Shown here: positions 1-64,000 of the stretch, one piece after another
Numbering within the stretch: the first letter of the stretch is position 1
Layout of the letters: each line of letters begins with the position of its first letter
Assembly (NCBI RefSeq): GCF_004358165.1
Contig: NZ_SMTG01000004.1
Location: 62,001 to 126,000, forward strand
DNA: 64,000 bases
From: Luteimonas terrae
Lineage (GTDB): Bacteria > Pseudomonadota > Gammaproteobacteria > Xanthomonadales > Xanthomonadaceae
Direction: 5' to 3'
Program-made: the position numbers and the translations under genes
The notes under the pieces: model-generated
The model's input: the letters and a program-made list of their open reading frames with translations, nothing else
What the model was told of the DNA's origin: nothing
The model's database searches: none

Positions 1-2
1 CC

Positions 3-929
3 GGGCTGTACGAGCAGGTCAGCGGACAGAGCGTCGACGCGCCGGACTGGCTGCCGTCGGCCGCGCGCGGCGGCGAGCGCATGGAAGCGGCGGCGGAAGT
101 GGTCTCGACGCTCGCGCGCAATCCGGGACTGCTGATCGATGCGGTGGTCGACCCCATCAAGGCCGACTGGCAGGCCGGAAACTATGGCGAAGCCATCGGC
201 CGCGGCGCGACCGAACTGGTGCTGGCCGTCGTCGGCACCAAGGGTGCCGACAAGGCGGCCAAGGGCGCGAAGGCCGCCGATGCGGCCGACACCGCCGCCG
301 ATGCCGCGCGCGTCGCCGAGCGTGCCGACGATGGCGGCGATGCCGGCCGCACCTCCGCACGCGGCGCCGACGACACCGACCTGGCCGATGTCATCGCCGA
401 TGCGCAGACCGATCGCACGATCGGCGGACGTCCGGTGCTGGCGTTCGAATCGATGGACGACTTCAACCTCGCCGCGAATGCCGCGCGTCCCGACACCGTC
501 TACGAATTCGGCAACTATCGCTGGACCACCGACGACCAGGCCCGCGTGATCCGTGCCGAAGGCCGCGTGGACCTGGAACCGGTGGGCCGCAACGATGCCG
601 GCCTGCAGCGCGACATCGGCAACGAAGGCCGCGCGACCGATGTGGGCTTCCACATCATCGCCGACCGTCTCGCCGGCCCGACCAATCGCCTGAACGTCGT
701 GCCGGGCAACGGCAAGCCGATCGGCGATGGACTGCCCAACCTCAACAACGGCGACTACAAGCGTTTCGAGAACGAACTCGCGCGCCTGACCGAGGCCGGG
801 CACGAAGTGGATATGCGGGTGAGCGCCCAATACAATCCGGGCAACACGACCAATCGCCCCGACACCTTCGTTGCGGAATATCGCGTGGACGGCGGCGACT
901 GGATCGACCAGACCTTCCCCAACAAGTGA
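3..929 (+). CDS. Polymorphic toxin, C-terminal part with Endonuclea_NS_2-type nuclease domain (5' end outside window)
   Basis: The frame is already open at the window edge, so only the last 308 residues are visible; the first internal Met is at 81. The visible part has an Ala/Asp-rich pre-toxin linker (about residues 65-140 after the edge), then a nuclease-like tip. That tip has YEFGNYRWTTDDQARV, a DVGFHIIADRLAG segment carrying the likely catalytic His, and NLNNGDYKRFENE with the likely metal-binding Asn. This matches the layout of the DNA/RNA non-specific endonuclease family (as in Bacillus YeeF-type toxins), though the usual GGHLIA reads GFHIIA here. A YezG-like immunity gene starts 12 bases downstream, which supports the toxin call. 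The delivery route (T6SS, contact-dependent or other) cannot be judged because the N-terminus is missing. Confidence 0.75.
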   Translation, partial: GLYEQVSGQSVDAPDWLPSAARGGERMEAAAEVVSTLARNPGLLIDAVVDPIKADWQAGNYGEAIGRGATELVLAVVGTKGADKAAKGAKAADAADTAADAARVAERADDGGDAGRTSARGADDTDLADVIADAQTDRTIGGRPVLAFESMDDFNLAANAARPDTVYEFGNYRWTTDDQARVIRAEGRVDLEPVGRNDAGLQRDIGNEGRATDVGFHIIADRLAGPTNRLNVVPGNGKPIGDGLPNLNNGDYKRFENELARLTEAGHEVDMRVSAQYNPGNTTNRPDTFVAEYRVDGGDWIDQTFPNK

Positions 930-941
930 TGCGACCGCCGA

Positions 942-1370
942 ATGGATGATCTCAATGCCGCCTACGCGGAGACCGTGCGCGAAGTGGCCGCGAGCGTCCG
1001 CGATGTGAACGACGGCGAGTGGGGCAACCGCGACTGGCTGCGACTGGTCGTGGATTTCGAATCCGAGCCCGGCGATGCGCCGCGTACCAGCAGCATCTCG
1101 TTCGCGATCGCACGCGAAGGCGACGGTCCGCTGGAAAAGGTCTCGTTCCGCCTGTCGCCGGCAGCCAAGGCCGGCTTCGCACAGATCGGTCGCATCATGC
1201 AGGCGCAGAAAGGCCAGAGCTGGAGCACCAGCACGCTGGTGGTCGAGCGCGACGGGCGTTACGACTTCCAGTTCGCCTACACCGCGCCCTACCGCCTGTC
1301 GGGCAATCTCAACGACACGCGCTATCGCGATTATCTCGAGCGCTACAAGGCCGAAACGGGCGCGCCCTGA
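942..1370 (+). CDS. YezG-like (DUF600) immunity protein
   Basis: A 142-residue cytoplasmic protein without signal peptide or membrane segment, starting 12 bases after the toxin stop. It contains a hydrophobic beta-strand core (WLRLVVDFES), a Ser-rich middle and a C-terminal part GRYDFQFAYTAPYRL that resembles the KFKIDYDYED-type segment of YezG immunity proteins. YezG proteins neutralise YeeF-type toxins whose tips belong to the same nuclease family seen in the upstream gene, so family match and gene order support each other. Inferred role: binds and blocks the nuclease tip in producing and sister cells. The assignment is from remembered family features, not a search. Confidence 0.7.
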   Translation: MDDLNAAYAETVREVAASVRDVNDGEWGNRDWLRLVVDFESEPGDAPRTSSISFAIAREGDGPLEKVSFRLSPAAKAGFAQIGRIMQAQKGQSWSTSTLVVERDGRYDFQFAYTAPYRLSGNLNDTRYRDYLERYKAETGAP

Positions 1371-1392
1371 TCGCGGTTTGCATGTGCCAGGC

Positions 1393-1420
1393 GATGGGCT
1401 TCGCTGCGCGCGACCCATCC
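1393..1420. repeat. Short dispersed palindromic repeat, copy 1
   Basis: GATGGG-CTTCGCTGCGCGCG-ACCCATCC can form a GATGGGT/ACCCATC-type hairpin. It matches 24 of 28 positions with the copy at 41224-41251. It lies in the 122-base gap after the immunity gene. It is a REP-type intergenic repeat with no coding signal. Confidence 0.6.
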
Positions 1421-1492
1421 CACGCAACTGCAAAGCACGATACCGACCGCAGGACGGGAGCGCGTAGCGACACCCGTCGCGCCGTATCCGGA

Positions 1493-1888
1493 TCAGACGC
1501 GCGGCGGCTCCGGCCGCAACCACAGCCATGTCGCCACAACGGCCATGCACGCGATCGGCAAGGCGGTCATCCACCAGCGATGCGCCGTAATCAACAGCAT
1601 CAGGGCGAGCAGAATGAGCGCGCAGGCGGCCATGGTCATGGTCGCCATCCACTTCGCGCGACGGCTGACTGCGCCGTGTGCCTGCCAGTCGCGGATCGAT
1701 GGACCGAATCGCGGATGCTCGAGCAGCCAGCGATGCAGCCGATCCGAGCCGCGCGCCGCGGCCCAGGCGGCGATCAGCACGAACACCGTCGTCGGCATGC
1801 CCGGCACGAATACGCCCACGATGCCCAGACCGAGGCTGGCATAGGCCAGCAGCCACCAGGCCCAGCGGAAGCGCGTGCGACGTTGCAT
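1493..1888 (-). CDS. DUF454 (YbaN-like) inner membrane protein
   Basis: A 131-residue protein with N-terminal basic residues, a first hydrophobic hairpin (WWLLAYASLGLGIVGVFVPGMPTTVFVLIAAW), an amphipathic middle (HPRFGPSIRDWQ) and a second hairpin near the C-terminus, giving about four membrane segments. The GxxGxxxPGxPTTxF motif followed by HPxxGPxIxDW is characteristic of the DUF454/YbaN family, whose function is unknown. I chose the ATG at 1888 rather than the longer frame because homologous sequence begins with the basic MQRRTRF segment. It sits alone between repeats and is convergent with the toxin-immunity pair. Confidence 0.85.
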   Translation of the reverse strand: MQRRTRFRWAWWLLAYASLGLGIVGVFVPGMPTTVFVLIAAWAAARGSDRLHRWLLEHPRFGPSIRDWQAHGAVSRRAKWMATMTMAACALILLALMLLITAHRWWMTALPIACMAVVATWLWLRPEPPRV

Positions 1889-1960
1889 GGCGCGCATTCT
1901 ATGCGGTGGCGCTGCATGCACCGGTTCAGAGCAAGCCAAGCGATGTCCGACGCTCTTGAG

Positions 1961-2111
1961 CCCTCCCCCGCTCGCGGGGGAGGGTTGGGTGTGGGCGACG
2001 CTCGGGTCGCACGCAGAAGGGCATCGCGCGACCAGCGATGTCCTGAGATCGTTCTTCAGGAGGCCTGACGGTTCGCCCCCATCCCGACCTTCCCCCGCTT
2101 GCGGGGGAAGG
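1961..2111. repeat. Composite inverted repeat element with two GC hairpins, copy 1
   Basis: Two opposed hairpins, CCCTCCCCCGC/GCGGGGGAGGG at 1961-1984 and CCTTCCCCCGC/GCGGGGGAAGG at 2088-2111, bracket about 100 bases. Inward of them lie GGGTTGGGTGTGGGC (from 1982) and TTCGCCCCCATCCC (2072-2085). The same two inner motifs recur in opposite orientation at 18103-18116 and near 18192-18208, so this is one copy of a dispersed intergenic element. The whole 1889-2124 gap holds nothing else I can support. Confidence 0.65.
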
Positions 2112-2124
2112 AGAAGATCACGGG

Positions 2125-2715
2125 TTATTCGATGCTGCGCGCATCCGGCACGCGCGCCGGGTCGGCCGCGGACTGCGGCACGCGACGGATCTTGGAGAGG
2201 TCGTAGCCCAGGTCCTGGATGCGCTGCATGTGCGCGGCGTAGTCCGCTTCGGGAATCGACGGCGTGCGGGCCATCAGCCAGACGTAATCGCGCTTGCTGC
2301 GGCCGACGATGGTCTGCTGGTAGTCGTCGTCGACGTAGACGATCACGTACTCGGCCTTGATCGGCCAGACGAACTGCATGCCCCAGATCGCGTTGCCGGT
2401 GTCCTCGCGGACGGTGCCGGTGGGATGCAGGGTCTTGATCTCCTCGTCGAAGCCCCCGTCGCGGTAGCGGAAGGTCGTGTCGACCTTGCCGTCGTCGCGC
2501 AGGGTATAGGTCTCGACCGAGTCGTAGGCCTCCTTCTCGAGGCGCGTCGGGATCTGCGCGATGACGTACCAGTCGCCCATGAAGCGTGCGACGTCGACGT
2601 GGTCGACCGGGGGAATCTGTTCCTTCACGTTGCCGCCTCCACAGGCCGCGAGCATGCCGGTGGCGATGCCCGCGAGGATCAGGCCGGCGGCGAAGCGCCG
2701 GTTCGGGGTTGCCAT
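2125..2715 (-). CDS. blc: Bacterial lipocalin lipoprotein (Blc-like)
   Basis: A 196-residue protein with a signal peptide ending in the lipobox LAAC (Cys about residue 25), so it should be lipidated and outer-membrane anchored. The mature part carries the lipocalin N-terminal signature around FMGDWYVIAQIPT. It also has the strands ETYTLRDDGKVDTTFRYR and EYVIVYVDDDYQQTIVGRSKRDYVWLMAR, followed by the C-terminal helix typical of Blc/VlpA. Lipocalins of this type bind fatty acids or lysophospholipids. It is the last gene of the lipid-modification block, 36 bases after the methyltransferase gene at 2752, so it probably handles lipids released or altered by that pathway. Family assignment is strong; the pathway link is inferred from position. 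Confidence 0.9.
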   Translation of the reverse strand: MATPNRRFAAGLILAGIATGMLAACGGGNVKEQIPPVDHVDVARFMGDWYVIAQIPTRLEKEAYDSVETYTLRDDGKVDTTFRYRDGGFDEEIKTLHPTGTVREDTGNAIWGMQFVWPIKAEYVIVYVDDDYQQTIVGRSKRDYVWLMARTPSIPEADYAAHMQRIQDLGYDLSKIRRVPQSAADPARVPDARSIE

Positions 2716-2751
2716 CTCACACCTCCTGTCGTGACCGCACCGTCGCCGCCC

Positions 2752-3828
2752 TCAGGCGGCGCGTGCGAACCGGTAATGGGCGACCAGCCACTGCTGGCCG
2801 TGCTCGTAACCGAACAGTTCCGCACACGACATCCAGAACATCCGCCAGCGCTGGAACCACAACTTCGCGCCTTCGGCCCCATAGGCCTGCTCCAGCACGC
2901 GCATCACCGCATCGCGGTTGCGGTCCTGGTTGGCGAGCCAGTGATTGGAGGTCTTCTCGTAATGCGTGCCATCGAGCAGCCAGCGCTGCTCGATGCCCAG
3001 GTCGCGTGTCTGGAAATGCAGCAGCGTGTCGGCCGCGGGCATCAGGCCGCCGGTGAAGAAGTGGCGACCCATCCAGTTGTCTTCGCCGGCGGTCTCGAAG
3101 GGGTACATCAACGTGCGGTGCGCGAAGATGTGCACGAACAGCTTGCCGCCCGGCCGCAGCCACGTGCCGATGCGCGACATCAGGATCTGGTAATTGCGCA
3201 TGTGCTCGAACATCTCGATCGACACCACGCGGTCGAAGGCGTCGCTGTCGAGCTCCAGCCGGTTCACGTCGCAGGTGACCACGCGCACGTTGTCCAGCCC
3301 GCGCGCCTTGCATTGCGCCTCGATGTGCAGGCGCTGCGGTCGCGAGTTCGAGACGGCCGTGATGCGCGCCTTGGGAAAGTGCTCGGCCATCCACAGCGTC
3401 AGCGAGCCCCAGCCGCAGCCCAGCTCGAGAATGTCCTGGCCGTCGGCCAGCTCGGCGCGCTGGCCGTAGAGCGCCAGCATCGCCGCCTCGGCTTCATCCA
3501 GCGTCTCGGTGCCGGTGGGGTAGTAACAGCTCGAGTACTTGTAGCGCTTGCCCAGGCACAGCGCGAAGAATTCGGGCGGCAGCTCGTAGTGCTGGCTGTT
3601 GGCCGCGTCGGTGTGGATGGCCACGGCACTGGTGCGCAACGCATCGAGCAGCGCGCTGAAACGCTGCGACTGCGCTTCGAGCCCGCCCGTGCCCTCTTCC
3701 GACAGGCGTTGCGCGCACAGGCGGCGGATGCCCAGGCGCAACGCGGCATCGGGCACCAGGCCGCGTTCGGCCAGGCCGAGCAGGCCGGGCGCTGCGCTGT
3801 CGCGTTCGAGTTCGGTCACTGCGTTCAT
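2752..3828 (-). CDS. CFA-synthase-family (coclaurine N-methyltransferase-like) SAM methyltransferase
   Basis: 358 residues, ATG at 3828 overlapping the stop of the DUF1295 gene by four bases (ATGA). It has the SAM-binding motif ILELGCGWGSLTLWMAEH, then VVSIEMFEHM. The C-terminal half, with VHIFAHRTLMYPFE, DNWMGRHFFTGGLMP and CAELFGYEHGQQW, is typical of the CFA-family branch that includes plant coclaurine N-methyltransferase. It is clearly unlike the second CFA-like protein encoded at 4613. The product of this branch in bacteria is not established, so cyclopropanation should not be assumed. It may methylate an unsaturated acyl chain or another lipid. A continuous open frame extends upstream to 4635 but is only read-through across the DUF1295 gene. 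Confidence 0.85.
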   Translation of the reverse strand: MNAVTELERDSAAPGLLGLAERGLVPDAALRLGIRRLCAQRLSEEGTGGLEAQSQRFSALLDALRTSAVAIHTDAANSQHYELPPEFFALCLGKRYKYSSCYYPTGTETLDEAEAAMLALYGQRAELADGQDILELGCGWGSLTLWMAEHFPKARITAVSNSRPQRLHIEAQCKARGLDNVRVVTCDVNRLELDSDAFDRVVSIEMFEHMRNYQILMSRIGTWLRPGGKLFVHIFAHRTLMYPFETAGEDNWMGRHFFTGGLMPAADTLLHFQTRDLGIEQRWLLDGTHYEKTSNHWLANQDRNRDAVMRVLEQAYGAEGAKLWFQRWRMFWMSCAELFGYEHGQQWLVAHYRFARAA

Positions 3829-4616
3829 GCGGAGGATCCTGGATCGTCGGATTTGGGGAACCACGGAAACAGCATCGGCGTGCTGCGCTGGTAGGCGCGG
3901 TAGTCCTCGCCGCGCGAGCGCAGCGCCTGCTGCTCGGTGTAGGGAATGCCGCTGACGTAGCGCAGGAACAGGTACATCACCACCGGCCCGGCCAGCGACA
4001 GCCACCACAGCGGCGAACCGGCGGCGAGCACCACGTAGGTCAGCCAGTGCAGCCACTCGAAGAAGTAGTTCGGATGCCGCGAATAGCGCCAGAAGCCCTC
4101 GCGGCAGGTCCTGCCCTTGTTGGCCGGATCGGCGCGGAAGTCGGCGAGCTGGCGATCGGCCACCGCTTCGCCCCCGACACTGATCAGCCAGACCACGATC
4201 GCGGCCAGCAGTCCCAGCGACGACACCGGATTGGCCGCCACCGCGACGAAGGGCACGGCGAACAGCACGATCAGCAGGGCTTGCGCCTGGAAGAACAGGA
4301 AGAACTTCGCCTGGTCGCCGTTCCAGTGGTCCCGCAGGTAGGCGTAGCGCCCGTCCTCGTCCTCGCCGCGCACCCGCTTCCATAGATGCGTTGCCAGTCG
4401 CAGGCCCCACAGGCCACCGAGCACCGCGAGCAGGATGCGCGGCAGCGGCGCGCCGTCGCCGAGCAGCGCGACCAGCATCGCCGCGCCGCCGACGCCGCAG
4501 GCCCAGACCACATCGACGATGCCGGCGTTGTCGCGCGTCTTCTGCCAGCGCCAGGCCGCGGTCATCGCGATCGCCGCCAGCAGCCAGACCAGCAGCAGAC
4601 TCCAGAACGGACTCAT
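3825..4616 (-). CDS. DUF1295 (steroid 5-alpha-reductase-like) membrane protein
   Basis: 263 residues with about six to seven hydrophobic segments. The C-terminal signature (CREGFWRYSRHPNYFFEWLHW, then PMLFPWFPKS near the end) is typical of DUF1295 proteins related to 3-oxo-5-alpha-steroid 4-dehydrogenases and isoprenylcysteine methyltransferases. Family members are integral membrane reductases or methyltransferases of unknown substrate. Here the gene is locked between two CFA-family methyltransferases by ATGA overlaps on both sides, which implies coupled translation. A role in reducing or modifying the same membrane lipid is inferred from this position. Confidence 0.85.
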   Translation of the reverse strand: MSPFWSLLLVWLLAAIAMTAAWRWQKTRDNAGIVDVVWACGVGGAAMLVALLGDGAPLPRILLAVLGGLWGLRLATHLWKRVRGEDEDGRYAYLRDHWNGDQAKFFLFFQAQALLIVLFAVPFVAVAANPVSSLGLLAAIVVWLISVGGEAVADRQLADFRADPANKGRTCREGFWRYSRHPNYFFEWLHWLTYVVLAAGSPLWWLSLAGPVVMYLFLRYVSGIPYTEQQALRSRGEDYRAYQRSTPMLFPWFPKSDDPGSSA

Positions 4617-5857
4617 GACGCGCGCATCCGCACATGCCCGGGTTTACCGAACACCAGGTGCGACACGCCGATCGAACGCTCCCGGAAACCGCCTTCGCAA
4701 TAGGCGAGGTAGAACTCCCACATGCGCTCGAAGCGCCGGTCGAAGCCCTGTCGGCGCACCTCGGTCAACTGCGCGAGGAAACGCTCGCGCCAGATCCGCA
4801 GCGTGCGTGCATAGGACGGCCCGAAGTCGTCCTGCTGCAGCAGCTGCAGATCGCTGGCCGCCGTCTTGGCCTGCAGCATCGCCGTGATCGACGGGATGAA
4901 GCTGCCGGGGAAGATGAAGCGCTTGATGAAGTCCACCGAATCACGCGCCTGCACGTAGCGGTGGTCCTCGATGGTGATCGCCTGCACCAGCGCGATGCCG
5001 TCGGGCGCGAGCAGACTGCCGAGCTTGCCGAAGTAGGTCTCCAGATACTGCGCGCCGATCGCCTCGATCATCTCGATCGACACCAGCTTGTCGTAGGTGC
5101 CTTCGAGGTCGCGGTAGTCCTGCAGCAGCAGGGTCACGCGATCCTGCAGGCCGGCCTGGGCGATGCGCGCACTCGCCAGCGCATGCTGTTCGCGCGAGAT
5201 CGTGGTCGTGGTGACGTGGCAGCCGTAATGCCGGGCGGCATGCAGTGCGAAGCCGCCCCAGCCGGTGCCGATCTCGACCACCCGGTCGCCCGGACGCAAG
5301 GCCAGCAGTTCGCAGATGCGGTCAAGCTTGCGTGTGGAGGCGACTTCAAGGCTCTCCTCGTCGCGCTCGAACAGCGCGGACGAGTACATGAGGTCCGGGG
5401 ACAGGAACAGCGAGAAGAAATCGTTGCCGAGGTCGTAGTGCGCGGCGATGTTGCGGCGGCTGCCGTCGCGCGTGTTTCTGCGCAACGCATTCCAGCCGCG
5501 CATCGCCCACCCGCCGACCCGCGCCACGCCCGTCTCCATGCCGTCGAGCAGATCGCGGTTGCGCACCAGCAGACGCACAAGGCCGACGAGGTCGTCGCAC
5601 TCCCAGTATCCGTCCATGTAGGCCTCGCCCGCGCCGACGCTGCCGTTCGCCGCGACCAGCCGGTAGAAGGCGCCGTCGCGCACACGCACGTGGACCGGGC
5701 GGACCTGCGGATCGCCGAACATCTCGACGCCCTGCGCGTCCTCCAACTGCAACGCGCCGCCGCGCAGCTGCGCGAACTGCGCGACCAGCCGACCGCGCAG
5801 CAGCCGCTCCAGCGGGCCGAAGGCGCGCTGCACCGCATGTGCGGCGATCTGGTTCAT
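4613..5857 (-). CDS. Cyclopropane-fatty-acyl-phospholipid synthase-like methyltransferase
   Basis: 414 residues. An N-terminal substrate-handling domain (about 1-130, with YMDGYWECDDLVGLVRL) is followed by the SAM domain with VVEIGTGWGGFALHAARHYG and SIEMIEAIG. The C-terminal YLAYCEGGFRERSIG corresponds to the CFA synthase Cys region. The His that in E. coli CFA synthase follows LFLL (bicarbonate ligand, HTI) is replaced by Gln (LVQAITI) here; the preceding acidic motif reads MIEAIG rather than MFEHVG. This subtype is common beside DUF1365 and FAD-oxidase genes and may not make plain cyclopropanes. It overlaps DUF1365 upstream and DUF1295 downstream by four bases each. Start at 5857 is set by the overlap and by homology. 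Confidence 0.88.
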   Translation of the reverse strand: MNQIAAHAVQRAFGPLERLLRGRLVAQFAQLRGGALQLEDAQGVEMFGDPQVRPVHVRVRDGAFYRLVAANGSVGAGEAYMDGYWECDDLVGLVRLLVRNRDLLDGMETGVARVGGWAMRGWNALRRNTRDGSRRNIAAHYDLGNDFFSLFLSPDLMYSSALFERDEESLEVASTRKLDRICELLALRPGDRVVEIGTGWGGFALHAARHYGCHVTTTTISREQHALASARIAQAGLQDRVTLLLQDYRDLEGTYDKLVSIEMIEAIGAQYLETYFGKLGSLLAPDGIALVQAITIEDHRYVQARDSVDFIKRFIFPGSFIPSITAMLQAKTAASDLQLLQQDDFGPSYARTLRIWRERFLAQLTEVRRQGFDRRFERMWEFYLAYCEGGFRERSIGVSHLVFGKPGHVRMRAS

Positions 5858-6672
5858 CGGGAAGGCTCCTGTTCGGCGACGCCCGGAGGGCGTGGATGGT
5901 CGTGGACCGGATTGCGTTTGAGCCACAGGCGCAGTGCCTGCCAGTGGATCGCGGCCACGACCTGTGCGGTCATCGCCGGATAGCGCCACAACACGCGCGC
6001 CAGTGACACGGCGCCCAAGGGTCGCCGTTGCAGCGTCATGGTGGCGTCGAATTCGCGCACGCCCTCGCGCAGGACATCCATGTGCACGTGCAGATCCTCG
6101 ACCGGCGGCGTCAGGCGCCAGCGGTAGCCGTGGTCCATGGCCATGAACGGCGAGACGTGGAAGCGTTTGTCGAAGTCCCATTGCAGCGCACGCCCGTGAC
6201 GCTCGGCGTCGGCGGCCGGCAGGACGTAGGCGTGGCGCTCTTTCCAGGGCGTGTTGGTGATCTCGGCGACGATGCAGTCGAGCGTCGTACCGTCGGCCTG
6301 GTAGCAGTAGTAGAAGCTCACCGGATTGAAGACGAACCCGAAGTAGCGCAGATGCGTCAGCAGCCGGATCGGCCCCTCGGGCGCGCGCCCGAGTGCGGCC
6401 TGCACGCGCGCACGCACGGCGTCGATCAGCGGCAGCTCCGGCGGGCCCAGATAATCCTCACGGCGGAAGCGCGCGAGCGCCGGACGTCGGCTCGACCACA
6501 ACCAGCGCCCGTCGAAGACGTGGTCGAGCTCGTCGAGATCCAGCCACAGCTGCGCCACGCGATACTCGAATGCGTGCGGCACCGGCCGGTGCCGGCGATG
6601 GCGCACGACGCCCTCGTAGACCGCGCTGTGCAGCGGCGCGGGGACGGGATCGCGTGCGCGCGACGTGGTCAT
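5854..6672 (-). CDS. DUF1365 family protein
   Basis: 272 residues, soluble, with the family hallmarks LHSAVYEGVVRHRR at the N-terminus, LLTHLRYFGFVFNPVSFYYCY, AEITNTPWKERHAYVL and FDKRFHVSPFMAMDHGYRW. DUF1365 has no assigned activity but occurs almost always beside an FAD-dependent oxidase and a CFA-like methyltransferase, as here. That arrangement is known from sigma-factor-controlled lipid stress loci in other proteobacteria. ATG at 6672 overlaps the FAD oxidase stop, and its own stop overlaps the CFA start. Probably a cytoplasmic partner in acyl-chain modification; this is inference. Confidence 0.88.
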   Translation of the reverse strand: MTTSRARDPVPAPLHSAVYEGVVRHRRHRPVPHAFEYRVAQLWLDLDELDHVFDGRWLWSSRRPALARFRREDYLGPPELPLIDAVRARVQAALGRAPEGPIRLLTHLRYFGFVFNPVSFYYCYQADGTTLDCIVAEITNTPWKERHAYVLPAADAERHGRALQWDFDKRFHVSPFMAMDHGYRWRLTPPVEDLHVHMDVLREGVREFDATMTLQRRPLGAVSLARVLWRYPAMTAQVVAAIHWQALRLWLKRNPVHDHPRPPGVAEQEPSR

Positions 6673-7967
6673 GCCGCGCTCGCCACCGCAGGCGACGTGG
6701 CCGCCATGCCGGCTGCCGCCAGCGGCCCGAGCCCGAACGCGCGTGCGACCTGCGCCGCGCTGCGGATGCCGTCCTCGTGGAAGCCCCAGCCCCAGTAGGC
6801 GCCGGCGAACCAGGTCCGCCGCGTGCCCTGGATCTCCCCGCGCCGCGTCTGCGCGGCGACCATGGCCGCGTCGTACACCGGGTGCGCGTAGCGCATGCGC
6901 GCGATCACGCGCGCCGGGTCGATCGCCTCGCTGCGGTTGAGGGTCACGACCAGCGGCTCGGGACTGTCGAGGCCCTGCAGCAGGTCCATGCAGTAACTGA
7001 CCGTGCACGCCTCGCCGGGCATTGCCGGCACATGCGCATTCCACGCCGCCCAGGCCTTGCGGTCGCGTGGCAGCAGACGGGCGTCGGTATGCAGCACGGT
7101 GTCGTTGTGCTGGTAGCGGATCGCGCCCAGCACCTCGCGTTCGGCAACGTCGGCATCGTCGAGCAACGCCAGCGCCTGGTCGCTGTGGCAGGCCATGACG
7201 ACCTGGTCGAAGCGCTCGCTGCCGCCTGCCGTCGCGATCTGCACACCCGCCGCATCGCGGCGCACCGACAGCACCGGACAACCCACGCGCTCGCCCACCG
7301 ACCAGCGCGCGCGCAGGGCATCGATGTAGCGCGACGACCCGCCACGCACCACCCGCCACTCCGGTCGCCCGGTGAGTTGCAGCATGTGGTGGTTGGCCAT
7401 GAACTGGACGAGATAGCGCGCCGGGAAGTCGAGAATCCGCGTGGCCGGCGACGACCACAGCGCCGACGCCATCGGTACCAGATGCAGATCGCGGAAGGTG
7501 GCGCCGTAGCCGTTGGCCTGCAGGTACGCGCCGAGCGTCGGCCCGGCGTCGTCGCTCTCGAGCAGGGCCGGCGCCTCGCGGTAGAAGCGCCGCAGGTCGC
7601 GCAACATGCTCCAGAAGCGCGGCGACAGCAGGTTGCGGCGCTGGCAGAACAGCGTGTCCAGCGAGGTCGCGTTGTATTCGAGGCCGCTGGCGGCGTCGTG
7701 CACCGAAAAGCTCATCGTCGTCGGCTGCGACTCCACGCCGAGCGCGGCGAACAACCCGCTCAACAAGGGATAGTGCTGCGGGTTGAAGACGATGAAGCCG
7801 GTGTCGACCTGCAGCTCGCGGCCGCCGATCCGCACCGCGTGCGTATGCGTGTGGCCGCCCAGCCGCGTGTCGGCCTCGAACAGCGTCACGTCGTGGCGAT
7901 GCGACAGCCACCACGCACTGGCGAGGCCGGCGATCCCCGAACCGACGACGGCGATGCGCTGGCTCAT
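6669..7967 (-). CDS. FAD-dependent oxidoreductase (NAD(P)/FAD-binding, amine-oxidase-like)
   Basis: 432 residues with an N-terminal dinucleotide-binding fold IAVVGSGIAGLASAWWL, the second acidic strand LFEADTRLGGH and a C-terminal FAD segment GAYWGWGFHEDGIRSA. Middle signatures NPQHYPLLSGLFAALGV and YQHNDTVLHTD place it in the family usually found with DUF1365 and CFA-like enzymes. Relatives are annotated as amine oxidases, but the genomic context suggests oxidation or desaturation of a lipid chain. A comparison with the oxygen-dependent furan-fatty-acid enzymes of Rhodobacter is worth making. Four-base overlaps tie it to the desaturase upstream and DUF1365 downstream. Confidence 0.87.
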   Translation of the reverse strand: MSQRIAVVGSGIAGLASAWWLSHRHDVTLFEADTRLGGHTHTHAVRIGGRELQVDTGFIVFNPQHYPLLSGLFAALGVESQPTTMSFSVHDAASGLEYNATSLDTLFCQRRNLLSPRFWSMLRDLRRFYREAPALLESDDAGPTLGAYLQANGYGATFRDLHLVPMASALWSSPATRILDFPARYLVQFMANHHMLQLTGRPEWRVVRGGSSRYIDALRARWSVGERVGCPVLSVRRDAAGVQIATAGGSERFDQVVMACHSDQALALLDDADVAEREVLGAIRYQHNDTVLHTDARLLPRDRKAWAAWNAHVPAMPGEACTVSYCMDLLQGLDSPEPLVVTLNRSEAIDPARVIARMRYAHPVYDAAMVAAQTRRGEIQGTRRTWFAGAYWGWGFHEDGIRSAAQVARAFGLGPLAAAGMAATSPAVASAA

Positions 7968-8917
7968 GCGCGCGCCTTCTCGTGCACCCAGGCCGGCACC
8001 GGCTTGAGATCGCTGACCAGCCGCAGCCACGACATCAGCTTCAGGCCGTACCAGGTCAGGTCGATCTCCCACCAGCGGAAGCCCTGGCGCGCGGTGCCGG
8101 GAAAGAAGTGATGGTTGTTGTGCCAGCCTTCGCCGAAGGTCAGCAGTGCCAGCCACAGGTTGTTGCGGCTGTCGTCACCGGTGTCGAAACGCTGGCTGCC
8201 GAAGCGGTGCGCGAGCGAGTTGATGGTCACCGTGGCGTGGAACAGCACGGTGGTGGAGATGAAGAATCCCCACACCAGCATCTGGCCGCCGCTGGTGCCC
8301 AGGCCCGGCGCAACGCGCTCGAGCAGCGCACCCAGTCCGAACAGCGCCGCTGCCAGCAGCACCGGCACGAGCGTGTCGAAGCGGTCGAGCCAGCGCAGCT
8401 CGGGATACTTCGCCAGATCCGGAATGCGCGACCAGTCGGTGCGGAAGCCCTCGCGCGTCAGGAACCAGCCCATGTGGCTCCACCAGAAGCCGTGCACGCG
8501 CGGCGAATGCGGATCGCGCTCGGTCTCGGTGTGGCGGTGATGGTTGCGGTGATGCGCGGCCCACCACAACGGCCCGCGCTGCACGCAGGACGCGCCGATC
8601 AGCGCGAACACGAACTGCACCACGCGCGACGTGCGGAAGGTGCGATGCGAGAAGTAGCGGTGGTAGAAGCCGGTGATCGCAAACATGCGCACCGCATACA
8701 GCCCAACCGCCACGGCGACGGCGATCGGCGACGCGCCGACCCAGAACACCGCCAGACACGCCAGATGCATGGCCACGAACGGCGCCGCCCGCAACCAGTC
8801 GATGCGGTCGTCACCTTCGCCGATCGGGTCCGCCTGCGCGCCGGTATCGAACCAGCGGCGCAGCGCGCCGGGGGACGTGCGCGCGCCGGTCACGGCGGCG
8901 CGGGGATCGCTCGGCAT
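7964..8917 (-). CDS. Membrane fatty-acid (acyl-CoA) desaturase
   Basis: 317 residues with four hydrophobic stretches and the three histidine boxes of membrane di-iron desaturases: HRYFSHR, HRNHHRHTE and HNNHHFFP, the last in the context EGWHNNHHFFPGTARQG. This is the Delta-9 acyl desaturase pattern. The likely product, a cis-monounsaturated acyl chain, is the normal substrate for CFA-type methyltransferases, two of which lie downstream in the same chain of overlapping genes. I chose ATG 8917 over an in-frame TTG at 8935 because AGGAG lies five bases before it. It is the first gene of the six-gene overlapping run. Confidence 0.92.
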   Translation of the reverse strand: MPSDPRAAVTGARTSPGALRRWFDTGAQADPIGEGDDRIDWLRAAPFVAMHLACLAVFWVGASPIAVAVAVGLYAVRMFAITGFYHRYFSHRTFRTSRVVQFVFALIGASCVQRGPLWWAAHHRNHHRHTETERDPHSPRVHGFWWSHMGWFLTREGFRTDWSRIPDLAKYPELRWLDRFDTLVPVLLAAALFGLGALLERVAPGLGTSGGQMLVWGFFISTTVLFHATVTINSLAHRFGSQRFDTGDDSRNNLWLALLTFGEGWHNNHHFFPGTARQGFRWWEIDLTWYGLKLMSWLRLVSDLKPVPAWVHEKARA

Positions 8918-8946
8918 GGGAACTCCTGCGGACAAGGCATACAGAA

Positions 8947-8974
8947 GATACGCACTGCCGTGAAATCCGGATGC
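8947..8974 (-). promoter_or_regulatory. Candidate ECF (SigK-type) promoter for the desaturase operon
   Basis: Read on the minus strand, GCATCC (8974-8969), a 16-base spacer and CGTATC (8952-8947) lie 30 bases before the desaturase ATG. From memory the mycobacterial SigK promoter is close to CCATCC and CGAAT, which these hexamers resemble. A sister site precedes the sigma operon at 11294-11322. The site is also enclosed by an inverted repeat, CAAGGCAT at 8933-8940 and ATGCCTTG at 8975-8982, which could be an operator or a hairpin. The call rests on two examples only. Confidence 0.5.
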
Positions 8975-9028
8975 ATGCCTTGCACGGCGCGATGCCGTGG
9001 CGCGCGGCCACGGCGATCAGTACGTCCT

Positions 9029-9808
9029 TCAGATCCGCAGTGCGCCGCTCGCGACGACCGGTCCCGTCGGTGCGCCCTGCGGTGCGCCACCCGGCGGTTC
9101 GAGCGAGACCGCCAGCGTCGCGCCTGCAACCAGCGCCGCGCGCAGCGTGTCGGGCACGTCGATGGCGCGCGTGCGATCGTGCGGCAGCAGGCCCAGCGAC
9201 GCCGGTGCGCCGCCTTCGGGGATCAGCCACAGCTCGGCCACGCGTCCTTCTGCATCGACATCGGCCGGCAGCGGCACGACCAGCACCCGCCCGTGCGCGG
9301 CATCGACCGATGCGAGCCAGGCGGGCGAGCCGTCCTCGTGCGCCAGCGTGGTGACCGGTAGCGCGGTGGCGACCGGCGCAGGCGCAGGATCGGGTGTCGG
9401 CGCGATCACGACCGGCGTCTGGCGCGTGTCGTCGACCGGCACACGGCCTGCCAGTACCGCGACGATCGCGACCGCCGCCGCCAGTGCCGCCGCGCTGCGC
9501 CACAGCGCGACGCTGTGCCAGAGCCCTTCGGGCCTGGACGCCACCGGCGCCCAACCGAGCGCGCTGCGGATGCGCGGCCACACGTGCGCGGGCACGTCCG
9601 CCTCGGGCACGCCCGCAAGCCACGGCGCCAGACGTCGTTCCCAGTCGGCGACCAGACGCGCGAAACCGGCATCGTGCGTGAGGCGCGTTTCGACCGACGC
9701 GCGCGCATCGGCATCGAGCACACCCAGCACGTACTCGCCCGCGAGCAGATCCGCGCGCGGCGGCTCGGGGTCGCCGACGTCATCGATGCCGAAGTCGGAG
9801 TCGCGCAT
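9029..9808 (-). CDS. RskA-like anti-sigma factor
   Basis: 259 residues. An N-terminal anti-sigma helix bundle (LLAGEYVLGVLDADARASVE, lacking the His/Cys zinc ligands of ChrR-type factors) is followed by one membrane helix of Ala/Val/Leu at about residues 105-122. A periplasmic C-terminal domain ends with LLPHDRTRAIDVPDTLRA and LAVSLEPPGGAP, the PF10099-type anti-sigma K pattern. It should hold the ECF factor encoded just upstream at the membrane and release it on an envelope or redox signal. ATG at 9814 overlaps the sigma stop, but the ATG at 9808 has GGAGG at a seven-base distance and is preferred. Confidence 0.85.
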   Translation of the reverse strand: MRDSDFGIDDVGDPEPPRADLLAGEYVLGVLDADARASVETRLTHDAGFARLVADWERRLAPWLAGVPEADVPAHVWPRIRSALGWAPVASRPEGLWHSVALWRSAAALAAAVAIVAVLAGRVPVDDTRQTPVVIAPTPDPAPAPVATALPVTTLAHEDGSPAWLASVDAAHGRVLVVPLPADVDAEGRVAELWLIPEGGAPASLGLLPHDRTRAIDVPDTLRAALVAGATLAVSLEPPGGAPQGAPTGPVVASGALRI

Positions 9809-9810
9809 CG

Positions 9811-10380
9811 TCATGCCTCCAGACAGGCGCGCAGCTGCAGCAGGCCGCGTCGGATCCAGCTCTTCACCGATCCCAGCGGCGCGCCTGCGCGTCGCGCGAG
9901 TTCGTCGTAGGTCGAACCGTCGAAGAACGCGGCACGGATCAGGCGGCGGCGACGCGGCTCCAGGGTGTCGAAACACGCGTCGAGCCGGCTGCGATCGCCC
10001 GCCCGTTCGGTGGATTCCAAGGGCGTCTCGCCGTCGTCGGGCATCGCCTCCACCAGTTCGATCGGTGCCAGCGCATGCGCCGGGCGCGCGCGCAGCCGAT
10101 CGATCGCGGTGTTGCGCGCAACCGTGGCCAGCCACGTCGCCGCGCCCGCGCGTGCCGGGTCGAACTGCGCGGCCTTGCGCCAGATGCGCACGTAGACGTC
10201 CTGCAACGCGTCCTCGGCCTCGTCGCGGTCGTGCAGCACGCGGATGCAGATGCCCAGCAGTCGGGACGCGCTTTCGCGATACAGGGCTTCGAAGGCACCG
10301 CGATCGCCCTCGGCCACGCGCCCCAGCCAGTCGTCCAGCCCGGTTCCGGGCGCTGTCGCGGTCGCATCGTGCTGTGGCAT
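9811..10380 (-). CDS. ECF sigma factor (SigK-like)
   Basis: 189 residues. Region 2 includes LYRESASRLLGICIRVLHDRDEAEDALQDVYVRIW and the promoter-melting segment ATWLATVARNTAIDRLR. Region 4 has AAFFDGSTYDELARRAGAPLGSVKSWIRRGLLQLR with its helix-turn-helix. It has no sigma region 1 or 3, as expected for an ECF factor. It is followed by a RskA-like anti-sigma gene with overlap, which places it with SigK-RskA-type pairs rather than the RpoE-ChrR pairs that guard similar lipid loci in alphaproteobacteria. Likely targets are the promoters at 8947 and 11294. The GC-rich segment upstream of MPQHD is probably untranslated. Confidence 0.88.
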   Translation of the reverse strand: MPQHDATATAPGTGLDDWLGRVAEGDRGAFEALYRESASRLLGICIRVLHDRDEAEDALQDVYVRIWRKAAQFDPARAGAATWLATVARNTAIDRLRARPAHALAPIELVEAMPDDGETPLESTERAGDRSRLDACFDTLEPRRRRLIRAAFFDGSTYDELARRAGAPLGSVKSWIRRGLLQLRACLEA

Positions 10381-10490
10381 CCGGTGCGTGCATCCTGGTC
10401 GGGAACCGACGGCCATCCTCGTCGCAGACACGACGCCGCGCAAGCGGCGCGCGTGTCGACGCGGGCGCCGCGCACGTGCGACCGGGGGCT

Positions 10491-11264
10491 TCAGGTCGCG
10501 CATCGGCCGACGAGCGGATCCGCCAGCGCGGCGTCGACTTCGGACGCGGCGACGGCCGTGGCACGTTCCGGAAACACGATGCGCACATCGACCGGCCTGC
10601 CGCGCGCGTCCCGCACCGTGCCGGGCCCGGCGAACTCACGCAGGCGCCGGTCCTGCAACCCGTAGCGCAATTCGATCGGCGCGATCGCGAAGCCGAACCA
10701 GCGGTCGACCGACATCCGCAGGCGGCGTGTGCCGTCGACATCGCCCGCCGGCGTCACCCGCACCGGCATGAAGGCGAACCTTTCCGGCAGCAGGAACGAC
10801 AGCCGCTGCGGCCCGCCGCCCAGCGCCGTCCACTGCGCGCGTACCGCTGCGTCGAAGCCTGCATCGATCACCGCATCCCCGGCCTGGGGCAATGGCTCGG
10901 TGCGCATGGCCTGACCGGCGCGCTGCACGAAGATCTCGCGATGTCCGTCGCGTGTGCGCACCCCTTCCCGGTAGCCGCTGCGTGCATCGTGGAACGCGAA
11001 GTCCGGCTGCGCATCGGCAGCGGTCGCCAGGACGGTCTTGCGCGCGAAGGCCACGCCATCCGGGCACTGGTAGAGCACGACCCGGCGTGCGACATCGCCC
11101 GTGCGATCGCGGTAGTGCACTTCCCGATAGAGCAGACGTCCGTCGTCACGCGACAGGGCGCGCGCGTCCTCGCGCTCGACGGCCGCCACCGGCAGGGCCG
11201 CGAGCAGGCCAACGACCAACCCGACGCAGCGCGCACCTGTGCGAGCGGACTGCAGCTTCGACAT
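10491..11264 (-). CDS. Secreted protein of unknown function in the sigma-factor locus
   Basis: 257 residues with a Sec signal peptide (basic N-terminus, VGLVVGLLAALPVAA, predicted cleavage near residue 28). The mature part starts DGRLLYREVHYRD and contains CPDGVAFARKTV and a central FLLPERFAFMPVRV. A single Cys lies in VLYQCPDG and another at the C-terminus (GRCAT). I do not recognise a named family. It sits 110 bases upstream of the sigma gene in the same orientation and behind a candidate ECF promoter, so it is probably a periplasmic member of the same stress regulon. It could act in sensing or in lipid/envelope repair, but nothing in the sequence decides this. Confidence 0.75.
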   Translation of the reverse strand: MSKLQSARTGARCVGLVVGLLAALPVAAVEREDARALSRDDGRLLYREVHYRDRTGDVARRVVLYQCPDGVAFARKTVLATAADAQPDFAFHDARSGYREGVRTRDGHREIFVQRAGQAMRTEPLPQAGDAVIDAGFDAAVRAQWTALGGGPQRLSFLLPERFAFMPVRVTPAGDVDGTRRLRMSVDRWFGFAIAPIELRYGLQDRRLREFAGPGTVRDARGRPVDVRIVFPERATAVAASEVDAALADPLVGRCAT

Positions 11265-11293
11265 CTGGAACTCCCGTGGCGGATTGCACGGGA

Positions 11294-11322
11294 CCTACGG
11301 GCGCTGCGCCCGTCACGGATGC
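11294..11322 (-). promoter_or_regulatory. Candidate ECF promoter for the sigma-factor operon
   Basis: On the minus strand GCATCC (11322-11317), a 17-base spacer and CGTAGG (11299-11294) lie 30 bases before the ATG at 11264. The -35-like hexamer is identical to that at 8969-8974 and the -10-like element shares CGTA. The spacer contains the palindrome GGGCGCAGCGCCC. If genuine, the sigma factor activates its own transcription. Confidence 0.45.
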
Positions 11323-11329
11323 AGCGGGT

Positions 11330-12424
11330 TCAGCGTGCGTCCACGGCCTGTCGCGCCAGCGCGGGATCGTCGGCGAACAGACCATCGATGCCGGCGTCGA
11401 GGAACAGCCGCATTTCCGCAAGCGCGCCGGCATCGTGACGCGCGTTCGCCGCGCCGCTGCGCAGACTGCGCGGGAGATACGCATTCTCGGGCCGGAAGGT
11501 GTAGGGCATGACCTTCAGGCCGGCCGCATGTGCGTCGGCCACCAACGTCGTTGCTTCGAGGCGGCCACCGCGGACGACCTCGCCGATCTGCGCCTTGTGC
11601 GGGCCGAGCCAGCGTGCGTACGTCGCTATGCCGCGCAGCCCGTCGGGCGTGAGCAGATCGCGATAGCGCGTATGGCCGCCCGTGGCCTCGACATCGGCCG
11701 GCCACGTGGCCGGATCGCTGATCAGCTGCAGCAGTGCGAGCGCCGGCAGCGGGTCTGCGCCGATCCGCGCCAGCGTGCGCAGGCTGTCGGGCTCGAACGA
11801 CTGCACCACCAGCGGCACGCGCCGGGCGACTTCGTGCGTGGCCAGCGCATCGACGAGCGCCCGCTCCATCGGCAGACCGATGGCGCGGAAGTGCGTGGGG
11901 TGCTTGATCTCGGGAATCAGACCGATGTCGCGCCCGGAGCTGCGCACCAGATCGTCGAGCAGCGCCATGATCTCGTGCAGCGTGGGCACCGCGAACTGGC
12001 GGTCGTACCAGATGCCGCGCAGCGCAGGCAGCGGCTCGCGCGCACGCAGGGTCTTGAGTTCGGCCAGCGAGAAATCCTCGGTGAACCATCCGGTCACCTC
12101 GATGCCGTCGATGCGCTGGGTCCGCTTGCGATCGGCGAACTGCGGATGCAGGGCGACATCGGTGGTGCCGCCGATCTCGTTCTCGTGGCGCGCGACCAGC
12201 ACACCGTCGCGCGTCATCACCAGGTCCGGCTCGATGAAGTCCGCGCCGTCCTCGACCGCGCGCCGGTAGGCCGCCAGCGTGTGCTCGGGCATGCGGGCAC
12301 TGGCGCCGCGGTGGGCGATGACCAGAGGTTTCGCGGTGGCGGTTTCCGCGTGTGCGGGCCGGGCGGGCATCATCGTGGCGGCAGTGGCGATCAGCAGCGG
12401 CAGCAGAACACGCATCGGGGACAT
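11330..12424 (-). CDS. glpQ: Periplasmic glycerophosphodiester phosphodiesterase
   Basis: 364 residues with a signal peptide (ending PARPAHA, about residue 26). It has the GDPD TIM-barrel signatures: [19 protein letters not shown] with the catalytic His-Arg, [20 protein letters not shown] with the metal ligands and second His, and LIPEIKHP. It hydrolyses deacylated phospholipids to glycerol-3-phosphate and an alcohol. Length and signal peptide match periplasmic GlpQ rather than cytoplasmic UgpQ. No glp transporter genes are adjacent. It lies immediately upstream of the sigma locus on the same strand, with the candidate sigma promoter only seven bases past its stop, so it is probably transcribed separately. 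Start at 12424; the Met at 12415 is an equal alternative. Confidence 0.93.
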
Positions 12425-12524
12425 CGTGGGGTCGGGTCGACGGAAAGACCGGCCATCGTGTCAGCGCCAGATGTCAGGCCGGCGACGATTGCCGCGCGGC
12501 CGGCGCGGCGGCGAGAATGCGCGC

Positions 12525-12881
12525 ATGGACATCTTCAAGGTTTTCACCCTCGAGGCCGCGCATCGGCTGCCCAACGTGCCGCCCGGGCACAAGTGCGCGC
12601 GGCTGCACGGGCATTCCTTCCAGGTGGAGGTGCACGTGTCCGGTGAACCCGGTCCCGAGACCGGCTGGATCATGGACTTCGGCGATCTGAAGGCCGCCTT
12701 CGCGCCGCTCTACGCGCAGCTCGATCATCACTATCTCAACGACATTCCCGGTCTGGAAAACCCGACCAGCGAGCGCCTGGCGATCTGGATCTGGGAGCGC
12801 CTGAAGCCCGCGCTGCCACAGCTGAGCGCGATCGTGATCCGCGAAACCTGCACCTCGGGCTGCCGCTACACCGGCCCCTGA
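12525..12881 (+). CDS. queD: 6-carboxy-5,6,7,8-tetrahydropterin synthase
   Basis: 118 residues, the usual QueD length. It has the zinc and catalytic residues [18 protein letters not shown] (catalytic Cys and two His ligands), [14 protein letters not shown] and [10 protein letters not shown]. QueD converts dihydroneopterin triphosphate to CPH4, the second step of queuosine (7-deazaguanine) biosynthesis. No other que gene is in the window. The ATG at 12525 is chosen because sequence begins in homologous register ([15 protein letters not shown]). It is divergent from glpQ with about 100 bases between. Confidence 0.95.
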
Positions 12882-12966
12882 GCCTGACGGCCACCGCCGC
12901 GCCGCGGCCCATAAGCAACTGATTCCGCTACAAAACTGAATGCCCGGCGACCGTTCGTCGGCTTCT

Positions 12967-12981
12967 TGTTGCAATGCAACA
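12967..12981. promoter_or_regulatory. Palindrome TGTTGCAATGCAACA, candidate PhaR-type site upstream of phasin
   Basis: A perfect 7-base inverted repeat around one base, 62 bases before the phasin ATG. PhaR repressors of PHA granule genes bind TGC-rich palindromes of this style in front of phaP. A copy with one mismatch, TGCTGCAATGCAACA, lies at 58259-58273 upstream of the TonB-dependent receptor. No phaR gene is in the window. Confidence 0.5.
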
Positions 12982-13042
12982 TGGCTGCGGTATGCTGCAC
13001 CGCACAAACCCGGCAGACCGCCGGCTCACGCAGGTAACCGCC

Positions 13043-13444
13043 ATGTCGTTCCAGTTCAACGAGCAGTTCGCCGCCGCGTCGCGCCAGTTCGCCGATGCCG
13101 CCGCGCAGATCAACCACATCGCGCTCGACAATCTCCAGTCGATGATCGCGCTCAACGTCTCCACCTTCGGCGACAACGCCAATGCCACGTTCGCGTTCGC
13201 CAGCGAGGCGCTCGACGCCCGCGACCTCGACAGCATGAAGGCCCTGTGGCCGAAGGGTGCGCAGATCGCCCGCGAGAACGTCGAGCGTCTGGTCGGCACC
13301 GGCCAGGAAGTGATGGGCCGCGCCGTCAAGGCGCACGAGGCCATCGCCGAGATCGCCAAGTCGCACATCGAGACCACGACCGCCGACGTGCGCGCCGAGG
13401 CCGAGAAGGTCGCCAAGGCCGCTTCGAAGACCACCAAGCGCTGA
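13043..13444 (+). CDS. Phasin family protein
   Basis: 133 residues, all-helical, no signal peptide. It starts MSFQFNEQFAAASRQFADAAAQINHIALDNLQ and has amphipathic heptad-like helices through GQEVMGRAVKAHEAIAEIAKSHIE, ending in an Ala/Lys/Thr-rich tail (KVAKAASKTTKR). This is the PF09361 phasin pattern: proteins that coat polyhydroxyalkanoate granules, control granule size, and are induced as PHA accumulates. No PHA synthase is nearby. A TGC palindrome 62 bases upstream resembles a PhaR operator and a strong terminator follows, consistent with a highly expressed single-gene unit. It could also bind other lipid inclusions or act as a general stress protein. Confidence 0.85.
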   Translation: MSFQFNEQFAAASRQFADAAAQINHIALDNLQSMIALNVSTFGDNANATFAFASEALDARDLDSMKALWPKGAQIARENVERLVGTGQEVMGRAVKAHEAIAEIAKSHIETTTADVRAEAEKVAKAASKTTKR

Positions 13445-13526
13445 TCTGATCGATCGCGCTCATTGCGCCGCGGAGCGACGCTCCGCACCCGAACATCCAG
13501 GCGATCCCTCCCTCGCCCGGATCCGA

Positions 13527-13560
13527 CCCGGCAGCCCGCACGCTGCCGGGTTTTTTTTTT
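13527..13560 (+). terminator. Intrinsic terminator of the phasin gene
   Basis: Stem CCCGGCAGC (13527-13535) and GCTGCCGGG (13542-13550) followed by ten T. The stop codon of the convergent DUF3037 gene (TTA at 13559-13561 on the plus strand) lies within the end of the T tract. Confidence 0.9.
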
Positions 13561-13966
13561 ATGCGCCGCGCACGGGCTGCGGTGGCAGGACCATGCGCGC
13601 CATCAGGCGTGCGCACAGTCCCTCGGGATCGGCCGTGCGCCCGGTGTGCACCGGCGAGACCTGGATCACCGCACTGCGTTTGGCGGTCAGCCAATGGAAA
13701 CGCGCACGTGCCGGCAATGCGGCGATCGGCCCGCCATCGGCATCGCCGCGGCAGATGCGCACGATCGCGTCGAGATGCCGCTGCAGCGACGCTGCATCGG
13801 CGTGCGGGTCGAGCGCATACAGCCGCGCGACATCCAGCGACACGGCGGCTGCCAGCGTGCGTGCGCCATGGCAGGACACGATGACGCCGGCGTTGATGAA
13901 TTCCTCGCGTTCGACCCGGGGCACGACCCGGATCACCGCGTAGTCATAGACCTGCTGCATACGCAC
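13559..13966 (-). CDS. DUF3037 protein, partner of HipA-like kinase
   Basis: 135 residues from GTG 13966, which has AGGAGG six bases before it; the ATG at 13960 is the alternative start. It begins [24 protein letters not shown], the DUF3037 signature, and continues through LARLYALDPHAD-like and RFHWLTAKRSAVIQVSPVHTG segments. No signal peptide or membrane segment. DUF3037 genes almost always follow a HipA-family kinase gene, and here the reading frames overlap by 23 bases. It may be a substrate, inhibitor or adaptor of the kinase; none of these is shown. The family name is secure, the function unknown. Confidence 0.85.
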   Translation of the reverse strand: MRMQQVYDYAVIRVVPRVEREEFINAGVIVSCHGARTLAAAVSLDVARLYALDPHADAASLQRHLDAIVRICRGDADGGPIAALPARARFHWLTAKRSAVIQVSPVHTGRTADPEGLCARLMARMVLPPQPVRGA

Positions 13967-14723
13967 GCTGTGCCTCCTCGACGAAGACCGCGCGGTGCGC
14001 GAGGCGCGTGCAGAAGAACGCGACATAGGCCGCGCGATGCGCGTCGGCATCGGCGAAGTGCGGCTCGCCGCCCAGCCAGTCGTCGGGCACCTGCGCGACG
14101 ATGCGACGGATGTCGGCCTCGGTGATGCGCGCCGACAGCGCGGCATCGGCGGCCTCGAGCGCGGATGCGAACGGCAGCAGCACGTGATCGGCGACGCGCG
14201 CGAACGGGCCACTCGCGATGCGCGCCGCGCTGTCCCAGTCGTGGTGGAAGTACAGCGCGGCGCCGTGGTCGATCAGGGTGAGCTGGCGATGCCAGACCAG
14301 CAGGTTGGTATTGCGCGCGGTGCGGTCGACATTGCAGACGAAGGCATCGAACCAGACGATGCGCGAGGCGAGGTCGGCGTCGGGCGGATCGACCGCCGGA
14401 TCGAAATTGATCGACGCGGGCAGGTAATCCAGCGCGAGATTGCAGCCGGCGCTCGCGCGGATCAGGTGCTGGATCTCCGGATCGGGTTCGGTCGAGGCCA
14501 TGTCCGGGTCGAGACCGATGAAGACGATCTCCGGAATCGGCAGCCCGAGCAGGCGCGCGAACTCGCCGGCGATCAACTCGGCGACCAGCGCTTTGGGCCC
14601 TTGCCCTGCGCCGCGGAACTTCATCACGTACATGCCGTCGTCGTCGGCCTCGACGACCGCCGGCAGCGAGCCGCCTTCGCGCAGTGGCGTGACGTAGCGC
14701 GTGGCTTCGACACTGCGGATCAC
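13944..14723 (-). CDS. HipA-family kinase-like protein
   Basis: 259 residues from a GTG at 14723 that overlaps the ung stop (GTGA). It has kinase-fold elements: [13 protein letters not shown] with the ATP-binding Lys, an alpha segment [21 protein letters not shown], the catalytic loop [12 protein letters not shown] and the metal motif [10 protein letters not shown] (DxG form). All key positions look intact. It is much shorter than E. coli HipA (about 440 residues) and lacks a HipB-type antitoxin gene. Instead a DUF3037 gene overlaps its 3' end. Probably a small-molecule or protein kinase of the HipA_2 group. Involvement in persistence is possible but cannot be claimed. Confidence 0.82.
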
Positions 14724-15418
14724 GCAGGCAACTCCGCCCGGCGCGGCAGCGACCAGTCGACCGGCGCGATGCCGCGCTTGCGCAGGAAGTTGTTGGTCTT
14801 CGAGAAATGTCCGCTGCCGAGGAAGCCGCGATGCGCCGACAGCGGCGATGGATGCGTGGTCCTGAGCACGCAATGCCGGTGGGTGTCGATGACCTTGCCC
14901 TTGGCCTGCGCGTAGCTGCCCCACAGCAGGAAGACCAGATCCTCGCGATCGCGATTGAGCACGTCGACGACGTGATCGGTGAACCCCTCCCAACCCTTGC
15001 CCTGGTGCGCGCCGGCCTTGCCTTCCTCGACCGTCAGCACCGCATTGAGCAGCAGCACGCCGCGCTTCGCCCACGGCATCAACCAGCCGTGATCGGGTCG
15101 CGGCAGCCCGAGATCGCGTTCGATCTCCTTGTACATGTTGTCCAGCGACGGCGGCACGCGCACGTCCGGTCGCACGGAAAAACACAGGCCATGGGCCTGT
15201 CCCGGCCCGTGATACGGGTCCTGCCCGAGGATCACGACCTTGACCGCGTCGAAGGGCGTCGCATCGAAGGCGGCGAAGATCTCCGGACCCGGCGGGTAGA
15301 TCCGCGCGCCCGCCGCCTTGCGCGCGCGCAGGAACGCCGACAGCGCCTGCATGTCCTCGCGCAGCAGCCAGTCGCCGACGCGCGATTTCCAGGAGGGTTC
15401 GAGGCGGATGTCGGACAT
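14720..15418 (-). CDS. ung: Uracil-DNA glycosylase
   Basis: 232 residues, matching family-1 UDG. It has the water-activating motif [57 protein letters not shown] and the C-terminal [17 protein letters not shown] loop that penetrates the minor groove. It excises uracil from DNA to start base-excision repair in the cytoplasm. The start at 15418 matches the family N-terminus; the longer open frame is discarded. The HipA-like kinase gene overlaps its stop, so the three genes are probably co-transcribed. Confidence 0.97.
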
Positions 15419-15557
15419 GTGAAATTCGATCGCGAAACGGCCGTCAGCGTAACGGCAATTTCCCTGTGGAGCGCGCTCGCGCGCGATCATGGAATGCAGT
15501 AAATCGCAGGATCATCGGAATGGCGCGCAAGCGCTTCCACGAAAAGCTGTAAGGACC

Positions 15558-16376
15558 TCAGCGCATCGCCGCCAGACGCAGCTGGAACAGCGTCTTCGTC
15601 GCCAGCACGCGTTCCTCGGCCGGCTTGACGACCAGATCGTTGGCACCGGCGCGCAGCAACCCGACCTGGTTCTCGAGATTGCCGTCGCCCGTCATCACCA
15701 GCACCGGCAGGCGCCGCTTGCCGTAACCGAAGTCGCGTCGCACCGCGCGCAGCAGATCGTGGCCGCTGAGTTCGCCCTTCAGATAGACGTCGGTCAGCAC
15801 CAGATCCGCGCCGGGTGCCGCGGGACCGTCGCGGTACGCGTCGAGGTACGCAAGCGCGTCCTCGGCGCTGAGCACGTGGGTCACGCGCATCTGCTGCGCT
15901 TCGAGCATGCGCCGCGTGGCCAGCGCGACGGTGCGGCTGTCCTCGACGTAGAGCACGTGGGCGTCGGGAATCGGCTCGGGGCGCACGTAGCCGCGGATGA
16001 ATTCCGCCAGCGCGCGATGGCCCAGCGCCTTGTCGAAATGGTCGGTGACGTCCTCGGTGAAACGCCGCGCTTCGAGATGCGACTGCGCATCACCCGAAAC
16101 CACGATTACCGGCACGTAGCGCTGACCCGCCGCTTCGCGCACGCGCCGCGCGAGCTGCAGACCGTCACCGTCGGGCAGCGACAGCGCGGTGCTGACCAGA
16201 TCGACCGGCGCGGCGTCGAGTGCGGCCACCGCATCGGCGAGGCCCGTGCATTCGATCACCTCGACACCGGCCAGCGACTGGCGCAGCACGTCGCCGATCA
16301 GGCGCCGCACCAGTTTCGAACCGTCGACGACCATCACCCGGGGCGCGTCGCCTGCGAGATGACGGAGGTCGTGCAC
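15558..16376 (-). CDS. Tandem-receiver response regulator with degenerate first receiver
   Basis: 272 residues from a GTG three bases after ftsX. Two receiver domains, about 12-132 and 138-268, and no output domain. The second has all usual residues (YVEDSRT, DLVLTDVYLKG with the phospho-Asp, MTGD, VVKP). In the first the phospho-acceptor position is Ala64 (DLVSTALSLPDGDG) and the acidic pocket reads VVDGSK with a single Asp, so it should not be phosphorylated. Twin-receiver proteins act as adaptors or phosphate sinks through protein contacts. No kinase gene is adjacent. Its tight position behind ftsX suggests co-transcription with ftsEX and perhaps a link to division, which is inference. Confidence 0.85.
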   Translation of the reverse strand: MHDLRHLAGDAPRVMVVDGSKLVRRLIGDVLRQSLAGVEVIECTGLADAVAALDAAPVDLVSTALSLPDGDGLQLARRVREAAGQRYVPVIVVSGDAQSHLEARRFTEDVTDHFDKALGHRALAEFIRGYVRPEPIPDAHVLYVEDSRTVALATRRMLEAQQMRVTHVLSAEDALAYLDAYRDGPAAPGADLVLTDVYLKGELSGHDLLRAVRRDFGYGKRRLPVLVMTGDGNLENQVGLLRAGANDLVVKPAEERVLATKTLFQLRLAAMR

Positions 16377-16379
16377 GGC

Positions 16380-17330
16380 TCAGGTCTCGGTGGGCCGGGT
16401 CTGGCGCAGGAAATGCCCGGTGACGATGCCGCCGCCGAGCCAGCCGAGCAGCGTCGCACCGGCCAGCACCGCGACCACGCCCGCCGGGCCGAAGCCGCGC
16501 AGCGCGAACGTCGCGCCGTAGCTCGCGGCCAGTTCCGCCAGCGGCGGCTGCAGCGCGAGGCCGGCCACGGCCAGCAGGCCCAGCGCCACACCGCCTGCGG
16601 CCAGTCCGTACCAGGCGCCGAGATACAGGAACGGCCGGCGGATGAAGCCGTCGGTCGCGCCCAGCAACTGCAGCACGCCGAGTTCCTCGCGCCGCGACTG
16701 GATGTCCAGCCGCACCGTATTGCCAACGACCAGCAGTGCGCCGATCCCGAGCAGCGCCGCCAGCACCCAGACCACGCGGCCGCCGAAGCGCAGCCAGCCG
16801 TCGAGACGTTCGCGCCACTGCGCGTCGTGCTGGACGAGTTCCGATTCGGGCAGTGCGCGCAGCGACTCGGCCAGCAGCATCTCGTCGCCGCCGGGCGTCA
16901 CGATCAGCACGTGCGGCAAGGGGTTCTCGCCGAGCACGTCGATCGCATCGCCGAACTCGCCGCGCTCGCGCAACTCGGCCAGGCCTTCATCGGGCGAGCG
17001 ATGCACGACGCTGCCGACATCACTGCGCCCGCGCAGTTCGCGGGCCATCGTTTCAGCGCGCGCGCCGTCGATGTCCTGCTTGAGGAACACGCTGATCTCG
17101 CGCGAGGCGTCGATGCTGCCGCCCAGCCGACCGACGTTGTCGAGCACCAGCCACAGGCCCAGCGGCAGCGCGAGCGCCACCGCCATGACGCCGATGGTCA
17201 GCGCCGCCGACCACGGCTTCCTGAACAACCGCCCGAGACTGGCGAGCACGCTGTAGACGTGGTGGTCGAACCAGGTGCCGACCGGCGACGGCCCGCTGCG
17301 CGCGGGCTGGTTGCGGGGCGCCTCAGGCAT
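16380..17330 (-). CDS. ftsX: Cell-division ABC permease FtsX
   Basis: 316 residues: a cytoplasmic N-terminus, TM1 (ALTIGVMAVALALPLGLWLVL), a periplasmic loop of about 110 residues (SREISVFLKQDIDG to LDGWLR), then three further membrane segments. RREELGVLQLLGATDGFIRRPFLYLGAWYG is the typical FtsX cytoplasmic coupling region. With FtsE it regulates septal peptidoglycan hydrolases through the periplasmic loop. It overlaps ftsE by eight bases. The length and layout match other gammaproteobacterial FtsX proteins. Confidence 0.96.
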   Translation of the reverse strand: MPEAPRNQPARSGPSPVGTWFDHHVYSVLASLGRLFRKPWSAALTIGVMAVALALPLGLWLVLDNVGRLGGSIDASREISVFLKQDIDGARAETMARELRGRSDVGSVVHRSPDEGLAELRERGEFGDAIDVLGENPLPHVLIVTPGGDEMLLAESLRALPESELVQHDAQWRERLDGWLRFGGRVVWVLAALLGIGALLVVGNTVRLDIQSRREELGVLQLLGATDGFIRRPFLYLGAWYGLAAGGVALGLLAVAGLALQPPLAELAASYGATFALRGFGPAGVVAVLAGATLLGWLGGGIVTGHFLRQTRPTET

Positions 17331-18012
17331 CGGCGAGATCCTCCGGCGAGATGTCGTCGGCGAGCGTGCCGTGGTCGAGCACCAGCGTGCGCTTCTTCAT
17401 GCGCTTCACCAGACCGAGATCGTGGCTGGCGATCAGCACACTGGTGCCGCGCTCGGGCATCTCGGCGAACAGCGCCATGATTTCGGCCGACAAAGTGGGA
17501 TCAAGGTTGCCGGTGGGTTCGTCGGCGACCAGCAGGCGCGGCTCGCCGACGATGGCGCGCGCGATGCCGATACGCTGCTGCTCACCGGCCGAAAGCTGTG
17601 TCGGCAGCGCCCGTTCGCGCGCACCGAGCCCCAGCCGTTCCAGCACGCTGCGCACGCGCTTGCCGATCTCCGGCCGGCGCATGCCGCGCAGGATCAGCGG
17701 CAGCGCGATGTTGTCGAACACGCTGCGGTCGGCGAGCAGGCGATGGTCCTGGAACACCACCGCGACCTCGCGCCGGTGCATGGCGACCTTGCGGCCGCGG
17801 ACCTTGAGCAGGTTGCGTTCGCCGAACACCACCGCGCCACGGCTCGGCCGCTCCGCCAGATGGATGAGCTTGAGCAGCGTGCTCTTGCCCGCCCCGGAGT
17901 GGCCGGTGACGAACAGCATCTCCCCGGCCGCCACCTCGAAACTGACCTCCGACAGCGCCACGTGGCCGCCGGGATACTGCTTGCTGACGTTGTCGAATCG
18001 CAGGACGCTCAT
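17323..18012 (-). CDS. ftsE: Cell-division ABC ATPase FtsE
   Basis: 229 residues. Walker A GHSGAGKST, Q-loop VVFQDHRLL, ABC signature LSAGEQQRIGIARAI, Walker B LLVADEPTGNLD and switch His in LIASHD are all present. It is the cytoplasmic ATPase of FtsEX, acting at the Z-ring. The ATG at 18012 matches the family N-terminus (MSVLRFDNVSKQYPGG); the longer open frame runs back into the intergenic repeat. It is first in the minus-strand order ftsE-ftsX-response regulator. Confidence 0.97.
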   Translation of the reverse strand: MSVLRFDNVSKQYPGGHVALSEVSFEVAAGEMLFVTGHSGAGKSTLLKLIHLAERPSRGAVVFGERNLLKVRGRKVAMHRREVAVVFQDHRLLADRSVFDNIALPLILRGMRRPEIGKRVRSVLERLGLGARERALPTQLSAGEQQRIGIARAIVGEPRLLVADEPTGNLDPTLSAEIMALFAEMPERGTSVLIASHDLGLVKRMKKRTLVLDHGTLADDISPEDLADA

Positions 18013-18070
18013 GCGCGGGATTATTGCAGGGATCGCGTGCAGGGCGGCGTCATCGGAGCGGCGCGACGTA

Positions 18071-18212
18071 CAGCTCCGTCCCCCGTCTACGGGGAGAAGG
18101 ATGGGATGGGGGCGAAGCATGCGCGCCCATCTCTCTGCATCGAGCGCAATTCGTCGAATCGCTCGGATCGTCGCTGTCGCCATCCGAACGTTTGCCCCCA
18201 CCCAACCCGTCC
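18071..18212. repeat. Composite inverted repeat element, copy 2
   Basis: The hairpin CCCCGT-CT-ACGGGG (18081-18094) is followed by GGGATGGGGGCGAA (18103-18116) and, about 75 bases on, by GCCCCCACCCAACCC (from 18194). The same inner motifs in the same relative order appear on the minus strand of 1961-2111. Together with the terminator at 18345, this accounts for most of the 387-base gap 18013-18399; nothing coding is seen there. Confidence 0.6.
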
Positions 18213-18344
18213 GGCCCGGCGAAGCACGCCGGGCATTCGATCGACCCGCGCGGCAGTGCCGCGCAGACGGGCCGTTCTCATCCCCCGCACGCGAGGAAGG
18301 GCGCAAGCAGAAGACGCGGCATCCCGTCCGGAACACACGGAACG

Positions 18345-18377
18345 AAAAAGCCCCGCCGGAGCGGGGCTTTTTTTTTT
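18345..18377 (-). terminator. Intrinsic terminator downstream of rhlB
   Basis: AAAAAGCCCCGC, a four-base loop and GCGGGGCTTTTT with T tracts on both strands, starting 23 bases past the rhlB stop. It is usable in both directions. Confidence 0.88.
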
Positions 18378-18399
18378 GAGAGCGGAACCGCGCCCAGGA

Positions 18400-20154
18400 T
18401 CAGCGCGAATCGCCACCGGAGACCAGGCGACGCAGACCGCGTCCGATGCGGCTGAGCAGCGACGGGGCCTTCTCGGCGGCCGCGGCCGGTGCCGGACGCT
18501 GGGTCGGACGCACTTCACGCGGACCCTTGCCGCCGTTGCCGCCATTGCCGCGCGGCCTGGACTCGGCCGACTTCGCCTCGTTGCCCTGCGGCGCCGTGCC
18601 TTCCGCACCCTCGACCTTCTTGCCGCCACGGCGACGACGGCGCTTGCGCGGCGGACGCGACTCGTCCGGCATCGCCTGCGCGACGGCACCGGCGGCGTCG
18701 ACGACCGGCTTGGCCGGCGCGGCCGCAGCGTCTTCGGCGGCGACTTCCGGACGCGGCGTGCGCGGCTTGCGCGGACCGCGCTCGCCACGGCCTTCGCCAC
18801 CGCCCGAACGCGGGCCACGGCCACCCGGTGCGCCGCGACCGCCACCCGGACCGCCACGGCCACCGCCGCGCTTGGCATCCTCGGCGGCGCGCGCTTCGCG
18901 CACTTCCTTGAAGATCTCGCCGATGCTCTCGCCTTCCTCGGCGTCAACCTCCACGCCCTCGCGCGGCTTGCGCGGCAGCGCGGTCAGCAGTTCCTGCGTG
19001 ACCGGCTCGGACGGAATCTTCTGCTCGATGTAGGCCTCGATGTCCGGCAGCGACATCGCGTAGCGCTCGCAGGCAAAGCTGATCGCGTCACCTTCTGCGC
19101 CGAGACGCGCGGTGCGGCCGATGCGGTGCACGTAATCCTCGGCGTCGAACGGCAGGTCGTAGTTGAAGACGTGAGAGACGCCGTCGATATGCAGGCCGCG
19201 CGCGGCGACGTCGGTGGCGACCAGCAGTTCGAGCTGGCCGGCCTGGAACTTCTTCAGCAGCGTTTCGCGCTTCTTCTGCGGCACGTCGCCCGACAGCACG
19301 CCGACGCGGTAGCCGGCCTTCTCCAGCGCGCGCGCGACGCGCTCCACGAAGGCCTTGGTATTGACGAACACCATGGTCCGCGCGCCTTCGCTGCGCGACA
19401 GCAGACCGATCAGCAGAGGAATCTTTTCCTCATCGGCCGGGTAGTACAGCTTCTGCCGCACCTTGGCCGCGGTGATGAATTCCGCCTCGACGACCAGCTT
19501 CTCCGGCTCGTTCATGTGCTCGTAGGCGAGCTCGAGCACGCGATGGCTCAGCGTCGCCGAGAACAGCAGCGTCTGGCGCTCGGTGCGGATCGGCATGCGC
19601 CGCAGCAGGAAGCGGATGTCCTTGATGAAGCCCAGGTCGAACATGCGGTCGGCTTCGTCGAGCACGCACATCTCGCAGGCGTGCAGGCTGACGACCTTGT
19701 GCTGCTTGACGTAGTCGATCAGGCGGCCGGGCGTGGCGATGATGACGTCGGCGCCTTCCTGCAGCATCTGGCGCTGCTTGTCGTAATCGACGCCGCCGTA
19801 GACGAGGGCGAACTTCAGGCCGAGCTGGCTGCCGAACTTCACCGCGTCCTTGTGGATCTGGATGGCCAGTTCGCGGGTCGGCGCCAGGATCAGCGCGCGC
19901 GGGTCTTCGGGCTTGCGCTCGGCCAGCGCCGGCTTCGACAGCAGGCGGTTGATGACCGCGACCAGGAAGGCCAGCGTCTTGCCGGTGCCGGTCTGGGCCT
20001 GGCCGGCGACGTCGCGCCCGTGCAGGGCGAGCGGCAGGGTCATCGCCTGGATCGGCGTGCAGCGGGTGAAGCCCGCGCCTTCGAGCCCGGCGAGCAGCGC
20101 CGGATGCAGGTCGAAGGACGAGAAGGTGATGTCGGTAAGAGGCTTGTCGCTCAT
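18400..20154 (-). CDS. rhlB: DEAD-box ATP-dependent RNA helicase RhlB, with long RGG/basic tail
   Basis: 584 residues. Core: F-motif [27 protein letters not shown], Walker [32 protein letters not shown], and helicase domain 2 with [13 protein letters not shown] and [10 protein letters not shown]. After about residue 428 a roughly 155-residue disordered tail follows, rich in Gly, Arg and Pro ([12 protein letters not shown]), with a [10 protein letters not shown] cluster and a C-terminal basic helix ([12 protein letters not shown]). RhlB acts in RNA degradation with RNase E/PNPase. The tail is longer than in E. coli and probably binds RNA. It is divergent from trxA and rho, the conserved gammaproteobacterial neighbourhood. 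Confidence 0.93.
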
Positions 20155-20355
20155 GCGTAGGAATGTGTCCGGGCGTCGCCGGCTGGAGGGCGCCGCGTGC
20201 TTGCGTGGGAGACAGTCGCGACGGCAGACTGCCTGGGCGCAGGACGCGTGGGTCGTCCCGCAGGAGCGCCACCTTGATTCCGGTCGGCGATCCCCCATTT
20301 TACATCCATCCCGGCGCCGCTGCTCTGGCGGGCGCCCCGCCACCCGGAGATTCCC

Positions 20356-20682
20356 GTGAGCAATGCCGTGATCCACGCCAGCGATGCCGACTTCGACGCC
20401 ACCGTTCTGCAGTCCGATGTCCCGGTGCTGGTCGACTTCTGGGCCCCGTGGTGCGGCCCCTGCAAGATGATCGCCCCGGCCCTGGACGAACTGGCAGGCG
20501 ACTACGCCGGCCGCGCCAAGATCGTGAAGGTCGACGTCGACCAGAACCAGGCCACCGCGCTGAAGTACCACGTGCGCTCGATTCCCATGCTGCTGGTCTT
20601 CAAGGACGGCCAGGTGCAGGGCACCCAGATCGGCGCCGTCGGCAAGCCGCAGCTCGCCCAGCTGATCGACAAGGCGCTCTGA
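20356..20682 (+). CDS. trxA: Thioredoxin 1
   Basis: 108 residues, GTG start at 20356 with GGAG seven bases upstream. It contains the active site [15 protein letters not shown], the conserved cis-Pro segment [12 protein letters not shown] and the buried Asp of the LVDFWA strand. It is a cytoplasmic disulfide reductase supplying ribonucleotide reductase, PAPS reductase and peroxiredoxins. Length and sequence match the E. coli TrxA class. It lies between rhlB (divergent) and rho (same strand), as in many gammaproteobacteria. Confidence 0.98.
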
Positions 20683-20886
20683 TCGAGCGCCTTCGCGACG
20701 CGGTCACACCGGCCGCCGTCGCCTGAACCGACCGCGTCGCGCGTCTTGCCGCCGGTCGGGCGCAGTGCTAGGTTTGCGCTGCTCCGGCACGCCACAGGCG
20801 CGCCGCACCCATCTGGCGTCATTCCCTGACTTCCGTCATCCGCACCCGCCCGTCCCGGGCGCTCGCACCGAGCGAGGATTTTCCGC

Positions 20887-22641
20887 TTGTCCGACAACAC
20901 ATCCGATCCCGGCACGCCCGAGGGCGACACCGCCGTGAAGCGCGTCCGCAAGGCGCGCGTGGCCAAGAAGGCCACCGACTCCACCGCATCCGAATCCAGC
21001 CAGCCGCAGCTGCTGCCGGCCCAGGACGCACCCGCGCCCAGGCCGCAGGCCGCTGAAGCACCGGCACCCCAGACCGATGCGCCGAAGGCGTCGGGCGATG
21101 CCGGCCAAAGCGACATGCCGCGCAATGCGCAGGGCAATGGCCAGGGCAACGCGCCGCAGCAGGGCCAGGGCGGCGAACCGCGCCCGCAGCAGGGCGGCGG
21201 CCAGCATCACCACCAGAACCAGAACCGCCACGAGCAGGGCGGCGAGCGCGGCAACCGTCGCGACCGCTTCAAGAACCGCCGTGACCGCCAGCGTGGCGGC
21301 CGCGACGACGGCCTGCCGCAGGACGGCAACAACGATCACGTACAGCGCCTGCCGCCGCCGAACATTCCGGAAGGCTTCCCCCAGTACACGCTGAGCGATC
21401 TGAAGCAGATGCCGGCGCACAAGCTGTACGACATCGCCGACCAGCTCTCGATCGAAGGCCTGGCGCGCGCGCGCAAGCAGGACGTGATCTTCGGCCTGCT
21501 CAAGGTGCTGACCCGCCACGGCGAAGGCGTCGTCGCCGACGGCGTGCTGGAAATCCTGCCCGACGGCTACGGCTTCCTGCGCGCGGCCGAGGCGAGCTAC
21601 CTCGCCGGTCCGGACGACGTCTACATCTCGCCCAGCCAGATCCGCCGCTTCAATTTGCGCACCGGCGACCATCTGCTCGGCCGCATCCGCTGGCCCAAGG
21701 ACGGCGAACGCTACTTCGCGCTGTCGGTCGTCGACACCATCAATGGCGAGCCGCCGGAAGCCAGCAAGGGCAAGGTGCTGTTCGAGAACCTGACCCCGCT
21801 GTTCCCGCGCAAGCGCTTCAAGCTCGAGCGCGGCGACGGTTCCAGCGAGGACATCGCCGGCCGCATCCTCGATCTGATGGCCCCGCAGGGCAAAGGCCAG
21901 CGCGCCCTGATCGTCTCGCCGCCGAAGGCGGGCAAGACGATGATGATGCAGCAGATCGCCAGCGCGATTACCTACAACCACCCCGACGTGCACATGATCG
22001 TGCTGCTGATCGACGAGCGTCCGGAAGAAGTGACCGAAATGCAGCGCACCGTGCGCGGCGAGGTCATCTCCTCCACGTTCGACGAGCCCGCCGCGCGCCA
22101 CGTGCAGGTCGCCGAAATGGTGATCGAGCGCGCCAAGCGCCTGGTCGAGCACAAGAAGGATGTCGTCATCCTGCTCGACTCGATCACCCGCCTCGCCCGC
22201 GCCTACAACAACGTCGTGCCCTCGTCGGGCAAGGTCCTGACCGGTGGCGTCGACGCCAACGCGATGCACCGCCCGAAGCGCTTCTTCGGCGCCGCGCGCA
22301 ACGTCGAGGAAGGCGGCTCGCTGACCATCATCGCCACCGCCCTCGTCGACACCGGCAGCGCGATGGACAAGGTGATCTACGAGGAGTTCAAGGGCACCGG
22401 CAACTCGGAAGTGCACCTGGACCGCCGCATCACCGAAAAGCGCGTCTACCCGGCGATCAACGTCAACCAGTCGGGCACCCGCCGCGAGGATTTCCTCATC
22501 GAGCCGGACCTGCTGCAGCGCATCTGGATCCTGCGCAAGCTCCTCCACCCGATGGACGAGATCGCCGCGATGGAGTTCCTCCTCGACAAGATGAAGACCA
22601 CCAAGTCGAACGAGGAATTCTTCTCGTCGATGAAGCGCTGA
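20887..22641 (+). CDS. rho: Transcription termination factor Rho with long disordered N-terminal extension
   Basis: 584 residues from a TTG at 20887. The canonical Rho begins near residue 167 ([14 protein letters not shown]) and has the RNA-binding CSD ([30 protein letters not shown]). It also has Walker [11 protein letters not shown], Walker [17 protein letters not shown], and the Q/R loops with [26 protein letters not shown]. The extra 165 residues are low-complexity: Pro/Ala/Gln in the first half, then Gln/Gly/Asn/His ([21 protein letters not shown]) and a basic stretch [16 protein letters not shown]. Hexameric RNA-dependent helicase that ends transcription. The 204 bases before it show no clear structure. 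An alternative start inside the extension cannot be excluded. Confidence 0.96.
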
Positions 22642-22668
22642 CCGGCTCGCCGGTCTTCGCTGGACACG

Positions 22669-22697
22669 AAAAGGCCCCGCTCGCGCGGGGCCTTTTT
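22669..22697 (+). terminator. Intrinsic terminator after rho
   Basis: AAAAGGCCCCGC, loop TCGC, GCGGGGCCTTTTT, ending 56 bases past the rho stop. The mirror A tract makes it usable for the convergent gene at 22733 too. Confidence 0.9.
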
Positions 22698-22732
22698 CGC
22701 TGGCGCCGCCACTGCGGACGACGCGCTGGGAC

Positions 22733-23500
22733 TTACCCTGCGTCGCGAATTGCGAACGCCGATTGTGCGGTGACGATCTGGCCACCGGCCTGCCCCTGCT
22801 CGGCGGCGACACATTCCGCGGAGCCGGTTCTCGAATCCTGCATGTTCTTCAACATCTCCCGCGCCTTGCGCGAGCCCGTGTTCGCCACCTCTAGGGTCAC
22901 AGGCGTACTGACGCGGGTGGTAATCGCCCGACCATCCACCTGTTCCGGCAGCGCCTGCATGCCGGCGACCCACTCGCGGGCCATGCGTTCGAAGGGTGCA
23001 CGGTTGCGCTCACGCGTGCTGTCGGCGAACTCGACGGAATCCAGGCTCGCGCTGCCGTCAGGCTGCACGGTGTAGTTCACCGTCATGCTCGCTGACAGTC
23101 CGCGCCGCGCCGCTTCCACTGGATAACGCGGTGGCGCGGGATACGCCGAGCCGTCCGCCAGGCCCGGACCGTGACTCCGATACTCGGCGGCCAAGTGCAT
23201 CTGGTCGCCGGCCGCCGGCACCGCGCAGACACCGAAGACCACGTAGGTCACGCCGCCAAGCGGGCGCCCCTCGATCACTGCGGGCTCAAATGCGAGATCG
23301 CGCGCACGCGCCTCGACGAAATCGCGAAGACCTTGGGGCAGCCTGGGCGACGCTTCGATGTCGGTCGGCTGACCGCGTTCGTCGACGACGACTTTGACCA
23401 TTGTGGGAAACGCCACGACCTCGGCAGCGCCACGTGCACCCGCCGGAGCCGCAATCGCGAACGCAAGAAGACTGCCGGTCAGCACTAGTGTATGTCGCAT
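22733..23500 (-). CDS. Secreted protein with TonB-C-like domain (paralogue 1)
   Basis: 255 residues with a clear signal peptide (LVLTGSLLAFAIAAPAGA) and a strong AGGAGG ribosome site five bases before the ATG. Two TonB-C-like beta units are visible: VVAFPTMVKVVVDERGQPTDIEASP and, stronger, PPRYPVEAARRGLSASMTVNYTVQPDGSASLDSVEF. Cys occurs once in each half (FGVCAV and SAECVA) and might form a disulfide. There is no N-terminal anchor or proline linker, so it is not a normal energy transducer. It is probably a soluble periplasmic protein using the fold for binding. The gene at 23551 is a paralogue 50 bases upstream in the same orientation. Confidence 0.75.
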   Translation of the reverse strand: MRHTLVLTGSLLAFAIAAPAGARGAAEVVAFPTMVKVVVDERGQPTDIEASPRLPQGLRDFVEARARDLAFEPAVIEGRPLGGVTYVVFGVCAVPAAGDQMHLAAEYRSHGPGLADGSAYPAPPRYPVEAARRGLSASMTVNYTVQPDGSASLDSVEFADSTRERNRAPFERMAREWVAGMQALPEQVDGRAITTRVSTPVTLEVANTGSRKAREMLKNMQDSRTGSAECVAAEQGQAGGQIVTAQSAFAIRDAG

Positions 23501-23550
23501 GGAACCTCCTTGTTCACGCCTTGGGCGCGGGGAAAAGGAAATCGAATGGT

Positions 23551-24417
23551 TCAGCCCTGGAACGGGGTCAACAGTTTGAAGCGCGAGGTTTCCGGCGTCA
23601 CGCCGCCGGCCACCAGGGTGTCAGGACTGAAACCCGGCGGCGTCGGCGCGGCCCATTCCGGGCGCTGCTGCTGGCCGGGATGGTAGGCACTCCACTGCCC
23701 GTACGCGGTCTCCCGGTCATCGGCCAACCTGAAATCGACGGGCACGCGCACCACCCAGTAATCACGATTCGTGTCCTCACCCTGCTCCGGCGGGGTGAAC
23801 GTCCAGTGCTTGAGCGCGTTGTCGATCGCAGTCTTCGACAATGTGTTGCGAATCATCTGCATCTGTCGTGCATTGCCGAGTGCGGTCAGATTGACCTGTT
23901 CGGCGACGACATCTTCAGCCTTGCCGTCGCGTCCGACCTTCACCAGCAGATAGACCGTGCCCTTGCCGCCGATCTGCGCGATGTTCATCGGGTAGCGCGG
24001 TGGACGCAGGTCGGAACGCCGCACGCTGGTGCGATCAGCATCCGAATATTCCTCGCCGAAATGCGCACTGGCGATGCGCACGTGCATATTGCCTTCGCTG
24101 TCGCCCACCGGTGTCGCGACCAGGCGCACACTCATCTTGGCGCGCGCAAGCACGGGCGCACCGTCGACGAGGACAGGCTCGAAGCGCAGCGCGGGAATCG
24201 CGCGTTCGATCAGATTGACCGCATGCGCCGGCAGTTTTTCCGGCTTGTCGAAGGCATGGCCGCTGACTTTGCCTTCTCGATCGATGTCGACGTGGCCCGT
24301 CACTAACATGGAGGCTTCGACTTCCTGGCGCGCCTGACGCGCACTTTGTGCATCGACGACGGGCGCGGCTCCAGCGAGAAACGCGAGGGCGAGCAGCGCG
24401 GAGAGCGTGCGGTTCAT
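23551..24417 (-). CDS. Secreted protein with TonB-C-like domain (paralogue 2)
   Basis: 288 residues from ATG 24417, with a signal peptide ending near APVVDAQ. An N-terminal unit reads VTGHVDIDREGKVSGHAFDKP, and a central unit PPRYPMNIAQIGGKGTVYLLVKVGRDGKAEDVVAEQV shows the PxYP-x-GxGxVxLxVxVdxdG pattern of TonB C-terminal domains. It ends with a Pro/Gln-rich tail. No membrane anchor after cleavage. The shared PPRYP start and domain order with the protein at 22733 indicate tandem duplication and divergence. The cellular role is unknown. Confidence 0.75.
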   Translation of the reverse strand: MNRTLSALLALAFLAGAAPVVDAQSARQARQEVEASMLVTGHVDIDREGKVSGHAFDKPEKLPAHAVNLIERAIPALRFEPVLVDGAPVLARAKMSVRLVATPVGDSEGNMHVRIASAHFGEEYSDADRTSVRRSDLRPPRYPMNIAQIGGKGTVYLLVKVGRDGKAEDVVAEQVNLTALGNARQMQMIRNTLSKTAIDNALKHWTFTPPEQGEDTNRDYWVVRVPVDFRLADDRETAYGQWSAYHPGQQQRPEWAAPTPPGFSPDTLVAGGVTPETSRFKLLTPFQG

Positions 24418-24497
24418 GGGTGCTTCCTGCAGAGGACCGGACGCCTGACTGTGCCGCCTCCGGGAGCGCGGAACAAGCCCGGGCAAACCCCGGGTCG

Positions 24498-27400
24498 TCA
24501 GCGCTGCTCGCGCAGGAACCGCGCCATCGACACGCCGTCGTTGCCCTGCGCGGGTGCGAACTCGGCGGCGACGTCGACGAAGCCGCGCATGACCGCAATC
24601 TCGCGCGGGGTGCGGTTGAGGGTGTCGCGCAGGTCCGGGTCGGCGCCGGCGCGGAGCAGGCGGCGGGCGATGCGCAGCTGGCCGTGCAGGCCCGACAGGT
24701 GCAGCGGGCCGAAGCCGCGCTGGTCCTGCGATTCCAGCGAGACACCCTCGTCGAGCAGATGCTCCATCGCCGCGAGCACCACATCCTCGTCGCAGGCGGT
24801 GCCGGGTTCGGCCCGGGCGCCGAGCAGCAACAGCAGGGGCGTCACGCCGCCGGCGGCAGGCGCGTCGACCTCGGCCCCGGCCAGCAGCAGCGTGTCGAAC
24901 AGGGCGAGCAGACGCGGCCGATCGCGCGACGTGAAGCCGTAGAGCGCGGCGCAGTGCAGCGGCGTCAGGCCCTGCGCATCGGTCGCATGCACGTCGGCGC
25001 CGGCGGTCAGCAGACGCGCGGCGAGATCGGGCAGCCCGAGTGCGGCGGCGAGCATCAGCACGCTGACTTCGCCGGGCAGGCGCTGGTCGAGCGACACGCC
25101 ATGCGCCAGCAGGCGATCGACGATGCCGGCGTGGCGCATGCTGACCGCCGCCGACAGCGGCGTCGCACCGGACTGGGCTGCGCGCGACGCGTCGGCGCCG
25201 CGCGACAACAGCAGTTCGACGACGTCGGCATGGCCACCGCCGGCCGCACGCAGCAATGCGGTGCAGCCTTGGCCGTCGACGGTGTCGACCGCGAACCCGA
25301 GATCCAGCAGACGGCGCACCGCTTCGGCATCACCCGCGTTCGCGGCGGCCGGCAGATCAGTCGCTTCCAAGGCGCGGCGCGGCAATTTCCAGCCGCGCCA
25401 GTCGAGCCAGTCGGCGAGATCGCGGCGACCGGCCGACAGCGCCACCCCCAGCGGCGTCTGGCCATCGGCGGCATGCGCGGCCGGCGACGCGCCGTGACGC
25501 ACCAGCGTTTTGAGCGCGCCTTCGCGACCGAGTGCGGCGGCGAGATGCAGGGCGGTCATGCCGCGCGAATCGCGGGCATCGAGGTCGACGCCGTGATCGA
25601 CGAGACGCTCGATCAGGCGCAGCCAGCCCAGACGCACGGCCAGCGACAGCGGCGGATCGCCACCGGGCAGCGCGGCGAAGGGATCGGCGCCACGCGCCAG
25701 CAGGTCGAGCGCAAAGGTTTCGAAGGCGCGCGCGGCCTGGTCGTCATCGGCGCAGGCGGCGAGATAACGCGCCAGGTTGCCGGCGCCGCCGGGCGACGCA
25801 CCGTGGCGCAGCAGCGTCTGCAGGATCGGCAGCGTGGTCGGTGCAGACCCCAGCAGCGCGCACAGCGGCGGCCGACCGGACGCGTCCGCGACTTCGACAT
25901 CGGCACCCTGTGCCAGCAGCCATTCGATGCGATCGAACGAAGGCGGCATCTCGGGATCGAGCAGCAGGCCACCGAGATCGCGCGCACCGAGCAGGCGCAG
26001 CAGCGGCCCCTGATCGTCGAAGCGGCCCTCGCGCAGGCTCGCGCGGAGCAGCAGCAACGGCGTGCGGTCGCCCGACGCGGCGCCGTCTTCCTCGTCGGCG
26101 ATGCCGAGATTGGCCGGCAGCGGGTAGTCGGGATCGAGCAGGCGCACCAGCGTCCAGCGTCCGGTTTCGGCAGCACGGTCGACCGGCTTGCGGCCGTCGG
26201 CGTCGGCGATGTCCGCGGGCACCTCGAGTTCGAGCAGGCGCTGCACCATGGTCGCCGACGGCAGCTCCGCCGTGCAGGCCAGGGTCAGTGCGTTGCGGCC
26301 GGCGATGTCGACCGCCTGCACGTCGGCGCCGGCGGCCAGCAGCGCTTCGAGCGCCGACAGACGACCGCCGCGTGCGGCTTCGAGCAGCGGCGTGCGACCG
26401 TCGTTGTCGCGACCGCGCACGTCGGCGCCCGCGCCCAGCAGGGCAGCGAGAATGTCGTCGTGGCCGTGGAACGCGGCCACGTGCAACGCGCTGCGACGCT
26501 GCGCATCGCGCGCGTCGACACGCGCCTTCTGCTTGATCAGCAACTGCACACCAGCCGCATCGTCCTCGTCGCCGCCGGCCGCGGCGAGCAGCGCGGGCGT
26601 GCCGCCTTCGATCTCCGGCCTGGCGCCGCGTTCGAGCAGGAATTTCGCCAGCCGCCAGTTGCCGACCGCGCAGGCCATGCCGAGCGGCGTCAGCCCGTCC
26701 TGGTTGCGGGCTTCGAGTTCGGCCGCGGCATCGCGCAGCAGCGCGGCGACGCCGGGGTCGGAGCTGCGGGCCGCCAGGTGCAGCGGCGTGTTGCCTTCGT
26801 GATCGGTGATGCGCGGGTCGGCGCCGTTGGCCAGCAGGGTCATCACCGCGTCGGGGCGGCCATGCCAGCTGTCGCGCGTCGCCGCGAGCAGGGGCGTCAT
26901 GCCCGCGTGCGCGGCATTGACGTCGACGCCGCGCGCGATCAGTTCCCGCAGCAGGCGCAGGTCGGGCAGCACCGCCGCCAGCACGGTGAGGCTGCGCTGG
27001 TCGCGGTCGTCGCCGGCCGGCAAGGCGCGCACGTCGGCACCGGCCTCGATCAGTGCCAAGGCGCGGTCCACGCGGCCGGCGCGGGCGGCTGAGTACAACG
27101 CGGCGTCCGGTGCGGCGTCCAGCGGTTCTTCGCTCAGCGCCACGGCGGGATCGCCCTGCATCTCGACGATCTGCATCGGCAGCGCGGCCGGCGGCACGAT
27201 CCGCTGCAGCAGCACGTGCAGCCCCAGCCACACGGCACTGGCGACGACGGCGAAGGCGATGCGCGGGCCGACCGCCGCGGCCGGCAGCCAGGCCGGCACG
27301 AGCACCAGCGCGACGATCGCAGCGACGCACAGGGCTGCCCCGACGCCACGCCAGTTGCCGGTCTCGCGTTCGGACAGCGCGCGCCAGTGCGTGCGCAGAT

Positions 27401-27800
27401 CGCCGCCCTCGCGCTCGACCGCATGCCACAGCGGCCAGGTGCGCCAGAAGCCGATCACCGCCAGGCCGACGGTCACGCTCAACGCGAGCGCCGCGCCGAG
27501 TTCGCCGCCCTGTCGCAACGCCGACAACGGCCAGGCGACCAGCACCGCGGTCGCGACCGTTGCCACGCCCCAAGCGCCGGCCAGCGACAGCAGATCGCCC
27601 TGCAGGGCCTTGCCGGCCGGCAAGGCGCGCGTGCGCCAGCCGCGCACCGCCAGCGCGAACGCCGGCTGCGCGAGTGCGCCAGCGATCGCGGCGATCGCAC
27701 CGCCGACGACCGTCAGCGCGGCCAACACAAGGCCGGCCGCCAGCATGGCGAAGGGAAGACGGGACACGGCGTTCGCAGGCCGCGGTGCGGACTCAGGCAT
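24498..27800 (-). CDS. Giant membrane-anchored ankyrin-repeat protein
   Basis: 1100 residues. Residues about 15-210 form five or so membrane segments ([53 protein letters not shown]). From about 225 to the C-terminus run roughly twenty ankyrin units, recognisable by recurring TPLxxAxxxG, LLxAGADVxxxD and related forms such as [14 protein letters not shown] long repeat domain facing the cytoplasm is expected from the positive-inside rule but not shown. Ankyrin arrays bind proteins; no enzyme domain is present. Its start overlaps the stop of ycgL by eight bases. The gene has the same strong third-position GC as its neighbours, with no sign of recent transfer. Confidence 0.88.
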
Positions 27801-28065
27801 CGGTGCCCCAGTCCCCGGTCAGCGGATCTGCGACGACGCGCGGCGGCATCTGCAGGTGGAATTTCTGGGTGCGCAGTTTCTCGCGGACCGTCTCGACGAT
27901 CTCGCGCGCGAGCTTGCGATCGGGCGTCAGCGCCACGTCGAGCACGAACGTCAGCGTGCCCAGCTGCGCGCGCACCGGCTCGGGCAGAACGTCGAATGCA
28001 TCGCGCTCGGCGAGGTACACATAGGTGTCCGCCTTGCGCTGGCTTTTGTAGACGTAGGCGTGCAT
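27793..28065 (-). CDS. ycgL: YcgL domain protein
   Basis: 90 residues, soluble. It starts [36 protein letters not shown] and continues with [11 protein letters not shown] and [25 protein letters not shown], the full YcgL domain (PF05166). The E. coli homologue is a small conserved protein of unknown role; in Pseudomonas the gene usually neighbours rnd. ATG 28065 gives the standard N-terminus; an upstream in-frame codon at 28086 would add seven residues. It is co-directional and overlapping with the ankyrin gene. Confidence 0.92.
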
Positions 28066-28161
28066 GGCCGGAAATCGCGGAAACACGCGGGATTGTGCGT
28101 CAAAAGCATCGCCATGGGTATGGCGATGCGCTTCGTTGCGGGCGCCGCGTCGACACCGTGT

Positions 28162-29181
28162 TCAGTGATAGCCGGCGTCGGCCGCCACCTTGCCGCGGAA
28201 CACGCGGTACGACCATGCGGTGTAGCCGAGGATCAGCGGCAGCAGCACGACCAGTCCCGCGAGCACGAAGCCCTGCGATGAAGGTGGCGAAGCGGCTTCC
28301 CAGATGCTCAGCGACGGCGGCACGATGTTGGGCCAGATGCCCAGTACCAGCCCGAGAAAGCCCAGCCCGAAGAAGCTCAGCGTCAGCAGGAACGGACGCG
28401 CATCCCGACCTTCGCGCATCGCCGCGCGCCACAGCCAGACCGCATTGACCAGGGCGAGCACCGGCACCGGCGACAACCACCAGAAATTCCCGTCCTCGAA
28501 CCAGCGCGCCATGATCCTGGAGTCGAGGAACGGCAGCCAGGCGCTGACCAGCCCCATGAAGGCCACGACCACCAGCACCAGCGGGCGCGTCAGCGTGCGC
28601 GCGATCTGCTGCAGGCGCCCCTCGGTCTTGAGGATCAGCCAGGTGCTGCCCAGCAATGCATAACCGAACACCACGGCCGCGCCGGTCAACATCGAGAACG
28701 GACTGAACCAGTCGAGCGCGCCGCCGGCGTACTTGCCCTCTTCCAGCGCCATGCCTTCGACCAGCGCGCCGAGGATCACGCCCTGCGCGAAGGCGGTGAG
28801 CAGCGAGCCCACGGCGAACGCGGCGCCCCAGAAGCGCTTGCCGCGCCGGGCCTTGAAGCGGAACTCGAACGCGACGCCGCGGAACACCAGCGCGATCAGC
28901 ATCAGCAGCACCGGCAGATACAGCGCCGAGAGGATGATCGCGTAGGCGCGCGGGAACGCGGCCAGCAGGCCGACGCCACCGAGCACCAGCCAGGTCTCGT
29001 TGCCGTCCCAGATCGGCGCGGCGGTCGTCATCATGTGATCAAGCTGGCTGCCGTCCTCGGCGAACGGCGCCAGCACGCCCAGTCCCAGCACGAAGCCGTC
29101 GAGCAGCACGTACATCAATACGCCGAAGCCGATCACGGCGAACCACGCCACCGGCAGCACGGTCTGCAGATCGAACTCCAT
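28162..29181 (-). CDS. cioB: Cyanide-insensitive bd-type quinol oxidase, subunit II
   Basis: 339 residues with eight or so membrane segments. CydB/CioB signatures: VAWFAVIGFGVLMYVLLDGFVLGLGVL at the start, APIWDGNETWLVLGG, FRGVAFEFRFK and GYALLGSTWLILKTEG. It pairs with subunit I, encoded just upstream with one-base overlap (TGATG). The enzyme oxidises quinol and reduces oxygen to water at high affinity in the inner membrane. No cydDC or cydX gene is visible nearby, which is usual for Cio loci. Confidence 0.94.
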   Translation of the reverse strand: MEFDLQTVLPVAWFAVIGFGVLMYVLLDGFVLGLGVLAPFAEDGSQLDHMMTTAAPIWDGNETWLVLGGVGLLAAFPRAYAIILSALYLPVLLMLIALVFRGVAFEFRFKARRGKRFWGAAFAVGSLLTAFAQGVILGALVEGMALEEGKYAGGALDWFSPFSMLTGAAVVFGYALLGSTWLILKTEGRLQQIARTLTRPLVLVVVAFMGLVSAWLPFLDSRIMARWFEDGNFWWLSPVPVLALVNAVWLWRAAMREGRDARPFLLTLSFFGLGFLGLVLGIWPNIVPPSLSIWEAASPPSSQGFVLAGLVVLLPLILGYTAWSYRVFRGKVAADAGYH

Positions 29182-30578
29182 CAGTCGTCTCCCACCGGGC
29201 CGTCGGCCGCCGAGATCGGCCGCATCGGCGTGCGTTCGCCCGCGTCGTGGTCCGGGCCGTCGTCGAAGGGCTGCGGGCCCTTGCGGATCATCTTGAGGAT
29301 GTAGCCGCCGCCCGCGCCGAACACGACCGCGTAGGCGACGACGAACGCGGTGAGCGAGATGATCACGCTGGTGCGGTCGATGTCGCTGACCGCGTCCGCC
29401 GTGCGCAGGAGCCCCTGGATCACCCAGGGCTGCCGCCCGAACTCGACGACGAACCAGCCGGCCAGCACGGCGATGAAGCCGCTCGGGGCCATCAGCCGCC
29501 ATGTGTTCAAGAGCCAGGTCGATTCGAACAGCCAGCGCCGCCGCCACGCCCACAGCGAGACCACGGTCAGCAGCAGCATCGCCATGCCGATGCCGACCAT
29601 CACGCGGAACGCATAGAACACCGGCGCCACCGGCGGCCGCTCGTCGCGCGGCACCGCGGTCAGTGGCGCGATCGTGCCGTCCCAGCTGTGGGTCAGGATC
29701 ACGCTGCCCAGGCGCGGGATCGCGACCTCAAAATCGTTGCGCTCCGCCTCTGCATTCGGCACGGCGAACACCACCAGCGGCACGCCTGCGCCGGGCTCGC
29801 CTTCATGCCAGTGCGCTTCCATCGCCGCGAGCTTGACCGGCTGCACCTCGCCGGTCTTCAGCCCGTGCAGGTCGCCGACGACGATCTGCAGCGGCACGGT
29901 GATCGCCGCGAACGCGACCGAGAGCTTGAGCATTCGCGTGGCCGCATCGACGTGGTCGCCGCGCCGCAGATACCAGGCCGCGACGCCACCGATGACGAAG
30001 CACGTGGTGATGAAGGCCGCCAGCGCCATGTGCGCCAGGCGGTAGGGGAACGAGGGATTGAAGATGATCGCCATCCAGTCGGCCGGATGGAACACGCCGT
30101 CGATCAGTTCGTAGCCGGCCGGCGTGTGCAGCCAGCTGTTGGCCGAGAGGATCCAGAACGTCGAAATCAGCGTGCCCACCGCGACCAGGCAGGTCGAGAG
30201 GAAATGCAGCTTCTCCGAGACCCGGCCCCAGCCGAACAGCATCACCCCGAGGAAGCTCGCCTCCAGGAAGAACGCGGTCAGCACCTCGTAGCTCAGCAAC
30301 GGTCCGAGGATGTTGCCCGCCGCCACGCTCAGCGCCGACCAGTTGGTGCCGAACTGGAAGCTCATGACGATGCCCGACACCACGCCCATGCCGAACGAGA
30401 CGGCGAAGATGCGCGTCCAGAAGAAGTACAGCTCACGCCACACCGGATCGCGCGTACGCAGCCAGCGGAATTCCAGAAACGCCAGCCAGCTCGACAGCCC
30501 GATGGTGAAGGCCGGGAAGAGCACGTGAAAGGAGATCACGAATCCGAACTGGATCCGCGACAGCAGCAACGCGTCCAA
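29181..30578 (-). CDS. cioA: Cyanide-insensitive bd-type quinol oxidase, subunit I
   Basis: 465 residues, starting at TTG 30578 with GAGGACG about eight bases upstream. It carries the haem-binding features of CydA: LLSRIQFGFVISFHVLFPAFTIG (haem d/b595 His), GMGVVSGIVMSFQFGTNW, the haem b558 ligands in the helices around HMALAAFITTC and VGIGMAM, and the C-terminal FGRQPWVIQGLLRTADAVS. The quinol (Q) loop, from VVGDLHGLKTGEVQP on, is short, marking the Cio rather than the long-loop CydA branch. It is divergent from the S9 peptidase gene with 176 bases between. I saw no FNR-like box in that gap. Confidence 0.94.
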   Translation of the reverse strand: MDALLLSRIQFGFVISFHVLFPAFTIGLSSWLAFLEFRWLRTRDPVWRELYFFWTRIFAVSFGMGVVSGIVMSFQFGTNWSALSVAAGNILGPLLSYEVLTAFFLEASFLGVMLFGWGRVSEKLHFLSTCLVAVGTLISTFWILSANSWLHTPAGYELIDGVFHPADWMAIIFNPSFPYRLAHMALAAFITTCFVIGGVAAWYLRRGDHVDAATRMLKLSVAFAAITVPLQIVVGDLHGLKTGEVQPVKLAAMEAHWHEGEPGAGVPLVVFAVPNAEAERNDFEVAIPRLGSVILTHSWDGTIAPLTAVPRDERPPVAPVFYAFRVMVGIGMAMLLLTVVSLWAWRRRWLFESTWLLNTWRLMAPSGFIAVLAGWFVVEFGRQPWVIQGLLRTADAVSDIDRTSVIISLTAFVVAYAVVFGAGGGYILKMIRKGPQPFDDGPDHDAGERTPMRPISAADGPVGDD

Positions 30579-30754
30579 GCCGGACGTCCTCGATCAAGCG
30601 CAGGGGTGGCCAGTGTCGGCGCGGCGTCGTGAAACGTGCGTGGGTCCGAACGTCGCATGCGACCCCATGTCGCGCCGGCCATGACCCTCGCCCGAGCGTG
30701 CCGGCGGGAGCGCCCGGTACACTGCGGCCCTCCTGTCACTCGTGGAACCGTCGA

Positions 30755-33124
30755 ATGCGTCGACTGCCGTTGAGCTGGGTGCTCGCCTGCGCCCTCGTGT
30801 CCCCCATCGCCCTGGCGCAACCCGCGCAGCCGCTGACGATGGACCGGATCATGGCTGACCCGGACTGGATCGGCGCGCCGGTGGAACGCGCCTGGTGGCG
30901 CTGGGATGGCCAGTCGGCCTACTACGCGCTCAAGCGCGACGGCAGCAATGTGCGCGATACCTGGATGCAGCCGCTGGCCGGCGGCGCGGCGACGCGCGTC
31001 GAGGACAACGCCCGCGCCGATCTCGACGGGCAGGACCCGATCGTCGATGCCACCGGCACGCGCATGGCGTTCATGCGCAACGGCGACATCTTCGTGCGCG
31101 ACCTGCGCACCGGCGCGCTGAGCCAGGTCACGCGCACCGAGGCGCCCGAAGCGCAGGCCCAGTGGACGCCGACCGGCGGCCTGATCTGGCGCGCCGGCAA
31201 CGACTGGTTCGGGTGGGATGCCCAGCGCGGCACCACCCAGCTCGCCAGCCTCAAGGCCGAGGACGATCCGGCCAAGCCGCCGAAGGCCGACGATCTGCGC
31301 GATCGCCAGCTGCGGATGATCGAGACCCTGCGCGTCGAGCGCGACCGTCGCGACGAACTGCGCACGCAGAACGAGGCCTGGCGTCGTGGCGACGCCACGC
31401 GCGCGCCGGGCCCGGTGTTCCTGGGCAAGGACGTGACCATCGCCGGCAGCGCGCTGTCGCCGGCCGGTGACCGCCTGATCGTCGTCACCACCGCCAAGAG
31501 CGGCGACGAAGGCCGCGAAGGCAAGATGCCGCGCTACGTGACCGAATCCGGCTACGAGGAATTCGAGGACGTGCGTACGCGCGTGGGTCGCAACGACCCG
31601 CTGGCACAGACGCTGTGGCTGGTCGACCTCGCGACGGGCGGCGTGCGCGAACTCAAGACCGACACGCTGCCGGGCATCGCGACCGATCCGCTGGCCGACC
31701 TGCGCCGCGCGGCCGGCAAGGACGCGCTCAAGGGCAACCGCCCGGTGCGTCTGGAACTCGACGGCCGTGGCGGTGGGGGCGGCGCGATCCGCTGGAGCCT
31801 TGATGGCCGCAGCGTCGCGCTGTCGATCCATTCGGTCGACAACAAGGACCGCTGGCTGGCGACCGTCGATCTGGCCGCGGCCACGCTGCAGAACCGCGAC
31901 CGCCTGACCGACGCCGCCTGGATCAACTGGGATTTCAACGAATTCGGCTGGCTGCCCGACAACCGCACGCTGTGGTTCCTGTCCGAGTCGTCCGGCTATT
32001 CGCATCTGTATCTCAACGACGGCGGCCGCTCGCGCGCGCTGACCTCGGGCGAGTGGGAAGTGTCCTCGCCGGTGATGTCGCGCGACGGCAGCCGCTTCTT
32101 CTTCCTGTGCAACCGGCAGTGGCCGGGCCGTTACGATGTGTGCAGCGCTTCGAACGGCACCGTCGCCGAGGTCACCCGCACCGGCACCATCGACGACTTC
32201 AGCCTCTCGCCCGACGAGACCCGTCTGCTGCTGCGCACCTCCAGCAGCTACACCCCGCAGCAGCTCGCCGTGGCCGATGTCGCCGGCGGCGACGTGCGCG
32301 TGCTCACCGATACCCGCACCGCCGAGTACAAGGCCTACGACTGGCTCCAGCCCGAGTACGTGCAGGTGCCGTCCAAGCATGGCGCGGGCACGGTGTGGGG
32401 CAAGTTCTACGGCCCGAAGACCTACGAGCCCGGCCGCAAGTATCCGGTCGTGCTGTTCGTGCACGGCGCCGGCTATCTGCAGAACGTGCACGAGCGCTAT
32501 CCGAACTACTTCCGCGAGCAGATGTTCCACAACCTGCTCGTGCAGCAGGGCTACATCGTGCTGGACCTCGATTTCCGCGCGTCCAGCGGCTACGGCCGCG
32601 ACTGGCGCACGGCGATCTACCGGCAGATGGGTCATCCCGAGCTCGAGGATTACCTCGACGGCATCGACTGGCTGGTCGACCACCACCAGGCCGATCGCGA
32701 CCGCGTGGGCATCTACGGCGGCAGCTACGGCGGTTTCATGACCTTCATGGCGCTGATGCGCGAGCCGGGCACGTTCAAGGCCGGCGCCGCGCTGCGCCCG
32801 GTCACCGACTGGTCGCAGTACAACCACGCCTACACCGCCAACATCCTCAACACGCCCGACATCGACCCCGAGGCGTATCTGAAGTCCTCGCCGATGGAAT
32901 ACGCCGATCGCCTGCAGGACAATCTGCTGATCGCCCACGGCATGATCGACGACAACGTGTTCTACAAGGACTCGGTGATGATGGCGCAGCGCCTGATCGA
33001 ACTGCGCAAGGACAAGTGGGAACTGGCCAGCTACCCGATGGAGCGCCACGCCTACCAGCATCCGGCCTCGTGGTACGACCAGTACCGCCGCATCTACGAG
33101 CTGTTCGAGCGCACGCTCAAGTGA
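30755..33124 (+). CDS. S9-family dipeptidyl peptidase (DPP IV-like)
   Basis: 789 residues with a signal peptide (LSWVLACALVSPIALA). The N-terminal two thirds is a beta-propeller (WMQPLAGGAATRVEDN, FMRNGDIFVRDL and similar blades). The C-terminal alpha/beta-hydrolase has VVLFVHGAGYLQ, the nucleophile GIYGGSYGGFMTF, GMIDDNV with the Asp and MERHAYQHP with the His. It is probably periplasmic and cleaves dipeptides or acyl-dipeptides from oligopeptides. ATG 30755 is chosen because the signal peptide starts there. The next gene overlaps its stop (GTGA). Together with the S46 peptidase at 41323 it fits the proteolytic lifestyle of Lysobacter-type bacteria. Confidence 0.93.
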   Translation: MRRLPLSWVLACALVSPIALAQPAQPLTMDRIMADPDWIGAPVERAWWRWDGQSAYYALKRDGSNVRDTWMQPLAGGAATRVEDNARADLDGQDPIVDATGTRMAFMRNGDIFVRDLRTGALSQVTRTEAPEAQAQWTPTGGLIWRAGNDWFGWDAQRGTTQLASLKAEDDPAKPPKADDLRDRQLRMIETLRVERDRRDELRTQNEAWRRGDATRAPGPVFLGKDVTIAGSALSPAGDRLIVVTTAKSGDEGREGKMPRYVTESGYEEFEDVRTRVGRNDPLAQTLWLVDLATGGVRELKTDTLPGIATDPLADLRRAAGKDALKGNRPVRLELDGRGGGGGAIRWSLDGRSVALSIHSVDNKDRWLATVDLAAATLQNRDRLTDAAWINWDFNEFGWLPDNRTLWFLSESSGYSHLYLNDGGRSRALTSGEWEVSSPVMSRDGSRFFFLCNRQWPGRYDVCSASNGTVAEVTRTGTIDDFSLSPDETRLLLRTSSSYTPQQLAVADVAGGDVRVLTDTRTAEYKAYDWLQPEYVQVPSKHGAGTVWGKFYGPKTYEPGRKYPVVLFVHGAGYLQNVHERYPNYFREQMFHNLLVQQGYIVLDLDFRASSGYGRDWRTAIYRQMGHPELEDYLDGIDWLVDHHQADRDRVGIYGGSYGGFMTFMALMREPGTFKAGAALRPVTDWSQYNHAYTANILNTPDIDPEAYLKSSPMEYADRLQDNLLIAHGMIDDNVFYKDSVMMAQRLIELRKDKWELASYPMERHAYQHPASWYDQYRRIYELFERTLK

Positions 33125-33597
33125 CATCGGGCGGGCCGCTGCCGGCGTTCGAGCTGCTGCGGCCCTCGCCGTGGAAGATGCTGGCCCTGCTGGCGATTTC
33201 CGCGGGCTTCGTCTGGATGGCGGTCGCGATCGGCGACCGCAATCTGCTGTTCGCGTGGATCTGCGGCGGCTTCTTCGGTGTGTGTGCGCTCATTGCCCTG
33301 GTCGCGCTGCTGCCCGGCGCGAACCATCTGCGGCTCGACGCCGACGGCCTCGAGCTGCGCTCGCTGTTTCGGGTGACCCGCTGGGGCTGGCGTGATGTGC
33401 TGCGTTTCGGTCCCACGCGGGTCGGCCTGCACACGCTCGTCGGCGTGGACTTCGCCGACCACGTCGACATCGCGCGGCGGATGCGTCGGCTCAACCGTGG
33501 CTTGAGCGGCTTCGACGGCGCCCTGCCCGACACCTTCGGCCATCGCGCCGCAGATCTGGCGGCAAAGCTCGAGCGCTGGCGCGCGGCCCACGCCTGA
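33121..33597 (+). CDS. Small membrane protein with two TM segments and PH-like tail
   Basis: 158 residues from a GTG that overlaps the peptidase stop. Two hydrophobic helices (MLALLAISAGFVWMAVAIG and LLFAWICGGFFGVCALIALVALLPG) are followed by a beta-rich soluble part. That part has LRLDADGLELRSLFRVTRWGWRDVLRF and FADHVDIARRMRRLN, reminiscent of bacterial PH-type domains with the GxGW-like strand. I do not know a function. Tight coupling to the S9 peptidase gene may be incidental. Confidence 0.8.
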   Translation: MTSGGPLPAFELLRPSPWKMLALLAISAGFVWMAVAIGDRNLLFAWICGGFFGVCALIALVALLPGANHLRLDADGLELRSLFRVTRWGWRDVLRFGPTRVGLHTLVGVDFADHVDIARRMRRLNRGLSGFDGALPDTFGHRAADLAAKLERWRAAHA

Positions 33598-34575
<978 letters not shown>

Positions 34576-34580
34576 ACGCG

Positions 34581-35258
34581 ATGCATCGCGATGCGGACGC
34601 GCCCGCGGAGGCCGCGCATGACAACCTGCGCGTGCTGTACGCCGACGCGCACCTGCTCGCGTTCGACAAGCCCAGCGGCCTGCTGTCGGTCCCGGGCCGC
34701 GGCGCCGACAAGTCCGATTGCGTCGCGACCCGCGCGTCGGCGCAGTGGCCGGATGCCCGCGTCGTCCATCGGCTCGACCAGCCGACCTCGGGCGTCATCG
34801 TGCTCGCGCGCGGGCTGGAGATGCAGCGCACCTTGAGCGATGCCTTCGCGCAGCGGCGCGTCGACAAGCGCTACGTCGCCATCGTCGACGGCTGGCCCGA
34901 AGACGATGCCGGCGTGATCGAGCTGCCGCTGATTGCCGACTGGCCGAACCGGCCGCGGCAGAAGGTCGACGCGACCGTCGGCAAGCCCGCACTGACCCGC
35001 TGGTCGGTACTGTCCCGCGAGATCGCCACCGACGGCACGCGCTGCGCGCGGCTTGCCCTGTCACCCGAAACCGGCCGCAGCCACCAGTTGCGCGTGCATC
35101 TGCAGGCGATCGGACATCCGATCCTGGGCGACGCGCTGTATGCCGAAGAGGCCGCGCAGGCACGTGCGCCGCGACTGTTGCTGCACGCCGAGGCGTTGTC
35201 GCTGGTGCATCCCGCGACCGGCGACGAACTGCGGATCGAATCCCCGTTGCCGTTCTGA
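34581..35258 (+). CDS. RluA-family pseudouridine synthase
   Basis: 225 residues without an S4 domain: LRVLYADAHLLAFDKPSGLLSVPGRG, the catalytic loop VVHRLDQPTSGVIVLARG (Asp), KRYVAIVDGWP and the C-terminal RSHQLRVHLQAIGHPILGDALYAEE. Size and motifs suit the RluA/TruC group that modifies 23S rRNA or tRNA. The exact target cannot be told from sequence alone. It starts five bases after the hemF stop and is probably co-transcribed with it. Start 34581 is the first ATG; a TTG a little upstream is possible. Confidence 0.9.
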   Translation: MHRDADAPAEAAHDNLRVLYADAHLLAFDKPSGLLSVPGRGADKSDCVATRASAQWPDARVVHRLDQPTSGVIVLARGLEMQRTLSDAFAQRRVDKRYVAIVDGWPEDDAGVIELPLIADWPNRPRQKVDATVGKPALTRWSVLSREIATDGTRCARLALSPETGRSHQLRVHLQAIGHPILGDALYAEEAAQARAPRLLLHAEALSLVHPATGDELRIESPLPF

Positions 35259-35382
35259 GGCCGCGGATTCGTGCGAGCGCTCGCGCGCGGCCCTGCACTA
35301 CGGACGGCCGCAACGACGCCTGCATCGCGCGCAAGCGCGCCCACCGAACAGGTGGATTCCCGTGGCGGCAAATCGCGGACAT

Positions 35383-35418
35383 AAAAAAGCCCCGCAGGCA
35401 GGGGGGGCCTACGGGGCT
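35383..35418 (-). terminator. Intrinsic terminator of the sRNA (and polA read-through)
   Basis: AGCCCCG (35418-35412 on the minus strand), a C-rich interior and CGGGGCT (35394-35388), followed by TTTTTT-A-T on the minus strand. The extended stem with AGGC/GCCT gives about 12 pairs. Confidence 0.85.
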
Positions 35419-35507
35419 CGGGGAACCGGGCGCGGGGAGACGCCTGATGGTTCCGGTCGATCACTCCAGGGGAAGGGAGGGATCTGCGACAGACCTTGCA
35501 TCTGTCG
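35383..35507 (-). ncRNA. C-rich small RNA downstream of polA, sX13-like
   Basis: Read on the minus strand, the segment forms three stem-loops and ends in an intrinsic terminator. SL1 is CGACAGA/TCTGTCG (35507-35487) around TGCAAGG. Next comes an open stretch with CCCTCCCTTCCCC, complementary to purine-rich Shine-Dalgarno regions. SL2 is GGAACC/GGTTCC with an inner GGCG/CGCC closing a TCTCCCCG loop. SL3 is AGCCCCG-T-AGGC/GCCT-G-CGGGGCT closing a loop of six C. CATAAC at 35516-35511 could be a weak -10, giving about 123 nt. C-rich loops, size and family fit Xanthomonas sX13. The place just after polA mirrors Spot 42 and ErsA. It lies in the 390-base gap 35259-35648, otherwise empty. Confidence 0.7.
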
Positions 35508-35648
35508 AGGGTTATGAGAACACCCGGCGGATGGATGGATCGTGAAGATAACGGTTAATTTTCTGTTGGATTCAGGACGCATTTACTCCGCATCCGCTTC
35601 CGGAGCCGCGTCGCCAGAAGCGGCACAATGCAGCACGGACCGAGACGC

Positions 35649-38381
35649 TCAATGCGCCTCGTCCCAGTTCACGCCGACGCCGCTGTCGACGACAAGCGGC
35701 ACCCGCAGTTCGGCCGCGCCGATCATGCGCTGCACGACCTCTTCCAGAAGCGTGTCGACGAACCCGGTGTCGGCCTCGAACACTAGTTCGTCGTGCACCT
35801 GCAAAATCATCTTCGCCCGGTCCGCGTGCCCGGCGATCCAGCCGTCGATCGACACCATCGCCCGCTTGATGATGTCCGCCGCCGTGCCCTGCATCGGTGC
35901 ATTGATCGCGGCGCGCTCGGCGCCGGCGCGCTGCGAGGCATTGCCTTTCTGGATGAAGTCCAGCGTCAGGCGCCGGCCGAACACGGTTTCGACGTAGCCC
36001 CGCTCGCGCGCCTGCTGCCGGGTGCGCTCCATGAAATCGCGCACGCCCGGATACCGCGAGAAATACAGCGCGATGTAGTCCTGTGCTTCGCCGCGGCCGA
36101 TGCCCAGATTGCGGGCCAGGCCGAACGCGCTCATGCCGTACATCAGGCCGAAGTTGATCGCCTTGGCCGCGCGACGCTCGTTCTGGGTGACCTCGTCGAG
36201 CGTGCGGCCGAACACTTCGGCCGCCGTTGCGCGATGCACGTCGGTGCCGGACTCGAACGCGCGCACCAGACCCGGATCCTCGGACAGGTGAGCCATGATC
36301 CGCAGCTCGATCTGCGAGTAGTCGCAGGCGACCAGGCGCCGCCCTTCCGGCGCGACGAAGGCGCGCCGGATGCGACGCCCGTCGTCGGTGCGGATCGGAA
36401 TGTTCTGCAGATTGGGATCCGACGACGACAGCCGCCCGGTCGCGGCGCCGGCCTGGTGGTAGCTGGTGTGCACGCGACCGGTGTCGGCGTTGATCATCTC
36501 CGGCAGCTTGTCGGTGTAGGTGCTGCGCAGCTTGGTCAGGCCGCGGTACTCGAGAATCACCCGCGGCAGTTCGTGCTGGTCGGCGATCGCTTCGAGCGCC
36601 TCCTCGTTCGTCGACGGCTGGCCCTTGGGCGTCTTGACCGCGGCCGGCAGCTTCAGCTCGTCGAACAGCAGCGCGCCCAGTTGTTTGGGCGAATCGAGAT
36701 TGAAGGTGCGCCCCGCGAGTTCGGTCGCCTTCTGCTGCGCGGCGAGCATGCGCCGCGAGAGGTCGGCGCTCTGCCGGCGCAGTTCCTCGACGTCGACCCT
36801 CACGCCGTTGGCCTCGATGCGCGCGAGCACCGGCACCAGCGGCATCTCGATCTCGCCATAGACGCGCGACAGGCCGGCGTCGGCCTCGACGCGCGGCTTG
36901 AGCACGCGGTGCAGGCGCAGGGTGATGTCGGCATCCTCGGCCGCGTACTTCGTGGCGTCGTCGATGGCGACCTGGGCGAAGGAGATCTGCTTGGCGCCCT
37001 TGCCGGCGACCTGTTCGAACGTGATCGTGTCGATGCCCAGATGGCGCTTCGCGAGCGCGTCCATGTCGTGGCGGGCGATGCCGGCGTCGAGCACGAAGCT
37101 TTCCAGCAGCGTGTCGTCGGCGTAGCCCTGCACCTCGACGCCATGGCGGCGCAGCACGTGGATGTCGTACTTGCCATGCTGGCCGAGCTTGCGCTTGGCG
37201 GGATCGGCCAGCAGCGGCCGCAGCGCGTCGAGCACCAGCGCGCGATCGAGCTGCGCCGGTGCGCCGGGATAGTCGTGCGCCAGGGGGATGTAGGCCGCGC
37301 GGCCCGATTCGACCGACAGGCTGATGCCGACGAGATTGGAGCGCATCGCATCGAGCGCATCGGTCTCGGTGTCGAAGGCGAACTCGTCGGCGGCCTGCAG
37401 CTTGGCGATCCAGTCGTCGAGCGTGGCCTGCGTCATCACCGTTTCGTACTCGCCGGGACCGGCCAGTGCGGGATCGAGCGCGGCCGGCGCCTGTGCGGGG
37501 GCAGAACCTGCGGCTGCAGGTGCGGACTCGAGCACGCCACCGTCGAGTTCCTTCAGGGCCTGGGTGAAGCCGTAGCGCGCATAGAGACCGCGCAACGCAT
37601 CGGCATCGCGCGGACGCAGCACCAGCGTCTCGGGCATGCAGTCGAGCGCGACGTCGGTCTTGATCGTCGCCAGCTCACGACTCAACGGCAGCTGCGGCAG
37701 CGCTTCACGCAGGTTGTCGCCGATCTTGCCCTTGATGTTCGCCGCGTTCGCAATCACGCCGTCCAGCGATTCGTATTCGGCCAGCCATTTCGCCGCCGTC
37801 TTCGGGCCGCACTTGGGCACGCCGGGAATGTTGTCGATGCTGTCGCCCATCAGCGCGAGCATGTCGACGATCTGGTCGGGGCGCACGCCGAACTTGTCGA
37901 GCACGGCCGCGTCGCTGTCCATGCGGCTGCCGCTCATGGTGTTGACCAGGGTCACGCGCGGACGCACCAGCTGGGCAAAATCCTTGTCGCCGGTGGAGAT
38001 GGTCACATCGATGCCGGCCTCGCTGCCCTGCAGGGCCAGCGTGCCGATCACGTCGTCGGCCTCCACGCCGGCCACGCGCAGGATCGGAAAGCCCAGCGCC
38101 TCGACGATCGCGCACATCGGCTCGACCTGCGCGCGCAGATCGTCGGGCATCGGCGGGCGGTTGGCCTTGTACTGGTCGTAGAGATCGTCGCGGAAGGTCC
38201 TGCCGGGCGCGTCGACGACGAAGGCCGCGAAGTCCGGCGCCTCCTTGATCGTCGCGCGCAGCATGTTGACGATGCCGAACAGCGCGCCAGTGGGTTCGCC
38301 GTCGGCATTGGTCAGCGGCGGCAGGGCGTGGAAGGCGCGGTACAGGTACGAGGACCCGTCGATCAGGATGAGGCGTTTCAT
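35649..38381 (-). CDS. polA: DNA polymerase I
   Basis: 910 residues. N-terminal 5'-3' exonuclease (about 1-290: LILIDGSSYLYRAFHALPPL, GVEADDVIGTLA, STGDKDFAQLV, GVPKCGPKTAAKW). The 3'-5' proofreading domain (about 320-510) keeps the acidic residues FAFDTETDALDAM and YAAEDADITL. The polymerase domain has motif A DYSQIELRIMAHLS, motif B RRAAKAINFGLMYGMSAFG and motif C QVHDELVFE. All three activities should be present. It acts in Okazaki fragment maturation and excision repair. The start at 38381 matches the family. An sRNA-like unit lies downstream and DUF2782 is divergent upstream, the usual order in pseudomonads and xanthomonads. Confidence 0.98.
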   Translation of the reverse strand: MKRLILIDGSSYLYRAFHALPPLTNADGEPTGALFGIVNMLRATIKEAPDFAAFVVDAPGRTFRDDLYDQYKANRPPMPDDLRAQVEPMCAIVEALGFPILRVAGVEADDVIGTLALQGSEAGIDVTISTGDKDFAQLVRPRVTLVNTMSGSRMDSDAAVLDKFGVRPDQIVDMLALMGDSIDNIPGVPKCGPKTAAKWLAEYESLDGVIANAANIKGKIGDNLREALPQLPLSRELATIKTDVALDCMPETLVLRPRDADALRGLYARYGFTQALKELDGGVLESAPAAAGSAPAQAPAALDPALAGPGEYETVMTQATLDDWIAKLQAADEFAFDTETDALDAMRSNLVGISLSVESGRAAYIPLAHDYPGAPAQLDRALVLDALRPLLADPAKRKLGQHGKYDIHVLRRHGVEVQGYADDTLLESFVLDAGIARHDMDALAKRHLGIDTITFEQVAGKGAKQISFAQVAIDDATKYAAEDADITLRLHRVLKPRVEADAGLSRVYGEIEMPLVPVLARIEANGVRVDVEELRRQSADLSRRMLAAQQKATELAGRTFNLDSPKQLGALLFDELKLPAAVKTPKGQPSTNEEALEAIADQHELPRVILEYRGLTKLRSTYTDKLPEMINADTGRVHTSYHQAGAATGRLSSSDPNLQNIPIRTDDGRRIRRAFVAPEGRRLVACDYSQIELRIMAHLSEDPGLVRAFESGTDVHRATAAEVFGRTLDEVTQNERRAAKAINFGLMYGMSAFGLARNLGIGRGEAQDYIALYFSRYPGVRDFMERTRQQARERGYVETVFGRRLTLDFIQKGNASQRAGAERAAINAPMQGTAADIIKRAMVSIDGWIAGHADRAKMILQVHDELVFEADTGFVDTLLEEVVQRMIGAAELRVPLVVDSGVGVNWDEAH

Positions 38382-38419
38382 GGCGGCGATTCTACCGCCG
38401 CCCCCGACGCAGCCCGTGA

Positions 38420-38560
38420 GAACCTCCCCTATGTCCTGCTGCGCTTGCCTGACGGCGCGCGTGCGGTACTCGGAATGCTCACGTACCGTTCGTACGCTGC
38501 GCTTCCTGCGTTCCGCCACACGCCGTCAGGCTGCGCTCGCGACGGACATTGGGCAGGTTC
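38420..38560. repeat. 141-bp long imperfect palindrome between polA and the DUF2782 gene
   Basis: The left arm starts GAACCTCCCCTATGTCC (38420) and runs to GCCTGACGGCG (38447-38457). The right arm is CGCCGTCAGGC (38521-38531) to GGACATTGGGCAGGTTC (ending 38560). The outer 40 bases pair with a few mismatches. The centre holds CGTACCGTTCGTACG, a second small palindrome. No open frame of its own. It fills most of the 256-base gap and separates divergent genes. Confidence 0.75.
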
Positions 38561-38637
38561 TGCGACGCATCACCCCGGCGCGATCCACGCCCGCGCATAC
38601 TGTCGGTCCATCGCCGACGCGCAGGAAGGACACCGCC

Positions 38638-38934
38638 ATGCACACGACCCGACTGCCCCTGCTCGCCGCCGCCCTGCTCGGCCTGGCTGCCTGCGCCACC
38701 ACAGGCTCCGGCGCGTTCCCCGAAGGCATTTCGCCGGATGCCGAACAGGTCACGCGCACCGAGTCCAACGGCGACCAGATCATCGAGTACCGCATCAACG
38801 GCCAACTGCGCGCGGTGCAGGTCGTGCCCTCGCGCGGTCCGGCCTACTTCCTGTACGACCGCAACGGCGACGGCAGCATCGACGGCGATCGCGACGACGT
38901 GCCACAAACCTATTTCAAGCTGTTCGGCTGGTAA
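38638..38934 (+). CDS. DUF2782 lipoprotein
   Basis: 98 residues: signal peptide with lipobox LAAC (LLAAALLGLAACATT), then GISPDAEQVTRTESNGDQIIEYRINGQLRAVQVVPSRGPAYFLYDRNGDGSIDGD, ending FKLFGW. This matches DUF2782, a small lipoprotein family encoded beside polA in Pseudomonas and Xanthomonas; its function is unknown. The DRNGDGSIDGD loop has the DxNxDGxID spacing of an EF-hand calcium site, although it is part of the family's beta structure. Probably periplasmic, anchored to a membrane. Confidence 0.88.
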   Translation: MHTTRLPLLAAALLGLAACATTGSGAFPEGISPDAEQVTRTESNGDQIIEYRINGQLRAVQVVPSRGPAYFLYDRNGDGSIDGDRDDVPQTYFKLFGW

Positions 38935-38941
38935 TCCGTTC

Positions 38942-39982
38942 GTGGCCGAGGCGTTGCGGGTCGCGCTGGTCGGCTACGGCCTCGCCGGGCGCGTCTTCCA
39001 TGCGCCGTTGATCGCGGCGACGCCCAGGCTGTGGCTGCACACCGTGGTGTCCAGCGATGCGGACAAGGTGCATGCCGATTACCCGGACGTCCGGGTGATC
39101 GCAACACCGCAGGCGGCCTTCGACGATCCGGACATCGATCTCGTCGTCATCGCATCACCGAATGCCACGCATGCGCCACTGGCGATCGCCGCGCTGCGGG
39201 CCGGGCGGCATGTGGTCGTCGACAAGCCGTTCGCGATCGACCTGGACGAGGCGAGCGCAGTCGCCGAGGTCGCGCGTGCATCGACCGGCCTGCTCACGGT
39301 GTTCCACAACCGTCGCTGGGATGCGGATTTCCTCGCATTGAGGGCGCTGCTCGCCGACGACGAGATCGGCGACATCGCCGAAGTGCATTCGCATTTCGAT
39401 CGATTCCGCCCGGTCGTGCCCGATCGCTGGCGCGAGCGCAGCGGTCCCGGTGCGGGCCTGTGGCTGGACCTCGGACCGCATCTGGTCGACCAGGCGCTGC
39501 AGCTGTTCGGGTTGCCGGAGGCGGTGCAGGCCGACATCGCGATCCAGCGCGCGGGCGCCGAGGTCGACGACTGGTTCCATGTCGTGCTGCGCTATCCGCG
39601 CCTGCGCGTGGTGCTGCATGCGGGCGCGATGGTGCCGGGTGCCGGCCTGCGCTTCTCGGTGCACGGCACGCGCGGCAGCTGGTTCAAGCATGGGCTCGAT
39701 CCGCAGGAAGCGGCGCTGCGCGATGGCGCAGTGCCCGGCGGCGACGATTGGGGCGTCGACCCGGCGCCGGGCCGGCTGCTGCGGGTGCAGGGCGACGGCA
39801 CGATAGTCGAAGGCCCGTCTCCCGCGCCTGCGGGCGACTACCGCGCGTTCTATGCAGGTGTGCGCGATGCGATCCGCAGCAGTATCGCGCCGCCGGTCAC
39901 GCTGGCCGAAGCGCTCGATGTGATGCGGGTGCTGCAGGCTGCAATCGACAGCGCCGCGAGCGGACGCATCGCGATTCTGTAG
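38942..39982 (+). CDS. Gfo/Idh/MocA-family oxidoreductase
   Basis: 346 residues from GTG 38942, seven bases after the DUF2782 stop. Rossmann motif VALVGYGLAGRVFHAPLIAA, the DLVVIASPNATHAPLAIAALRAGRHVVVDKPFAID region with the DKP form of the EKP motif, and LLTVFHNRRWDADF. The catalytic His is likely within WLDLGPHLVDQALQLFG. Closest in feel to the YdgJ-like sugar or polyol dehydrogenases. Its TAG stop lies inside a GTAGGAGC sequence shared with the repeat flanking the IS110 element, so the insertion sits directly against the gene end. Confidence 0.88.
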   Translation: MAEALRVALVGYGLAGRVFHAPLIAATPRLWLHTVVSSDADKVHADYPDVRVIATPQAAFDDPDIDLVVIASPNATHAPLAIAALRAGRHVVVDKPFAIDLDEASAVAEVARASTGLLTVFHNRRWDADFLALRALLADDEIGDIAEVHSHFDRFRPVVPDRWRERSGPGAGLWLDLGPHLVDQALQLFGLPEAVQADIAIQRAGAEVDDWFHVVLRYPRLRVVLHAGAMVPGAGLRFSVHGTRGSWFKHGLDPQEAALRDGAVPGGDDWGVDPAPGRLLRVQGDGTIVEGPSPAPAGDYRAFYAGVRDAIRSSIAPPVTLAEALDVMRVLQAAIDSAASGRIAIL

Positions 39983-39986
39983 GAGC

Positions 39987-41045
<1,059 letters not shown>

Positions 41046-41130
41046 GCTCCTACACGTGCTCGAACACTGCGGCCTGTCGGCGTGCCGCACATCGCTCTCC
41101 ACCCAAACACTACCCGCGGATGCAGACACA

Positions 41131-41188
41131 AGCGGCCCATGGCCGCGATGGCTCTACCGGTAAAGCTTCATCGCGGCCATGGGCCGCT
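41131..41188. repeat. REP-type perfect inverted repeat (20-bp arms)
   Basis: Arms at 41131-41150 and 41169-41188 are exact reverse complements, containing AGCGGCCCATGGCCGCGATG, with an 18-base loop. CTCCTAC follows the right arm, linking it to the GTAGGAGC-type sequences that flank the IS110 element. It is a REP/BIME-type unit in the 399-base gap 40924-41322. Confidence 0.8.
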
Positions 41189-41223
41189 CCTACATGGGCA
41201 GCGGGTGCGTAGCGCATCGCGAC

Positions 41224-41251
41224 GATGGGTTTCGCTGCGCTCTACCCATCC
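41224..41251. repeat. Short dispersed palindromic repeat, copy 2
   Basis: GATGGGT-TTCGCTGCGCTCT-ACCCATCC, matching 24 of 28 positions with 1393-1420. The ends pair as GATGGGT/ACCCATC. It follows the REP at 41131 closely. Confidence 0.6.
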
Positions 41252-41269
41252 TACGAACAGCGGATACGA

Positions 41270-41300
41270 AAACGGCGCCCCGGAATCCGGGGCGCCGTTT
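41270..41300 (-). terminator. Intrinsic terminator of the S46 peptidase gene
   Basis: Fourteen-base arms AAACGGCGCCCCGG (41270-41283) and CCGGGGCGCCGTTT (41287-41300), three-base loop, T run on the minus strand. It lies 22 bases past the peptidase stop. Confidence 0.9.
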
Positions 41301-41322
41301 CGGTCTCACACGATGACGCCGC

Positions 41323-43392
41323 TTACTTCTGCAGCAGCTCACCCACCAGCGCGTCGGCGCCGTACACCGACTTCAGCGATTCGATGATCGCCGCGCTGTG
41401 CACCGACACCGTGCGGTTGAGCGTGGGGTCGTACCAGAAGCTGCCGCCCAGCGAGTGGATGTTGCCGTCGAAGGCCAGGCCGATGACCTGGGCGTCGCGG
41501 TTAATCACCGGGCTGCCGGAGTTGCCGCCGATGATGTCGTTGGTGCTGACGAAGTTGAAACGCGTGTCGCCAGCGATCCGGCTCTGCGCATCCAGCCAGC
41601 GCTGTGGCAGCGCATACGGCTCTGCCCCGGTGTTGCGCGCGAACACGCCGGCCATCGTAGTGAACGGCTCGATGGACTTGCCGTTCTCCTCCCAGCCGGC
41701 GACATCGCCATACGACAGGCGCAGGGTGAAGGTCGCATCCGGATACACCGTGGTGCCGAGCTTGTCGAAGCGCACCTTGGCGATCTGCGTGGCGGCGCGC
41801 GATTCGATCGACGACACCTCCGACTCCTGGCGCTGGCGCACCGCGCGTGCGGCGGCGTCGATCGTGCGGGCGACGCGGATGAAGGGATCATCCGAAGCCT
41901 CGACCGCGGCCGCACCACCCGCCCACAGACGCTCGCGCTCGGCGACGTCGGCCAGCTTCGAGCCTTCGACCAGCGCCTTGGCGACCTGCGCCGGCGACTG
42001 CGTGCCGAGCACCGACTTCACCAGCGGATCGTCGGTGCCGAGCAGCTCGCGGAACTTGGTCAGCGACCAGGTCAGCTTGGCGATCTCGAACTCCGGATAC
42101 ACCGGCGCGCTGCTCATAAGCGTCTGCCGCAGGCGGCCCTGGCCGGCCTCCTGGAACTCGGGCAGGCGCGCATCGTTGGGCTTGGCGCGTTCGGTGCCGC
42201 CGCGCAGCAGCACGCGGGCGATGCCGAACAGGCGCGAATCGAAGGCACGACCCTGCTCGAGCAGCATGTAGGGCACGGCCAGCTGGCGTGCGACGACCTG
42301 CGCCGCTTCCACCTCGTTCCACGGCGCCGCGTCGACACCTTCGCGCAGGCGGGCTTCCTCGGCGCGCTTGCCGGCGAACACCTGCGGGTCGAGCAGCGCC
42401 TGCAGCTGGCCGCGGAAGACCTTGTAGCTGTTGTCGGTGAAGGTCAGATCCGACTGCGCCTGACGCGTGGCCTCCTCGCCGATGCGGCCGTACTGGCCCA
42501 GCATCGCGCGGCGTTCGGACAGCCACAGCAGGTTGTTGATCAGGCTGACGTCGCGCACGGTTTCCAGCTGCGCCACGGTGAGCTGGCGCTGGGTGCGGCC
42601 GGGGTGGCCGGTGACCATCACCAGTTCGCCGGCCTCCGCGCCCTCGGGCTTCAGCGTGAAGTGGTGCTCGACGTTCGCCGGCTTGCCGTCCTCGTAGGCG
42701 CGCAGCAGGGCGGCGTCGAGGTTGTAGCGCGGGAAGTTGAAATTGTCGGGATCGCCACCGAAGAAGCCGACCGAATATTCGGGCGTGAACACCAGGCGCA
42801 CGTCGGAATAGCGGTGGTAGCGGTAGAGGTGCTGCTGGCCGCCGTTGTACAGCTCGACCACGTCGCAACGGGTCTTGGCCTCGTCGCTGCCGACGCACTC
42901 CGATTCGATGCGTCCCTTCTCTGCGTTGCGGGCTTCCACATACGCCTGGCCCTGCTTGCCCTCGGCGGCCTTGGCGATGCGGGCGCTGACGTCGGTGATG
43001 CCGCGCAGCACGTTGAGTTCCTCGGCCGGGCACTGCAGCTCTTCACCACGCGCGTCGGCGACGAAGCCGTCGTTCTGCAGGTCGCGCTGTGGCGAGGACA
43101 GGCCCTGCACGCAGCCGACCACGCAGTGCGCATTGGTCAGCACCAGCCCGTCGGGCGACACGAACGAGCCCGAGCAGCCGCCGGCCAGGCGCACCGAGGA
43201 CTGCATCGCGTGATCGATCCAGTTCTGGTCGGGCGAGAACTGGAACTGCTGCTGCAGCTGCGCCTTGGGCAGGTTGTCGAGCGTCCACATGCCTTCGGCC
43301 GCGAAAGCGGCGGGTGACAGCAGCAGACCGCCGACGGTGGCGGCGAGCAGGGTGCGCGCCCGGCGGGCGGCGGGGGGCGTGGGTGACGCCAT
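41323..43392 (-). CDS. S46-family dipeptidyl peptidase (DPP7/DPP11-like)
   Basis: 689 residues with a signal peptide (TLLAATVGGLLLSPAAFA). Mature start EGMWTLDNLP; chymotrypsin-like catalytic residues GCSGSFVSPDGLVLTNAHCVVG (His), the Asp near YSDVRLVFTPEYSVGFFGGDPDNFNFPRYNLDAALLRAY, and NDIIGGNSGSPVIN (Ser). The long helical lid domain in the middle is the S46 hallmark. It is a periplasmic serine exopeptidase removing dipeptides. The residue that separates DPP7 from DPP11 specificity lies near the Ser loop (IIGGNSGS) but I cannot assign it safely. Start 43392 is set by the signal peptide; the longer open frame upstream is not real. Confidence 0.95.
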   Translation of the reverse strand: MASPTPPAARRARTLLAATVGGLLLSPAAFAAEGMWTLDNLPKAQLQQQFQFSPDQNWIDHAMQSSVRLAGGCSGSFVSPDGLVLTNAHCVVGCVQGLSSPQRDLQNDGFVADARGEELQCPAEELNVLRGITDVSARIAKAAEGKQGQAYVEARNAEKGRIESECVGSDEAKTRCDVVELYNGGQQHLYRYHRYSDVRLVFTPEYSVGFFGGDPDNFNFPRYNLDAALLRAYEDGKPANVEHHFTLKPEGAEAGELVMVTGHPGRTQRQLTVAQLETVRDVSLINNLLWLSERRAMLGQYGRIGEEATRQAQSDLTFTDNSYKVFRGQLQALLDPQVFAGKRAEEARLREGVDAAPWNEVEAAQVVARQLAVPYMLLEQGRAFDSRLFGIARVLLRGGTERAKPNDARLPEFQEAGQGRLRQTLMSSAPVYPEFEIAKLTWSLTKFRELLGTDDPLVKSVLGTQSPAQVAKALVEGSKLADVAERERLWAGGAAAVEASDDPFIRVARTIDAAARAVRQRQESEVSSIESRAATQIAKVRFDKLGTTVYPDATFTLRLSYGDVAGWEENGKSIEPFTTMAGVFARNTGAEPYALPQRWLDAQSRIAGDTRFNFVSTNDIIGGNSGSPVINRDAQVIGLAFDGNIHSLGGSFWYDPTLNRTVSVHSAAIIESLKSVYGADALVGELLQK

Positions 43393-43572
43393 GGACGAGT
43401 CTCCGGATCGGGGCGGCCGGGTCGCGGCCGTCGGGCCGCCCAGCGTACCCGTGCGCGATGCCGCGGGCGTGGCCGGAAGGTCATGGATCGTCCGTTTGGC
43501 CGCCCGCGCGTATTCACGTAGCATGCACACACGCGCGACGCACGGAGGCGGTCGCCGACGCCCGAGGATCCG

Positions 43573-43815
43573 ATGACCCCCGAACGCCGCAGCCCCGACG
43601 CTCCCGACCACGCGGCGCTCCGCGCCGGCCTCACCGCCGCGCAGGCGAGCGCCATCGCCACGCTGGAACTCTTCGGCTGGACCTTGCGCTTCGTGCGCCG
43701 GCCGCTGTTCCGCGACCCCGTGCCGGTGCTGTTCGACAAGGACGGTACGCGCTGGATCGTCGTCGATGGAGACGGCGCACTGGACGAGAATCCAGACTTC
43801 GAAATCCGCGAATGA
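43573..43815 (+). CDS. Small conserved hypothetical protein
   Basis: 80 residues, soluble, no signal peptide: TAAQASAIATLELFGWTLRFVRRPLFRDPVPVLFDKDGTRWIVVDGDGALDENPDF. The FGWxLxFVRRPLFxxPxxVLxD segment looks conserved and structured, and codon use matches the neighbours. I recall similar short proteins in xanthomonads without a function. It is divergent from the S46 peptidase gene; GAGGATCCG just before the ATG includes a plausible ribosome site. Confidence 0.7.
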   Translation: MTPERRSPDAPDHAALRAGLTAAQASAIATLELFGWTLRFVRRPLFRDPVPVLFDKDGTRWIVVDGDGALDENPDFEIRE

Positions 43816-43911
43816 GTCGACTGGTGGCGATGCCACCGGTTCAGCTGAATGCGGATCGCCCTCACACCGGCCTCGCTAGCATCCCGCCGTCATCTACGAC
43901 TGGAGCGACCG

Positions 43912-44091
43912 ATGTCTTCGTTCTCGATCTATCTGGTGGGCATGCTCGTGCTGATCGGCGGCCTGGCCTACGGTGCCCATCTCGCCGGCCTCGCGCCGCA
44001 GTGGATCGGCGTCGGCGTGGTCGTGCTGCTGGGCCTGGGCATCGTCAAGGCCGTCTCGCGCACGCGACGCCCGGATCCGCCGTCGGCCTGA
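43912..44091 (+). CDS. Small two-helix inner membrane protein
   Basis: 59 residues, nearly all hydrophobic up to residue 48: FSIYLVGMLVLIGGLAYGAHLAGL and WIGVGVVVLLGLGIVKAV, then a basic tail RTRRPDPPSA. GAGCG lies shortly before the ATG at 43912; the upstream in-frame codons (from 43849) are not membrane-like and are left out. Many proteobacteria encode such small membrane proteins; no function is known. Confidence 0.7.
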   Translation: MSSFSIYLVGMLVLIGGLAYGAHLAGLAPQWIGVGVVVLLGLGIVKAVSRTRRPDPPSA

Positions 44092-44250
44092 TCGACGACC
44101 GGCGCCCGGGGACCCGTTCGATGTAAGTCGTGCGCGTCGCAGGGTGATGCGTGGCGGCGCGCAAGGGACGCAGCGCCCCACCGGTAGGTGCGCATCCCGC
44201 GCATCGCACCCGCGGCAGATGGCAGGCCCGACAGGCCGAGGGCCAGGTAC

Positions 44251-46428
44251 TCAGGCCGGCTCCAGGTTCGCGTAGGCCAGCACGAGCCACTTGCTGCCGG
44301 CGTCGTCGAAATTGACCTGCACGCGTGCATGCGCGCCGTCGCCTTCGATGTCGATCACGGTGCCGGCGCCGAACTTGGCGTGGGTCACGCTCTGTCCGAT
44401 GCGCACGCCCACCGACGGCGCCAGGCTTGCGTGGCCCATGTCGCGCTGGCGCTGCGGGAAGCTCGCGCGCGTAGCCTGCACCTTCGGGCGGACTTCGTTG
44501 AGCAGCGCCGGCGGAATCTCGCGCAGGAAGCGTGAGGGCACGCCGAACATGTCCTGGCCGTGCAGGCGGCGCGCCTCGGCATACGTCAGCACCAGCTTCT
44601 GGCGCGCGCGGGTGATGCCCACGTACGCGAGCCGGCGCTCTTCCTCGAGGCGCCCGCTCTCTTCGGCGGTGCGTGCACTCGGAAACAGGCCTTCTTCCAA
44701 TCCGACCAGGAACACCAACGGGAATTCGAGGCCCTTGGCGCTGTGCAGCGTCATCAACTGCACGCCGTCCTCGCCGGCCTGGGCCTGGCCTTCGCCGGCT
44801 TCGAGCGAGGCGTAGGCGAGAAACGCGACCAGTTCGGTCAGCTGCGCGCTCTCCTCGTCGTCGCCGCGCACGAAGCGCGAGGCCACCGAGACCAGTTCGT
44901 CGAGGTTCTCGACGCGCGAATCGGCGCTGCCCTTAGACTCGTTGGTGTAGTGCACGCGCAGGTTCGAACGCGCCAGGACATGGTCGATCTTGTCTTTGAG
45001 CGTGAGCTCGGCGAGCTCGGCCGTGAGCTGGTCGATCAGCTGCGCGAACCCGGCCAGCGCGTTGCGCGCGCGACCGGTCAGCACGTTGCCCTGCGCGCAG
45101 CGGATCGCCGATTCCCACAGCGGAATGCCCTGCGCGCGCGCCTGCTGGCGCACTTCGTCGAGCGTGCGCTCGCCGATGCCGCGCGGCGGGGTGTTGACCG
45201 CGCGTTCGAACGCCGCGTCGTCGTCGCGATTGGTGACCAGGCGCAGATAGGCCAGCGTGTCCTTGATCTCGGCGCGTTCGAAGAAGCGCACGCCGCCGTA
45301 GACGCGGTACGGCACCTGCTCGGCGACGAGCTGTTCTTCCATCGCGCGCGACTGCGCATTGCTGCGGTAGAGGATCGCGATGTCGCCGTGCGAACCGCCG
45401 TCGCGCACCCACTGCAGCGCGCGCTCGACGACGTAGCGGGCCTCGTCGATCTCGTTGTAGGCCGCGTAGAGGTCGATCGGATCGCCCTCGCCGCTGTCGG
45501 TCCACAGCTGCTTGCCCAGGCGCTCGGGGTTGTGCGCGATCACCGCATTCGCCGCGCCCAGGATGTTGGCCGTCGAGCGGTAGTTCTGTTCGAGGCGGAT
45601 GGTCTCCGCGCCGGGGTAATCGCGCAGGAAGCGCTGCACGTTCTCGACCTGCGCACCGCGCCAGCCGTAGATCGCCTGGTCGTCGTCGCCGACGATGAAG
45701 ACCTTGCCGGTCTCACCGGCCAGCACGCGCACGAAGGCGTACTGGATGGCGTTGGTGTCCTGGAACTCGTCGACCAGCAGGTGGCCGAAGCGCTGGCGGT
45801 AATGCGCCAGCAGCGCAGGCGTGTCGCGCAGCAGCTCGTGCGCGCGCAGCAGGATCTCGGCGAAATCGACCAGACCCGCGCGGTCGCAGCGTTCCTGGTA
45901 CAGCGCGTAGGCCTTGCGCATGACGTCCGACCATTCGTCGGCGCCGTCCTGGATGTGCTGCGGGCGGCGGCCCTCGTCCTTCTGCGCGTTGATCCACCAG
46001 GCGATCTGCCGCGGCGGGAAGCGCGCATCGTCGAGTTCGAGCTGCTGCACGACGCGCTTGACCAGCCGCAGCTGGTCGTCGCTGTCGAGGATCTGGAAGC
46101 CTTCGGGCAGCTTCGCGTCCTGCCAGTGCAGGCGCAGCAGGCGGTGCGCCAGGGCGTGGAAGGTGCCGATCCACATGCCGCGCGCGCCGTTGCGCAGCTG
46201 CGCGTCGACACGGTGCCGCATCTCGGCCGCGGCCTTGTTGGTGAAGGTCACGGCGAAGATGCCGTGGGCCGGCACGCCGACCACCTCGTTGAGCCAGGCG
46301 ATCCGGTGCGTGAGCACGCGGGTCTTGCCGCTGCCGGCGCCGGCGAGCACGAGATAATGGGAATCGGGGGCGGTGACGGCCTGGCGCTGCGCGGCGTTGA
46401 GGCCGTCGATGAGGTGGGACACATCCAT
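44251..46428 (-). CDS. uvrD: DNA helicase II
   Basis: 725 residues. Starts MDVSHLIDGLNAAQRQAVTAP, as in E. coli UvrD, with Walker A LAGAGSGKT, TFTNKAAAEM, GTFHALAHR, DEFQDTNAIQY, VGDDDQAIYGWRGA, LEQNYRST, TLHSAKGLEFPLVFLVG and VGITRARQKL. The C-terminal tail (SVTHAKFGAGTVIDIEGDG) is the RNAP/UvrB-interacting tudor-like domain. A 3'-5' superfamily 1 helicase for mismatch and nucleotide excision repair. No associated repair gene lies beside it. Confidence 0.97.
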   Translation of the reverse strand: MDVSHLIDGLNAAQRQAVTAPDSHYLVLAGAGSGKTRVLTHRIAWLNEVVGVPAHGIFAVTFTNKAAAEMRHRVDAQLRNGARGMWIGTFHALAHRLLRLHWQDAKLPEGFQILDSDDQLRLVKRVVQQLELDDARFPPRQIAWWINAQKDEGRRPQHIQDGADEWSDVMRKAYALYQERCDRAGLVDFAEILLRAHELLRDTPALLAHYRQRFGHLLVDEFQDTNAIQYAFVRVLAGETGKVFIVGDDDQAIYGWRGAQVENVQRFLRDYPGAETIRLEQNYRSTANILGAANAVIAHNPERLGKQLWTDSGEGDPIDLYAAYNEIDEARYVVERALQWVRDGGSHGDIAILYRSNAQSRAMEEQLVAEQVPYRVYGGVRFFERAEIKDTLAYLRLVTNRDDDAAFERAVNTPPRGIGERTLDEVRQQARAQGIPLWESAIRCAQGNVLTGRARNALAGFAQLIDQLTAELAELTLKDKIDHVLARSNLRVHYTNESKGSADSRVENLDELVSVASRFVRGDDEESAQLTELVAFLAYASLEAGEGQAQAGEDGVQLMTLHSAKGLEFPLVFLVGLEEGLFPSARTAEESGRLEEERRLAYVGITRARQKLVLTYAEARRLHGQDMFGVPSRFLREIPPALLNEVRPKVQATRASFPQRQRDMGHASLAPSVGVRIGQSVTHAKFGAGTVIDIEGDGAHARVQVNFDDAGSKWLVLAYANLEPA

Positions 46429-46470
46429 CGCGCCATTCTACGCGGTCGCCGTCGCCGGACCTGCGACGGC

Positions 46471-49400
46471 TCAGGGCGTGCCGGGAGCCTCCAGCAGCGC
46501 CAGCACGTCTTCGAACGGCATCGGGCGCGCGAACAGATAGCCCTGCAGTTCCTCGCAGCCGTGCGTGGAGAGCCACTCCCATTGCAGGTCCGTCTCGACG
46601 CCTTCGGCGGTGGTGCACAGGCCCAGCCGCTGGGCCATGCGCAGGATCGCGTCACAGATCGCCTCGTCGTCCGGGTCGCGGCCCAGGTCGCGCACGAACG
46701 AGCGGTCCAGCTTGACCCGGTGCAGCGGCAGGCGCTTGAGGTAGGCGAGACTGGAATAGCCCGTGCCGAAGTCGTCGATGGCGATGCAGGCGCCGGCATC
46801 GCGCAGCGTGGCCATGTCGCGGATCACCGCGTCCGGACTGGCCATGACCACGCTTTCGGTCAGTTCCAGTTCGAGGATGCCGGCCGGCAGCGCAAAGGCC
46901 TGCATCACCGACAGCACGTCCTCGACCAGCCCCTGCTGGAACTGCGCGGCCGAGACGTTCACCGCGATGCGCAGATGTCCCCAGCCGTGCGCGACGAGGA
47001 TCTGGTGATGGCGCGCGGCTTCGCGCAGCACCCAGCGGCCGATCGGCACGATCAGCCCGCTGTCCTCGCAGACCGCGATGAACGCATCCGGCGTCAGCAG
47101 GCCACGCTCGGGATGACGCCAGCGCAGCAGCGCCTCCATGCCGACCGGCTGTCGCCGGTGGTCGAACTGCAGCTGGAAGACCAGCGCGAACTGGCCGGTC
47201 TGCAGCGCGTCTCGCAGCTGCGAGACCAGCGCGAGCCGTTCGCTGGCCTGGGCGCCGAACTCGTCGCGATAGGCGACGACGCAGTTCCGGCCGAGCTGCT
47301 TGGCCTGGTACATCGCCTGGTCCGCGTGGCGCAGCAGCATCGCCGGATCGTCGCCGTCGCCGGGGTGCCGGCAGTAGCCGATGCTGGGCGTGATCTGCAG
47401 CGAGGCGGTGCCGATCTCCATCGGCTGCGACAGCGCCTCGAACACCGCTTCGGTTGCACGCGCGACGGCCTCGCGGTCGACCGCGTTCAACACCAGCACG
47501 AACTCGTCGCCGCCGAAGCGCCCGACCGTGTCGCCGGGCTCGAGCGCCGCGCGCAAACGCCGGGCGACGGTGCGCAGGACTTCGTCGCCGCTGGCATGGC
47601 CGAGGCTGTCGTTGATGAGCTTGAAGTCGTCGAGATCGACGAACACCAGACCCACGCAGCCCTCGCCGGCATCCGCGCGCGCCACCGCCTCGCCCAGCCG
47701 CGCCATCACCAGTTCGCGGTTCGGCAGGCCGGTGAGCGCGTCGTGCGTGGCGCGATGCGCGAGCGCGTCTTCCACGCGGCGCCGGTCGCTGATGTCGTTG
47801 AGGATGCCGACGAAATGGGTGAGCGCGCCGTCCTGGTCGCGCACCGGCGCCATGCGCAGCTCGTTCCAGAACGGTGACCCGTCGCGCCGGTAGTTGCGGA
47901 TCTGCACGCGGATCTCGCGCGCCTGCGCGATGGCGTCGCGGATATCGGCACTTGCGGGCTGGTCGCGCTCGTCGCCCTGCAGGAACCGGCAGTTGCGGCC
48001 GATGCAGTCTTCGGCCTGCCAGCCGGTGATGCGCGAGAACGCGGGATTGACGTAGACGATGGGGTCGTCGGCGGCGCGCGCATCGGTGATGACGATGCCG
48101 TTCTCGGTGGCCTCCACCGCGCGGCGCAACAGACGCAGGTCCGATTCGTCGCGGCGCTGGCGGGTGACGTCGAGCATGCCGCCGACCACGCGCACCGCGG
48201 TGCCGTCCGCATCGCGCAGGATCAGCCCGCGATCCTCGACCGTGGCGTAGTCGCCGTTCTCGCAGCGCAGCCGGTACTGCGCGCTCCATTCGGTACGGCC
48301 GTCGACGATGGCGGCCTGAAGATCGTCCCCCACACGCGCGGCGTCGTCGGGATGCATCAGCGCTTCCCAGCCGGCGATCGTCGCGGCGTGGATGCGCCAG
48401 TCCCAGCCGTACTGCGTGGTGAAGCCGTCGTTCCACCACAGCGTGCCGCTTGCGACGTCCCAGTCCCAGATCGCGTCGCTGGTGGCCCGGGCGACCATCT
48501 GGAAGCGCGCCTCGGTGCGCGCGCGTTCGGCTTCCACGCGTTCGCGATCGCTGGTGTCGAGCGCAAGCACCAGACGCGCCGGCCGGCCGAGGAACTCGAG
48601 ACTGCTCGAATACACCATCACCCAGAACGTGCTGCCGTCGCGGCGGAGGTGCTGGAAGCGCCGACCGATGTGCGCCGCCGGCGCGCGCGCGACCTCCCGG
48701 CGGATGGCCTCGCCATCCATGCCGACGGTGATCGCATCGGCCTGCAGTGCGAGGAATTCCTCGCGCGTGTAGCCGTATTCGGCGATCGCCGCGTCGTTGA
48801 CGGCCAGCATCCGCAGCGTCTCGCGGTCGTAGACCAGCGCCGGCAGCGGATGCTGTTCGTAGAGGTAGCGGTATTGCGCTTCCACATCGCGCACGCGCGC
48901 GGCCAGATCGACGATCTCGCCCTCGGAGCGGGCGATGTCGGCGCTCAGGGCCCGCTCGCGGCGCTCGCCCACGACCAGCATGCGCACGCCTGTCAGCCAG
49001 GCCAAGAGCAGCAGCACACCGCCGGTGGCGAGCGCGGCCACGAACCCCCACCAGCCGGCGAGCAGATCGTTGCGCGCGACGCCCACGGTGGCGATCAGCG
49101 GATAGCGCTCCAGTGCCCGGAACCCGATCAGCCGCTGCGTGTGGTCGAGATCGCTGCGGCCCTCCAACAGGCCGGCGTTGGACAGGTTCACGCCGTGCGT
49201 GAACAGCAGCGAGTGGCGCAGGTCGGTGCCGGCGAACCGGTCTTCGGCATCGGAGCGGGTGACGATGCGGCCGTTGCGGTGGATGAAGTTCGCCGTGCCG
49301 CTGCGCCCCATGTCGAGTTCGCGCAGCAGCGCGTGCAGGGGCGCGACCCGCAGGTGCCCCGACAGCCAGCGCGTCGGCGCGCCCGGTTCGCCGGTGACGG

Positions 49401-49896
49401 GACGGGCGAGCGGCAACACCCAACCCGCGCCGTCGGCCGCGCGCACCGGGCCGCCGACCTGGAGGCGCGCATCGCCGGTATCGGTCGCGAACGCGGGCCG
49501 GTCGTCCACCAGCGCGAGATCCTGCAGGTCCGGGTGCCGCGCGCGCACGCCGCGGACGGCTTCTTCGGCCAGGGCCGCGCCCGCCTCCGGCGCCTGCTGG
49601 CGGATCACCTCAAGATCCGCGGCGATACCGCCGAAGGCCCGCTCGAGATTGCCCAGCGTCAGTTCGAGGTTGCGCGCAAGGCCGGCCGAGATGTCCAGCA
49701 CGTAACGCTCGCCGGCCTCCTGGCGGACGCGCAGATCGTTCCAGGCCACCACCCAGCCGGCGGCGCAGACGCTGGCCACCAGCAGACCGCCGATGAGCAG
49801 CGCACGGTTGCGTCGACGGCGCGTCCGCACGCCATCCGACTGGTTCCGACTGACTGCCCCCTGATCCCGCATTGCGGCCCGACGTCCCCGTGTCAT
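46471..49896 (-). CDS. LOV/PAS-GGDEF-EAL cyclic-di-GMP protein with periplasmic sensor
   Basis: 1141 residues. TM1 about 31-52, a periplasmic sensor of about 230 residues, TM2 about 284-304, then PAS (about 340-450), PAS (about 460-578) and a third PAS (about 590-705) with the LOV photoreceptor motif GRNCRFLQG (Cys636). Then comes GGDEF with RFGGDEF intact (795-799) and EAL with GMEALLRW (E921), NVSAAQF, DDFGTGYSSLAYLKRLP and VKLDRSF intact. Both synthesis and degradation of c-di-GMP are possible. In the LOV domain the conserved Gln of the last strand (FVGIQ) is Leu699 (FVGILND). NYRRDGSPFWNEL is kept, so flavin binding is plausible. It may be a light- or redox-responsive switch between motility and biofilm. 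Confidence 0.92.
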   Translation of the reverse strand: MTRGRRAAMRDQGAVSRNQSDGVRTRRRRNRALLIGGLLVASVCAAGWVVAWNDLRVRQEAGERYVLDISAGLARNLELTLGNLERAFGGIAADLEVIRQQAPEAGAALAEEAVRGVRARHPDLQDLALVDDRPAFATDTGDARLQVGGPVRAADGAGWVLPLARPVTGEPGAPTRWLSGHLRVAPLHALLRELDMGRSGTANFIHRNGRIVTRSDAEDRFAGTDLRHSLLFTHGVNLSNAGLLEGRSDLDHTQRLIGFRALERYPLIATVGVARNDLLAGWWGFVAALATGGVLLLLAWLTGVRMLVVGERRERALSADIARSEGEIVDLAARVRDVEAQYRYLYEQHPLPALVYDRETLRMLAVNDAAIAEYGYTREEFLALQADAITVGMDGEAIRREVARAPAAHIGRRFQHLRRDGSTFWVMVYSSSLEFLGRPARLVLALDTSDRERVEAERARTEARFQMVARATSDAIWDWDVASGTLWWNDGFTTQYGWDWRIHAATIAGWEALMHPDDAARVGDDLQAAIVDGRTEWSAQYRLRCENGDYATVEDRGLILRDADGTAVRVVGGMLDVTRQRRDESDLRLLRRAVEATENGIVITDARAADDPIVYVNPAFSRITGWQAEDCIGRNCRFLQGDERDQPASADIRDAIAQAREIRVQIRNYRRDGSPFWNELRMAPVRDQDGALTHFVGILNDISDRRRVEDALAHRATHDALTGLPNRELVMARLGEAVARADAGEGCVGLVFVDLDDFKLINDSLGHASGDEVLRTVARRLRAALEPGDTVGRFGGDEFVLVLNAVDREAVARATEAVFEALSQPMEIGTASLQITPSIGYCRHPGDGDDPAMLLRHADQAMYQAKQLGRNCVVAYRDEFGAQASERLALVSQLRDALQTGQFALVFQLQFDHRRQPVGMEALLRWRHPERGLLTPDAFIAVCEDSGLIVPIGRWVLREAARHHQILVAHGWGHLRIAVNVSAAQFQQGLVEDVLSVMQAFALPAGILELELTESVVMASPDAVIRDMATLRDAGACIAIDDFGTGYSSLAYLKRLPLHRVKLDRSFVRDLGRDPDDEAICDAILRMAQRLGLCTTAEGVETDLQWEWLSTHGCEELQGYLFARPMPFEDVLALLEAPGTP

Positions 49897-49955
49897 GGCA
49901 CCACGATGCTGCCACAGTTGCCGCCCAAGGCGGCGTCGGGATCAGCGGACGATGC

Positions 49956-50606
49956 TCAGTGTCCGATGTGCTCGCGCTTGGCCGCGCCCTGGGTCATCAG
50001 GCGGTCGGTGTAGGCGATGCCGATCGCCGAGAGGATGAAACCGCCGTGGATGATGGTCTGCCACATCACGCCGGCGGTGGTGACCTTGGTGCAGGCCGGC
50101 GCGGCCAGCGTCAGCCCGGCGGCGATCGCCTGCGCGTGCGCGGTCGCGGCGGCGATGAAATCGGTCGAGCCGCACACCGGCAGGCCCACTTCGCCGGCGG
50201 CGATGAAGGTCTTGAGCAGGTGGATCGAGGAGATGCCGATGATCGCCATCGCCAGCTTGACCTTGAGGACGCTGGCGTTGACGTGGCTCAGCCACTCGGG
50301 CTGGTCGGGGTGGTTGTGCAGGCCGAGGCGCGAGACGAATGTCTCGTAGCCGCCGACGATCACCATCACCAGCAGGTTGGAGATCATGACCACGTCGATC
50401 AGCCCCAGCACCAGCAGCATGATGCCCTGCTCGGTCAGGCTGTTGGCGCCGTGCACGAGGTGCCAGAGTTCCTTGAGGAACAGGAACACGTAGACGCACT
50501 GCGCGACGATCAGACCCAGATACAGCGGCAGCTGCAGCCAGCGCGAACCGAAGATGACGTAGGACAGCGGGTTCAGGCGCGGCGGCGGGGCGGACAGGGT
50601 CGACAT
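49956..50606 (-). CDS. TIGR00645/UPF0114 (YqhA-like) inner membrane protein
   Basis: 216 residues, four or so hydrophobic segments ([89 protein letters not shown]). The family motif [35 protein letters not shown] is present. An insert with two Cys (PVCGSTDF and APACTKV) lengthens the loop before the last helix relative to E. coli YqhA. Function unknown. The ATG at 50606 matches the family N-terminus. Confidence 0.9.
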
Positions 50607-50811
50607 CGTGGCTGATCGAAGTGTGGGGTGCGCGGAATGTAGCGAGCGCCCATGACTTTGCCAATCGCCTGACCGGTCGGTTTGATTGGCGCTGTGAATG
50701 CGCAGCCGACCCCGCGGCAGCCCGGTGTTGCAGCGCAATGCCGGCGTTGTCGAACAGTCGCGTCCTGTCGCGCAGGCGGCGCGCCCTCCACCTTGTGACG
50801 GGTATGGAAAA

Positions 50812-50841
50812 TTGACAGCGTTGTCAGCAGCCCGGTACAAC
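50812..50841 (+). promoter_or_regulatory. Sigma70-type promoter overlapping a LacI-family operator (orphan)
   Basis: TTGACA (50812-50817) and TACAAC (50836-50841) with an 18-base spacer. The palindrome TGACAGCGTTGTCA (50813-50826) covers the -35 element. It is the same operator type as at 58331 and 63760. It points into the fragment at 50892 and no complete gene follows. The surrounding gap 50607-50891 holds nothing else recognisable. Confidence 0.65.
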
Positions 50842-50891
50842 GCAAACCGCGGTGCCGCCGGTATCGCGTCCACGATTTGGGAGGATCGAGG

Positions 50892-50973
50892 ATGTCGTCG
50901 ACCCGCGTGCAACGGCGGTCGGACGCGGCCGTGACCGCGTCTGCGCACACAGACCGGTTCGCAGTCCGCGCGC
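50892..50973 (+). pseudogene. Decapitated 5' remnant of an operator-controlled gene, probably a TonB-dependent receptor
   Basis: TTTGGGAGGATCGAGG precedes an ATG at 50892 and about 27 codons ([15 protein letters not shown]...) continue before the stop codon of the convergent GH92 gene is met at 50974. The short frame itself ends at 51059 with Arg/Pro/Ala codons that are just the complement of GH92. The TTGGGAGG leader and upstream LacI-type operator resemble those of the receptor at 58443. Best read as what is left after a deletion or rearrangement brought in the GH92 3' end. A functional small peptide is not excluded. Confidence 0.45.
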
Positions 50974-53322
50974 TCAGCGCGCGGATGTGGCGGTCATCGA
51001 ATACGGCGCCTGCGCCTGTGTGCCCGGCCACGCCCGCGACGGCTCGGCCTGCATCGTGAAGCGCAGCTCGCCGCCGGCCAGGATCTCCTCGTGACGCAGG
51101 AATGCGCGCTCCAACGGTTTGCCGTCGAGCGTCGCCGCGCCGATGTAGCCGTGTCCCTGCTCGAGACCGTCGGCGACGATCGTGAAGCGCTTGCCGTTCG
51201 GCAGCCGCAGGCTCGCGCGCGGCAGGAACGGCCGGCCGATCACGTATTCGCCGCTGCCCGGCGCGACCGGGTAGAAGCCCAGCGCGGTGAACAGGTACCA
51301 GGCGGACATCTGGCCGAGGTCGTCGTTGCCGGCGAGGCCGTCGGGCCGGTCGGCATACTGCGTGTCCATGATCTGCTTGAGCCGCGCCTGCGTGCGCCAA
51401 GGCTGCCCGGCGTAGGCGTACAGATACGCGACGTGGTGGCTGGGCTCGTTGCCGTGGGCGTACCAGCCGATCAGGCCGGTGATGTCTTCCATGTGTTCGA
51501 AGATCGCCGGGTCGACCTCGGCCTCGAACGCCGCATCGAGCTTGCCGAGCAGCGCATCGGCGCCGCCGTGCGCGGCGACGAGGCCGGCGACGTCGTGCGG
51601 GACGTACCACGAGTATTGCCAGGCGTTGCCTTCGGTGTAGTCGGTGCCATAGCCACTGGCGGTCGGATCGAAGGGCGTGCGGAAACTGCCGTCACGGTTC
51701 TTCGCGCGCATGAAGCCGGTCTGGGCGTCGAAAGCGTTGCGCCAGTTCGCCGCGCGCGCGTCGAAGTCACGCGCAACCTCGTCGCGGTGCATCGCCTGCG
51801 CCATGCGCGCGATCGTCCAGTCGCCGTAGGCGTATTCGAGCGTCTTCGACGCCGCCTCGCCCTCTTCATCGATCGGCACCCAGCCCAGCTCCATGTACTG
51901 GCGCAGGCCGTCGTAGGGCCCGTAGGACGCGCTGGCGACCATCGCGTCGAGCGCCTCCTCGGCGTCGAAGCCGCGGATGCCCTTCAGATACGCATCTGCG
52001 ATCACCGGCACCGCGTGGTAGCCGATCATCGTCCATGTCTCCTGCCCGTGGAACGACCACACCGGCAGGATCCCGTAGGGGCTGTGGCGCCGGTGCGCGA
52101 GCAGCGAATTGACGAAGTCGGCGTTGCGCTTCTCGGGCTGCACGATGGTCAGCAGCGGATGCAGGGCGCGATAGGTGTCCCACAGCGAGAACGTCGAGTA
52201 GTGGTCAAAGGCCTCGGCCGTGTGCACGGCCTGGTCCGGTCCGCGGTAACGACCGTCGGCGTCCATGAACAAGGTCGGCCCGAGCAGCGTGTGATAGAGC
52301 GCGGTGTAGGCGCTGCGGCGCTCGGCGTCGGGCGCTTCGACATCCAGCACCGACAGCGCGTCGATCCACTTGGCCTTTGCCGCAGCGTGCACGCGGTCGA
52401 AATCGAAGTCCGGCACTTCGGCATCGAGATTGGCAATCGCACCGGCCTCGTCGACCGACGAGATCGCGACCTTGACCACCAGCGGCGCGTCGAGCTTGCC
52501 GAAGTCGAAGGTGCCGACCAGCTGCCGGCCCTCGATCTGCGCACGCTCGCCGGGCACGCGGTCGGCCGGCGGCGCGAAACCCTTGTAGGCGATGTCGGTC
52601 TCGGTGTTGTGGAAGGCGTGGCCGGTCGGCGGGCGCGAGAAGCGCATCGCGAAGTACAGCTGCCGACCCGGCGCCCAGCCGCGCGTTTCGCGAAAGCCCG
52701 TGACGGTGCCGTCGGGCATCTGCCGCAAGCGCGACCACAGGATCTTACCGGGGTAGTCGTACATCGACGTCCGCAGGTCGAGCAGCACACGCGCGTCCTC
52801 GTCCGCCGGGAAGGTGTAGCGGTGCACGCCGACCCGCGCGCTCGCGGTGAGTTCGGCGCGCACGCGGTAGTCATCCAGCGTGACGGCGTAGTAGCCGGGG
52901 CGCGCGATCTCGTCGTCGTGGCGGAAGCGCGAGGTGTAGCCGCTGCCGGGCGTGTCGGGATCGCCACGCTCGAGCTTCTCGGGGCCGGTGACCGGCATCA
53001 GCAGCACGTCGCCGAGATCGGAATGGCCGGCGCCGGAAAAATGCGTGTGCGAGAAGCCGACGATGCTGCTGTCGTCGTAGCGATAGCCCGCCGCCCAGTC
53101 GTAACCCTGCGCGCGCGGCTGGATGCGCGTGTCCGGGCTCAGCTGGACCATGCCGAAGGGCACCGTCGCACCCGGGAAGGTGTGGCCTTCGCCGCCAGTG
53201 CCGATGAAGGGGTCCACCGAGTCGTAAGCCTTGGCGCCCACGTCGCGCGCTTCCGCCAGCGCCGGTCCCGCGCCCAGCAGCACACCCATCGCCATCGTCA
53301 TCGCTGCGCCCCACCTCGCCAT
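50974..53322 (-). CDS. GH92 alpha-mannosidase
   Basis: 782 residues with a signal peptide ([16 protein letters not shown]). GH92 signatures: [101 protein letters not shown] and [32 protein letters not shown]. The family cleaves alpha-1,2/1,3/1,4/1,6-linked mannose by a calcium-dependent inverting mechanism. Here it should act in the periplasm to release mannose from mannans or N-glycans. Divergent from a LacI gene with palindromes between them. Its 3' end abuts a truncated gene remnant. Confidence 0.95.
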
Positions 53323-53334
53323 CGCGGCCTCGTC

Positions 53335-53447
53335 TGGATCGGTTCAATGGCCGCGAACCTAGCATCGGCGCGCGATCGCCGCATGTTGCGCCGCAGGATG
53401 CCGTCGGTGCGCCCGCCGGTCACCATGCGCGCTTCTGAACCGGTTCA
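53335..53447. promoter_or_regulatory. LacI-type operators TGGATCGGTTCA and TGAACCGGTTCA between GH92 and regulator
   Basis: TGAACCGGTTCA (53436-53447) is a perfect 12-base palindrome with the central CG typical of LacI-family sites. TGGATCGGTTCA (53335-53346) differs at two positions in one half. They lie at the two ends of the 135-base region between divergent GH92 and lacI-type genes, the classic arrangement for mutual control by looping. Confidence 0.7.
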
Positions 53448-53457
53448 ATCGCCTTCG

Positions 53458-54537
53458 ATGACGCCACAGCGCCGCGTAACCTTGGCCGATATCGCCGCCG
53501 CCTGTGGACTGTCCAAGGCGACGGTGTCGATGGTGCTGCGCGACAACCCGCAGGTGCATCCCAATACCCGCGCCCGGGTACGCGCCGAGCTGGACCGGCA
53601 GGGCTACGTCTATCACCGCGGTGCCGCCAGCCTGCGTCGCGCCGGCGCCGTAAATGCGGTCGCGCTGGTCGTCAACGATCTGGCCAATCCGTTCTTCGCC
53701 GAATTCGCCGCAGGCGTCGACGCCGCGCTGGCCGAAGCCGGCCACGTGCTGCTGCTCGGCAGCACCGGCGAATCGGTCGAACGCCAGCACGCGGTGCTGG
53801 CCTCGCTGGTCGAGCACGACCCGGCCGCATTGATCCTCTCGCCCGCCGAGCACAGCAGCGCCGCCCGCCTGCGTCGCGTGCTCGGTGCGCGCCTGCCGGT
53901 GCTGCTGTTCAATCGCAGGCTCGACGGCGACGGTCCGGGCGACTGGGACTACCTCGCGCTCGACAACCGCGCCGGTGCGCGTCTGGCGACCGAACACCTG
54001 CTGGCCCGAGGCCACCGCGCGATCGCGTTCTTCGGCGGCCATCGCGATTCGAGCTCCTGCAGCGAACGCCGCGAGGGCTATCGCGACGCGCTGGCTGCGG
54101 CTGGCATCACGCCCGACCCCGCGTGGCTGATCGAGTGCGCGCCGACCCGCCAGGAGGCTGCGCGCCAGACGCCGGCGCTGTTCGTGCGCGATCCCGCGCC
54201 GACCGCAGCCGTTTGCTACAACGACGCCGTCGCGCTCGGGCTGATGGCCGGCCTTGCCGCCTGCGGCCGCCGCGCCGGCGCCGATTTCGCCGTCGTCGGT
54301 TTCGACGACATCGCCGAGTCCGCCTTCGCCACGCCGGCGCTCACCACCATCGCCACCGAACCGCGCGCACGCGGGTTGCAGGCCGCGCGCCTGGTGCTCG
54401 CGCGCCTGCGCGGTGAGTTGCCCGCATCCCCCCACACCACGATCGCTCCGGTCGCATTGCAGGTCCGTGCCAGCACAGCCGCCGCGCCCGACAGCCCACT
54501 CCAGTCGTCCGTCCAGGCCCGAGGTCCCGCCGCATGA
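53458..54537 (+). CDS. LacI-family transcriptional regulator 1 (mannoside operon)
   Basis: 359 residues. N-terminal HTH RRVTLADIAAACGLSKATVSMVLRDNPQVHPNTRARV with the hinge helix YHRGAASLRR. The periplasmic-binding-protein-like effector domain includes VNAVALVVNDLANPFFAEFAAGVDAAL, RGHRAIAFFGG and VVGFDDIAESAFATPALTTIATEP. Probable ligand: mannose or a phosphorylated product. Its ATG at 53458 is 10 bases after the operator TGAACCGGTTCA, suggesting autoregulation. First of four co-directional genes with 1-4-base overlaps (regulator, permease, kinase, isomerase). No clear ribosome site precedes the ATG. Confidence 0.92.
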   Translation: MTPQRRVTLADIAAACGLSKATVSMVLRDNPQVHPNTRARVRAELDRQGYVYHRGAASLRRAGAVNAVALVVNDLANPFFAEFAAGVDAALAEAGHVLLLGSTGESVERQHAVLASLVEHDPAALILSPAEHSSAARLRRVLGARLPVLLFNRRLDGDGPGDWDYLALDNRAGARLATEHLLARGHRAIAFFGGHRDSSSCSERREGYRDALAAAGITPDPAWLIECAPTRQEAARQTPALFVRDPAPTAAVCYNDAVALGLMAGLAACGRRAGADFAVVGFDDIAESAFATPALTTIATEPRARGLQAARLVLARLRGELPASPHTTIAPVALQVRASTAAAPDSPLQSSVQARGPAA

Positions 54538-55844
54538 GCCCGCCCAAGCACACGATGTCCAACCCCGCCGCGATCGCAGTGGTCAGTCTGATCTTCTTCA
54601 CCTGGGGTGGCCTGACCAGTCTCAACGACGTGCTGATTCCGCACCTCAAGGCCGTGTTCTCGATGAACTACGCGCAGACGATGCTGATCCAGTTCACGTT
54701 CTTCGGCGCGTATTTCCTGATGTCGATGCCCGCCGGCGCGGTGGTCGCGCGGGTGGGCTACAAGGCGGGCATCGTGATCGGCCTGGTCATCGCCGCGATC
54801 GGTGCGGCGATGTTCTATCCGGCGGCACGACTGCCGTCGTATCCGGTGTTCCTCACCGCGCTGTTCGTGCTCGCCAGCGGCATCACGCTGCTGCAGGTCG
54901 CGGCCAATCCATACATCAGCCTGCTCGGCCGGCCGGAAACCTCGCACAGCCGGTTGAATCTGGCGCAGGCGCTCAACTCCCTGGGTACGACAGTGTTCCC
55001 GCTGCTGATCGGCCCGCTGATCCTGGTCGGCGCGGTGCTCGGCGCCGACGAGATCGCCGCGATGGGCGCCGCCGAACAGGCCGCGTATCGCGCGGCCGAG
55101 GCGCGTTCGGTCGAGATGCCCTATCTGCTGCTCTCGGGCGGCCTGTTGCTGATGGCCGTGTTCGTGCTGCTGATGCGCATTCCGAGCTTGCGCGATTCCA
55201 CCGAAGCCAGCCCGGCCGTACATCACACGTATCTGGAAGCCCTGCGCAAGCCGCACCTGCGCTGGGGCGTGCTGGGCATCTTCTGTTACGTCGGCGCGGA
55301 AGTCGCGATCGGCAGCTTCCTCATCAACTACATGGCCGAGCCTGAAATCGGCGGCCTGAGCGAAGCAGCGGCTTCGCGCTTCCTCGCCTTCTACTGGGGC
55401 GGCGCGATGGTCGGCCGCTTCATCGGCGCGGCGCTGATGACGAAGATCGACGCGCGCAAGCTGCTCGGCTTCGCCGCCGGCATGGTCTGCCTGCTGCTGG
55501 TGGTCACCATGACCACGACCGGCAGCGTGGCGATGTGGAGCGCGCTGGCGGTCGGCCTGTTCAACTCGATCATGTTCCCGACCATCTTCACCACTGCGAT
55601 CGAACGCCTGGGCACGCTGACCAGCAAGGCCTCGAGCCTGCTGGTGATGGCGATCGTCGGCGGCGCGATCATCCCGTTGGTGCAGGGTGCGCTGGCCGAT
55701 CGAATCGGCATCCAGCACGCGTTCGTCGTGCCGCTGGTCTGCTACGTCTACATCATCTGGTACGGCTTGCGCGGCTCGCGCCTGAGCGGCGCCGAACTGG
55801 CCGCTGCTGCGACGCCGGCGCCGCGTCCGAGCGCAATGCACTGA
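54534..55844 (+). CDS. MFS sugar permease (FucP/GluP-like)
   Basis: 436 residues with twelve membrane segments. FucP-family motifs: FFTWGGLTSLNDVLIPHLKAVFSMNYAQTMLIQFTFFGAYFLMSMPAG, VLASGITLLQVAANPYISLLG, SRLNLAQALNSLGTTVFP and WSALAVGLFNSIMFPTIFT. The family imports glucose, galactose, mannose or fucose with protons. In this operon with a mannosidase and AGE isomerase, mannose import is the best guess. ATGA overlap with the regulator upstream and TGATG overlap with the kinase downstream. Confidence 0.93.
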   Translation: MSPPKHTMSNPAAIAVVSLIFFTWGGLTSLNDVLIPHLKAVFSMNYAQTMLIQFTFFGAYFLMSMPAGAVVARVGYKAGIVIGLVIAAIGAAMFYPAARLPSYPVFLTALFVLASGITLLQVAANPYISLLGRPETSHSRLNLAQALNSLGTTVFPLLIGPLILVGAVLGADEIAAMGAAEQAAYRAAEARSVEMPYLLLSGGLLLMAVFVLLMRIPSLRDSTEASPAVHHTYLEALRKPHLRWGVLGIFCYVGAEVAIGSFLINYMAEPEIGGLSEAAASRFLAFYWGGAMVGRFIGAALMTKIDARKLLGFAAGMVCLLLVVTMTTTGSVAMWSALAVGLFNSIMFPTIFTTAIERLGTLTSKASSLLVMAIVGGAIIPLVQGALADRIGIQHAFVVPLVCYVYIIWYGLRGSRLSGAELAAAATPAPRPSAMH

Positions 55845-56842
55845 TGGAAGAAGTCGTGCAGACATCGGCGCGCCGCACGATCGCCTGCTTCGGCGAAGCG
55901 CTGATCGACTTCCGCGCCGAGCGGGCGGACAACGGCCAGCGCCGCTTCGTCGAACAGCCCGGCGGCGCGCCGGCGAACGTGGCCGTCGGCGTGGCTGCGC
56001 TCGGCGGTCGCGCGCGCTTCATCGGCATGCTGGCGCAGGACATGTTCGGAGATGCACTACAGGCAGCGTTGTCCGCGCGCGGCGTCGACATCTCGCAGGT
56101 GCGCCGCACCCATGAGGCGCCGACTGCGCTGGCCTTCGTGTCGCTGGCCGACGACGGCGAACGCAGTTTCAGCTTCTATCGCCCGCCGGCCGCGGACCTG
56201 CTGTTCACCGAGACGGACTTCGCCGGCAACGCGTTCGACGATGTCGCGATCCTGCACGTCTGCTCCAACAGCATGACCGCGCCGGCGATCGCCGCCACCA
56301 CCTTGCAGGCGATGTCGCGCGCCGATGCCGCAGGCGCATTGGTCAGCCAGGATCTCAACCTGCGCCCCGCCCTGTGGCCACGCGGCGTCGATCCGTCACC
56401 GACGTTGTGGCAGGCGCTCGCGCGCGCCGCGCTCGTGAAGCTCAGCCACGAAGAACTCGCGTTCCTGACCGGCGACGGCGACATCGCCGCGACGGTCGCC
56501 CGCCTGTTCGCCGGCGACACGCAGGTGCTTGTCGTAACCAACGGCGCAGCGCCCCTGCGCTGGTGGACCCGGACGCGGGCCGGCAGCGTCGATACATTCC
56601 GCGTCGATCCGATCGACACCACCGCCGCCGGGGATGCCTTCGTGGCCGGCCTCCTGCATCGGCTGGTCGAACGCGGCGTCGACCGCGGCGGTCTCGTCGC
56701 GGCATTCGAGGACGACACGCTGCGCGCCGACCTGTTGCGTCACGGCGCCGCCGCCGGCGCGCTCGCCACCACCCGCCACGGCGCGTTCGATGCGATGCCC
56801 GACACCGCTTCGTTGCGCGCCCTGCTGGAGACCACGTCTTGA
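55844..56842 (+). CDS. PfkB-family sugar kinase (fructokinase-like)
   Basis: 332 residues. Motifs IACFGEALIDFRAE, the first PfkB signature EQPGGAPANVAVGVAALGGRARFIGMLAQD, sugar-binding loop SFSFYRPPAAD, NLRPALWP, and the second signature PIDTTAAGDAFVAGLLH with the catalytic Asp. The AAGD form of the usual GAGD is a mild variant. Probably phosphorylates fructose formed by the downstream isomerase. Specificity (fructose versus mannose) cannot be read directly. One-base overlap with the permease and TTGA overlap with the isomerase point to coupled translation. Confidence 0.92.
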   Translation: MEEVVQTSARRTIACFGEALIDFRAERADNGQRRFVEQPGGAPANVAVGVAALGGRARFIGMLAQDMFGDALQAALSARGVDISQVRRTHEAPTALAFVSLADDGERSFSFYRPPAADLLFTETDFAGNAFDDVAILHVCSNSMTAPAIAATTLQAMSRADAAGALVSQDLNLRPALWPRGVDPSPTLWQALARAALVKLSHEELAFLTGDGDIAATVARLFAGDTQVLVVTNGAAPLRWWTRTRAGSVDTFRVDPIDTTAAGDAFVAGLLHRLVERGVDRGGLVAAFEDDTLRADLLRHGAAAGALATTRHGAFDAMPDTASLRALLETTS

Positions 56843-58137
56843 ACCTGCCTGCCACACCAACGCCCGACTTCACCGCACAGGCCACGCTGCGCGCGCACAT
56901 CGCCGATACGATGGCGTTCTATCACCCGCGCGCGATCGATCCCGACGGCGGCTTCTTCCATTACTTCCGCGACGACGGCAGCGTCTACGACCGCGGCCAT
57001 CGCCACCTCGTCAGCAGCACGCGCTTCGTCTACGACTACGCGATGGCGGCGGCCGAGTTCGCCGATTCGCGCCACGCCGACGCCTGGCGCAACGCCGCGA
57101 TGCACGGTCTGCGCTATCTGCGCGAGGCGCATCGCGATCCCGAGCGCGGCGGCTACGCGTGGACCCTGCGCGACGGCAAGGTCGAAGACGCCACCCGGCA
57201 CAGCTACGGCATGGCCTTCGTACTGCTGGCGTGTGCGAGCGGTCGCAAGGCCGGCCTGCCGACCGCGGCATGGATGGACGAAACCTGGGACCTGCTCGAA
57301 CGTCACGCCTGGGACGCCGACGCGGGCCTGTACCGCGACGAGGCCGATGCCGCCTGGCGCTACAGCGGCTACCGCGGCCAGAACGCGAACATGCATCTGT
57401 GCGAAGCGCTCATCGCCGCGCACGAAGCCGGCGGCGACGCGCGTTACCTGCAGCGCGCGCTCGTCCTCGCCGACCACATGACCCGCCGGCAGGCCGCCTT
57501 GTCGGGTGGCCTGGTCTGGGAACACTGGCACGCCGACTGGTCGGTCGACTGGGACTATCACCGCGACGATCCCAAGCATCTGTTCCGGCCCTGGGGTTTC
57601 CAGCCCGGCCACCAGGTCGAATGGGCCAAGCTGCTGCTGTCGCTGCGGGCGCATCTGGGCGCCGACGCACCGGACTGGCTGCTGCCGACGGCGCGCCATC
57701 TCTACGACATGGCGCTGATGCACGGCTGGGACCCCGAACACGGCGGCATCGTCTACGGCTTCGCGCCCGAGTCGCTGCGCGATGCCTCGCCCGCACCCGG
57801 CGCCACGCCACCGGATCTCGCGTCCGGGACGATGTTCTGGTGCGACGCCGACAAGTATTTCTGGGTGCAGGCCGAAGCGATCGCCGCCGCGTGGCGTCTG
57901 TTCGATGCGACTGGCGACACGCGGTACCGCGACGATTACCTGCGGCTGTGGGACTACGTGTGGCGACATTTCGTCGACCACGTACACGGCGCCTGGTTCC
58001 GGATCCTCGATCGCGAGAACCGCAAGTTCGACGACCTCAAGAGCCCCGCCGGCAAGACCGATTACCACACGATGGGCGCCTGCCATGACGTACTGGCGGT
58101 GATGCGCGGCGCGCACGGCAGGCAGCTCGGCGCCTGA
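56839..58137 (+). CDS. AGE-family sugar isomerase (mannose isomerase-like)
   Basis: 432 residues, TTG start at 56839 overlapping the kinase stop. N-acylglucosamine 2-epimerase fold ((alpha/alpha)6 barrel): STRFVYDYAMAAAEF, RHSYGMAFVLLACA, GYRGQNANMHLCEALIAAHEAGG, WGFQPGHQVEWAKLLLSL, KYFWVQAEAIAAAW and DYHTMGACHD. The catalytic His pair lies in the GHQVEW and HTMGACH segments. Members with this pattern interconvert mannose and fructose. It completes a route mannose to fructose to fructose-6-phosphate that needs no mannose-6-phosphate. True AGE epimerase activity is the alternative. Confidence 0.9.
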   Translation: MNLPATPTPDFTAQATLRAHIADTMAFYHPRAIDPDGGFFHYFRDDGSVYDRGHRHLVSSTRFVYDYAMAAAEFADSRHADAWRNAAMHGLRYLREAHRDPERGGYAWTLRDGKVEDATRHSYGMAFVLLACASGRKAGLPTAAWMDETWDLLERHAWDADAGLYRDEADAAWRYSGYRGQNANMHLCEALIAAHEAGGDARYLQRALVLADHMTRRQAALSGGLVWEHWHADWSVDWDYHRDDPKHLFRPWGFQPGHQVEWAKLLLSLRAHLGADAPDWLLPTARHLYDMALMHGWDPEHGGIVYGFAPESLRDASPAPGATPPDLASGTMFWCDADKYFWVQAEAIAAAWRLFDATGDTRYRDDYLRLWDYVWRHFVDHVHGAWFRILDRENRKFDDLKSPAGKTDYHTMGACHDVLAVMRGAHGRQLGA

Positions 58138-58330
58138 CGGATCCCGCCTCGTCGCTTCGTGCACAGCGCATGACCCACTCCGGATACGCGTGCACCGGCG
58201 GGTCTGCACTCCGCCCAACGCCTCCTGTTCCAGCGCAGTCCACGGAGTCGCTGGAAGCTGCTGCAATGCAACAGAAAGGCTCTTTATCCGCGGGTTCCGC
58301 CGCCGATTCGCTCCCGCATGCGCCGCCCCG

Positions 58331-58359
58331 TTGACAACGCTGTCAACCTGACATCCAAT
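58331..58359 (+). promoter_or_regulatory. Promoter with LacI-family operator upstream of the TonB-dependent receptor
   Basis: TTGACAACGCTGTCAA (58331-58346) is a perfect palindrome whose first six bases are a consensus -35. TCCAAT (58354-58359) is 17 bases further. Binding would block initiation. The same core TGACAACGCTGTCA recurs exactly at 63760 and with two changes at 50813. The rest of the 305-base gap 58138-58442 has only a TGCTGCAATGCAACA palindrome at 58259. Confidence 0.75.
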
Positions 58360-58442
58360 CCGCGCTGTTGCACAACGCCCGCATCCCCCGGACGCGCGGG
58401 CACACGACCAGACCGCATGTGAATCCTTGGGAGGGGAGATCC

Positions 58443-61400
58443 ATGAAGCACTCGCACGCCGCGCCTAAGAAGCGGCTTCTCACGTCCGCGCTCCTGTTTG
58501 CGCTCGCACCGCCGCTCGCCGCGCAGGTCGCGGAACCGAACGAAGTCCAGACCCCGTATAGCGCCGCCAGCGACGATGCCACCGAGCTCGATCGCGTGAC
58601 GGTGACCGGCATCCGCGGCAGCCTGCTCTCGTCGATGAACCTCAAGCGCGACGCACAGGGCGTCGTCGACGGCATCGTCGCCGAGGACATCGGCAAGTTC
58701 CCGGATACCAACCTTGCCGAATCCCTGCAGCGCATCTCGGGCGTGTCGATCGACCGCTCGCAGGGCGAAGGCTCGCGGGTCACCGTGCGCGGCGTCGGCC
58801 CGGACTTCAATCTGGTGCTGCTCAACGGCCGCCAGATGCCGGCGTCGAGCATCGAGGCGACCAACGCCTCGAACTCGCGCGCGTTCGACTTCGCCAATCT
58901 CGCCTCCGAGTCGATCTCCGGCGTTGAGGTCTTCAAGACTTCACGCGCGGCCACCGCCACCGGCGGCATCGGCGCGACGATCAACATCAAGACCGCGCGC
59001 CCGCTCGAAAGCGAGCCGCTGGCGAACGTCGGCATGAAGGCCGTGCACGACAGCTCGGTCGACAACCTGCCCAAGCAGATGCAGGGCGAGAAGTGGACCG
59101 GCGAGATGTCGGGCATCTTCAGCACCAAGACCGACGACGGCCGTTTCGGCATCGCGCTCAGCGGCAGCTACCAGGAACGCGACTTCGGCTACAACGAAGC
59201 CGCTGTCGGCGGAGGCTGGTACGCGTTTCCCGGCGGCGAAGGCCCGCTGGCCAACGCCGAACCGGCGGCAAATGCGACCAATCCGCCCGGCCCCGGTGAC
59301 ATCTATTCGATCCCGCAGAACCTGATCTACGCGCTCAACGGCGTTAGCCGCCAGCGCACTAACGGTCAGGCCACGCTGCAGTGGGCACCGACCGACACGA
59401 TCACCGCAACACTCGACTACACCTACGCCGAGAACCGTATCCAGCAGCGTCGCCACGAGCTGTCGACTTGGTTCAACCAGGCTGCGTCGCAGACCTCGTG
59501 GACCGACGGCCCGATCGCTGCGCCGATCAGCTACACCGAGTACGCGGGCTGCTTCAATCCGGCGACCGAGCAATGGACCGCCAGCGACGCCATGGGCGTC
59601 TGCCCGGCCGGTTTCGAAATCCGCCCGGGTGACTTGGCGATGGCCGGTGCGCAGTTCGCGACGAAGAACGAGAACAAGTCGGTCGGCTTCAACGTGGAAT
59701 GGGCCGCCACCGATTCGCTGGACTTCGAGTTCGACTTCCATCGCTCCAGCGCCGAGTCGGGCGCAGACAGTCCGTACGGTTCGAACAACGTGATCGGCAC
59801 CGCCGCTTTCGCACGCGGCGTGACCAACGTCGACTTCAGCGGCGACTTCCCGGTGCTGTCGGTGATGCTGCCGCCGGGCCAGACCTCGGTGTCGCCGAGC
59901 GAGATGATGGTCACCGGTTCGTCGTTCCGTAACAGCTACATGAGGTCCGAGGTCGACCAAGGCCAGGTGCGCGGCACCTTCCGTTTCGCCGATTACTCGC
60001 AGCTCGACTTCGGCGTCGCCTACACCGAAGTCAACAACCGCACTGCCTACAACTTCACCCAGCGCGACGACTGGGGTGGCTTCGGCGGTGGCGCTGCGGA
60101 CTACGCGGACGATCTGTGGATCCCCGGGAACATCAGCCAGTACTTCGACCAGTTCTCCGGCAGCGGCAACGCCTTCGGCCAGTTCTACCTGTTCGACTTC
60201 GACAGGCTGCGCGCCGCGGCGATCGCCGCGCGTGGTGGTGACGAGTCCGCCTACCTGCCACCGGACAACTTCACCACCGACCGTCGCACGACCGAAAAGT
60301 CGAAGAGCGCCTACGTGCAGTGGAGCAACACCTGGGATCTTTCGATGCCCCTCAGTGTGGCCGCCGGCGTGCGTTACGAGGAGACCGACATCACCTCCAG
60401 CGCACTGGTGCCGATCGCGACGGGTCTGGTCTGGACCGGCGCCAACGAGTTCTCGGTCCAGTTCGGCGACCCCGATTTCACCACGCTGCGCGGCAAGTAC
60501 GAATACTGGCTGCCCAGCCTCGACACCAGCCTCAAGATCACCGAGGACATGGTGTTGCGCGCCAGCTACGGCCACAGCATCGGCCGTCCGCAGTGGAACC
60601 ACATCCAGGGTGGCCAGACGCTCGACTCGTTCGCAGGTTACGAGGGCGGCACCGGCTCGCAGGGCGACCCCGGCCTCAAGCCGCTCGAGTCGAAGAATCT
60701 CGATCTGTCGTTCGAGTGGTATTACGGCGAGGGCAGCTACGTATCGGTGGGCTGGTTCCGCAAGGACATCGACAACTACATCGGCACCTCGGTCGTCGAG
60801 ACCTCGCCGTTCGACCTGACCACGCCAGTGGGCGGCGCCTACTTCAACGAGGCCGTTGCCAATGGCTGCGCAGTGGGCGGCACCGACTTCCGCAATTGCG
60901 TGCGCCAGTACATCTTCGCCAACCATGCCGGCGACCCGGGTGTCACCGTCACCGGCGTCGATCAGAACGGTCAGCCGACCGGCACGATCGCCGGCCTGCC
61001 CGGTGATCCGTCGGCGGTCTTCCGCGTGTCGGTGCCGATCAACCGCGATTCGTCGCAGCTCGACGGCTGGGAGCTCAATGTCCAGCACATGTTCGGCGAG
61101 TCCGGTTTCGGTCTCTCGGCGAACTACACCATCGTCGATTCCGATCTGACCTACGACAACTACAACCTCGGCGACCAGTTCGCGATGGTCGGCCTCAGCG
61201 ATTCGGCCAACCTCGTCGGCTTCTACGACAAGGGGTCGTGGCAGGTGCGTGCGGCCTACAACTGGCGCGACGAGTTCCTGTCGAGCACCTACGACAGCTG
61301 GCGTCCGAACCCGGTCTACGTCGAGGCCTACGGCCAGCTGGATCTGAATGTCAGCTACCAGGTCAACGACAACTTCTCGGTCCACGCCGAGGCGATCAAC

Positions 61401-61505
61401 CTGACCGACGAGACCATGCGTTCGCATGGTCGCAACGAGCGTCAGGTGTTCTACGCCACGCAGACCGGCCCCCGCTACATGGTCGGGTTCCGCTACAAGT
61501 TCTGA
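58443..61505 (+). CDS. TonB-dependent receptor (carbohydrate type)
   Basis: 1020 residues with a signal peptide (LTSALLFALAPPLAAQ). TonB box region near DRVTVTGIRGSLLSSMNLKRD. Plug with GKFPDTNLAESLQRISGVSIDRSQGEGSRVTVRGVGPDFNLVLLNGR and GGIGATINIKTARPL, then a 22-strand barrel ending VGFRYKF with C-terminal Phe. This is the Xanthomonas/Caulobacter TonB-receptor subtype (TIGR01782) that imports oligosaccharides. TTGGGAGGGGAGA lies just before the ATG. LacI operator upstream and a terminator downstream make a single-gene unit. Substrate likely mannosides, from context. Confidence 0.96.
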   Translation: MKHSHAAPKKRLLTSALLFALAPPLAAQVAEPNEVQTPYSAASDDATELDRVTVTGIRGSLLSSMNLKRDAQGVVDGIVAEDIGKFPDTNLAESLQRISGVSIDRSQGEGSRVTVRGVGPDFNLVLLNGRQMPASSIEATNASNSRAFDFANLASESISGVEVFKTSRAATATGGIGATINIKTARPLESEPLANVGMKAVHDSSVDNLPKQMQGEKWTGEMSGIFSTKTDDGRFGIALSGSYQERDFGYNEAAVGGGWYAFPGGEGPLANAEPAANATNPPGPGDIYSIPQNLIYALNGVSRQRTNGQATLQWAPTDTITATLDYTYAENRIQQRRHELSTWFNQAASQTSWTDGPIAAPISYTEYAGCFNPATEQWTASDAMGVCPAGFEIRPGDLAMAGAQFATKNENKSVGFNVEWAATDSLDFEFDFHRSSAESGADSPYGSNNVIGTAAFARGVTNVDFSGDFPVLSVMLPPGQTSVSPSEMMVTGSSFRNSYMRSEVDQGQVRGTFRFADYSQLDFGVAYTEVNNRTAYNFTQRDDWGGFGGGAADYADDLWIPGNISQYFDQFSGSGNAFGQFYLFDFDRLRAAAIAARGGDESAYLPPDNFTTDRRTTEKSKSAYVQWSNTWDLSMPLSVAAGVRYEETDITSSALVPIATGLVWTGANEFSVQFGDPDFTTLRGKYEYWLPSLDTSLKITEDMVLRASYGHSIGRPQWNHIQGGQTLDSFAGYEGGTGSQGDPGLKPLESKNLDLSFEWYYGEGSYVSVGWFRKDIDNYIGTSVVETSPFDLTTPVGGAYFNEAVANGCAVGGTDFRNCVRQYIFANHAGDPGVTVTGVDQNGQPTGTIAGLPGDPSAVFRVSVPINRDSSQLDGWELNVQHMFGESGFGLSANYTIVDSDLTYDNYNLGDQFAMVGLSDSANLVGFYDKGSWQVRAAYNWRDEFLSSTYDSWRPNPVYVEAYGQLDLNVSYQVNDNFSVHAEAINLTDETMRSHGRNERQVFYATQTGPRYMVGFRYKF

Positions 61506-61526
61506 TCGCGACACACTGCAACACGA

Positions 61527-61566
61527 CGACGCCCGCATGATCGCGCATCATGCGGGCGTCGCTTTT
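61527..61566 (+). terminator. Intrinsic terminator after the TonB-dependent receptor
   Basis: Fifteen-base arms CGACGCCCGCATGAT (61527-61541) and ATCATGCGGGCGTCG (61547-61561), five-base loop, then CTTTT. It ends 15 bases before the cupin_8 gene. Confidence 0.85.
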
Positions 61567-61580
61567 GACGGGAATCCGCC

Positions 61581-62597
61581 ATGCGTGCCCGCCTTCCAGA
61601 TCCCGCCCGCATTCCCGAAGCGCCTGCTGGCGCATCGCTCGAGGCCCTGCGCGAAAGCACGACGCCGGTCGTCATTCGCGGCCTCGCAGCGGGTTGGCCT
61701 GCCGTCGCCGCTTCGCGCCGGGGGCCGCTCGATGCGATCGTCTACCTGCGCGAACTCGCCAGCGACGCGGCGCCCGCGACGGCGACCATCGCGCCGCCGG
61801 AGGCAGGCGGCCGGATCTTCTACGACGTATCGATGCGCGGCTTCAACTTCCGCCACGAACAGGTGCCGGCCGGGGTCGCGCTCGCCACGCTGGCACGCGA
61901 ACTCGACAACGCGAACGCGCCGATGATCTATCTCGGTGCCACCACGCTCGATACCTGGTTTCCGGGTTTCGCGCGCGACAATCGCATCGACTTCGGTGAT
62001 CGCACGCCGCTGGCGAGCATCTGGATCGGCAACCGCACCCGCGTGCCCGCGCATCACGATCTACCCGACAACCTCGCATGCGTGGTCGCGGGCCGCCGTC
62101 GCTTCACGCTGTTTCCGCCGGAACAGATCGGGAACCTCTACATCGGTCCGCTCGACGTCACGCCGGCCGGACAGCCGGTCAGCCTCGTGGATCCGCAAGC
62201 GCCCGATCTCGAACGATTTCCCCGTTTCAGCGAGGCTTGGGCACATGCGCAGGTCGCCGAACTCGGCCCCGGCGATGCGGTCCTAATTCCCAGCTTGTGG
62301 TGGCACGCCATCGACGCGCTGGACGGCTTCAACGTGCTGGTGAACTACTGGTGGCGACGCACGCCGGACTGGATGGACGCCCCATTGAACGCGTTGATGG
62401 CCGGTCTGCTCGCGATCCGCCAGTTGCCCGCGCACGAGCGCGCGCACTGGAAACACATGTTCGACCACTACGTCTTCGACGCGGACCACACGACTAGCGC
62501 GCACATTCCCGAGACCGCACGCGGTGTGCTCGCGCCTTTCGATGAAGCCGGCGCCGCGAATCTGAGGCGCCTCCTGCGTCAGCGCCTCGAGCGGTAG
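61581..62597 (+). CDS. Cupin_8 (JmjC-like) protein
   Basis: 338 residues, soluble: TTPVVIRGLAAGWPAV, ASIWIGNRTRVPAHHDLPDNLACVVAGRRRFTLFPPEQIGNLYIGPLDVTPAG with the HxD metal ligands (HHD), and LIPSLWWHAIDALDGFNVLVNYWW with the distal His. This is the Fe(II)/2-oxoglutarate cupin_8 fold. The family is recurrently encoded beside TonB-dependent receptors, tryptophan halogenases and SapC-like genes in xanthomonads and caulobacters, but its substrate there is unknown. A terminator separates it from the receptor; it may be reached by read-through. GGGA lies ten bases before the ATG. Confidence 0.9.
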   Translation: MRARLPDPARIPEAPAGASLEALRESTTPVVIRGLAAGWPAVAASRRGPLDAIVYLRELASDAAPATATIAPPEAGGRIFYDVSMRGFNFRHEQVPAGVALATLARELDNANAPMIYLGATTLDTWFPGFARDNRIDFGDRTPLASIWIGNRTRVPAHHDLPDNLACVVAGRRRFTLFPPEQIGNLYIGPLDVTPAGQPVSLVDPQAPDLERFPRFSEAWAHAQVAELGPGDAVLIPSLWWHAIDALDGFNVLVNYWWRRTPDWMDAPLNALMAGLLAIRQLPAHERAHWKHMFDHYVFDADHTTSAHIPETARGVLAPFDEAGAANLRRLLRQRLER

Positions 62598-62613
62598 GGC
62601 AACACCGGACGCT

Positions 62614-63621
62614 TCAGCGCCTCACCGGCCCCGTCGACCTGCGCACCTGCAATTCGTAGGGCAGTTCCAGCGTCTGGCCGGCCTTGTCGTCGCGGATCGC
62701 CTTGAGCAGTTCCAGACAGGCCACGCGGCCCATCTCGCGGCTCGGCTGACGCACCGTGGTCAGCGCCGGATAGATGTGGCGGGCGATGGGCATGTCGTCG
62801 AAGCCGCAGACCGACACGTCCTTCGGCACCGACAGGCCGCGTTCGCAGATCGCGCAGATCGCGCCGGCTGCCATGTCGTCGTTCGCGGCGAAGATCGCGG
62901 TTGGCGGCTGCGGCAGATCCAGCAGCTTGTTGGTCGCGTCGACGCCCGACTGGTGGAAGAACTTGCCCGCGACGACCAGGGAGGCATCGAAAGGGAGGCC
63001 GGCCTGCTTGAGGCCGTCGCGATAACCGGCCAGACGCCAAGCGCTGGCACCGTGCGCGGCATGGCCCTTGATGTGGGCGATGCGACGATGGCCGAGCCCT
63101 GCGAGATGCAGCACGACGTCGCGCGCGGCGCTGCGCTCGTCGACCACCGCGCCGATGCGCCGGTGCTCCTCCTTGGCCGAGACGCTGGCGTAGGGAATGC
63201 CGAGCGCCTCGAGGCGCGCGAGCAGCTTCACGTCGTCGGTGATCGGCGGCGTCAACACCACGCCGTCGATCTGCGACTGGGTGATCATCGATTCGACCTT
63301 GGCGACGATGTCCTTGGCCGTGTAGTCGACCGGCGCGAGCATCAGGTTGTAGTGCTGCGACTGGCAGGCGTCGAGCACGCCCAGCTCGACCTCCATCAGG
63401 TAGTTGCTCGACGGGTTGTCGTAGACCATCGCGACGAGATACGAGCGACGGCCTGCGAGCAGCCGCGCCGATGCCAACGGCCGGTACTGCAGCTTTTCCA
63501 CCGCAGCCTCGACGGCCACGCGCGTGCGCTCCGACACGTTCGGCTCGTTGTTGAGCACGCGCGAGACGGTCTTCATCGACACGCCCGCCGCCTCGGCGAC
63601 ATCCTCGATCCGCACACGCAT
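62614..63621 (-). CDS. LacI-family transcriptional regulator 2 (TonB-receptor regulon)
   Basis: 335 residues. HTH RIEDVAEAAGVSMKTVSRVLNNEPNVSERTRVAVEAAVEKLQYRPLASARLLAG with hinge. Effector domain YLVAMVYDNPSSNYLMEVELGVLDACQ, GLGHRRIAHIKGHAAHGASAWRLAGY and VCGFDDMPIARHIYPALTTVRQP. Closely similar to the sugar-responsive LacI regulators of xanthomonad TonB-receptor loci. Probably binds TGACAACGCTGTCA, present upstream of itself/the lipoprotein gene and of the receptor. ATG 63621 gives the standard start; the longer frames are not used. Confidence 0.93.
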   Translation of the reverse strand: MRVRIEDVAEAAGVSMKTVSRVLNNEPNVSERTRVAVEAAVEKLQYRPLASARLLAGRRSYLVAMVYDNPSSNYLMEVELGVLDACQSQHYNLMLAPVDYTAKDIVAKVESMITQSQIDGVVLTPPITDDVKLLARLEALGIPYASVSAKEEHRRIGAVVDERSAARDVVLHLAGLGHRRIAHIKGHAAHGASAWRLAGYRDGLKQAGLPFDASLVVAGKFFHQSGVDATNKLLDLPQPPTAIFAANDDMAAGAICAICERGLSVPKDVSVCGFDDMPIARHIYPALTTVRQPSREMGRVACLELLKAIRDDKAGQTLELPYELQVRRSTGPVRR

Positions 63622-63759
63622 GCTGTTCAATCCGGCCTGTCCGCCCCGGTCGCGCATTCTGCCAGACCCGGTGCATCATCGACGTACGTTCCGTCGGGCG
63701 CGCTATGACGCCCTGCAGCAAGCCTGTGCCGCCGCGCGCCGGTATGCTTGCCGCCTGCT

Positions 63760-63773
63760 GACAACGCTGTCAT
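63760..63773. promoter_or_regulatory. LacI-family operator TGACAACGCTGTCA upstream of the lipoprotein gene
   Basis: A perfect 14-base palindrome between the divergent lacI-type gene (start 63621) and the lipoprotein gene (start 63824), 50 bases before the latter. Identical in core to 58332-58345. TATGCT at 63744-63749 may be a -10 element just upstream. Confidence 0.75.
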
Positions 63774-63823
63774 CGCTGCCTCGCAGCCTGGCGCCCGCCT
63801 TCCACTCCTTCCGGAGCCCTTCG

Positions 63824-64000
63824 ATGATCCAGTCGCATCGCCCCGCCGCCCGCCCGTCCGTCCGTCGCGCCCTGTTGCCCGCGATGCTCGCCGCCCTCGT
63901 GTTCGGCGCCGGTTGCGCGCGCGACGAGACGCCCGTCGCCGCCGCTACGCCCGGGGCGCCTGCCGCGGCCCCGGCGGATGCCGGCGCGATCGACCCGGCG
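63824..64000 (+). CDS. Lipoprotein, 3' end outside window
   Basis: 59 codons are visible. Basic N-terminus (HRPAARPSVRR), hydrophobic core (ALLPAMLAALVFGAG) and lipobox-like VFGAGC with Cys at about residue 36, then an Ala/Pro/Gly-rich linker. GGAG lies nine bases before the ATG. It should be a lipid-anchored periplasmic or surface protein. In such loci the gene after a LacI operator is often a glycoside hydrolase, but no catalytic part is in view. Confidence 0.75.
   Translation, partial: MIQSHRPAARPSVRRALLPAMLAALVFGAGCARDETPVAAATPGAPAAAPADAGAIDPA

What the first reader, a model, noticed from the sequence alone, without database searches (positions are those of the whole stretch)
2125..11264. 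Nine-gene lipid-remodelling island under a SigK/RskA-type pair, with an unbroken chain of ATGA overlaps
Desaturase, FAD oxidase, DUF1365, CFA-like methyltransferase, DUF1295 and a second CFA-family methyltransferase follow each other with four-base overlaps at all five junctions, and end with a lipocalin. Related gene sets elsewhere sit under RpoE-ChrR and include furan-fatty-acid enzymes. Here the guard is a zinc-free RskA-like factor. The set suggests synthesis and handling of a non-standard (methylated, cyclopropane, furan or other) acyl chain upon envelope or oxidative stress.
Basis: partly seen in the sequence, partly recalled or inferred. Interest (0 to 1): 0.78.

Follow-up and report, generated by a model that had tools for sequence, protein, structure and literature searches.

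The report
Stress-induced furan fatty acid operon
This stretch of a bacterial genome very probably makes rare furan-ring membrane fats in response to stress, and its switch is of a different type from the one that normally controls these genes, although close relatives use either type with the same DNA start signal.

Summary
Six minus-strand genes (desaturase to second methyltransferase) join by ATGA at 5 of 5 junctions; sigma/anti-sigma overlap likewise. The chain breaks before the desaturase (111 nt, with a promoter) and before the lipocalin (36 nt). FAD oxidase, DUF1365 and CFA1 match ufaD, ufaO and ufaM of the furan fatty acid pathway. CFA2 with DUF1295 matches a FufM candidate and its neighbour in Rhodopseudomonas palustris, which predicts a dimethyl-furan product. 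A published nine-gene Stenotrophomonas cluster under RpoE-ChrR has matching genes in the same order plus one extra, and was not read as a furan pathway. Here the neighbouring pair is SigK/RskA-like, without the zinc motif and with both redox cysteines of SigK. A GCATCC-N15/17-CGTA promoter precedes the desaturase in 15 of 16 related loci, whatever the guard, and precedes the sigma operon here. This genome also has a ChrR pair elsewhere with the same site. Of 37 genomes examined in the genus, the 10 with the operon carry RskA (2), ChrR (5) or both (3). It is a new regulatory variant of a known pathway. Product, inducer and sigma-promoter contact are inferred, not shown.

The parts
11296..11322 (-). 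Predicted ECF promoter TGCATCC-N17-CGTA before up257-sigma-anti-sigma, 58 nt before the up257 start codon
   Evidence: a site also precedes up257 in L064 and L074
10491..11264 (-). 257-aa protein (up257) with N-terminal signal-like helix, predicted LolA/RseB/DUF1849-like half-barrel; counterpart by position of Smlt2375 (inference)
   Evidence: periplasmic protein at the same place in PMC11832516
9811..10380 (-). ECF sigma factor, SigK-like, with Cys136/Cys186 at the places of SigK Cys133/Cys183
9029..9814 (-). Anti-sigma factor with RskA_C domain, no cysteine, no HxxxCxxC
8949..8974 (-). Predicted ECF promoter TGCATCC-N16-CGTAT of the biosynthetic operon, 57 nt before the desaturase start
   Evidence: site in 15 of 16 loci
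7964..8917 (-). Fatty acid desaturase (PF00487); start placed at ATG 8917 after GGAG
6669..7967 (-). UfaD: FAD oxidoreductase, 45% to R. palustris XCP UfaD
   Evidence: function from PMC7380195
5854..6672 (-). UfaO: DUF1365, 39% to R. palustris XCP UfaO
   Evidence: function from PMC7380195
4613..5857 (-). UfaM: CMAS-family methylase (CFA1)
3825..4616 (-). DUF1295 membrane-type protein, neighbour of the FufM candidate in R. palustris
2752..3828 (-). FufM-type methylase (CFA2), 48-50% to the R. palustris FufM candidates
2125..2715 (-). Lipocalin (Blc-like, below the NCBIfam cut-off), AGGAGGT before its start, 36 nt after CFA2

Best explanation
The locus is a furan fatty acid operon with its own sigma/anti-sigma switch. 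At rest the RskA-like protein holds the SigK-like sigma factor. A stress signal (oxidative or photo-oxidative, perhaps through the sigma factor's Cys136-Cys186 pair) frees it. It then reads TGCATCC-N16/17-CGTA at two promoters: before up257-sigma-rskA and before the desaturase-to-lipocalin genes. A cis double bond, made by the desaturase or by fatty acid synthesis, is methylated by UfaM. UfaD makes the conjugated diene, UfaO inserts oxygen from O2 to close the furan ring, and FufM adds a second methyl. DUF1295 assists FufM in an unknown way; up257 and the lipocalin handle lipid in the envelope. A separate RpoE-ChrR pair in the same genome may read the same promoters. Supported by sequence and phylogeny: enzyme families, UfaM/FufM clades, promoter conservation, guard types. 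Inferred: the product, the order of steps here, the inducer, sigma-promoter contact, co-transcription, and the roles of DUF1295, up257 and the lipocalin.
For: Two named R. palustris genomes each hold three CMAS proteins above 100 bits: UfaM beside ufaO and ufaD, a CFAS-like one, and a FufM candidate next to DUF1295, which fits the inventory in PMC7380195 (UfaM; RPA3082 and RPA0924 = FufM, 38% and 26% to R. sphaeroides UfaM). Quick tree of 97 rows: CFA1 with UfaM, E. coli Cfa and the CFAS-like pair outside (support 98); CFA2 with the FufM candidates (support 100). CFA1 and both UfaM carry Ser and Gln where E. coli Cfa has Cys and His. CFA2 and the XCP FufM candidate match coclaurine N-methyltransferase far better than CFA synthase. 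DUF1365 and full CFA2 orthologs are each found in 28 of 61 genomes, 27 of them shared. Site before the desaturase in 15 of 16 loci, against a mean of 0.0145 of 16 in 2000 simulated sets. Sigma nearest to SigK among solved structures; its two cysteines in 7 of 7 RskA-type and 0 of 7 ChrR-type sigmas compared. RskA orthologs (E <= 1e-12) in 6 of 61 genomes, each beside the operon. A Stenotrophomonas cluster with matching order is induced 165-697-fold in a chrR mutant (PMC11832516, one RNA-seq run).
Against: No lipid data exist for this organism. Identity of CFA1 to UfaM (40-43%) is hardly above that to the R. palustris CFAS-like proteins (39-40%), so the assignment rests on tree and active-site letters; the tree is a quick one and warns of long branches, E. 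coli Cfa among them. The FufM candidates were identified by elimination; the tested RPA0924 sequence was not compared. The promoter pattern was read from the same loci on which it was then counted, and the simulation does not remove relatedness. In the own genome the pattern occurs 22 times against 29 for the reversed control, so only position makes a site credible. Of 10 more distant loci of the order with a desaturase, 1 has the strict pattern upstream. It was not found before the sigma operon in L068 and L072, nor before the trans sigma-chrR pair in 4 of 7 genomes, among them G001 and G019, which carry both guards. In S. maltophilia, sigma activation did not affect singlet oxygen tolerance (PMC11832516).
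Confidence: 0.68

Rival explanations
1. The two CMAS proteins are cyclopropane synthases and the cluster only adjusts membrane properties; no furan is made. This is close to the published reading of the Stenotrophomonas cluster.
For: Both match CMAS; the counterparts are annotated CfaS1 and CfaS2 in PMC11832516.
Against: CFA1 groups with UfaM apart from E. coli Cfa, CFA2 with the FufM candidates; Cys and His of the Cfa site are Ser and Gln in CFA1 as in UfaM; UfaD and UfaO flank it.
Confidence: 0.12
2. The product is a 10-methyl branched (tuberculostearic-type) acid, as recalled for the mycobacterial UfaA1 gene near sigK, with UfaD and UfaO acting otherwise.
For: The mycobacterial SigK locus is recalled to hold the same gene types; PMC7509140 (passages) says only that sigK is autoregulated through the Rv0449c promoter. 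UfaM alone gives a methylated monoene (PMC7380195, PMC12089945, passages).
Against: FufM has no known role in such a pathway, yet its ortholog co-occurs with DUF1365 in 27 of 61 genomes.
Confidence: 0.08
3. The desaturase operon is driven mainly by the RpoE-ChrR pair in trans; the SigK/RskA pair controls mostly itself and the fasciclin lipoprotein.
For: The promoter has the layout of the P. syringae RpoE-ChrR consensus TGATCC-N16-CGTA (PMC5507510). ChrR is present in this genome with the same site. Five genomes of the genus with the operon have ChrR above cut-off and no RskA ortholog.
Against: G022, G006 (same genus) and G047 have the operon, the desaturase site and RskA but no ChrR match; G006 is only 88% complete.
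Confidence: 0.2

Closest known systems
Nine-gene cluster smlt2375-smlt2367 of Stenotrophomonas maltophilia (PMC11832516)
   Same: Matching order as far as its annotation tells: periplasmic protein, desaturase, FAD oxidase, hypothetical, CFA synthase, membrane proteins, CFA synthase, lipocalin; induced together by an ECF sigma factor
   Different: Guard is ChrR, divergent; one extra membrane gene (DUF2878 at that place in the look-alike locus L091) absent here; not read as a furan pathway ('furan' has 0 occurrences in the main text)
Furan fatty acid pathway UfaM/UfaD/UfaO/FufM of Rhodobacter sphaeroides and Rhodopseudomonas palustris (PMC7380195)
   Same: All four enzyme classes present; DUF1295 next to the FufM candidate as in R. 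palustris, with the 4-nt overlap in XCP
   Different: Here all four lie in one run of genes with a desaturase and lipocalin; in R. palustris fufM is apart from ufaMOD
SigK-RskA of Mycobacterium and Yersinia (PMC7509140; PDB 4nqw)
   Same: SigK-like sigma with the Cys133/Cys183 equivalents, RskA_C anti-sigma; a fasciclin lipoprotein with the promoter in this genome recalls mpt83 (that MPT83 is a fasciclin protein is recalled)
   Different: Below the NCBIfam SigK cut-off (146.6 against 226 bits); SigK promoters elsewhere were not compared
RpoE-ChrR (ECF11) regulon (PMC6852236, PMC5507510)
   Same: Furan fatty acid genes among the core targets and the same promoter spacing (ATCC-N16-CGTA)
   Different: The cis guard lacks the zinc motif; it is RskA-like
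R. capsulatus 'RpoE/ChrR' (PMC7074977)
   Same: A SigK/RskA-like pair induced by photo-oxidative stress in place of RpoE/ChrR
   Different: No homologs of RSP_1090 and RSP_1091 (ufaO, ufaD) are listed for R. capsulatus

Membership tests
Furan fatty acid pathway | UfaM-clade CMAS methylase, distinct from Cfa | tested here: met
   (support 98, quick tree), active-site letters
Furan fatty acid pathway | UfaD (FAD) and UfaO (DUF1365) beside UfaM | tested here: met
Furan fatty acid pathway | FufM-clade second methylase (dimethyl product) | tested here: met
   FufM identified by elimination in two named R. palustris genomes, RPA0924 itself not compared
Furan fatty acid pathway | Furan fatty acid actually made, oxygen from O2 | not testable with these tools
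   needs GC-MS and 18O2
SigK-RskA (ECF18/19) | Sigma nearest to SigK, with the two cysteines | tested here: met
SigK-RskA (ECF18/19) | RskA_C anti-sigma encoded next to it | tested here: met
SigK-RskA (ECF18/19) | Passes the NCBIfam SigK cut-off | tested here: not met
   146.6 bits against 226; so called SigK-like, not filed as SigK
RpoE-ChrR (ECF11) | Cis anti-sigma with HxxxCxxC (ChrR) | tested here: not met
   no motif, no cysteine; a ChrR above cut-off lies elsewhere in the genome
RpoE-ChrR (ECF11) | ATCC-N16-CGTA promoter before the ufa genes | tested here: met
   consensus from PMC5507510; the first two bases of the -35 differ
Cyclopropane synthase (Cfa) | Cys139 and His266 of E. coli Cfa (roles and numbers recalled) | tested here: not met
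   Ser and Gln in CFA1
LolA/RseB-like fold (up257) | Half-barrel fold | tested here: inconclusive
   DUF1849 6ntr Z 11.3, rmsd 4.5, 195 aligned; LolA Z up to 9.5; RseB Z 8.5; Foldseek TM-scores low

The most novel reading that the evidence does not exclude
Two unrelated guard systems, SigK/RskA and RpoE/ChrR, have converged on one promoter code for furan fatty acid genes, so that species gain, lose or keep either guard without rewriting the regulon. Furan lipids, or their oxidation products, would act as the shared signal that releases both sigma factors. That would explain why a zinc-free membrane guard can replace a zinc-binding one, and would give SigK/RskA, whose stimulus is unknown, an inducer.
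Probability: 0.22. Interest if true: 0.8.

Novelty: new variant of a known kind. Interest (0 to 1): 0.56.

Why it matters
It gives a concrete biochemical identity, dimethyl-furan fatty acid synthesis, to a kind of stress cluster whose strong induction and drug-susceptibility effect in Stenotrophomonas were read as cyclopropane-type membrane lipid modification. It also offers a natural experiment: one genus in which the same operon with the same promoter sits with RskA, ChrR or both. This makes two open questions testable: what SigK/RskA senses, and whether furan lipids are part of the signal.

Tried and rejected
Regulon search by promoter pattern alone: 22 genome hits against 29 in the reversed control, so the genome-wide list is not meaningful. 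Hits in front of genes were looked at: desaturase, up257, a fasciclin lipoprotein, a TPR protein and a DUF4136 lipoprotein, plus the site before the own rpoE-chrR pair. The TPR and DUF4136 sites were not tested for conservation.

Background rate of ATGA junctions: my crude gene caller found 11 close pairs and mis-set starts; not used.

Whether the operon desaturase is the only one: no, the genome has three PF00487 matches over the cut-off.

Fold of up257: no clear functional answer. The top row, a chain from an axonemal microtubule entry (9fqr, Z 11.8), was not pursued.

PDB search with the anti-sigma gave nothing below E 0.33. Generic sigma-70 promoters and terminators: 0 and 3 found against shuffle means of 0.7 and 2.7.

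Literature: searches showed no paper naming a furan fatty acid operon under SigK/RskA. Only the listings were seen (at most 20 each; some had 2,322, 323 and 36 papers), and the library holds open-licence papers only. Dufour 2008 (PMC2579311) is not held. No paper was read whole: sections 3.6 and Discussion of PMC11832516, otherwise passages.

Rows dropped: the methylase tree left out hits of 150 bits or less, proteins of 300 aa or less, and identical rows.
Full report
WHAT IS THERE. The minus strand from 11264 to 2125 carries ten genes: a 257-aa protein (up257), an ECF sigma factor, an RskA_C anti-sigma factor, a fatty acid desaturase, a FAD oxidoreductase, DUF1365, a CMAS methylase (CFA1), DUF1295, a second CMAS methylase (CFA2) and a lipocalin. 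ATGA overlaps join sigma to anti-sigma and all five junctions from desaturase to CFA2. A 111-nt gap separates anti-sigma from desaturase, and 36 nt with AGGAGGT precede the lipocalin. The desaturase start is best placed at ATG 8917 after GGAG. Overlaps recur at many of the same junctions in relatives and between DUF1295 and the FufM candidate of R. palustris XCP. They indicate coupling and are not remarkable in themselves.

WHAT THE ENZYMES ARE. PMC7380195 (passages) reports that UfaM methylates a phospholipid monoene, that UfaD (NAD/FAD-binding) makes a methylated diene, that UfaO (DUF1365) forms the furan with oxygen from O2, and that FufM adds a second methyl in R. palustris. I scanned named genomes with a Rhodopseudomonas-like CFA2 homolog (L104); 375 loci were confirmed and the best 80 kept. 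Two R. palustris genomes among them (strains XCP and 2.1.18) were searched for CMAS. Each has three matches above 100 bits: one beside ufaO and ufaD (UfaM), one CFAS-like, and one with DUF1295 next to it. The paper describes the same three kinds (UfaM, RPA3082, RPA0924 = FufM). Window CFA2 is 48-50% identical to the last over 336-339 residues and 27-32% to the others. CFA1 is 40-43% identical to UfaM and 39-40% to the CFAS-like proteins, so identity alone does not decide. A quick tree of 97 rows puts CFA1 with UfaM (37 rows, support 98), with E. coli Cfa and the CFAS-like pair outside, and CFA2 with the FufM candidates (57 rows, support 100); it carries long-branch warnings. In the alignment to E. 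coli Cfa, CFA1 has Ser for Cys139 and Gln for His266 (numbering and bicarbonate role recalled). Both UfaM proteins show the same letters and the CFAS-like ones do not. CFA2 matches coclaurine N-methyltransferase (1.4e-74) far better than CFA synthase (9.7e-23), and so does the XCP FufM candidate (3.5e-61 and 4.5e-27). PMC10940516 (passages) reports FufM at 37.9% to a plant methyltransferase, AT4G33110 (that this is coclaurine-methyltransferase-like is recalled).

CONSERVATION. In 61 genomes (own plus 60 relatives), DUF1365 is found in 28 and a full CFA2 ortholog (above 380 bits) in 28, with 27 shared; G039 has only CFA2 and G053 only DUF1365. In the window's genus both are present in the same 10 of 37. 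Across the phylum, CFA2 homologs at E <= 1e-50 occur in 33 of 398 genomes. The order desaturase-ufaD-ufaO-ufaM-DUF1295-CFA2 is complete in 20 of the 31 loci L064-L094; the other 11 lack one or more genes in the stretch or differ in order. In the 25 more distant loci L095-L119, DUF1295 is in the same stretch as CFA2 in 22 and ufaD in 11. Several relatives have about 520-620 nt between ufaM and DUF1295, a DUF2878 gene in the locus tested; the window lacks it.

THE KNOWN SIBLING. PMC11832516 (sections 3.6 and Discussion read; passages) describes smlt2375-smlt2367 in S. maltophilia: periplasmic protein, desaturase, FAD oxidase, hypothetical, CfaS2, two membrane proteins, CfaS1, lipocalin. The cluster rises 165-697-fold in a chrR mutant (one RNA-seq run) and depends on the RpoE-type sigma. 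Deleting the nine genes nearly reverses the mutant's menadione tolerance and ceftazidime susceptibility. Singlet oxygen tolerance was not affected. The authors read the cluster as membrane lipid modification by CFA synthases; 'furan' has no occurrence in the main text. L091 has the same arrangement with a ChrR-like protein; L092 and L093 have the reversed sigma gene, but their anti-sigma was not looked at.

THE GUARDS. The window sigma is nearest to M. tuberculosis SigK in the PDB (109 bits; RpoE of R. sphaeroides 85) but below the NCBIfam SigK cut-off. It has both cysteines at the places of SigK 133 and 183, as do 7 of 7 RskA-type sigmas compared and 0 of 7 ChrR-type ones. PMC7509140 (passages) reports that this disulfide affects SigK-RskA binding, and that an mpt83-sigK-rskA cassette occurs also in Gram-negatives. 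The anti-sigmas lack HxxxCxxC in 7 of 7 and cysteine in 6 of 7. The window's genome also has an RpoE-ChrR pair: ChrR 140 bits, over the cut-off, its sigma nearest to RpoE (116 bits; SigK 46). In the genus, of 10 genomes with the operon, RskA orthologs occur in 5 and ChrR above cut-off in 8: both in G000, G001 and G019; RskA only in G006 and G022; ChrR only in G009, G011, G020, G021 and G031. Of 27 genus genomes without the operon, RskA occurs in 0 and ChrR in 1 (G035). RskA orthologs (E <= 1e-12) are found in 6 of 61 genomes and each lies beside the operon. ChrR is in cis in G009, G011 and G020 by coordinates. Outside the genus, 17 genomes have both DUF1365 and CFA2: G047 has RskA only, G056 ChrR only, and 15 have neither at these thresholds, 8 of them with weak ChrR-model matches below the cut-off. 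So the guard pattern is stated for the near group only.

THE PROMOTER. Upstream of the desaturase, GCATCC-N15/17-CGTA occurs in 15 of 16 loci of the two nearest families: 14 at 51-61 nt and one at 85 nt before the start codon. First-order simulations give a mean of 0.0145 of 16 and a maximum of 1 in 2000. The pattern was read from these same loci and their relatedness is not removed. L094 has GGATCC instead. The site is present whether the cis pair is RskA, ChrR or absent (L065, L066, L069). A site also precedes up257-sigma-rskA in the window, L064 and L074, and precedes the sigma in L098 and, at greater distance, L067; the strict pattern was not found there in L068 and L072. Sites lie 189-285 nt before the matched part of the sigma in L070, L071, L073 and L091-L093. 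Before sigma-chrR pairs in trans it was found in 3 of 7 loci (own genome, G035, G056) and not in G001, G019, G031 and G021. Of 10 more distant loci of the order with a desaturase, 1 had it upstream. The P. syringae RpoE-ChrR consensus from ChIP-seq is TGATCC-N16-CGTA (PMC5507510, passages): the same layout with a different start of the -35. A fasciclin lipoprotein in this genome has the site 91 nt upstream. Of 38 fasciclin matches in 32 genomes, 30 loci were returned and examined: strict sites in 4 (G000, G001, G019, G006, all RskA-bearing), variants in 2 (G031, G021), none in 24. The other RskA-bearing genomes, G022 and G047, have no fasciclin match. R. sphaeroides RpoE also has a fasciclin target (RSP_1409, PMC7074977); mpt83 and mpt70 are SigK targets (PMC7509140), and that they encode fasciclin proteins is recalled.

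MECHANISM. The most economical model is a stress-induced furan fatty acid pathway with a SigK/RskA-like switch in cis and possibly RpoE/ChrR as a second input through the same promoters. Precedents for a SigK/RskA pair in this role: the R. capsulatus 'RpoE/ChrR' is SigK/RskA-like and induced by photo-oxidative stress (PMC7074977, passages), and in M. kansasii two genes with putative SigK sites rise in light (PMC9861118, passages). In R. sphaeroides, mutants without furan fatty acid genes are defective in singlet-oxygen activation of the sigma factor (PMC6852236, passages), which suggests a lipid feedback signal. The model of up257 is confident (pLDDT 86.7, pTM 0.81) and resembles LolA/RseB/DUF1849 half-barrels, consistent with lipid handling or, beside the sigma gene, an RseB-like role. 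Neither role is shown.

VERDICT. A real, conserved operon with a conserved promoter, and a new regulatory variant of the furan fatty acid (RpoE-ChrR core) gene set.

Noticed in passing
11330-12424, minus strand: A gene that looks by eye like a glycerophosphodiester phosphodiesterase ends about 7 nt before the predicted up257 promoter; similar neighbours in L064 and L067. Not tested as part of the regulon.
   Followed up: no
L235:1592-2254 (G000:C9), plus strand: Fasciclin-domain lipoprotein with a GCATCC-N17-CGTA site 91 nt upstream; of 30 fasciclin loci examined, strict sites only in four RskA-bearing genomes.
   Followed up: yes
L224/L240 (G000:C5:1543103-1544466), minus strand: A second, RpoE-ChrR pair in the same genome with the same promoter pattern.
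   Followed up: yes
L236:845-1441 and L230:1579-2814: A DUF4136 lipoprotein and a TPR protein start 59 and 52 nt after a copy of the promoter pattern; conservation not examined.
   Followed up: partly
L094 (G091), about 36-780 nt upstream of the desaturase, opposite strand: A protein that looks by eye like a fasciclin lies divergently next to the operon in this relative, as if the cassette had been joined.
   Followed up: no
L245 (G035): A genus member without the operon keeps a ChrR pair with a GCATCC-N16-CGTA site before its sigma gene; its targets are unknown.
   Followed up: no
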